DNA from: a virus
Length of the DNA: 32,350 nt
Direction: 5' to 3' (one strand)
IMG/VR virus record: IMGVR_UViG_3300021959_000215
Span: 1-32,350 of that record
The notes beneath the pieces are model-generated. The model saw nothing but the letters and a program-made list of their open reading frames with translations. It had not been told where the DNA came from and did not search any database. The translations under genes and the position numbers were made by a program. Within the stretch, counting starts at the first letter, position 1, and every line of letters begins with the position of its first letter. Positions 1 to 32,350 of this stretch are shown here, piece after piece.

Positions 1-851
1 TGATACTCAATGACGAGGTTATATCAGACAACCCTGAGGGTGGTACGGGTAAGGGAATATTTATGAACGCACTATCAAAGATGAAGAAGGTGGTAACGAT
101 TGATGGCAAGTCATTTGCTTTCGAGAGAAGCTTTGCCTATCAGCTTGTGAGTGCAGACACGCAGATACTTGTCTTCGATGATGTGAAGAAACACTTTGAC
201 TTCGAGAGGCTGTTCAGTGTGGTGACAGAGGGACTGACGTTGGAGAAGAAGAACAAGGACGCTATCAAGATACCATTCAGTAAGTCACCGAAGATATCTA
301 TCACCACCAACTACGCCATCAAGGGTGCAGGGAACAGCTTTGCTAGGAGGAAGTGGGAGCTTGAGTTACATCAGCACTACGACAAGAACTTCACACCATT
401 GGATGAGTTCGGCAAGCTAATGTTTGGGGATTGGAGTGATGAGGAGTGGTGTGACTTTGACAACTACATGATAGGATGCCTTCAGATGTACCTTAAGAAG
501 GGTCTACGTAAGTCTGAGTTTGTAAACCTCAAGGTACGTCAGTTGTCTGCAGAGACAACGCATGACTTCATCGAGTGGTGTGGTCTGTTGGATGGTCAGG
601 GAGAGAACAGGAATCTTATACCGGGTGTAAAGTTATACAAGCAGGACCTATACTTTGATTTCGTTCAGGAGTATCCTGACTACGGACCCAAGGCAAAGAT
701 GACAATCTCAAGGACAAAGTTCTACCAATGGCTTGTGGCATACTCTTTGTTTAAGGAGGGACTCCAACCTGAGGAGGGACGAGACGCACAAGGTCGATGG
801 ATAATAATTAAGAAGGCTCCGAAGGTGGAACCACAACAAAAATTAATATGA
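1..851 (+). CDS. SF3-type phage helicase/primase, C-terminal part (5' end outside window)
   Basis: The reading frame is open from base 3 through the window edge, so the ATG at 63 is internal and the gene starts upstream. The codons before it encode a P-loop, PEGGTGKG, at about bases 33-56. Walker B (ILVFDDV) follows near 165-185, then an SF3-like segment TTNYAIKGAGNSFARR whose arginines could be the arginine finger and sensor. This is the order seen in phage D5/DUF5906-type primase-helicases, hexameric enzymes that unwind DNA at the replication fork. The residue after the P-loop lysine is Gly instead of the usual Ser/Thr. The C-terminal roughly 150 residues look like a winged-helix or accessory domain. 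Any primase domain would lie upstream and cannot be seen. It heads the plus-strand replication module. The helicase call is firm; primase activity is inferred. Confidence 0.85.
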   Translation, partial: ILNDEVISDNPEGGTGKGIFMNALSKMKKVVTIDGKSFAFERSFAYQLVSADTQILVFDDVKKHFDFERLFSVVTEGLTLEKKNKDAIKIPFSKSPKISITTNYAIKGAGNSFARRKWELELHQHYDKNFTPLDEFGKLMFGDWSDEEWCDFDNYMIGCLQMYLKKGLRKSEFVNLKVRQLSAETTHDFIEWCGLLDGQGENRNLIPGVKLYKQDLYFDFVQEYPDYGPKAKMTISRTKFYQWLVAYSLFKEGLQPEEGRDAQGRWIIIKKAPKVEPQQKLI

Positions 852-897
852 GTCAAAGGGAGGGCTCTGAATCTCCTAACAATTAAAATCAAATACA

Positions 898-1362
898 ATG
901 AAACAATTAATTTTATTTGCATCAGTGATGCTATCAGTAACAGCCTACTCTCAGTGGGAGATAGGAAACTATGTCGATGAGTTCGGAGAAGAGACGGAAG
1001 AAAGATTCTTACATCAGACGGTGTCAGGTACGTTCTCAAACTCTGCATCAACAAACGCAAAGTGTACCTACTTTATTGAGCACAATAAGAAAGAAAAGGT
1101 GTTAGGTATTTCAATCTACCCATACGATGGAAACTCTATGGAGTCGTTCTATGAAGACACGTTCCAAGACGTGAGGATTAAGAAGCCCTCAGGAGAGGTT
1201 GTAACCATCGAGTCTTTCTGCTTTGATGGTATGATATACTTCGATTTTAAAGAATATGTTCAGCTCATGGATGCCTTAAAAGAAAGGGGAGAGTACAAGG
1301 TGTCTATGAAGTACAAGACAGACTACACTCAGTCAAGCTATAGATTTAAGTTCAACAACTGA
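898..1362 (+). CDS. small secreted/periplasmic protein with signal peptide
   Basis: This 154-aa protein has a clear Sec signal peptide: basic start MKQ, hydrophobic core LILFASVMLSVTA, and a likely cleavage site in AYSQ leaving an N-terminal Gln, as is common in Flavobacteriia. The mature part is short, beta-rich and acidic, with the segments WEIGNYVDEFGEETEERF and GTFSNSAS. I recall a similar YVDEFG/FSNSA pattern in bacterial hypothetical proteins, but I assign no function. The gene lies in a 46-bp-spaced gap after the helicase behind an A-rich leader (aattaaaatcaaatacaATG), and its stop overlaps the next start (TGATG). A secreted product in a replication operon suggests a host-envelope role such as superinfection exclusion; that is inference only. 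It could be a host-derived moron gene. Confidence 0.8.
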   Translation: MKQLILFASVMLSVTAYSQWEIGNYVDEFGEETEERFLHQTVSGTFSNSASTNAKCTYFIEHNKKEKVLGISIYPYDGNSMESFYEDTFQDVRIKKPSGEVVTIESFCFDGMIYFDFKEYVQLMDALKERGEYKVSMKYKTDYTQSSYRFKFNN

Positions 1363-2633
1363 TGATAGAATTTAGAGATTATCAGAAGGACATAATAGTC
1401 AAAGGCACGGAGATGATTCGTGCCAAAGGCTTTCTCTACCTTGCGATGGAGGTAAGGACGGGAAAGACACTGACGAGTTTAGGAATTTGTGAACAGCTCA
1501 ATGTTGATAACGTGCTGTTCCTTACAAAGAAGAAGGCGATGTCAAGTATCATAGATGACTACGATATGCTATGCCCAAACAGCTTTGCGTTATTCGTTAT
1601 CAACTATGAGTCGATACATAAGGTCCCAAACATTAGGTGGGACGTTATTATATGTGATGAGGCACACTCGATGGGAGCCTTCCCAAAGCCTAGCAATAGA
1701 GCTAAGGATGTTAAGAGCCTCATACAGAGAAACGACCCCCATGTGATACTGATGTCAGGTACACCGACACCTGAGTCATACTCACAGATGTATCATCAGG
1801 TGTATGCGATACCAACGAACCCATTCAGTAGATACCCAAGCTTCTATAAGTTTGCACATGATTGGGTCAAGGTAAAGCAGAGGAAGATAAACGGAAACCT
1901 TATCAATGACTATAGCAATGGCTTAGATAGTATAACAAAAGCAATGTCACACCACACCATCAACTACTCACAGAAGCAGGCAGGCTTTGAGGTGGACACA
2001 CGAGAGCATATACTTAGGGTAAGGATGGAGGACAAGACATACGCACTAGCAAAGAGACTCAACAAGGACCTAGTGGTTGAGGGAAAGGATGAGGTGATAC
2101 TTGCAGACACTCCGGTAAAGTTAATGATGAAGCTTCATCAGATATACTCAGGCACAATAAAGTTTGAGTCGGGGAGTAGCATGATTATTGATATGACTAA
2201 AGCGAACTTTATTAGAGAGAGGTTCAAGGGAAAGAAGGTGGGAATATTCTACAAGTTCAAGGAGGAACTCAAGGCAATCAAGCAGGCATACGGAGGGGAT
2301 GTCACTACAGAGCTGAGTGAATTTGAGCAGACAGATAAGTCCATCGCCCTACAGATTGTGTCAGGCAGAGAGGGTATCTCTCTACGTCAGGCAGACGCAT
2401 TGGTCTACTACAATATTGACTTCAGTGCGACAAGCTATTGGCAGAGTCGTGACAGAATGACAACAAGAGACAGGCTAGAGAGCGATGTCTATTGGATATT
2501 CAGCGAGGGAGGTATAGAGGACGACATACACAAGGCAGTATCAAAAAAGAAGACGTATACAGTTAATTACTTTAAAAAGGATTTCGTAAATTTGTTAGGT
2601 GACAGAGCAACAAATCCAATCAAAAAGAATTAA
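1362..2633 (+). CDS. SNF2-like superfamily 2 DNA helicase/translocase
   Basis: This 423-aa protein has the full SF2 motif set: motif I RTGKT at residues 32-36, Ia VLFLTKK at 51-57, Walker B/motif II DEAH at 99-102, motif III SGTP at 132-135, motif V GREGISL at 335-341 and motif VI QSRDRMTTRDR at 361-371. The short length and the SWQxxR-like motif VI match the compact SNF2-type helicases common in tailed phages, which use ATP to translocate on double-stranded DNA during replication or recombination. The start ATG overlaps the preceding stop. The 3' end overlaps the next gene, a VRR-NUC nuclease, by 35 bp in another frame; the SNF2 plus VRR-NUC pairing is common in phages and suggests joint action on branched or damaged DNA. 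The enzymatic class is clear; the substrate is inferred. Confidence 0.92.
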   Translation: MIEFRDYQKDIIVKGTEMIRAKGFLYLAMEVRTGKTLTSLGICEQLNVDNVLFLTKKKAMSSIIDDYDMLCPNSFALFVINYESIHKVPNIRWDVIICDEAHSMGAFPKPSNRAKDVKSLIQRNDPHVILMSGTPTPESYSQMYHQVYAIPTNPFSRYPSFYKFAHDWVKVKQRKINGNLINDYSNGLDSITKAMSHHTINYSQKQAGFEVDTREHILRVRMEDKTYALAKRLNKDLVVEGKDEVILADTPVKLMMKLHQIYSGTIKFESGSSMIIDMTKANFIRERFKGKKVGIFYKFKEELKAIKQAYGGDVTTELSEFEQTDKSIALQIVSGREGISLRQADALVYYNIDFSATSYWQSRDRMTTRDRLESDVYWIFSEGGIEDDIHKAVSKKKTYTVNYFKKDFVNLLGDRATNPIKKN

Positions 2634-2838
2634 GCAGCTTGAGTCTGAGGGGTACTACGTTATCAAGCTAGTCAAGACCAACAAGAATGGGATACCTGAC
2701 CTGATAGCTATACCACCGAACTGCAATGTATTGTTCTCAGAAGTGAAGAGACCCGGAGGTAAGGTCTCAAGATTACAGGAATATAGATTAAAAGAACTAG
2801 AAGATTATGGATTTAAAACAGAAATATACAAAGGATGA
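2599..2838 (+). CDS. VRR-NUC domain nuclease
   Basis: This 79-aa single-domain protein has the VRR-NUC form of the PD-(D/E)XK fold: the catalytic GIPDLIAI (PD at residues 33-34), SEVKRPGG with EVK at 48-50, and the following conserved VSRLQEYRLKEL with Q60. Family members (FAN1-like and phage stand-alone forms) cut structured DNA such as flaps and Holliday junctions. The chosen start is GTG at 2599, inside the 3' end of the helicase gene; no closer ATG keeps the first helix. The next gene overlaps its end by 32 bp, so translation is probably coupled. Length is normal for a stand-alone phage VRR-NUC protein and all catalytic residues are present. Confidence 0.92.
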   Translation: MTEQQIQSKRIKQLESEGYYVIKLVKTNKNGIPDLIAIPPNCNVLFSEVKRPGGKVSRLQEYRLKELEDYGFKTEIYKG

Positions 2839-3148
2839 TTGGTCGGAGTACGAGATAAACGGCTCAATGTTTATGGCTCTTGCCGAGTATACGGAGGAGC
2901 AGACAGATGAGATACTACTACAGATGGACACATACGAGGACGTGCTACCTATAAAGGAGGCACAGACACAGATGATTGGTGGCATCGTACAACACGATGA
3001 GCCAATGTTCTTTGAGCTGACATACATCAAGCAGCCGGGAGAGATGACACTGTTCTTAGAGATAAACGAGACGGACTGCGACACATACTTAGATTATATG
3101 AACCTTAATAAAACATTAATAAAATGCAATCAGAATTTAATAAAGTAA
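2807..3148 (+). CDS. hypothetical acidic protein
   Basis: I do not recognise this 113-aa protein. It is acidic, with many Glu and Asp residues, predicted mixed alpha/beta, and without signal peptide, membrane segment or cysteine cluster. Features include the helix-like stretch EYTEEQTDEILLQMDTYEDV and a beta-like segment MFFELTYIKQPGEMTLFLE. It overlaps the VRR-NUC gene by 32 bp and the following DnaA-like gene by 25 bp, both in other frames, which is typical of this compact module and supports it being translated. Function is unknown; its place suggests an accessory replication or host-takeover protein. Confidence 0.7.
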   Translation: MDLKQKYTKDDWSEYEINGSMFMALAEYTEEQTDEILLQMDTYEDVLPIKEAQTQMIGGIVQHDEPMFFELTYIKQPGEMTLFLEINETDCDTYLDYMNLNKTLIKCNQNLIK

Positions 3149-3786
3149 AAGAGATAGTAGAGAACGTATTTGATATAGAGGACCTGCTAAAAAAAGACAG
3201 GGCACACCCGATACCCACAGCAAGGGCGGTCTTCTCTAAGATTATGGGCGATAGGGGATACGGTATAACCCCCATCTCAAAGTTCCTAAATTACCACCAC
3301 ACAACCATTGTGCATTACAACAAACACATTGATTTGTACATCAGCCACAATGAAATTGTTAGGGGCAAATACAATGACGTGCTTAGGTGTGTAGATGAAA
3401 ACACTGTAAACATAATAAGGGAGGAGGACTCGGCAGTTTTAAAAAGTCAGATAATAACTTTGAAAAAAGAAAATAAAAAATTAAATTTGAAAAACACCAT
3501 GCTAAAGAATGACGTTTTAAAGAAGATAGATGAATACTTTTTATCTATAAAGAACAGATACAGTATAAACGACCTAGCAAGAATAGAATCATTTAAGACA
3601 TGGGATGATAAACAAAAGATAAACGAGATGCTTAGGATAGACTCCTCACTTTATGCCACGCTTGGCTCTGATTCTACAGAGAAAGAAAGGAATGAGGTAA
3701 GGAGAAACTCTAAGAAGATATATGGGTACATTAAAAACATTGACCCCATGTTTGGTAACGCCTTAATACAGGCAATGGATTTATAG
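3124..3786 (+). CDS. DnaA domain IV-like DNA-binding protein with coiled coil
   Basis: Residues about 25-75 of this 220-aa protein resemble the C-terminal DNA-binding domain of DnaA: a helix with ARAVFSKIMGDRGYG, then the helix-turn-helix ITPISKFLNYHHTTIVHYNKH, which parallels the DnaA signature where a His-Thr-Thr/Ser-Val stretch contacts the DnaA box. The AAA+ ATPase domain is absent. The middle is a Lys/Glu-rich coiled coil (about residues 105-140) and the rest is helical. Such proteins could bind a phage origin or host DnaA boxes and load or block replication factors. The neighbouring helicases support a replication role. The DNA-binding call is good; target and effect are unknown. The next gene starts directly after its stop. 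Confidence 0.75.
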   Translation: MQSEFNKVKEIVENVFDIEDLLKKDRAHPIPTARAVFSKIMGDRGYGITPISKFLNYHHTTIVHYNKHIDLYISHNEIVRGKYNDVLRCVDENTVNIIREEDSAVLKSQIITLKKENKKLNLKNTMLKNDVLKKIDEYFLSIKNRYSINDLARIESFKTWDDKQKINEMLRIDSSLYATLGSDSTEKERNEVRRNSKKIYGYIKNIDPMFGNALIQAMDL

Positions 3787-3981
3787 ATGAGTATAAACAA
3801 CGCAGATAGAGAGAGGCTTATTCATATCAACTTTGTTATGAATCAGATTCACGAGCACTCTAATGCGATATACGAGCATCTAGTAGATAAGGAGTACGAG
3901 CAGGTATCGTTAGAGATTCATATGCTCAAGGACGTGTTGAATACCCTATCGCAATCTATAAGCAATAATGGAACAAGATAG
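3787..3981 (+). CDS. small helical hypothetical protein
   Basis: This 64-aa protein is predicted almost entirely helical, with His, Glu and Asn-rich helices (IHEHSNAIYEHLVDKEYE) and a heptad-like second half (LEIHMLKDVLNTLSQSI). I do not recognise it. It starts with no gap after the DnaA-like gene and overlaps the HNH gene by 14 bp, so it sits inside a coupled gene chain, which is the main support for it being real. A small helical binding partner or anti-host factor is possible, but nothing in the sequence shows it. Confidence 0.6.
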   Translation: MSINNADRERLIHINFVMNQIHEHSNAIYEHLVDKEYEQVSLEIHMLKDVLNTLSQSISNNGTR

Positions 3982-4354
3982 AAAGTGTAGAGAGTGTGGG
4001 GAGGAGAAGGACGTCTCAGAGTTTCACTCTGCAGGGGTGAAGAACGGAAAGAGATACTACAGAAGAAAGTGTAGGGACTGCTATAGATGTGTTAAGCGAG
4101 CATACAGAGACAGAAAGCTGTCATGGTTCAGGGAATACAAGGGAGGACTATCGTGTCTCTCTTGTGGATACTCAAAGGACACCAATGAACACTTCTCTAT
4201 AAAGGCTTTAGAGTTTCATCACGACAACGATGACAAGCTCTTTAATGTTAGCGAGGGTCTATACCTTGGATACTCAAAGGATAAAATATTAAATGAAATA
4301 AACAAATGCATGGTGCTGTGTTCAAGATGCCATGCCGAAAAACACACGAAATGA
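3968..4354 (+). CDS. HNH endonuclease
   Basis: This 128-aa protein has two zinc-binding parts. The N-terminal part has C7/C10 (CREC) and C35/C38 (CRDC), a treble-clef or zinc-ribbon-like region followed by a basic helix rich in Arg and Lys. The C-terminal HNH core has CLSC (C63, C66), the catalytic-type LEFHH (H84, H85), and the closing CSRCH (C118, C121, H122). This layout is typical of small phage HNH nucleases that nick or cut DNA, either as free-standing homing enzymes or in replication and packaging. It is not inside or beside an intron as far as the sequence shows, and it lies in the replication arm away from the terminase, so a role in DNA processing or homing is more likely than packaging. 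All metal ligands are present. Confidence 0.88.
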   Translation: MEQDRKCRECGEEKDVSEFHSAGVKNGKRYYRRKCRDCYRCVKRAYRDRKLSWFREYKGGLSCLSCGYSKDTNEHFSIKALEFHHDNDDKLFNVSEGLYLGYSKDKILNEINKCMVLCSRCHAEKHTK

Positions 4355-4509
4355 AATGTCCAAACTGTAATGAAGATTTAATTTGGGGTGGAGACCACTC
4401 CTATGAAGACTATGGTATTGATGAGCAAGAGGGTATCGTATCCAACTCAAGCTGTCCTGATGACAACTGCATGGTAGATACTGTGATAGTATACACTAGG
4501 ATTGAATGA
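4351..4509 (+). CDS. small zinc-ribbon protein
   Basis: The best start is the ATG at 4351, which overlaps the HNH stop as ATGA; a longer reading from 4306 would only run in a second frame through the HNH 3' end. The resulting 52-aa protein begins MKCPNCNEDLIWGG and has a second pair, CPDDNC, giving a four-cysteine zinc ribbon. Small proteins of this type are common in phage early regions and may bind nucleic acid or a host protein, but no specific function can be read. Its stop overlaps the next start (ATGA), so it is translationally coupled on both sides. Confidence 0.75.
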   Translation: MKCPNCNEDLIWGGDHSYEDYGIDEQEGIVSNSSCPDDNCMVDTVIVYTRIE

Positions 4510-4919
4510 GGTTCGAGTCTGAAGAAGATTTAAGGAGGGAGCGTAAGGCTATAGATACTTTCGTTAAGGTCTTCAAGGGTTCATACAAGAAGCTTGGACC
4601 CGATGACATCGACTACAGAGTATTTGATAAAGACAATAAGCTCATATCATATGTTGAGGTGAAGGGTCGCTTGAGGACAATCTCTCAGGCGTACCCGTTG
4701 CCCGTAGCATTGCAAAAAATTGTTAAACTTTCAGCCAAGAGATTAAACCCTGTGATGATATGGGCGTGTGAGGATGGGATAATCTATGGAAAGATTCACG
4801 AGCTACACGGAACGGTACGTTGGGGTGGTATACCAAAGAGAGAGGGTAGCTACAATGACAATGAGCTGATGGCATACTACGAGACACAGAAGAAACTAAA
4901 GTACATCAAGTACGCTTAG
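4506..4919 (+). CDS. PD-(D/E)XK-type nuclease-like protein
   Basis: This 137-aa protein carries a PD-(D/E)XK-like core: GPDDIDYRVFD around residues 31-41, then a beta strand ending in YVEVKGR with the E-x-K at 51-53. After this come a helix (VALQKIVKLSAKRL) and a beta strand MIWACEDGIIYG, in the order expected for the fold. Small phage proteins of this group are usually nucleases. It is a second EVK-type nuclease candidate within 2 kb of the VRR-NUC gene. It starts within the previous stop (ATGA) and is the last plus-strand gene; its 3' end overlaps the tail of the opposing 52-aa gene by 14 bp. Nuclease fold is likely; substrate unknown. Confidence 0.75.
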   Translation: MRFESEEDLRRERKAIDTFVKVFKGSYKKLGPDDIDYRVFDKDNKLISYVEVKGRLRTISQAYPLPVALQKIVKLSAKRLNPVMIWACEDGIIYGKIHELHGTVRWGGIPKREGSYNDNELMAYYETQKKLKYIKYA

Positions 4920-5064
4920 GCTTCTTTCTGTTACGCATCTTAGACTTCTTCTTCTTCACCTTCTCAGGAAGGTTCTTCTGATTGGGATACCTCTCCCACT
5001 CCTGTGCTAAGTCAGGGAGGTATGCGTGCATATATCTACGCTGTGCTTTACTTCTAAATGGCAT
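4906..5064 (-). CDS. small basic protein, SKAQ-type (52 aa)
   Basis: On the minus strand an ATG at 5064 opens a 52-aa frame ending with TGA at 4906-4908. It begins MPFRSKAQRRYMHAYLP, continues with LAQEWERYPNQKNLPEKV and ends in a Lys/Arg-rich tail. The N-terminal pattern PFRSKAQRRYM plus a later LPEKV is one I recognise from tiny phage proteins encoded near structural or packaging genes (SKAQ-type, reminiscent of DUF3008); no function is established. The start lies two bases after the stop of the 3590-aa gene, so it is probably translated by coupling. The strongly basic tail suggests DNA or RNA binding. Its last 14 bases overlap the opposing PD-(D/E)XK gene. Confidence 0.82.
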   Translation of the reverse strand: MPFRSKAQRRYMHAYLPDLAQEWERYPNQKNLPEKVKKKKSKMRNRKKPKRT

Positions 5065-5066
5065 AG

Positions 5067-8000
5067 TTATCTTTGTCTTCTTTTTCTTCTACTACTTGTT
5101 TTTCTTTGTCTTCTTTTTCTTCTACCACTTGACTCCTCTTCCTCCCCTTCATCGCTATCTTTTTCTCTTAACCCTTTATATATATCTTCATTCAACTTCT
5201 TTCTAATGTCTTTATAGAAAGGAACAAGACCTGTTAGTCCCAAAAGCTCAAGAGGGATTCTCTCTTTTTTTTCTCTGCGTTGTCTCTCTCTAGCTTCCTC
5301 TTCTTTCTTTGGTTTAGAAAAGAAAAGTTTATTACCTGAAAATATAAGGGACTTTACAAGAGGTGTGTAGGGACCTAGCATATTAGGAAGTATGTCTGAA
5401 GCTATATCGGTTTCTTTATACGACTTCTCAGGAGGTATGATATTAAATTGAACTTGATTCTTAAACGGGTCATACCTACCTTCTCTAAGACCTAAGTCTC
5501 TGCCATACTCTTTATTCGCCCACTCGATGAATCCATTCTGTATCATCTTTACAATAGCACCAAAGTCTCTTCCAATAAATAGATTAGTCATAGTTGAAAC
5601 TATTCCCCTATAAACCCTTGTGTATATACTTTCATCTTCATCTTCATCATCATCACCAAAGATAAGCGAGGCTAGTATAGGCATGAGTGTTGTATATATT
5701 GTCATTCTTGCTGATACAGCAAGCATTAATCTTGCACCTCTTCCCCGAGATATATCACCCCTTCCCATCGCTGCATACATCCCCTTTCTAAATGCATTGT
5801 ATTCAAACAATAAGAACCTTTGCATAAATGTATTAATAGTTTTAAGTAAAGAAGAAACCCCCTTATCAGAAGCCCTCTTCTTGTTCTTTAGGATACCCAT
5901 TAAAGGGTTGTCTGTAGCACCAATAAGAACTGTATTGTCGTCAGCCTTCCTCTTCGCCTCATTGATAGCCTCCTCAAACTTATCCATGTATTCAGCATCG
6001 TTCTCTGCAATCTTGTTAAAGTCTACCTCTTGCCCTGTAATCTTTTTAAACTCAGTTGCAAATGAACCAAACCACATGGGTCTTGTAACCAACTTATCGG
6101 GGGTGGTAATCATAAAGTCAGCAACAACCTCAACGCCTCTAGGATATTTTTTAAGATATGAAAGACCTTGGTTTAGTCTGTTAACTACAGGATTCTTTGC
6201 TGAGTCAGCAGCCATTCCCATCTTTTTGTTTATCATAGAGGATTCAACAAACCTACCTGATAGTTCTTCACCATACATCCTTGCGGTCTGCTTACTGTTT
6301 ACGTTGTTCATTACCTCAACTCCTCTGTCACTAAAAGCAACCTTCATATTTTTAGGCTTACTTCCTTCCGCAAACTCAGTAGGATTATTTAATGCAAAGG
6401 CATAGTTGGAAGCTAGCTCCACAAAAACTCTTGGCACACTTGCAAGCATAGAACGATACCCCTGCTTAGCTGCATACTGAAATACCTGCTCACCAATACT
6501 ACTACTTGTAAAGGTGTTCTCAAGTATGTCAGCGATAGCCTGATTGTATGCGTCCCTTACAGCTAAGAATATCTGTCTCTCTTGACCTGCAGCATCAAGC
6601 TGTTTCTCTATCTTGTTGAGAGTTCTATTAGCCGTCCTTAATGGAGCGGTTAAATGATAGTCCATCAGCGTCATCTTGGCTCCCCTCCTAACAGATGCGG
6701 TAATATCAAAGTTGATAGCCTTAGCACCCTTTGTTCTTTCAATAAGGTTCTTTGCTTTAGTTGATGGCTTGATGTTCTCCATATAGTTTTCACTAAGAGC
6801 ACGGGAGTCGTCCACTGCTACACCATCTGTATTTAAAACGGACTGATGGATGTAGTCATTCAGGGGCTCTATTGATTCTCCTCTAATAACTGAGGCTGTA
6901 TATGTAGCCTTGTCTGTTAGCTTTGAGTTTATGTCTTGAACCGTCTTTATCATATTTAGCTCGGCATAAACAAAACTGTCATCTAGTTTCTTTAAATCTA
7001 TTTGACCGTCTGTAGAATAATTTTCTAATATCCCCTGTAATATATCTGCCTCATAGCTTTGGTTACTGTCTCTAAGTTTTGTAATTGTAGCCTCTATAAC
7101 CTCAGCGGCAGGGTTCACTTGTGAGTTGTTAGGGTTGGATTCAAACTCTTGCTGAACCATATAAGCCATCTGCTTATACTTAGACTCTAATATCTCATTG
7201 CCGTTGTTTTTAAACTTCTTTTGTAGCAGTGCCTCTGCGTCCTCGATAGTGTTATAGACCTTGTTTAGCTCAGTGTTAAAAGTCGTAACCGCCTCTGCGG
7301 ATTCTTCAAGGACAGAATTAAATATTCTTTTACTTGTAAAATCTCCAAGAACCATATCAATATTTATCAGAGGGTTCCTTTCTATTAGTTTGTAAAACTT
7401 ATTAGCGTCTGAGCCTTTTTGATACAGCGTTTTAATTTTTGCTATCTGTGTACTGACGGCAAGTGGCTTAGCATCCCTGATGCCTTCAGCTCCTGTCTTA
7501 GACCTGTTGATTGATACCAAGTTCTCTGATGCCAACTGAACATAGTGAGTGACATACCCATTGTTTATATTGTCAATAGCCTTCTCAATATTCTTAAGCT
7601 GTGCATTGTTCAAGTCATTGATGGCATCAGTCTTTATAAGTCTTGCAAAATCTTTTACTAAAGCTTTCTCTATTGCTAGCTCTATCCTTTCAATATCAAC
7701 CTTAGCAGATTTAACACTCTCTAAAAGAATCTTTTTCTCTTCCTCAATCTCTTCCTGCTTCTGCTCCTCCGTCTTGCCCTCTGCTGTTTCAATAGGTATA
7801 ATCTCTGTCCTAAACTTCTTCATAAGCTTAGACTCTTCCTCAGTTATTACTTTATCCTTAAGCATCTTCTTAACGGTCTTTGCATAGTCAACCTTGCCGT
7901 CTCTTTCTTCTTTTTCAAAAGCCTCAAACCTTTCTGTAAGCTCACCTAACTTTGAGTTTTGATTCTCTAGTTCAGTAAAGATGTTTACTATAGTCTCCTT

Positions 8001-11000
8001 AACCTCAACAGAATCCTTCAGGTTAAGCACTGTCTTTCTCTCACCGAATGATGTAACAAGGTCAGAGTATTCTTCAAGGACGGAGTCAGGAATAATAGTA
8101 GGGCTTATGTTTAACAATCTCCTTAGCTCATAAGCCAAACCATCTGCCCCTCTACCAATCCTGCTATTGATATTTTTCTTCGCCTGCTTGATGCTTTTGT
8201 TTAGGCTTGTCATCTTTGCTGCATAATCAACATCTGAGAACACCTTCTGCATATAGTCAACGAATGAATCAATAGACTTCTCACTTGATAGATTTACATT
8301 GGCAAATCTATTTGTAACTGCAAGAAGCTGTGACTGAGATAGCTTGCCTTTGGATTTTCTCTGTATAGCTTTAAGCCTACTCTTGATTTCATCCTTAGCC
8401 TTTTTCTGAGCCATCTTATCAGCTCTAGTAATAGACCTATCGAACTTCAGTATGTCTTTAATAAGCTGTGCGTCCTTCTCTTTAATATCAGTAATGTCCT
8501 CAACATTATTGAACAGTCTCTTGACTGCATCCTTCAGGTCACCTCTGTTCGCTCTCTTGATTTCACTGATGGCTTTGTTTCTAGTGAGACCCTTTTCACT
8601 CATTAAGTAATCCACAATCACTGCATCACGAATCTCAGCGGCTCTAGCTTTCTTTATAATATTCTGAGCAGACATTGAAGGTTTTACTTTCCCCTTCTCT
8701 TTCATTGATGACATAGAATAAAAACTTTCTGCATCAAACTCACTCATAAAAAGAAGTTGGTCTTCTCTTGCCACATCCTCCGTCTCCTCAAATAAAGTTT
8801 CTCTTCTTTGCTTAGGAGTCATTGATAATCTTTCCTCTACATTCCTAGCCTCAACTTCTCCTGCTGCTTTTTTATAATTTTCAAAATCTTGAGAGCTACT
8901 TCCTACCTCTTCATATTGTTCTATTCTTTGCTCAATAGATATTATCTTGTCGAGCCTACTCTTAACTTTTTCTAATAATAATTTTTCATCCCCTTTAGAT
9001 TTTGAAATGAGGTTGTTAATTTTTTTACTCATTTCTTCTGAAGACATTTCTGAATAAAATATCTCCTCAATCTTTGGTGATAGTTTATCTCCTACATCAA
9101 TATCAAATTCAGAACTAAACCTAATTGAATTTATAACACTTCCTATTATTTCTTTTTGCCTTTGATATACATTTGCAAGTGAAGAACTTATTTCGTCAAG
9201 TACACCTTCAGAGCTAGTGCCTCGTGAAAAATCTTCTTTCAGCATCTGAGCATAGTGCTGAACCTCGTGACTTATTATTTGAAGAAGTTCAAATTCTCTC
9301 TCTCTAAAAGGTTTATCATAATAATATAAAGGGTTTACATAAATAGTTATACTTGGGTCTTCATCTTCAAAAAAAGCAGGTTTCATAAACACCCCTTCAA
9401 GTCCTCCCTCATAATGATACGTGGATATATCTATAACAACTTTTAAATCTTCAATAGATTCATTCATTGTGGAGTCCCATCGTCCAAACTTCTCCATTGC
9501 TTCTTCTTGACTCATCTTTCGATAAGCATTAAACAGTTCTTTGTTTTTAATTAAGTCTGATAACTTATATTCTTTTTTTGTTTCAATAAGCTTTTCAGGA
9601 TTTTTTACAGCAACCTTTACTATCTCGAAAACAGAATCGTCTATTTCTTTTAATGCTTTTGATTCTTTATTAAGCTCATTAGGTAATGTCTCATACCTCC
9701 ATTTGCCATCGGTTCCTTTCTCCCAACCTGTCGCTAATCTTATATCTTTAGGCGATTGGTTGTTTTCTTCCATTGCTCTAGCAATAGAAAGATTCTCTCT
9801 TACCTGTTGACTGAGGTCTGCATTCTCACCTATAATCTGCATCCTTGCCTTTGCAGACTCAGCCGCCTCTTCAGGTTTGAACTTGGCATCGACTGCCTCT
9901 CCTGAGAATAGTTCGGCAAGACCAATGTCAACAAAGTCTTCAAGGCTTATGTCTTTAATATCCTTAGTCTTTACATCCTTAAATCGTGTAAGCTTTTCCT
10001 TGATGTATTTAAAGAATGCATTGAACCACTCAACAAACTTAGCCTTCTTGGCTGCATTCGCAATGGTCTCACCCTTTGTTCCCATGAGCTCAACCAACGC
10101 CTCCTCACGAGCCAATGCATTGTCTCCATACTTTTTTATAGCACTCTCCAAAGCTTTTGTTCCTTCAACCAACTCAAGACCTTTCTCTAGTAGCTTGGTT
10201 CCTTTTGCTTCAGAAGATTCTGAACGTAGGTAGTCAATCCATATGTGACCGAACTCATGTATCGGTGTAGACAAGGACTCCTTAGATGGGTTCAAGAATA
10301 TCTTTCCATCTTTTGTGAGACCAAGGATAGTATTTCCGTTGGCTTCTGCCTTCCTGATTCCTTCCTGCTTGAGCACTTCATCAAACTCTTGTTGAGTTTG
10401 AGAAACACTTACGGTTGGGAATGCGAACCTCATCTGTGCAGATAACATATCTATATCAGAAATCTCTTCAGCTAATCTTGAGCCTCTAAACGCTTTATCT
10501 CCAAACACCTGACCGTATACATCAGCTAATACTTGAGCATCAGATTTAAATTTACCCGTGCTTGGTTTAAGTTCAAACATCTTAAACGCCTTGGTTCTCC
10601 ATTCAGGAAAAACATTTAAAACATTTGTAGGATTTTTAATCAATGCGATAAGTCTACCTTTAGGACCGAAGCCATAGTTGTTGTGCTTGGCTTTTGTTAC
10701 ACCACCGTTCTTACTGACATCGACACCCATGATAGCTACCGCATCACCTCTCTCACCCTCTACCATTGACGGCTCACCAATTTCAGATAGGATATTATCT
10801 ATTAAAAATATCTCTCCGTTGTAATCCGTTGCCTCCATTATTGCTTTTGCAACAGGCTTCGATGGTTTTTTAACACCTGAAGGAGAAGCAATCATCTCAA
10901 GTAAGAAAGTTTTGGTTGGTAGAATAAAAGTATTCTCATCCCCCTTAGCTCTCTTCTTTGCATCTTCAACAACTAAATCAAATAGAGTTCCTATATCTTT

Positions 11001-14000
11001 TATCTTGTTCTTTTTTATAAAGGCTTCTATTAATGCGGGCTCTTCTGATTTACTTTTTTCTTTCTTAGACTCTATCTGCTTCATCAAAGCATCGAATGCT
11101 TTCTTTTGAACAGCCTTTGGAAAAGACTTTAACTTTGGAGCCATGAATCTAAACATAGCCTCGTTAGAATTTATGGCTTTATTATCCATCCTTACTACCA
11201 CCATAGGCACATGGTTCTTTGGTAGCTTACCTTCCTTCCATAGCCTATCAAATAATTCTTTATTGGCACGATATGTCTCCTTAGCTTCTTTAAACTGTAC
11301 CGTTGCACCTGTCTCATTCACACCTGCCCATGCTAACGCCTTGTTTCTTCCAAGCACGTTGTAAAGTAGACCCCCATCTACCTGCATATCATTACCCATT
11401 GAGTCTTTTACTGTACCTGCTGCCAATACATCTGACATAGCTACGACCATAGGTATACCATTGAACTCTTCGATGTTCTTAAGCATATCATCTACAGACT
11501 TGAAGCCTAACTTCTTGGCTTGTGCGTCTGTGATTTTCTTTAGAGACTTGCTTAATGCTATAGGGTCAACTTGTGTTTGCTTTTCTCCTACAGGAATCTT
11601 GAAGTTCGCTTCTGCAGAGCCAAGACCTTTCATCACTTCAACGATAGCTTCTTCAGTAATGAATCCTTCCTCAGTCTCAACAGTAGCGTCATCGCTCAAT
11701 CTAAATCTAGTACGCTTACCTTCCTTAAGCTCAGTGATGATGTTGTTATACTTCTTCTTAGTCTGTTGTATCTCATCTCTTATCTCTTCCTTCTGCTCAA
11801 ATCCTCTTGTCCTATCTAGCTTTGTTTTTAGCGGACCTACAATTGAATCTCTCGTGCCTTCAGCTCTCTTAATCTCTTTCTGTACCTCCTCAGATATCTT
11901 AGCCTCTTCCTTAACAGGTGCTTTCTTCTTAGTGGTTTTCTTAGGAGCCTTCTTAGGCTCTTCCTTAACAGGAGTCTCTTTAACTACAGGCTTCTTCTTT
12001 CTTGTCTTTCTTTTAGGGGCTTGTTTAACAGGTGCTTCTTTAGCTAACTGCTCTTTTGCAATTTTTATTTCTTCTTTTAGACCTCGAACAGCAGCTTTAG
12101 CTCTATCGCTTGTGGATTGGTCTTTTGATTGAGTATCTATTTCAGCCTCTTCAAGCTTTTCCTCTAACACTTCTAATGGCTGCTCACTTAAGTTGTCGTA
12201 ATCAAAAACTTTAGCATTTCTCTTAGGAGCTTCCTCTACTACAGGTGCTTCCTCTACTACCTCTTCAGTAACCTGCTCAACTACAGGTGCTTCCTCTACT
12301 ACCTGCTCCTGTGCTGCAGGCATTACACCTGAGAGCTCAAGGTATCTCTGCTTGTTCCCTTCAAAGACACGCTGCTGCATCTTGCCTAGCTTCTTCTGTG
12401 CCTGCTCAGGAGATAGAGGTGACTTTCTTTTGGCGTTCTCAGCCTCAATCTTCTCCATAATTCCTAGCAGTACACCATCAGTCTCCTCCTGTGTTAGCTC
12501 ACCCTTCTTCTCCTTAGCTACAAGGTCAGTTGTAATCTTTGTGATAGGCTGAGTCTCTATTGCCTCCTGCATAGCGGTACGCTCCTCCTCAGTGACAGGT
12601 GCTTCCTCTGTAACCTCCTCAGTTACTGTGGTCTCCTCAGCAACGGGAGCATCAACAGGGGATTCTTTAATAGGCGATTCTTCTATTACGGGTGCAGCAT
12701 CAGTTTCTGTTTTTGATTTTCTTGATTGACCGATACTATTTAATAAGAAATCTATTTCTTTTATTCTCTTAATATTTTCAGACTCTAACTCTTTATTTTT
12801 ACCTGCTATCTTTTTTTCAATCTGCTGCTTTTCTCTAAGTAAAATAAATGATTCTCTTTTTTTATTAGTGCTTAGGTCTTCAGGTATTTGACTCATTATA
12901 CCTTTGCCATTATTTAAAATATCAAGACTTTCATTATAACGCTTTTGAGTAATATTGCCCGTTTCTAAATCTAACCTTAAGCTAACTCTTCTTTTAGTTA
13001 AATCCTTATCGTTCATTAAGTCCTCATATAAAAACTTAAATTGCTTGTTGTCTTGTTTTGTTTTAAATCCTTTTTGTAAAGACCCAACAGCTCTGAAGCC
13101 TCCGCCTCCAATTCCTCCTGCTATTATTCCTAATTCTACAGATTCATATACCGCATCTATATATGATTGCATTCCTTCCTTTGTACTTAAGTCAGGAACT
13201 TTAAAAACGTCCATACTGTAAAACTCATTGTATATTCTTTTAAATAAATCTTCAGATATGGTTTGAGCACCTTCTGTAGCACCTTCCGTTATTTGATTTG
13301 TAGCAATCTCGCCCCCTAAACTAACCAACCTAGCTTTTAAATTATTTCTAATAGCTGCCTTGATAGTTTTTTCAGATGCATCTTTAGGCAAGTCCTTTAA
13401 AGTCCCTATAGCTACGTTCATAAATATAGGAAAGTTTCCTCTATTTAAAATCTTGATACCTGAAATACCCTCTAGCATTTGTTCTACAAGAGTAATTGGT
13501 AATGCCAATAATCCTTTTTGATATTCGGGGATATCCACGTCTTTCAATTCTTGAGAGATAGCACCATATGTTTGAGGGGCAAAGCCTGAGCCTGTAGCTA
13601 ATAATTGCTTTGCTTTTTTCCCTATCCCCACAACTTCTCCTGCCAATCCTAAACCCTTTGAAACCCATCCTCCAAATATAATTGATGGTATCATATCTGC
13701 GAATACATCTGCTGCTTTTTGCGACATAGGTCTTACCGCCATAGACTCAGGAGTCGTTCCTGTAAATCTTTCTTTAGCTATTTCTATAGCTTCTAACGCT
13801 GAATTTTTTATCTCCTTTTTTTCTTCATTAGATAATATGGGCGATGGAAGACTCATCAACGCACCCGTACCTCCCTCTGAAAAACCATATATAAACTTTG
13901 CAAATCCTGTATTTATTGCACTCGCCCAACTCCCTTGTTGTGCTAATTCTTTAGAGTACACTCCTTCTGAAACAGACATTTTTTTTCTAATCATGTCTAT

Positions 14001-15839
14001 TGTTTCTTGAGAAATATTTCCTTTGTTTTTATCTAAAAAGAAATTTATATGGTCCACATCAACAACGCCTATTGACCTGTCCTTCCCATACATAGCAGGA
14101 GAATCTGCATCACCAAACTTTTTTGGGTTGCTTACAAGAAAATTATATATCTCTAGCTCTTTAACAGGGTCTTTACCAAAGTTTTCTTTTTCATATTGAC
14201 CTATAGACTGTGTAGACCTACCAACAATACCATCAATCTCTTTGTAATAATTATCTGCTTTATCAATAAATGCTTTATCTTTTTTAGAAAGTAAAGAGCC
14301 ACTCATAAAATCTCTTATTCTATCTACAGGATTATTGTTTTCTTTTAAATATATTTCTAAAGCTTTAACAACTCTTCCCTGATTATCCTTTGTGCTTATG
14401 GTAATATAGTCTCCATATTTATCATGCTCTACTCCTGCTGTAACAGCCTTTGATACTTCAAAATCAAATGATGGAAATTCTCTGCTTAAATTTGCTACTG
14501 TTGAATCCTCATCCCCGATAACAACGGCTTGATTTATTAATGAGTTTTCTTTATTATCATTCTCATATTCTGTACCAATAAATAAAGGGTCTTCATTCCC
14601 TGATATCTTCTTATATACCTCCCATTCCTGCTCACCAAAATCATTGTAGAATTTTTTTGTAGCCTTACTATATACTTCTTCGTATGCTTGAGGCGTTAAA
14701 ATCTTACCTTCATTTTTTTCATACAAATCAGAAGAAATATTTTTTATAATAAAGTCCCTCTTTAGTTTTCCTAAGTATATTTTCTTTGCATTATCTCGTT
14801 TCGTTTCATCATTTAAAGATGCAGTAAAGTCAAAATCTTTTGACGGAAGTAACATCCGTGAGTTTACATCTATTAAATTCTCTACAACCCTTTCCTTTTT
14901 TTGAGATGGCAAAAGGTTTTTATCTACAACATATTGATTAAATAATTTATTTTTCTTTAATACAATATAGTCATCATAGCTAACAGGCTCTTCACCTTTA
15001 GATATTAACTCTGCGTTTTTTTTATCTATCTCATTAATTTCATCTTGAGAAAGAACATTATCACCTACCTGCTTACTAAACTCTTCAAAAAGCTTGGAGT
15101 CAGCATTAGATTTATCTTCAAATAAATTGCTATATTCTTCAATAGAAATAGTTTCAAGATTCTCTTGAGATGCTATAGAGTTGTAGATATCAATAAGTGA
15201 TGTCTTATATTCTTGAATGTCTTGCTCCTCTTTCCTCTCCTCTTCTTGATAAACCTCTATATCTTTTTGGGTGACTATTTTTTTATCTATTCCCTTGTCA
15301 AGATTACTTAGCTTAATGCTAGTTATCGCTGCCTCTTCCTCTGTAGGTTCGTAATCTATTCTTGATTTTTCTTCAGCTTCTTTTAAATCAAACCTGTCAC
15401 CCGTAAAGTCTACTGCTTGTATTGTTCCTACATCTCTTCTTGAAGGGGCTTCATCTACAGGAGACTCCATCTGAGCAATGCTCTGCTCAGTAAGTGGCAT
15501 CTCTTCCTCAGATACACGCCAACTTGGACCACCAATCTGCTCAAATACTTCCTTACTCTTCCTTTGTGATTCCGATAAACCATCTGCCGATACTGATTCC
15601 GTATCTTCTTTTTTTTTTAATGGGTCCTCAGTAATCGTCTCCTCAACTACAGCTCCTGATGGTGAATACTTTACATCGAACTCTTCTCTTGAGTTAGTAT
15701 ACAACCCGTCACGGGTAACAACACCAAAGACTTTGTCTCTGTATGCAGGGTCATTGTATTGGGATTGAAACTCTTCAAATGATTTGGTGTAGTAACCATC
15801 TCTAGTTAGTACATTAAATAATTTTTCTAACTCGTCCAT
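5067..15839 (-). CDS. giant internal/ejected virion polyvalent protein with two zincin motifs
   Basis: This 3590-aa protein fills a third of the window. It begins with two 30-aa-period repeats (RDGYYTKSFEEF, RDGLYTNSREEF, residues 6-58). Hydrophobic, Gly-rich segments around 680-800 may be membrane-active. A Pro/Ala/Val/Glu then Lys-rich linker spans about 1050-1320. Two HExxH zinc-protease motifs follow: HEFGH at 1861-1865, and HEVQH at 2191-2195 with a downstream GEVEAR at 2327-2332 that could supply the third ligand, as in phage large polyvalent-protein (LPD) zincins. After long coiled coils, the C-terminal 400 residues resemble gp16-like ejection proteins, with a hydrophobic helix near 3375-3393, an acidic stretch (GDDDEDEDES) and a basic end. 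It is the third gene of the 253/472/3590 set, suggesting injection with the DNA. No RNA polymerase motif (DFDGD) was seen. Confidence 0.85.
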   Translation of the reverse strand: MDELEKLFNVLTRDGYYTKSFEEFQSQYNDPAYRDKVFGVVTRDGLYTNSREEFDVKYSPSGAVVEETITEDPLKKKEDTESVSADGLSESQRKSKEVFEQIGGPSWRVSEEEMPLTEQSIAQMESPVDEAPSRRDVGTIQAVDFTGDRFDLKEAEEKSRIDYEPTEEEAAITSIKLSNLDKGIDKKIVTQKDIEVYQEEERKEEQDIQEYKTSLIDIYNSIASQENLETISIEEYSNLFEDKSNADSKLFEEFSKQVGDNVLSQDEINEIDKKNAELISKGEEPVSYDDYIVLKKNKLFNQYVVDKNLLPSQKKERVVENLIDVNSRMLLPSKDFDFTASLNDETKRDNAKKIYLGKLKRDFIIKNISSDLYEKNEGKILTPQAYEEVYSKATKKFYNDFGEQEWEVYKKISGNEDPLFIGTEYENDNKENSLINQAVVIGDEDSTVANLSREFPSFDFEVSKAVTAGVEHDKYGDYITISTKDNQGRVVKALEIYLKENNNPVDRIRDFMSGSLLSKKDKAFIDKADNYYKEIDGIVGRSTQSIGQYEKENFGKDPVKELEIYNFLVSNPKKFGDADSPAMYGKDRSIGVVDVDHINFFLDKNKGNISQETIDMIRKKMSVSEGVYSKELAQQGSWASAINTGFAKFIYGFSEGGTGALMSLPSPILSNEEKKEIKNSALEAIEIAKERFTGTTPESMAVRPMSQKAADVFADMIPSIIFGGWVSKGLGLAGEVVGIGKKAKQLLATGSGFAPQTYGAISQELKDVDIPEYQKGLLALPITLVEQMLEGISGIKILNRGNFPIFMNVAIGTLKDLPKDASEKTIKAAIRNNLKARLVSLGGEIATNQITEGATEGAQTISEDLFKRIYNEFYSMDVFKVPDLSTKEGMQSYIDAVYESVELGIIAGGIGGGGFRAVGSLQKGFKTKQDNKQFKFLYEDLMNDKDLTKRRVSLRLDLETGNITQKRYNESLDILNNGKGIMSQIPEDLSTNKKRESFILLREKQQIEKKIAGKNKELESENIKRIKEIDFLLNSIGQSRKSKTETDAAPVIEESPIKESPVDAPVAEETTVTEEVTEEAPVTEEERTAMQEAIETQPITKITTDLVAKEKKGELTQEETDGVLLGIMEKIEAENAKRKSPLSPEQAQKKLGKMQQRVFEGNKQRYLELSGVMPAAQEQVVEEAPVVEQVTEEVVEEAPVVEEAPKRNAKVFDYDNLSEQPLEVLEEKLEEAEIDTQSKDQSTSDRAKAAVRGLKEEIKIAKEQLAKEAPVKQAPKRKTRKKKPVVKETPVKEEPKKAPKKTTKKKAPVKEEAKISEEVQKEIKRAEGTRDSIVGPLKTKLDRTRGFEQKEEIRDEIQQTKKKYNNIITELKEGKRTRFRLSDDATVETEEGFITEEAIVEVMKGLGSAEANFKIPVGEKQTQVDPIALSKSLKKITDAQAKKLGFKSVDDMLKNIEEFNGIPMVVAMSDVLAAGTVKDSMGNDMQVDGGLLYNVLGRNKALAWAGVNETGATVQFKEAKETYRANKELFDRLWKEGKLPKNHVPMVVVRMDNKAINSNEAMFRFMAPKLKSFPKAVQKKAFDALMKQIESKKEKSKSEEPALIEAFIKKNKIKDIGTLFDLVVEDAKKRAKGDENTFILPTKTFLLEMIASPSGVKKPSKPVAKAIMEATDYNGEIFLIDNILSEIGEPSMVEGERGDAVAIMGVDVSKNGGVTKAKHNNYGFGPKGRLIALIKNPTNVLNVFPEWRTKAFKMFELKPSTGKFKSDAQVLADVYGQVFGDKAFRGSRLAEEISDIDMLSAQMRFAFPTVSVSQTQQEFDEVLKQEGIRKAEANGNTILGLTKDGKIFLNPSKESLSTPIHEFGHIWIDYLRSESSEAKGTKLLEKGLELVEGTKALESAIKKYGDNALAREEALVELMGTKGETIANAAKKAKFVEWFNAFFKYIKEKLTRFKDVKTKDIKDISLEDFVDIGLAELFSGEAVDAKFKPEEAAESAKARMQIIGENADLSQQVRENLSIARAMEENNQSPKDIRLATGWEKGTDGKWRYETLPNELNKESKALKEIDDSVFEIVKVAVKNPEKLIETKKEYKLSDLIKNKELFNAYRKMSQEEAMEKFGRWDSTMNESIEDLKVVIDISTYHYEGGLEGVFMKPAFFEDEDPSITIYVNPLYYYDKPFREREFELLQIISHEVQHYAQMLKEDFSRGTSSEGVLDEISSSLANVYQRQKEIIGSVINSIRFSSEFDIDVGDKLSPKIEEIFYSEMSSEEMSKKINNLISKSKGDEKLLLEKVKSRLDKIISIEQRIEQYEEVGSSSQDFENYKKAAGEVEARNVEERLSMTPKQRRETLFEETEDVAREDQLLFMSEFDAESFYSMSSMKEKGKVKPSMSAQNIIKKARAAEIRDAVIVDYLMSEKGLTRNKAISEIKRANRGDLKDAVKRLFNNVEDITDIKEKDAQLIKDILKFDRSITRADKMAQKKAKDEIKSRLKAIQRKSKGKLSQSQLLAVTNRFANVNLSSEKSIDSFVDYMQKVFSDVDYAAKMTSLNKSIKQAKKNINSRIGRGADGLAYELRRLLNISPTIIPDSVLEEYSDLVTSFGERKTVLNLKDSVEVKETIVNIFTELENQNSKLGELTERFEAFEKEERDGKVDYAKTVKKMLKDKVITEEESKLMKKFRTEIIPIETAEGKTEEQKQEEIEEEKKILLESVKSAKVDIERIELAIEKALVKDFARLIKTDAINDLNNAQLKNIEKAIDNINNGYVTHYVQLASENLVSINRSKTGAEGIRDAKPLAVSTQIAKIKTLYQKGSDANKFYKLIERNPLINIDMVLGDFTSKRIFNSVLEESAEAVTTFNTELNKVYNTIEDAEALLQKKFKNNGNEILESKYKQMAYMVQQEFESNPNNSQVNPAAEVIEATITKLRDSNQSYEADILQGILENYSTDGQIDLKKLDDSFVYAELNMIKTVQDINSKLTDKATYTASVIRGESIEPLNDYIHQSVLNTDGVAVDDSRALSENYMENIKPSTKAKNLIERTKGAKAINFDITASVRRGAKMTLMDYHLTAPLRTANRTLNKIEKQLDAAGQERQIFLAVRDAYNQAIADILENTFTSSSIGEQVFQYAAKQGYRSMLASVPRVFVELASNYAFALNNPTEFAEGSKPKNMKVAFSDRGVEVMNNVNSKQTARMYGEELSGRFVESSMINKKMGMAADSAKNPVVNRLNQGLSYLKKYPRGVEVVADFMITTPDKLVTRPMWFGSFATEFKKITGQEVDFNKIAENDAEYMDKFEEAINEAKRKADDNTVLIGATDNPLMGILKNKKRASDKGVSSLLKTINTFMQRFLLFEYNAFRKGMYAAMGRGDISRGRGARLMLAVSARMTIYTTLMPILASLIFGDDDEDEDESIYTRVYRGIVSTMTNLFIGRDFGAIVKMIQNGFIEWANKEYGRDLGLREGRYDPFKNQVQFNIIPPEKSYKETDIASDILPNMLGPYTPLVKSLIFSGNKLFFSKPKKEEEARERQRREKKERIPLELLGLTGLVPFYKDIRKKLNEDIYKGLREKDSDEGEEEESSGRRKRRQRKTSSRRKRRQR
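11880..12680 (-). repeat. imperfect low-complexity repeats encoding an Ala/Pro/Val/Glu and Lys-rich linker
   Basis: Inside the giant gene the sequence encodes recurring EEAPV/EEVTEE units followed by a Lys-rich part (KKAPKKTTKKKAPVKEE). At DNA level a 20-base unit, acaggtgcttcctctactac, occurs exactly at 12241-12260 and 12283-12302 (42-bp period), with a degraded copy near 12593. The acidic half followed by a basic half looks like an unstructured tether between the N-terminal third and the enzymatic centre of the protein. Confidence 0.75.
15666..15824 (-). repeat. two 30-residue repeats at the N-terminus of the giant protein
   Basis: Residues 6-28 (KLFNVLTRDGYYTKSFEEFQ and on) and 36-58 (KVFGVVTRDGLYTNSREEFD and on) align without gaps, sharing V-x-TRDG-x-YT-x-S-x-EEF and a Tyr at the end. 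The repeats lie at the very start of the protein, before the first long coiled region. Confidence 0.85.
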
Positions 15840-15854
15840 TTGTTATATTGTGTG

Positions 15855-17273
15855 TTAATTTAATTCCTCTGATGGAGCACTACCTCTTTTTCTATATGCC
15901 GTCTTCATGTCTGTCCCCTCTATCTGAGATTCAATTAATTGTAAAAATTCTGCATCTTCAGCATCAAGTTCTAATTGAATATCTCCCACCATATATACAA
16001 TGTCCTCACCTTTGTCATCTAACATTTCTTTCGATACAGGAACTCCAAACAAAGACGCAAATTGAAATAATTTAGTCCTATCTATTTTTCCGTCTGTGGA
16101 ATATATTTTTTCTTTTTCCTTTTGGTAGAAATCATCAACAATTTCTTCTTGTTTATTTTTATTGGGTGAAGGAGTTCTTACAACAGGTGCTCTACCCGCT
16201 TGTACTGTAACCTTGCTGTTTAGCTCTGACATCACTGAGTTTCCTGCCTGCTCCATAAGGTGGTCTAGTAACTTCTGAGCCCCCGGTGCGTCCTCATCCA
16301 TTATGTCAGTGCCTCCCTCAGGCTGTTCAGGATTAGCCTTTAATAATATAGTGTGCTCATTAGCCTCCTCAGGGTTTCTAGTGAACGATATCTCCTCCCC
16401 GTCAGGACCAACCTTAAGCCAATCCACCAAGGCACTTATAGTATGTATCTTGTTTGTTCTAAAGTCAGCTCGTAGCTTTTGCTGTAGTGCCGCTTTAAAC
16501 TCTTCACCTTCCTTTCCTAAGTTTCTAATGTCTGAAACTTTTGTATATGCTCCCCTCGCTCCCTTCTCAGTTATTGTTTCATAGGTATCTGCAAAGGTTT
16601 CAGCGATACTTGATATCGTCCCCTTTGAATCATACTTATCAATCTTAGCACTCAGTGCAAAGTTGAGGTCCACCAATGACCTGAAGTCATTAGGGTCACT
16701 ACTCATCTGTGCAGTGTATGGATTAGTTGTTGGGTCGTATGGCTTGCTTGGGTCTCTTAACGCCCTCTTACCCGCACTAACCTTTCCGTCAGTGGGGTTT
16801 ATGTATAGCGATGTGCTTGTTAGGTTACCAAAACCCTCAACCTCTCCAAGCATAAATGTCTCGTATCTTGATGATATACCATCGTTTAATCTTTGGTCGT
16901 TCTCTGTAAAGGCATCATTGTATTTCTTTATTAAATCAAAGGCATCGTTAGCCCCCTGCTTTACATTCTCTCTACCTACTAGATAGTCTTTCAGCGAGAG
17001 CTTCCCCGCCTTAAGATTCTTTAGCTGCATAAGTTGATACTCCTGAGCGTTGCTTCCAAACTCCTGAGCATACTCATTGAGTCCTCTATGCGAGCCTTGA
17101 GGTGCATTTGACAGTACCTCTCCAAACTCTCTTGAGGCTTTATCAATGTCAGCCTTCATCTTGTCACGATTCTCCTGCTCCTTGAGTAGGGTGTCTGACA
17201 TTGTCTTGCCTATCGCTCCCCAATCGACATAGTCCTCTGCACTTCGCTCTGCGTATTTATAGTATGTAGCCAT
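15855..17273 (-). CDS. putative internal virion/cargo protein
   Basis: This 472-aa soluble-looking protein begins MATYYKYAERSAEDYVDWGAIGK, a start I recognise from hypothetical proteins of marine phages that lie between tail-tube genes and giant ejection proteins. The first 130 residues are helical (KEQENRDKMKADIDKASREF), the rest mixed, with a flexible Pro/Asn segment near 365 and an acidic C-terminal part (DAEDAEFLQLIE). It starts three bases after the stop of the 253-aa gene and ends 15 bp before the giant gene, so the three form one operon. By position it would correspond to an ejected core protein like T7 gp15; this is inferred from context, since no enzymatic motif is visible. Confidence 0.65.
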   Translation of the reverse strand: MATYYKYAERSAEDYVDWGAIGKTMSDTLLKEQENRDKMKADIDKASREFGEVLSNAPQGSHRGLNEYAQEFGSNAQEYQLMQLKNLKAGKLSLKDYLVGRENVKQGANDAFDLIKKYNDAFTENDQRLNDGISSRYETFMLGEVEGFGNLTSTSLYINPTDGKVSAGKRALRDPSKPYDPTTNPYTAQMSSDPNDFRSLVDLNFALSAKIDKYDSKGTISSIAETFADTYETITEKGARGAYTKVSDIRNLGKEGEEFKAALQQKLRADFRTNKIHTISALVDWLKVGPDGEEISFTRNPEEANEHTILLKANPEQPEGGTDIMDEDAPGAQKLLDHLMEQAGNSVMSELNSKVTVQAGRAPVVRTPSPNKNKQEEIVDDFYQKEKEKIYSTDGKIDRTKLFQFASLFGVPVSKEMLDDKGEDIVYMVGDIQLELDAEDAEFLQLIESQIEGTDMKTAYRKRGSAPSEELN

Positions 17274-17276
17274 TTG

Positions 17277-18038
17277 TTAAAAGTTTCTTTGAGTAGAACC
17301 ACCTAATTGTGCAAATGATTGCAAGGCATTCATTTGGTTTGTACTAATACCTTGTGGGGTTCCTGATTTTTGAAGACCTGCTAAATAATTTAATGTTTCA
17401 GGGTCAAACATTCCTCCTCCAACAGCCGCTCCTCTAGTTCCTCCTTGTGTACCTGCTCCTCCTGACTTGTCCTTTCCATATAGCTCAAACATAGCCTCTC
17501 CCGTATAAGGATTTACTGCTCCCATCTGCTGACCAACGCTAGCTAATGACCCCATACCTGAGGTGATAGCTGCCGTCTTAGCTGTCTGTGCATCTCTTGC
17601 GGCAAGCTGTGCTCCCTCAGCCTCTTGTAATGAAAGATTTGCTAACTCATTCGCAACCCTTGCCTCGTCCTTAGCCTTTAGGTTCTCAATAGTCTCAAGC
17701 TGTTTTATCTGTTGGTCTCGAACCTTAGCCTGTGCCTCGTCTCCTGCCATAGCAATAGCACCCACACGACCCATACCTGCTGCCCCCATCTCGGCTGCAG
17801 CCTGTGTTGCCTGTGCCGCCTGCGATGCAAACTGCTCACGCTGACGCTCATATGGTGTGTCGCTAACTGTTAGTGCCTCGTAAGGTTTTACTTGAATCTG
17901 TTTCTTAGCCTCAGCGACAGCCTTCTGTGCTGCCCTGTTTGCCTTATCTATTTCTTTCTGTCTCTGACCTGCTTGGATAAATGACCCGACCCCTGATAGA
18001 GCCTGTACTCCTAAGCCGATTGCCGCTAATACTGCCAT
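17277..18038 (-). CDS. putative internal virion protein (T7 gp14-like)
   Basis: This 253-aa, Ala/Gln/Gly-rich protein starts with a hydrophobic helix (AVLAAIGLGVQALSGVGSFI), followed by long amphipathic helices (residues about 25-165, rich in Ala, Gln, Glu) and a Gly-rich C-terminus (GGAGTQGGTRGAAVGGGMF). This build, its size and its position just before two larger internal proteins match the small ejection protein of podoviruses (T7 gp14-like), which forms a pore-like channel in the host outer membrane. It is the first gene after a TATCTTTG promoter element at 18061-18068, so it likely begins a transcription unit for the ejection proteins. Homology is not shown by a signature motif, so the role rests on composition and context. 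Confidence 0.65.
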   Translation of the reverse strand: MAVLAAIGLGVQALSGVGSFIQAGQRQKEIDKANRAAQKAVAEAKKQIQVKPYEALTVSDTPYERQREQFASQAAQATQAAAEMGAAGMGRVGAIAMAGDEAQAKVRDQQIKQLETIENLKAKDEARVANELANLSLQEAEGAQLAARDAQTAKTAAITSGMGSLASVGQQMGAVNPYTGEAMFELYGKDKSGGAGTQGGTRGAAVGGGMFDPETLNYLAGLQKSGTPQGISTNQMNALQSFAQLGGSTQRNF

Positions 18039-18060
18039 GTGTATATTCTTTGATTACACA

Positions 18061-18068
18061 CAAAGATA
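18061..18068 (-). promoter_or_regulatory. Bacteroidetes -7 element TATCTTTG before the ejection-protein genes
   Basis: The minus strand reads TATCTTTG, an exact TAnnTTTG, 23 bases before the ATG at 18038. It lies in the 36-bp gap after the 272-aa gene. The flank (TATCTTTGTG) matches two other sites in this arm. No clear -33 TTTG is seen. Confidence 0.6.
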
Positions 18069-18074
18069 GTAAAT

Positions 18075-18893
18075 TTAAGGGAAAGATTTCATCACCTCAC
18101 TCTCTACCGCAAATAATTCGCTAGCTCCCGTCACCGTGTCAGGCAATGTAATCGTAAACTCACAGTAGTGACCAAGGATACCATGTGACTCTGCAACCTG
18201 ATTTTTTACAAACATAAAGTAGTCAGTAGCCCCCGGAGGTATAGCCCCTCCCGTGGTGTTAACAACAATCTGATTCGTGCTATTAGGCAGGTCAATATTC
18301 ACAGCCGTTACCGTACCACATAGCGTTGGTGTTGAGCTTGGTGCTACAGGAGACGCAATAAAATATAACGTGTCACCGATGCTTAGTATGCTACCGATTG
18401 ATGTTGTCAGTGGGAAGTTTATCTCTACCGCTGTAGGTGCTGCAGAGTCTACGCTGCTGCTTACTGCGATACCATTCAATGAACGTAGAACATACTCATC
18501 CGTAGCCGCAGGTGTCGCCCCTGAGTTTCTCATAAAAGCAAACCATGACCCCTCCTTCTTCTCAAACCATGAGTAATCAATAGTCCCTGTGGTCTGAATG
18601 TTTGAGGAGAATGTTCCACTCCATGCGTCATCTGACTCAAGGTTGATGGTCTTGAACAGCTTATTCTCAAGAGGTGAATCATTAAATATACTCGTTATCT
18701 GTGAGCTATACTGCGTGTCATAATAGTTATTCCTAATCTCATTGGTGTTGTGTCTCCATATGTTACCACCCTTGAATGAGTACAGGTAGTTATTCATCCC
18801 TATCATCATCTCAGGTATGTATGAGTAGAATGATGGGAACCCATTTGATGATTCGCTATATGTTAGTGTGTATTCTCCTGTTAATCCTGCCAT
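18075..18893 (-). CDS. tail nozzle C-terminal-like protein (separate gene)
   Basis: Residues 18-125 of this 272-aa protein (GFPSFYSYIPEMMIGMNNYL, a KGGNIWRHN motif, a SIFNDSPLENKLFKTINLE motif, and WFEKKEGSWFAF) look like the C-terminal region of short-tail nozzle/muzzle proteins. Residues 155-230 form a beta-rich module similar to ones in the capsid and 316-aa proteins. The end, FAVESEVMKSFP, is also familiar from such proteins. The gene begins six bases after the stop of the 1500-aa nozzle gene, in another frame. It is probably a structural partner of the nozzle, either a natural split or a long-separated domain. No catalytic motif is present. Confidence 0.7.
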   Translation of the reverse strand: MAGLTGEYTLTYSESSNGFPSFYSYIPEMMIGMNNYLYSFKGGNIWRHNTNEIRNNYYDTQYSSQITSIFNDSPLENKLFKTINLESDDAWSGTFSSNIQTTGTIDYSWFEKKEGSWFAFMRNSGATPAATDEYVLRSLNGIAVSSSVDSAAPTAVEINFPLTTSIGSILSIGDTLYFIASPVAPSSTPTLCGTVTAVNIDLPNSTNQIVVNTTGGAIPPGATDYFMFVKNQVAESHGILGHYCEFTITLPDTVTGASELFAVESEVMKSFP

Positions 18894-18898
18894 ATCTA

Positions 18899-21800
18899 TT
18901 AAGTAAAGTAATCATAAATAATATACATATATTCTTCTGTCCCCGATATAGGAGCTGTGTCCCCTTTAAATATAGGCGAAGAACCTGTCACTGTTAAAAC
19001 CTGTAGGTTGGGGTCTGTAAGTAGCGAGGTGTATCCCGCTAAACTGTTAGGGTATGGAGTATTACTTCTACAGAACATTAACCTATTTGATGCAGAACGA
19101 TATCTATAATTATCTCCCGGTTCTATCTTATTGCTAATTACCGACAGAACGTCTCCGTTGTTAGGTATTATACCTCCACCTTGAGGAGCAGTAATGGATG
19201 TGTAGTCTGTTAGTACGGGTACTGTAGGAGTTGGAGTTCCTATGTCAAAAGCAACTTTCCTTGATTGTAGTGGAGATAAATATACAGGAGGTCCCGCATC
19301 TGTCCATTGATATTCATTATGAATAAAGCTACCCGCATCGTCAGGCTTGGTAACACAAAATGTTACAAGAGTTATCTCTTGTGCTGCAGGACACCCTACC
19401 GATATATCAAGGACAACAGTCTGCTTTCCTCCGGGGACCGATGCGATAGGAGTCAGTGTTATTATAACATCATCATTAGCAACAGAGTCTTTAGAAAAAT
19501 TAATTACTCCCGAACCTGTAGCCGCTACATTTGTAGTAGATGGAGTATAGTCCTCTGATATATTTATAGACCCTGCAGGGTCAGCAAACGAAACAATGTT
19601 ATATGCTATCTCACACGTACCAACCGTATTACCTAAATTCACCGTAAATGATTCAGGGCTAGCTGCTGTAACTGTAAGCCTTCTCTGAACACCACAGTTT
19701 ACAACAACAGGCTCTATTGGTAGCTCTGTGTCATTTGATGATAGTACATACTCATTCATATATGGGTCGAATGCTCCAAGCTTCTGCGTGTCAATCTTCC
19801 CTATAAATAAATCCCTAAACCATGAACGCATCCCTAGCTCAGATATGACCGTAAGATTCTCTGCCTTACCAATACCTCGTAGCTGTATTACAGCACCACG
19901 CTTAGCGTCTGTAAAGAACTTGTCATAACCATACTGCACAAAGCTCTCAGGGTTCTGACTAATACCATACTCCTCAATCCTTGCAATCTGCTGACCTAAT
20001 ACCTCAGGGACTGAAGTGACTGCACTCCCACCTGCGGCATCTGACAACAGGTTCCTACCTGACTGAACGTATGATATCTTATCCTCCTGTAGCGTGAGTA
20101 TGTCAGTATCTCTACCTGAGAGTATCTGTATTGCTCCAAATGACTCCTCAAGGTTTTTAAAGTTAAGGAGACCCAAGTTAAACTCATTGAGCTTGTTCAC
20201 ATTTGTCTCAGTATTAAACACACCGCTATATGTTAGTCCTGCAAACCTATCAGCCTCCTTATAGTCCTCAGCAGATGTGCTAAAGAATCTTTCTCCTAGG
20301 TCAAAGGCTTTACCTTTTATTGAGTCACGTATGCGATAACTCTCTACACCATTACCAAATGAATAGCAGTTAGCAAAGTCCGTCTCTACAATAGCGGGAG
20401 TGGTTGATGTTTGGTACACTCCATCAGACCCCTGATGATAACCTGTAGATTGGTCAATCGCATATGACTCAGAGGACTCATACCACACATCAGGCAATGC
20501 ATCACTTGGCTCTGTCTCAAAAACGAGAAGATTCTCTGACCTGAATACCTGCCACTCGCAAGAAATTCTAGAACTTTTTTTACCTCCACTCCCACAGGAT
20601 TGTGGTCCTTGAATAATAAATCTTATCTCCTCTGTACCGCCTATATCTCTATACCATCTATAATAATTTATAACAGTAGAAAAAGGAATCCCATATGAGG
20701 GACTGCTTGCAGATGGTCCTGACGTATCTGTAGGCGTCAAGTAAGTGTTTGTAATAACGCTGCCATCTCCTGTCTCCGAAACCCCTAAGGTTAATAAGTT
20801 ACCTATATTGTCTCCGTTAAACCAATCAATAATATCTGTGTAATCAGCACTTGCAAAAAATGTCTGCTCATATTCATATATTCTTCTCTCGCAGTTGTTC
20901 GTTCCATCTCCCGTACCGAGTCTCATTAACAAAAACCTTAATACAATTCTTGTTTTTTCAGGAATTGTAGGGGGTGTGTAATTTCCTAAACCATCAGGCT
21001 CACCGCTCAACCCTGTGTATGAAAGCTGAGGTGTCTTACCGCTATTTATATTGTTCGATACCGATTGTCGACCCGGAGAAATTATAGCTCCCTCAGGAAG
21101 GTCTATATTAATATTATTCCCTGAAACTTTTATATATGTACCTGAGGGAATAGGTATATTATTTCCCGCTGAATCCTGTGGTGCAGGGTCTAAAAAGCCT
21201 GAGGATTGTGCCTGCTTATCTAATACTGATATTGTTGAGCAAAAAGAAACAGCCCCTGTAGCATCTCTTTTTACAATTAAATCATCACCCTCCTCAACCT
21301 TCTGAGCGTTCTCCCCCTCTAGTAAAATATACGAGTCACTTGTGCTTGGGTCCTTTACGTAGAAGTTAGAGTATATTGTTCTATAACCCTCCTTATCAGG
21401 CTTGACGCAGAACTTATATCTTGTCGCAAAAGACGGTGCTAATTGATTTGTAGGTATCTCTACCTTTATACTGTTTTGGTCTATAGATGTAATGCATTGT
21501 GTATGTACTGTATTATCCGTACTTACTAAGGCGGTTGTAGCCCTATTAAAATCATCCATGTATATAATACCTACCTCGTAGTTTCTATTACTATGTAGAC
21601 TTAAAGAGTTTGCGACAGACCTAAATCTCATATTTACATTAGAAGCTTCAAAGTATTCGTATACATTTATAGTTGGAGTAGAGACGCTGTCTACCCTTCT
21701 CATTGCAGGAAGCTGTATACTAAATGAATTATCAGTTACAGCCACCGCTGCTGTCACATAATCTCCAATACCATCACCGGGGCTAGTAGGTGACGCTACC

Positions 21801-23401
21801 CCTAAACCTCCAACAAACTTAGTGTATGTAGTTGCTCCTGCTGTTGTTAGAATATTTTCAATCCTACAGTTTATAATGTCCGTGAGTGTAAATCCCTCAC
21901 AAGATGTGGGATTAACCGCATCATATACAGGCTTAATAGTTCCCGAGGGAAGACCCGTTCCAAGCTTCTCTTGGAAGTCAGGACTGTTAACTAATTTGTA
22001 TACACCTGTAGATGTTCCATCCGTCAAAAAATCTTGAGGTAGTATGTACTCAAAATTAATATCTATAGATGGCTGCTGTTGATTTGGAGCGGGAGGACCC
22101 GGACTTGTGAATGCTGCATGAGCAAGCGTGAACTCAAAAGAAATAATAGAGCCTTGTATTAAACTTATTCCTGACAAGTCCACAGTAAAGCCACTGTCTT
22201 GAATAAGCTGTAAAGGAAAGGCAGGGTCTAGTGAATACGCAAACTGACCTATAGAGCTAGGAATGTTTAAGGAGCTTACCTCCTTTGATACTAATGAGGT
22301 GGTGTAAGAAACATCTACATCCTGACCGCTTAAATCTTTTATATCATAGCCTTCAACATAGTTGCCATACATCAGTCTGTTCCCCATTATGGTCTGTGCC
22401 TGAGCAAACCTCGGCACATTATCAAATAGTCTTAACAACTCTGAGTCAGGCAGAATAGTAAATATCTTATTACCACTAAAGTTGTAATCAAAATTAACAT
22501 TATCAGCAATACCATCCCTTGACTTGTCAAATTTTTGAGCAACCTTTATTATGTTACTATTGGACTCTTTAAATAGTAAATCAAAACCCTTAACTAATGG
22601 ACCCCCTGTATCCAAGGAAATTATAACATTATTAGAATCATTTTGCATTCCTTCATTTAAAAAAGAGGAGATGCTTACACTAAAAAATTGTGGAGCGAAG
22701 GCAGGCTTAGAGAATTGTGAGGTTGCTGAGTATTGGTTTCCCTCATACCTATACCTGTATGCAAAGCATAAAAACCTATCCTCTAAAAAATCTTCATTCC
22801 CCGGAATAGTGTTTAAACTTATTGTTGGAGACTCAATAGGTGGCTTCTTTATTACAAGAATCTCTTCGTCTGTAAATTGGTCTATCCCTCCCGATGGGGC
22901 GGGGTAGTATTTTTTTATATCAATAACTCTTGGAGCGTTGTAGTCGTCAGTAAAGAACAGTTGGTCCTCAACCATATCAATACCTGTAATTAAATATGTA
23001 GGGTTGAAGTTTAATGTGGTCTTTGACGTAGCCCCATTACGCTCACTTACTACATGATACGTAAGCACATCAGTGTTTACATTTAATGATACTATGAGGT
23101 CAAGCTTAGTTATAGCTCCTGCCGAGAAGTTGGGGTCGTGAACAAACCAATAGACTGTCTCACGGGTTCCATCCTCATAGACACCAATACACTTAGCGTT
23201 ATTACTTAATGCGGTCCCATTAAACTCTAATGTAGTAAGCTGAGTGTTACCCTTTGAGTTCTCAACGGAGCCTATCTCTGAAGCCTCTGTTGAACCTAGT
23301 CGGACATTCAATGCGTCAACGTACTCCCCATTAGGCAGTAGCCTTTCGTCAACAGACTTGTTCATCTTGCCCGCTATAAAATGTCTCTTCATGTTAGCCA
23401 T
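18899..23401 (-). CDS. short-tail nozzle (muzzle) protein
   Basis: This 1500-aa beta-rich protein starts with KMNKSVDERLLPNGEYVDALNVRLGS (residues 12-37), the characteristic opening of tail nozzle proteins in podoviruses of this kind (T7 gp12 / P22 gp10 position, crAss-like muzzle). Repeated patterns such as YLITGIDMVEDQLFFTDDYN and NRLMYGNYVEGYD suggest beta-propeller blades, and SNRNYEVGIIYMDDFNRATT is another typical segment near residue 600. Around residues 1230-1340 a Cys-flanked domain (CGVQRRLTV to VGCPAAQ) looks immunoglobulin-like. The protein would form the distal tail tube through which DNA leaves. It abuts the 307-aa gene without a gap and is followed by the 272-aa gene. Role is well supported by sequence feel and synteny; fold details are inferred. 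Confidence 0.8.
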   Translation of the reverse strand: MANMKRHFIAGKMNKSVDERLLPNGEYVDALNVRLGSTEASEIGSVENSKGNTQLTTLEFNGTALSNNAKCIGVYEDGTRETVYWFVHDPNFSAGAITKLDLIVSLNVNTDVLTYHVVSERNGATSKTTLNFNPTYLITGIDMVEDQLFFTDDYNAPRVIDIKKYYPAPSGGIDQFTDEEILVIKKPPIESPTISLNTIPGNEDFLEDRFLCFAYRYRYEGNQYSATSQFSKPAFAPQFFSVSISSFLNEGMQNDSNNVIISLDTGGPLVKGFDLLFKESNSNIIKVAQKFDKSRDGIADNVNFDYNFSGNKIFTILPDSELLRLFDNVPRFAQAQTIMGNRLMYGNYVEGYDIKDLSGQDVDVSYTTSLVSKEVSSLNIPSSIGQFAYSLDPAFPLQLIQDSGFTVDLSGISLIQGSIISFEFTLAHAAFTSPGPPAPNQQQPSIDINFEYILPQDFLTDGTSTGVYKLVNSPDFQEKLGTGLPSGTIKPVYDAVNPTSCEGFTLTDIINCRIENILTTAGATTYTKFVGGLGVASPTSPGDGIGDYVTAAVAVTDNSFSIQLPAMRRVDSVSTPTINVYEYFEASNVNMRFRSVANSLSLHSNRNYEVGIIYMDDFNRATTALVSTDNTVHTQCITSIDQNSIKVEIPTNQLAPSFATRYKFCVKPDKEGYRTIYSNFYVKDPSTSDSYILLEGENAQKVEEGDDLIVKRDATGAVSFCSTISVLDKQAQSSGFLDPAPQDSAGNNIPIPSGTYIKVSGNNINIDLPEGAIISPGRQSVSNNINSGKTPQLSYTGLSGEPDGLGNYTPPTIPEKTRIVLRFLLMRLGTGDGTNNCERRIYEYEQTFFASADYTDIIDWFNGDNIGNLLTLGVSETGDGSVITNTYLTPTDTSGPSASSPSYGIPFSTVINYYRWYRDIGGTEEIRFIIQGPQSCGSGGKKSSRISCEWQVFRSENLLVFETEPSDALPDVWYESSESYAIDQSTGYHQGSDGVYQTSTTPAIVETDFANCYSFGNGVESYRIRDSIKGKAFDLGERFFSTSAEDYKEADRFAGLTYSGVFNTETNVNKLNEFNLGLLNFKNLEESFGAIQILSGRDTDILTLQEDKISYVQSGRNLLSDAAGGSAVTSVPEVLGQQIARIEEYGISQNPESFVQYGYDKFFTDAKRGAVIQLRGIGKAENLTVISELGMRSWFRDLFIGKIDTQKLGAFDPYMNEYVLSSNDTELPIEPVVVNCGVQRRLTVTAASPESFTVNLGNTVGTCEIAYNIVSFADPAGSINISEDYTPSTTNVAATGSGVINFSKDSVANDDVIITLTPIASVPGGKQTVVLDISVGCPAAQEITLVTFCVTKPDDAGSFIHNEYQWTDAGPPVYLSPLQSRKVAFDIGTPTPTVPVLTDYTSITAPQGGGIIPNNGDVLSVISNKIEPGDNYRYRSASNRLMFCRSNTPYPNSLAGYTSLLTDPNLQVLTVTGSSPIFKGDTAPISGTEEYMYIIYDYFT

Positions 23402-24325
23402 CTACTTAATCCATTTGTCCCGACCACGAAGGTTCATCAATAACCTTCCGGGGTGAATATTACTTATACGTATCTTAGCATTCCTAAGGTCTGCCGCTTT
23501 CTTCTTTCTTGCTCTGTTTACTAAATACTCCTGTGTACCATACTTTGCATTAAGAACAGCAAAGGTGATGTATGAATATATATACTCCTCAAACATCTTG
23601 TTAACCTGAACTAAGGTATCGTCTCCGCCCTCCATTCCGTCAGACACATACTCTAATATACATGACTCACCTGACATAGACGAGTCAAAGTTTATTACAC
23701 CCGCGTGCTTGTCTATCTTAAATGTGGGATTAGCGTTAGCCGTCTCTGTGTTGAGTCCATAGGATGCCCCTATGCTGTAATCAAAGAACCAATAGCCATC
23801 GTAGTTGTACCCCTCTAATCCATTGAACTGACTTGCATTGTTTAGGTATATACTTCTCTGCGTGCCTGTTATCCTGTCAAAGTCTAGGTTTGAGTTCTCC
23901 TCCTTTAAAACATTTCCCGCCTCATCAAATAACATACGGTAGTTGTTGTCCTGCAGGTAGGATGTGGCACTGTTTACCTGAATGTTTTCAGTTAAAGGTC
24001 TTATCAATCCATCACGATAGAGTGATATCCTAACCCAATTCACGTAGTCAGGAGGCAAAACAAATCTCAGGCTATCAGAAACCTGTAGCTGTAGAACCTT
24101 TATCTCCTTGAACGCATCATAGTTTAGCTCCTGTATACCACGCTTCGCATGGAACAAGACCTTGTATCTCTCCTCGTTGTTTACCATAGAATGATTCCCT
24201 GAATACATCAGCATATAGTTGTTGATGATATCGTACAGAGAGATGTATTGGTATGAACCCCAATTAGCATCCTCAGGGTTACTGCCCCCATTCTCGTAGT
24301 ATTGGTATTGTGTTATATATGACAT
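23402..24325 (-). CDS. tail connector/ring protein candidate
   Basis: This 307-aa protein contains a segment (residues 42-100: SGNHSMVNNEERYKVLFHAK, ELNYDAFKE, LRFVLPPDYVNWVRISLY) that I recognise as a conserved feature of short-tail structural proteins in crAss-like and related marine phages. The mix of an N-terminal helical bundle, a central beta region and a C-terminal basic helix (NRARKKKAADLRNAKIR) fits an adaptor that rings the portal or the upper tail tube. It lies between a second ring candidate, which it overlaps by one base (TAATG), and the nozzle gene, which follows directly. Assignment to a specific ring layer is not possible from sequence alone. Confidence 0.7.
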   Translation of the reverse strand: MSYITQYQYYENGGSNPEDANWGSYQYISLYDIINNYMLMYSGNHSMVNNEERYKVLFHAKRGIQELNYDAFKEIKVLQLQVSDSLRFVLPPDYVNWVRISLYRDGLIRPLTENIQVNSATSYLQDNNYRMLFDEAGNVLKEENSNLDFDRITGTQRSIYLNNASQFNGLEGYNYDGYWFFDYSIGASYGLNTETANANPTFKIDKHAGVINFDSSMSGESCILEYVSDGMEGGDDTLVQVNKMFEEYIYSYITFAVLNAKYGTQEYLVNRARKKKAADLRNAKIRISNIHPGRLLMNLRGRDKWIK

Positions 24326-25275
24326 TATTTTTCTTGTTGGTCATTCGTTGTTTCCTCAGTCTTTCCAAACTGAACGGCTGCCACCTCTCTTATTGACATA
24401 CCCGCATACTGAAGAATCTTATTTACTAATCCCACTTGGTCATCAACCGCTAACTCAAAGTCTTGGAAGTCAGCCTGTGACGAATCAAACATCGGCTCAC
24501 CATTTGTGAGTGTGATGTATGTCCACTTCGGGTCCTTAGGATATCTTATATACTGACACATAATGCCCTCTGACAATGTAGATGGATGTGTTGTAAGTAT
24601 GCTGCCCTCCTGAGTGTATGCAGGAAACAACCTATTCGGTGCGGTCAGTGTTGAGTTGTTGAGCATTGTTATCTTCCCCTGAGTAACCTTCTCAAGCTCG
24701 TTCTGCTTAGGCTTGAATATAACATATGCCGCACCAAGGTTTACTAATCCATCAAATATCCCTGTAGACAGGTCGAGTGTTGTATCATTTACCACATTAG
24801 TTACAGTGGCGTATGTTGGTGATGTCGGTAAAATATTAAAAACAATATCACCTACCTGAACACCTATGCTTTTAAATGTCGCATTAACATCTATAAGCTG
24901 CGTTGCGGAGACGGTTGTTATTGTTCCTGTAGCTACTGTCGTCTCATAACCCAATACCTTATTAATAAGATAATAGTCATCACCTGTATACAATTGAGCA
25001 GGCAGGAAAAAGGTATTGTTAGCATTGTGCGTAAGATATTTTGTCTCTGAAAAAAACTCTATAACCTCCTCATAGCTTCTCTTAATATCTGCATACCCTG
25101 TACCCGACTGACGAGCATTCTCCTTCTGTATCTGATAGTTGTAGCTATAAAAATAGTCATCGAATATATCTAGCTGTGCCTGCTTTGCAAATAGATTGAA
25201 ATCAGATGGAGAGATATATCCGTAATTGTTTTTATTAAGAATAGATAGAACGGTATTTCTAACTGAGTTTATCAT
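24325..25275 (-). CDS. head-tail connector/ring protein candidate
   Basis: This 316-aa protein has an N-terminal helical part (residues 1-85) rich in aromatic residues (DIFDDYFYSYNYQIQKEN), a beta-rich module at 116-188 (VGDIVFN, TVTNVVNDTTLDLSTGIF, AAYVIFKP) that resembles modules in the capsid and 272-aa proteins, and a C-terminal helical part with DSSQADFQDFELAVDDQVGLVNKILQYAGM. The helical-beta-helical plan and its place before the 307-aa and nozzle genes suggest a connector or tail-tube ring. It starts the unit behind a TATCTTTG element at 25293-25300 and ends in a one-base overlap with the next gene. Function is inferred from context. Confidence 0.65.
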   Translation of the reverse strand: MINSVRNTVLSILNKNNYGYISPSDFNLFAKQAQLDIFDDYFYSYNYQIQKENARQSGTGYADIKRSYEEVIEFFSETKYLTHNANNTFFLPAQLYTGDDYYLINKVLGYETTVATGTITTVSATQLIDVNATFKSIGVQVGDIVFNILPTSPTYATVTNVVNDTTLDLSTGIFDGLVNLGAAYVIFKPKQNELEKVTQGKITMLNNSTLTAPNRLFPAYTQEGSILTTHPSTLSEGIMCQYIRYPKDPKWTYITLTNGEPMFDSSQADFQDFELAVDDQVGLVNKILQYAGMSIREVAAVQFGKTEETTNDQQEK

Positions 25276-25292
25276 CTTTTATTTTCTTTACA

Positions 25293-25300
25293 CAAAGATA
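25293..25300 (-). promoter_or_regulatory. Bacteroidetes -7 element TATCTTTG before the tail genes
   Basis: The minus strand reads TATCTTTG, 18 bases before the ATG at 25275. It begins three bases after the T-run of the upstream terminator, so termination of the 96-aa unit and initiation of the tail unit are back to back. There is no room for a canonical -33 outside the hairpin. Confidence 0.65.
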
Positions 25301-25303
25301 AGC

Positions 25304-25332
25304 AAAAAAAAAGAGGGCTCGTAAAAGCCCTC
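25304..25332 (-). terminator. intrinsic terminator after the 96-aa gene
   Basis: On the minus strand GAGGGCT pairs perfectly with AGCCCTC around a six-base loop and is followed by nine T residues. It lies 24 bases after the stop of the small Thr-rich gene. Confidence 0.88.
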
Positions 25333-25355
25333 CGTTTCATAGTCTAGCGTAAATA

Positions 25356-25646
25356 TTATGCATTGATAATGCTTACAACTGCTTTTGGTAATTCAACATC
25401 ATATACAGGTCGAGTCCAAGAAGTCTGTAAGGCTGCTGCAACAGCATCCTGTAAGGCTATCTGAACATCAAAAGCAACACTAGGTGCTGTTTTTACAGTA
25501 GTAGTTGTGCCGTCTAAGTATTCAATTTTACAATCGGCTCCCGTTGCCGTTGTAGTAGTAATCGTTTTAATACCATTGCAAGATACTAACTGACTCCCCG
25601 CATATGCTGTTACTGCGGTTCCTTTAACATTTAAAAATTTTTCCAT
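25356..25646 (-). CDS. small Thr-rich virion protein candidate
   Basis: This 96-aa protein is rich in Thr, Ala and Val and predicted mostly beta (GIKTITTTTATGADCKIEYL, then TTTTVKTAPSVAFDVQIALQ). It has no signal peptide or metal motif. It forms its own transcription unit: a TATCTTTG element 33 bases upstream and an intrinsic terminator directly downstream, between the capsid-side and tail-side genes. A short, separately transcribed beta protein next to the capsid gene is most simply a capsid decoration or accessory protein needed in many copies. This is inference; I do not recognise the family with confidence. Confidence 0.65.
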   Translation of the reverse strand: MEKFLNVKGTAVTAYAGSQLVSCNGIKTITTTTATGADCKIEYLDGTTTTVKTAPSVAFDVQIALQDAVAAALQTSWTRPVYDVELPKAVVSIINA

Positions 25647-25678
25647 TTGTAAAAAGTATTAATGGGTTAATAATGTCA

Positions 25679-25686
25679 CAAAGATA
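25679..25686 (-). promoter_or_regulatory. Bacteroidetes -7 element TATCTTTG before the 96-aa gene
   Basis: The minus strand reads TATCTTTGTG, the same ten bases as at 25291-25300, 33 bases before the ATG at 25646. It lies three bases after the T-run of the preceding terminator, repeating the terminator-then-promoter arrangement. Confidence 0.65.
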
Positions 25687-25689
25687 CAT

Positions 25690-25718
25690 AAAAAAAAGGG
25701 ACCCTATTAGAGTCCCTT
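25690..25718 (-). terminator. intrinsic terminator after the 247-aa gene
   Basis: On the minus strand AAGGGAC pairs with GTCCCTT around a nine-base loop and is followed by eight T residues (the stem's last Ts run into the tract). It lies 72 bases beyond the stop of the 247-aa gene. Confidence 0.85.
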
Positions 25719-25757
25719 CTTGTTTGAGTATGAATCAAACTTTCGTTATGAGGATTA

Positions 25758-25789
25758 CAAATGTACAAATAATATGCCAACTATGCAAA
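25758..25789 (-). promoter_or_regulatory. two-box Bacteroidetes-type promoter upstream of a terminator
   Basis: The minus strand has TTTG (25786-25789), 20 bases, then TACATTTG (25758-25765), an exact TTTG-N20-TAnnTTTG. Of the sites noted in this window it is the only one with both boxes. A transcript from about 25751 would meet the terminator at 25690-25718 after some 60 nt. The TTTG sits in an inverted repeat (25780-25796). Confidence 0.45.
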
Positions 25790-25796
25790 TCATAGT
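25780..25796. repeat. 17-bp inverted repeat over the 247-aa gene stop and -33 box
   Basis: ACTATG and CATAGT flank the five bases CAAAT. The perfect six-base arms cover the stop codon of the 247-aa gene and the putative -33 TTTG. It could be an operator or chance. Confidence 0.45.
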
Positions 25797-26533
25797 AGCT
25801 TCTCTAAGAATTTTAATGCATCAATACCCTCATCGCTTTGGAAATAGCTGACAACCGTCATGTATGGGTCGTCACCAAAGGGTACGTTAAGCATCTTCTT
25901 TTTATTTGTCGTGGTACTGAACCATACCTCCTTCTGATTCTTTCTAAATTGAAGTAGTCCTACCTCAAAAAATCTTCTCGATGTAGCCTGTAGCTTTAGC
26001 TCAGGGTCTCTTACTACGTCTAAGAAGTCCTCAGGGTAGTTACGAGCATACAGGAGAACATCTCTCTTCATCTCTGCTGTTGAAACCTTAGAGGTGTCTA
26101 TACCAAAGATTACTGAAGCAATATTCTCAAGCTGTCCTAAACTTAATTGACGTGCCTCGATAAGTGCGTCAACCTCTAAGTTTAAAATCTCTACATCCTC
26201 AGATGCATCCTTCTCATCATTAACCTCCATGAATGACTTTCCATACATAGGGTGGTGGTGTAAGAACTGCTGTAATACTTGGTTTCTTTTTTCTACATGA
26301 AGGAATCCATCTTCAAATATAATAGGTTCTACAATGGCGTTGCCGTCCTGCTCATCCTCGAAGGGAGTCTTCTGATTGATAGCATATCGAAGAGGTCGGT
26401 TTACACCCTTGTCTTCATCAAACCATAGTAGTGGATATCTTTTTGTGTTGCGAGATGGTAACATAAATGTTAACGGTGCAACATCTCTTGTGAGCCGATA
26501 GCTCTTGCTTGTGTATTTTTCTTTTGTTTTCAT
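25790..26533 (-). CDS. conserved capsid-adjacent protein of unknown role
   Basis: This 247-aa protein has a striking conserved-looking core: LTFMLPSRNTKRYPLLWFDE (residues 21-40), NRPLRYAINQ, and PFEDEQDGNAIVEPIIFEDG at about 57-76. I recall this pattern from proteins encoded just after capsid genes of marine phages, none with a known function. The centre is an acidic helical region (KDASEDVEILNLEVDALIEA), the C-terminal third is mixed alpha/beta. It sits directly after the capsid gene but is separated from it by a terminator, and has its own terminator downstream. No TAnnTTTG was found in front, so it may depend on read-through. A structural or assembly role is likely by position only. Confidence 0.7.
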   Translation of the reverse strand: MKTKEKYTSKSYRLTRDVAPLTFMLPSRNTKRYPLLWFDEDKGVNRPLRYAINQKTPFEDEQDGNAIVEPIIFEDGFLHVEKRNQVLQQFLHHHPMYGKSFMEVNDEKDASEDVEILNLEVDALIEARQLSLGQLENIASVIFGIDTSKVSTAEMKRDVLLYARNYPEDFLDVVRDPELKLQATSRRFFEVGLLQFRKNQKEVWFSTTTNKKKMLNVPFGDDPYMTVVSYFQSDEGIDALKFLEKLL

Positions 26534-26550
26534 TAGATATAATTAAATTT

Positions 26551-26582
26551 TAAAAAATAGGGAGTGCCCTAAGACACTCCCT
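26551..26582 (-). terminator. intrinsic terminator after the capsid gene
   Basis: On the minus strand AGGGAGTG pairs with CACTCCCT (eight perfect pairs, eight-base loop) and is followed by a T-rich run (ATTTTTTAAAA). It starts 20 bases after the capsid stop. The tract is interrupted by A, so some read-through into the 247-aa gene is plausible. Confidence 0.82.
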
Positions 26583-26601
26583 GTATGGTGTCAACCTATT
26601 C

Positions 26602-28056
26602 TTACTCTTGGAATAAGAAGAAGTTGTTAGCTCCTAGAGTACATACCGCTCTCTCAGAAAGGAAGTTAACCTCCATTGCATCTAAGTCAGAAGTACGAGC
26701 CCCTCCTGCAGAACCTGTAATCCAAGTCTTGTATCGTCTGTCTTCAGTCTCTGAAGCTCTGTAACGTACATGAAGGAATGGACGCTTAGCGTTCTTTCCA
26801 AGGATTTGGTCATACACAGTAGTGGAACCTGCAGGTACTAATAGTCCGTTTACACGTCCTGAACCTGCTCCTGTTGGTAAACCACCTCTCATTGTTGGGT
26901 CGTTTAGGTATTTCCAATCAGACTTGTAGAAGTCATAACCTCTACGGAATCCTGTGAAACCTAAGTTAAGTGCCATCTCTTCGTCATTGTCAAACAATCC
27001 GTAAGATGTACCACCCGCTCCATAAGAGTTCTGAGCTGCTAACATATCGTCAATATCGAAACCGAACTGACGGTCTAAGAAGATTACATTCTCCTCGATA
27101 GAACCTTGCTTGTCAAGACGTGAGATGATAGCATCAAAGTCTGCCAAAGCTACAGGGTTTCCACCTGACCATACGTTACCTCTGTTCTCTACAGAATAGA
27201 AGATACCCTCTGAACCTTTGAAGCCTGCTGCTTGTGCTCCTGACTGTGCTAATCCACCGGATGCTGCCTCTGCAGGAACAGCCTCAATCATTGCTGTCTC
27301 AAGGTAGTCGTCAAAACGTAGACGAGTCTCGTGCTCAGACTTCAGGTACCATAGGTATCCGTTAGCCCCGTTCTCAGTTGTTACCTCAATCCATCCAATC
27401 TGTGCCATATCAGAACCTGATACCGCATACTTGTCTTTCAAGATGATTGGAGAGTTGTCAAGGATGATGTCGTCAGCCTCTAAAGAACCATTCATTCCTA
27501 CTGTTCCTTTCTTGAACTCAGAACCATAGATGAATACTGATACATCAGCACTAGCTGTTGTGACTGAACCTCCTGTAAAACCGCCTGCCTCATAGAAGGC
27601 TACAGTGAAGGTGTTCGTTGTTGGGACCGCTGTTACGATACCCTTGTTACTTCCACTTCCGTCATTCTTAACAATCATAACCGTCTGTCCTACTCGGATA
27701 GCGATTGATGGTGTGCCTAAGGCTCCTGCTGTTGAACCTGCAGGTGTTAGGTTGTCATTTACCGTAAAGGTAGCTGAAGGCTGTGCTACTACTGCTACTA
27801 AACCTACGTCTGTGTACTTCGTGTGTAATCTTCCCTGCTCTGCCCATTTGATAAGGTCTGAGTTAGAAGGCATCTCTGCTCCTACTAATCGTAGGAAGGA
27901 TGCGATTGTTCTATTACCATAACGCTCAAATTCTTTCTCGTAAGTATCAGGAAGATACTGATTCAAGAAGTTGAAGTCGGTAATGTAGTTTGTTGCTGTG
28001 GGAATCTGCGTTGCAGATGGCTGCAAGTCATATCCCGGTGTTGCGTCTACTGCCAT
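26602..28056 (-). CDS. probable major capsid protein
   Basis: This 484-aa protein has the size and place of an HK97-fold major capsid protein: after portal and an acidic scaffold-like gene. The N-terminal part (FNFLNQYLPDTYEKEFERYG, then RTIASFLRLVGAEMP) looks like an N-arm and long helix. Residues 95-178 form a beta-rich insertion (SIAIRVGQTVMIVKND, GIVTAVPTTNTFTVAFYE) and the rest includes the mixed alpha/beta core with AENSYGAGGTSYGLF-like loops. The A-rich leader (aaaaaaagaaaaagaaaATG) is the strongest translation-start context in the arm, and a terminator follows at once, both fitting very high expression. The scaffold gene ends 21 bp upstream. Homology to a named capsid family cannot be confirmed without a search. 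Confidence 0.78.
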   Translation of the reverse strand: MAVDATPGYDLQPSATQIPTATNYITDFNFLNQYLPDTYEKEFERYGNRTIASFLRLVGAEMPSNSDLIKWAEQGRLHTKYTDVGLVAVVAQPSATFTVNDNLTPAGSTAGALGTPSIAIRVGQTVMIVKNDGSGSNKGIVTAVPTTNTFTVAFYEAGGFTGGSVTTASADVSVFIYGSEFKKGTVGMNGSLEADDIILDNSPIILKDKYAVSGSDMAQIGWIEVTTENGANGYLWYLKSEHETRLRFDDYLETAMIEAVPAEAASGGLAQSGAQAAGFKGSEGIFYSVENRGNVWSGGNPVALADFDAIISRLDKQGSIEENVIFLDRQFGFDIDDMLAAQNSYGAGGTSYGLFDNDEEMALNLGFTGFRRGYDFYKSDWKYLNDPTMRGGLPTGAGSGRVNGLLVPAGSTTVYDQILGKNAKRPFLHVRYRASETEDRRYKTWITGSAGGARTSDLDAMEVNFLSERAVCTLGANNFFLFQE

Positions 28057-28077
28057 TTTCTTTTTCTTTTTTTAAAA

Positions 28078-29217
28078 TTATTTTTTCTTTAAACTTCTAA
28101 TTTTCAAGCCTTTACCTGAATCAGGATTTATAGCTCGAATCTGCATACCCCCCTTACTCCCTACCTCAGGTGCTGTACGCTCAGACATATTAATGTTTTT
28201 CATCTTGCGTGTAACATCCTCAGTAGCTGAAGCCTTGCCCTGCTCGTAAAAGAACTGAGCAAACTTCTCAGGGTTTGATGCGACTGCTATCGCCTTATGG
28301 TATCCTTTAGCATCGGAGATTAAACCGTCCTCAGTCATAAACTTATTTATAAAGTTCATTACATTAGACTGCTCCTTCTTCATTGCGTCCAAGGACTGCG
28401 GTGAATATAGAACTGCGTTACCGTCAACAGAGAACTCAAAACCTTTGAACTCTCCTCCAAAGACCTCATCGGTCTTTTCAGTAAACCACTGTCTTCTACG
28501 CTCACCCTCTACCTTTTGGGTGTCAGCAGATTTTATATATTGCTCGTAAGCCTCAAGCTTTTCAGTATCGACTTGTGAACCCTCGCTAGCCCTTGACTCA
28601 AGTGGCTGCTTGTATTGTTCCTTCATCTCATTGAAGTAGCTCTTTGCTTTTGCAATCTCTTTTTTCTTTGCTAGCTTGATTTTTTTGATATCCGACTCGG
28701 CATCTATATCCTCGTCATAGTCAAACTCATCTAACATAATCTCTATGTCCTCATTATCCAACCCCTTCTCAGTGGCTTTATAATAAGACTCTAGCAAATC
28801 ATCAGGGTGCATCTCATCGAAGTCTTGCTGTAACTTAACAAAGTCTTCAAATCCACGCCCCGTCTCTTGTTTGTATTTTAGATATGACGCTACGTCCTCA
28901 GGTAATTCCTCTGAAGACTCTCGCTCAGAAACCAACTCATCGAATGAGTTAATCTCTTTACCATATCTTTTTCCAATATATGAAAGAACGTCTTCCTCAC
29001 TTAACTCTGAGGATTCTGTTTGTGCTTCGCCTTCCGGCTGTACACTCTCTTGCTCTTCTGTGGTGGTGGCACTCTCAGTGCTTTGCTCCACTCCTTCCAT
29101 GTCAGCTTCTCCTGCTTCATTGTTTAATGACTCTTCATGCTTCTCAAGCAATTCCTTCTCTACTTCTTGTACAGACTTAGAGTCAGGAGATTCTACCGCT
29201 TTTACTTTAATTTCCAT
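28078..29217 (-). CDS. probable scaffolding protein
   Basis: This 379-aa protein is highly charged. Its first 110 residues are very acidic and low in complexity (Glu, Ser, Thr rich: EQSTESATTTEEQESVQPEG), the middle is helical and acidic (DIEIMLDEFDYDEDIDAESD) with Lys-rich helices (KIKLAKKKEIAKAKSYFNEM), and the end is basic (GKGLKIRSLKKK). An acidic helical protein with a basic C-terminal hook, encoded between portal and capsid, is the classic scaffold layout, where the basic tail binds the capsid inner face. It is 42 bp from the portal gene, behind a TAACTTTG element. No protease motif is seen, so it is scaffold alone and not a protease-scaffold fusion. Confidence 0.75.
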   Translation of the reverse strand: MEIKVKAVESPDSKSVQEVEKELLEKHEESLNNEAGEADMEGVEQSTESATTTEEQESVQPEGEAQTESSELSEEDVLSYIGKRYGKEINSFDELVSERESSEELPEDVASYLKYKQETGRGFEDFVKLQQDFDEMHPDDLLESYYKATEKGLDNEDIEIMLDEFDYDEDIDAESDIKKIKLAKKKEIAKAKSYFNEMKEQYKQPLESRASEGSQVDTEKLEAYEQYIKSADTQKVEGERRRQWFTEKTDEVFGGEFKGFEFSVDGNAVLYSPQSLDAMKKEQSNVMNFINKFMTEDGLISDAKGYHKAIAVASNPEKFAQFFYEQGKASATEDVTRKMKNINMSERTAPEVGSKGGMQIRAINPDSGKGLKIRSLKKK

Positions 29218-29232
29218 TTGATTTAATTTTTA

Positions 29233-29240
29233 CAAAGTTA
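29233..29240 (-). promoter_or_regulatory. Bacteroidetes -7 element TAACTTTG before scaffold and capsid genes
   Basis: The minus strand reads TAACTTTG (TAnnTTTG), 16 bases before the ATG at 29217, in the 42-bp gap after the portal gene. The upstream bases are A/T-rich with no clear TTTG. It would drive scaffold and capsid together up to the terminator at 26551. Confidence 0.55.
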
Positions 29241-29259
29241 GTTATTTTTTTTAACGATT

Positions 29260-31695
29260 TTATCGAGGCTCGAACTCTGCCATATCAAAGCCATCTAAGC
29301 TGTCCTCGTTAGACTCAAAGGTCAGTGGAGGCAGGTTGTTCTTTCTTTGATTGATGAGCTTGGACTGCTGAGTGTTCTGCTGACTAATTCTTTCAGACTT
29401 AGCATCCTCTCGTTGAGTCTCTCTGCTCTGTAATGCGTCCTCTGAAATTCCTCGTAGCTGCATATTAAAGTCAAACTCCGTCTGCATAAGCTGACGTTTA
29501 AGCTCAGCCTCATTCTTAAGCTTCTCAATCTCAAAGGCAACCTCTGCCTGCTTGATTTGCATCTTAGACTGTGTCTCTGCCTGTATCTTCTGCATAGCAG
29601 CCTCTGCTGCCATCTGCTGTGACTGTAGCTGTGTCTGCTGCTGCATAGCCTGCTGCTGCATCTGCATCTCTGACTCTCTCTGCTGAAGGGCTTTACGCTT
29701 CATCTTCAAGAACTGATTAGCCATCTTTATGTTTCTAATCTCACGAATGTCAATAGCATCCTCAAGGTTAATGTCGTTCTTAGATAGTGCCATCTGAATG
29801 TTCTGCTCAAGCTGAGCCTTCTCCTCCTCATCGGGACTAACATCTATGAATATACCAAAGTCATATAGATATAAATCGGATATATCTCCAAGTATACTTA
29901 CGTTATACTTCCCTATCTGATTTATAAACTCTTCCTTAAAGTCTGCATACTCTAATATGTCTGCAATACGATAGGTCAATGACTCAGCAAGTGTTCTATA
30001 TATATATAGACTACCATCTAATATATGTCTTGTTGCTGTGTTTGAGTTTAATGCTGCAAGCTTCTGAACACCAACCAAAGAGTTGGGGTCAGGGGTAGAG
30101 CCGTCCCTCGCCTCATTCAATCCTGTCACCGCCCTTATCATATCAAGGTAATGGTTGTAGTTGTATATAAGCATCTGAGCCTTACCTGCTCCTGAGTTAG
30201 ATGTAAGCTCCTTGATAGGAACCTTACCCTGATTATAGTCTCCCTCCTGAGTGTAGCTTCTACCTATAACACTACCCGTCTGAAAGTATAACCTTAACGC
30301 ATCCTCAGGGTTATATGCACTCCCTGTGCCAAGGTCAACCTCGCTGAGTCCATCTGCGTCAATATATACACCGTCAGGGACAACACGAGATATTACCTGC
30401 TGTAGCTTGAGGTGAGTCATCTGAATCAAATCAGCAAAAGGAATCATCCTTCTAACCAATGACTCAATGTTTCCCTTATACATACGTGGTGCTACTGCAA
30501 CATAGTTTGGTAAAGCGTGCTGACTTGCAGACTTTGGACGCACCATGTTTCTCGCAAGCTCCCACTTTAATATGGTGTTTGTTCCCATAACCATAACGCC
30601 ATCGTACCAAACATCAATGGTCTTCTCTATCTTCTCAAACCTGCCCTCATCCATCATCTCTTGTGGTGGATTGAATTGGTCGTCCTTCTCTATAACCTTT
30701 GCCCCTCCACCCTCAAGAATCTTTTTCTTGTAGACAATCTTCTTTGTTGTCTTATAGTTAAAGTACATCAAGGTGCAGGTGTCCCTATAGAATATATCGT
30801 TGTCATAATACTGAGCTACATTATAGTAGTCATACCAACTCTGACCATATTTAGATATCTTCTCAAGGTCTTCCCTAGTTAGTGTTGGGTCTATCTTTAA
30901 TAATTCTGTAATCGGAAGCGTCTTAATCTCTCCCCAATAGAAGCAGTCCTTAAAGTGCGGGTCCTCGGTATAGCTATATACTACGTTTGCAGGGTCTACA
31001 TATGACACCTTCACGCCTGAGCCCGGCAAGAACTCGCTCTTAGCTACACTAATACCTAATACCGTAAGGTCATAGTCTAGCCTCTTTCTAATATCCTGAT
31101 AGTGATTCTCTGAGAATATGGTGTCAATCGCCTCCTCCTCTGCTATCTCTATAGCAGGCTTGTAGTTTAGATTCATATACAACGCTAGCTCCTCATCATT
31201 CTCAGGAAGCTCAGCAGGGTTCATTGCGAATGGGTCAACACCCGTCTTCTCCTGTATAGTAAGGAGAACATCTTTCGCTGCCATCTGCCCCTCTATAATG
31301 TCTTGATACTTACTTCTCTTTGATTGAGACAGTGCGTCCTCAGAGTATGCCTTTACCCTAAACAGTCTGTCCGACATTCCGTTAACAACGATGTCTACAA
31401 ACTTTGGAAGGATAGGAACAGGTGTCCAATCCAAGTTAAGGTACGACAGGTCTCCGTCCACAGCTAGCTCTGTTTTATACTTTGCAATAGACTGCTCTCC
31501 CCTTGCATATAGTCTTAGTCTATGAAAATCTCTCATCTGACTATAATACCTACAAGAGCTCCCGTCTCTTTTAAACCATTCATACTGAATGGCTTGACCT
31601 ACCTGTAATCCAAATTCTTCCGTTGCCTTTTCAGCGTCAGATACAAATTGACTTGGGAATCCTGCAGATGAAATGTTTACGTTTACCTCTTTCAT
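29260..31695 (-). CDS. portal protein
   Basis: This 811-aa protein follows the large terminase directly (ATGA overlap) and has portal-like features: YLNLDWTPVPILPKFVDIVVNGMSDRLF (about residues 88-115), a pattern I know from portals of crAss-like and marine Bacteroidetes phages, then a mixed core with long helices such as MIPFADLIQMTHLKLQQVIS. The C-terminal part (about 660-790) is a Gln/Met-rich coiled coil (MQMQQQAMQQQTQLQ and on), suited to the barrel helix bundle inside the capsid. The portal is the ring through which DNA is packed and leaves. Its size is large for a portal but usual for this phage type. A TAACTTTG element inside the end of the terminase gene may drive it separately. Confidence 0.82.
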   Translation of the reverse strand: MKEVNVNISSAGFPSQFVSDAEKATEEFGLQVGQAIQYEWFKRDGSSCRYYSQMRDFHRLRLYARGEQSIAKYKTELAVDGDLSYLNLDWTPVPILPKFVDIVVNGMSDRLFRVKAYSEDALSQSKRSKYQDIIEGQMAAKDVLLTIQEKTGVDPFAMNPAELPENDEELALYMNLNYKPAIEIAEEEAIDTIFSENHYQDIRKRLDYDLTVLGISVAKSEFLPGSGVKVSYVDPANVVYSYTEDPHFKDCFYWGEIKTLPITELLKIDPTLTREDLEKISKYGQSWYDYYNVAQYYDNDIFYRDTCTLMYFNYKTTKKIVYKKKILEGGGAKVIEKDDQFNPPQEMMDEGRFEKIEKTIDVWYDGVMVMGTNTILKWELARNMVRPKSASQHALPNYVAVAPRMYKGNIESLVRRMIPFADLIQMTHLKLQQVISRVVPDGVYIDADGLSEVDLGTGSAYNPEDALRLYFQTGSVIGRSYTQEGDYNQGKVPIKELTSNSGAGKAQMLIYNYNHYLDMIRAVTGLNEARDGSTPDPNSLVGVQKLAALNSNTATRHILDGSLYIYRTLAESLTYRIADILEYADFKEEFINQIGKYNVSILGDISDLYLYDFGIFIDVSPDEEEKAQLEQNIQMALSKNDINLEDAIDIREIRNIKMANQFLKMKRKALQQRESEMQMQQQAMQQQTQLQSQQMAAEAAMQKIQAETQSKMQIKQAEVAFEIEKLKNEAELKRQLMQTEFDFNMQLRGISEDALQSRETQREDAKSERISQQNTQQSKLINQRKNNLPPLTFESNEDSLDGFDMAEFEPR

Positions 31696-32350
31696 CTTTT
31701 AATTAATTCACTTATTGTTCCTTTATTACTATACCTTGCAAAGTTAATACTTATTTTCGACTCTTTTTTCTCAGGGAGATAAGCGTTCTTTTGCGTAGCC
31801 ATTACCGCTAGCCCTGAGCTTATCGTTGCATCATACTTTGTCCTGTTGCTTATATCAAACTTTGCCCAATCCTCAAGTGTTCTACTGAACATCATAGACC
31901 CCATATCATCCATGTCCCTATACGCACCGCTTAAGTCTAGTCCCACATACTTCTCTATGTACGACTCAATAGCTGAGGCGTGAGACTGCTTAACGTCCTC
32001 ACTTGAGTTAGGTATACCCCCTAGCTCTTTCTCTGTCTTAGAGAGCTTGTTATACTGCTTGTCAGGTCTATTGATACTAAACCCCCTGTACCCCCTGTTC
32101 TTAAAGTGATACAGTAGCCTAGGCTTATTGTTCTCCACAAGTATTGGCATACCATAGAACACGCAAGCCATCAGAACCTCCTCAAAGAATATCTCTGCGG
32201 TCTGCGGTCTAGCCACGTACTCTAAAAAAAATTCATTAGAGGGGGCTTCATCCATGTTGAATTTAGTCAATCCATGCAAAGCTCCGTTAGAACCACCCCC
32301 TCCTACTGTTCCTGAAATGTCATATGAGTCACATCCAAAGGCTCCGATAT
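31692..32350 (-). CDS. terL: large terminase subunit, C-terminal nuclease domain (5' end outside window)
   Basis: The frame is open to the window edge, so the TTG at 32279 is not the start. The residues before it read IGAFGCDSYDISGTVGGGGS, the first strand of an RNase H-like terminase nuclease with its catalytic Asp. The second acid is in PILVENNKPRLLYHF, followed by a GYRGFSINRP turn, and the third is in RTKYDATISSGLAVMA. Together these give the D-E-D triad that cuts concatemeric DNA at packaging. The N-terminal ATPase lies beyond the right edge. The stop overlaps the portal start (ATGA). The call is firm; only the packaging type (pac or cos) cannot be told. Confidence 0.9.
   Translation of the reverse strand, partial: IGAFGCDSYDISGTVGGGGSNGALHGLTKFNMDEAPSNEFFLEYVARPQTAEIFFEEVLMACVFYGMPILVENNKPRLLYHFKNRGYRGFSINRPDKQYNKLSKTEKELGGIPNSSEDVKQSHASAIESYIEKYVGLDLSGAYRDMDDMGSMMFSRTLEDWAKFDISNRTKYDATISSGLAVMATQKNAYLPEKKESKISINFARYSNKGTISELIKR
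31739..31746 (-). promoter_or_regulatory. Bacteroidetes -7 element TAACTTTG inside the end of terL
   Basis: The minus strand reads TAACTTTG, 43 bases before the portal ATG at 31695, within the terminase coding sequence. It has no clear -33 TTTG, but matches the element before the scaffold gene exactly. It would let the portal be transcribed apart from the terminase. Confidence 0.45.

Follow-up and report, generated by a model that had tools for sequence, protein, structure and literature searches.

A single predicted phage protein of 3,590 residues that carries two separate zinc-protease motifs raises the question of whether both motifs belong to metallopeptidase domains, how two came to stand in one chain, and what they might do there. 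The protein (the giant) is encoded on a 32,350-base IMG/VR fragment (IMGVR_UViG_3300021959_000215), the whole of which was analyzed and is referred to as the window. A sequence-only reading had described an ejected-type protein with two zinc-protease motifs in tandem, a long charged tether ahead of them, and a gp16-like membrane-active C terminus behind them. The open reading frame was as read, on the minus strand, which that reading omitted (Table 1). The favored interpretation, at a probability of roughly 0.7, is that the giant is a polyvalent ejection protein consisting of a conserved C-terminal chassis and swappable N-terminal and central cargo, the latter including a resident zincin (Z1, HEFGH) and a recently inserted one (Z2, HEVQH).

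The two motifs, beginning at residues 1861 and 2191 and lying 330 residues apart, were the only HExxH sequences in the chain, with GEVEAR at 2327 as described; none occurred in other predicted proteins of the stretch. At the composition of the giant (0.33% His, 10.8% Glu), 0.004 HExxH motifs would be expected per 3,590 residues, so that HEFGH and HEVQH are not attributable to chance, and none of 5,000 shuffled versions contained two. The tether was also borne out and was rich in K, E, and P.

Table 1. Positions in the window of the giant, its predicted parts, and the two genes upstream
Feature	Residues	Position	Strand	Basis
Giant virion-type (polyvalent) protein, 3,590 aa		5067..15839	-	Open frame, ATG to stop
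Charged K/E/P-rich tether	about 1001-1372	11724..12839	-	Sequence and composition
Conserved domain of unknown type, then Z1 (one traveling unit)	1373-2004	9828..11723	-	Alignment of 47; AlphaFold2; BFVD fold relatives phage-wide
HEFGH, predicted zinc-binding helix of Z1	1861-1865	10245..10259	-	Invariant in 47 homologues (motif was a search seed)
E1912-E1913, candidate third zinc ligand of Z1	1912-1913	10101..10106	-	Both invariant in 47; later helix in model
Inserted cassette, LPD23 plus Z2 zincin	about 2002-2381	8697..9836	-	Absent in four relatives with flanks aligned; GC3
LPD23	2005-2050	9690..9827	-	PF18838, E = 5.8e-10
HEVQH, predicted zinc-binding helix of Z2	2191-2195	9255..9269	-	H, E, Q, H invariant in 62; model helix 179-201
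Long helical insert between the two zinc helices of Z2	2211-2315	8895..9209	-	Homologue comparison and model
GEVEAR, candidate third zinc ligand helix of Z2	2327-2332	8844..8861	-	G, E, E, R invariant in 62
C-terminal chassis	about 2401-3590	5067..8639	-	Matched in 68-71/71 relatives; PHROG 32588 (unknown function)
gp15-position protein, 472 aa		15855..17273	-	Homologue upstream of giant in 62/64 relatives
gp14-position protein, 253 aa, hydrophobic N terminus		17277..18038	-	Homologue in 64/64 relatives

Genes on the minus strand followed the order terminase, portal, scaffold-position protein, capsid-position protein, and further head and tail genes up to a 1,500-aa structural protein, after which came proteins of 272, 253, and 472 aa and then the giant. 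Because the named phages nearest to the capsid-position protein were Maribacter phage Panino (55%) and Flavobacterium elemo phages (48%), with Cellulophaga phages also among the matches, the source is predicted to be a short-tailed virus (podovirus) of Bacteroidota-type bacteria. The order small hydrophobic, middle, and largest protein is that of the T7 gp14/gp15/gp16 ejectosome, and the 253-aa protein had a hydropathy peak of 1.82 at residue 3. Since homologues of the gp14-position and gp15-position proteins were found in 64 and 62, respectively, of the 64 relatives with enough upstream DNA, the giant occupies an ejection-protein position, in support of the earlier ejected-type label. The same LPD23-HELQH...GEVEAR unit was found in the PLxRFG protein of Pseudomonas phage H66 (3,787 aa) and a structural protein of phage 8P (5,145 aa), giants that residues 1700 to 2400 of the window protein, as query, matched only at the end of that unit. 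The record of the H66 giant is annotated as verified in virions by mass spectrometry; no statement that Bacteroidota giants occur in virions was located in the open-access literature. Gene position and the H66 annotation together make it likely that the giant enters the cell by injection, along with the DNA.

Z1 was placed at about residues 1790 to 2004, the end of a conserved unit of about 630 residues. Across 47 homologues, HEFGH, W1867, E1912, and E1913 were invariant, the invariance of the motif being partly selected because HEFGH was one search seed. The AlphaFold2 model of the unit (pLDDT, 89; pTM, 0.88) contained strands at 464 to 471 and 474 to 477, the HEFGH helix at 485 to 500, and a later helix bearing E540/E541 (model numbering), and its fold matches in BFVD were phage structural and polyvalent proteins. 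Neither Z1 nor Z1-like domains matched a peptidase family in Pfam significantly, and sequence profiles against the PDB gave nothing useful (best relevant match, IrrE; E = 0.27). A broad Z1 profile aligned with the zincin-like domain (C1) of the N4 virion RNA polymerase (vRNAP) with a probability of 82.7%, in register, strand and then HExxH, and with Z2 in the same register at 41%; a control profile gave 0.1%. From these profiles, Z1 appears to resemble the N4 zincin domain. The rest of the unit, residues 1373 to 1789 (10473-11723, minus strand), is a well-folded conserved domain that travels with Z1, carries GIPM..GMSD..., AWAGV, and NSNEA, and has no match in Pfam.

The search for LPD domains suggested with the sequence-only reading succeeded for Z2, where LPD23 scored 39.3 bits, above the Pfam gathering cutoff of 27. 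Pfam DUF6782 ("putative metallopeptidase") was matched by 5 of 7 Z2 homologues scanned and not by the window's own copy, so that Z2 is best described as a predicted LPD23 domain joined to a DUF6782-type metallopeptidase, the latter link coming through homologues. Used by itself as a direct query, the Z2 sequence retrieved no relatives that could be confirmed, its seeds probably lying in lineage-specific stretches; an alignment-based search succeeded. The insert between the two zinc helices is about 105 residues long in the window copy and differs in length among homologues, that of L047 being short. In the Z2 model (pLDDT, 84.5; pTM, 0.79), as in that of Z1, the order strand-strand-HExxH helix-Glu helix fits the published zincin core (PMC5512222). 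Because neither model, each with large extra parts, matched a solved structure in the PDB by Foldseek at E ≤ 0.001, a zincin fold for Z1 and Z2 is supported, not proven. The proposal of two zinc-protease domains is accordingly strengthened by conserved domains, invariant candidate ligands, LPD23/DUF6782 for Z2, and the N4 alignment for Z1; in its structural check the predicted secondary structure fits, although no solved zincin was matched. That same missing Foldseek match speaks for the two motifs being accidental or sitting in unrelated helices, a reading made very improbable by their low expected count, by their invariance over many divergent homologues, and by the shared register of Z1, Z2, and the N4 domain against the 0.1% control.

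One or both domains might instead have the zincin fold in a structural or metal-binding role without protease activity, or perform other HExxH chemistry, such as αKG-dependent hydroxylation. HExxH occurs also in radical SAM-associated enzymes (PMC12633501, the N4 structure paper), and the Z1-type motif of one relative (L074) gave a weak, sub-cutoff match to NCBIfam mod_HExxH (E = 0.028). However, the invariant third-ligand glutamates of both domains fit metallopeptidases, and DUF6782, matched by Z2 homologues, is a putative metallopeptidase family, which makes this alternative improbable.

The cassette carrying LPD23 and Z2 was absent, with flanks aligned, from the four nearest relatives (L001, L183, L002, and L003). 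In L001, identity was high on either side of the missing residues (about 2002 to 2381). Identity to the window was 89% (L001), 73% (L002), and 45% (L003) in the Z1 unit and 82% (L001) and 88% (L183) in the chassis. The second motif is thus missing from close homologues, as the earlier reading had considered a refutation might find, but through absence of the whole domain and not through mutated histidines. GC3 of the cassette was 0.24, compared to 0.37 and 0.41 in its flanks; that of the giant's N-terminal 1,000 residues was likewise low (0.25). Because four relatives are without the cassette, its recent gain in the window's lineage is favored by these alignments. If the favored interpretation is right, pairs such as the window and L001 or L183, which share the chassis and differ in the second zincin, are natural experiments on the role of the cassette.

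Beyond these neighbors, the last ~1,150 residues of the giant were matched in 68 to 71 of 71 relatives, compared to only 1 to 24 of 71 for most central segments. A search with the C terminus of a single protein returned 8 loci, one of its seeds being an acidic run, and was rerun with an alignment (A4). The C-terminus-only search yielded 59 nonredundant complete giants, of which 17 had a Z1-type domain, 7 had Z2 (1 of these also with Z1), and 30 had no HExxH. A near-universal HEFGH in the family, seen in an earlier homologue search partly seeded with IHEFGHIW, was rejected as seed bias in favor of this unbiased count. On a chassis tree of 71 rows, a set that includes zincin-selected loci, at least 9 changes of state were required for Z2 and at least 11 for Z1, a count in which gain and loss are indistinguishable. 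One zincin-free relative had a GNAT match below cutoff instead. Because Z1 and Z2 are patchy while the C-terminal residues are conserved throughout, the zincins appear to be exchangeable cargo on a conserved chassis. Cassette presence and absence, modularity, and conservation of the predicted catalytic residues are thereby documented by sequence comparison, and the case illustrates cargo exchange in such phages on a probably injected protein.

More tentatively, and at somewhat less than even odds, the last ~1,150 residues may be a dedicated delivery chassis of Bacteroidota podoviruses, the phage analogue of polymorphic toxin delivery: enzyme cassettes would be exchanged ahead of it, preferentially by insertion at the junction of Z1 and chassis. 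Early-infection effectors could then be recognized as whatever precedes the chassis. If the favored interpretation is right, the conserved chassis would offer a way to find injected enzymes that act early in infection, in a large group of phages that are for the most part uncultured.

The gp16-like, membrane-active C terminus of the earlier reading was not supported by sequence. Homology of the C terminus to T7 gp16 or to the C2 part of N4 vRNAP was rejected, with hhalign probabilities of 0.2% and 0.1%, respectively, and no profile similarity to either. The Kyte-Doolittle maximum of the C-terminal part over a 19-residue window was 1.44, near residue 3371, with no clear transmembrane segment by hydropathy, and no Pfam lytic transglycosylase family was matched in the giant. 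The likeness to gp16 is one of position and of a basic tail as in T7 relatives (RRKRRQR), strong in the giant; across the family, only 23 of 71 members have a strongly basic tail. Because the chassis resembles neither T7 gp16 nor N4 vRNAP in profile comparison, it is position that points to an ejection role. N4 vRNAP (gp50), which follows two smaller ejection proteins as the third and largest, has zincin-like C1 followed by a mostly helical C2 of about 1,125 residues (PMC12633501). The giant likewise has a zincin-like domain before a long C-terminal part; unlike N4 vRNAP, it has a second zincin between the two, and a polymerase domain was not found.

Tandem zincins proved less unusual than the earlier reading implied: Iyer et al. 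(2017; PMC5512222) described polyvalent proteins with 1 to 5 MPTases, in some cases present in multiple copies, so that two metallopeptidases per chain is an established theme; the empty site in close relatives is unusually clear. Like those proteins, the giant is a multidomain product of a late-gene setting with an LPD domain and MPTases with a variable insert between zinc helices. It differs in its family, which belongs to Bacteroidota podoviruses and shares a specific C-terminal chassis that is conserved, in a second zincin documented as present or absent between close relatives, and in a Z1 without a Pfam family. At least two HExxH motifs were found in 48 of 64 distinct Z2 carriers, compared to about 2.4 motifs expected by chance over all 64. 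Z2 followed Z1 within about 20 residues in five giants (those of the window, L046, L047, L110, and L124), a close tandem that may point to a favored site or to two domains that function as a pair. Three HExxH motifs each were seen in L074, L095, and L100, with two LPD23-zincin (Z2-type) domains per chain in L095 and L100 and a sub-cutoff match to a DNA cytosine methyltransferase model in L074. The 3,865-aa protein of L086 (MW202828.1) has two HEFGH motifs, at 1621 and 2506, and has been annotated, apparently in error, as "reticulocyte binding/rhoptry protein." A contig of the Aquimarina longa SW024 genome (L172) encodes a 2,670-aa giant with Z1 and then Z2, equal in length to those of IMG/VR loci L047 and L139 and with its motifs at the same positions; it sits in what is probably a prophage, which would give a possible cultured host. 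Relatives already in culture include Flavobacterium elemo phages and Tenacibaculum Gundel_1, of which the latter has HEFGH.

As to mechanism, the chassis would probably package the giant and drive its exit with the gp14- and gp15-like partners, by synteny and by analogy to N4 and T7, and the exchangeable N-terminal and central part would act in the host. Since half of the family makes the giant without any HExxH, the zincins, here Z1 (HEFGH...EE) and Z2 (HEVQH...GEVEAR) placed between Z1 and the chassis, most likely act after injection, at slightly better than even odds, as putative proteases on host proteins or in releasing cargo. Alternatively, they might cut the giant itself, either within the procapsid or in the course of ejection, with cleavage in the tether or at interdomain positions giving pieces that can pass through the tail or be set free. 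Such a virion-processing role is possible because heads of phage P1 contain DdrB, a protein with a metallopeptidase at its C terminus, in a form processed before packaging, for which Iyer et al. propose self-processing (PMC5512222); the charged tether ahead of Z1 and the location of both zincins directly before the chassis are compatible with it. Self-processing is nevertheless considered unlikely, given that about half of the C-terminus-defined family is without HExxH and that no sign of degradation was seen for N4 vRNAP, another protein with a zincin-like domain (PMC12633501).

Two minor observations concern the ends of the giant gene. Its strand meets convergent transcription at about 4.9 to 5.1 kb, beyond which a small protein with CxxC pairs and, by eye, an HNH-like C terminus (3968-4354, plus strand) is encoded opposite to the structural genes. 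At the N terminus, the first 150 residues were matched in 19 of 71 relatives and the next ~600 were not matched; residues 6 to 60 (15660-15824, minus strand) form a tandem repeat of about 32 residues, VLTRDGYYTKSFEEF / VVTRDGLYTNSREEF, which could be a sorting or packaging signal.
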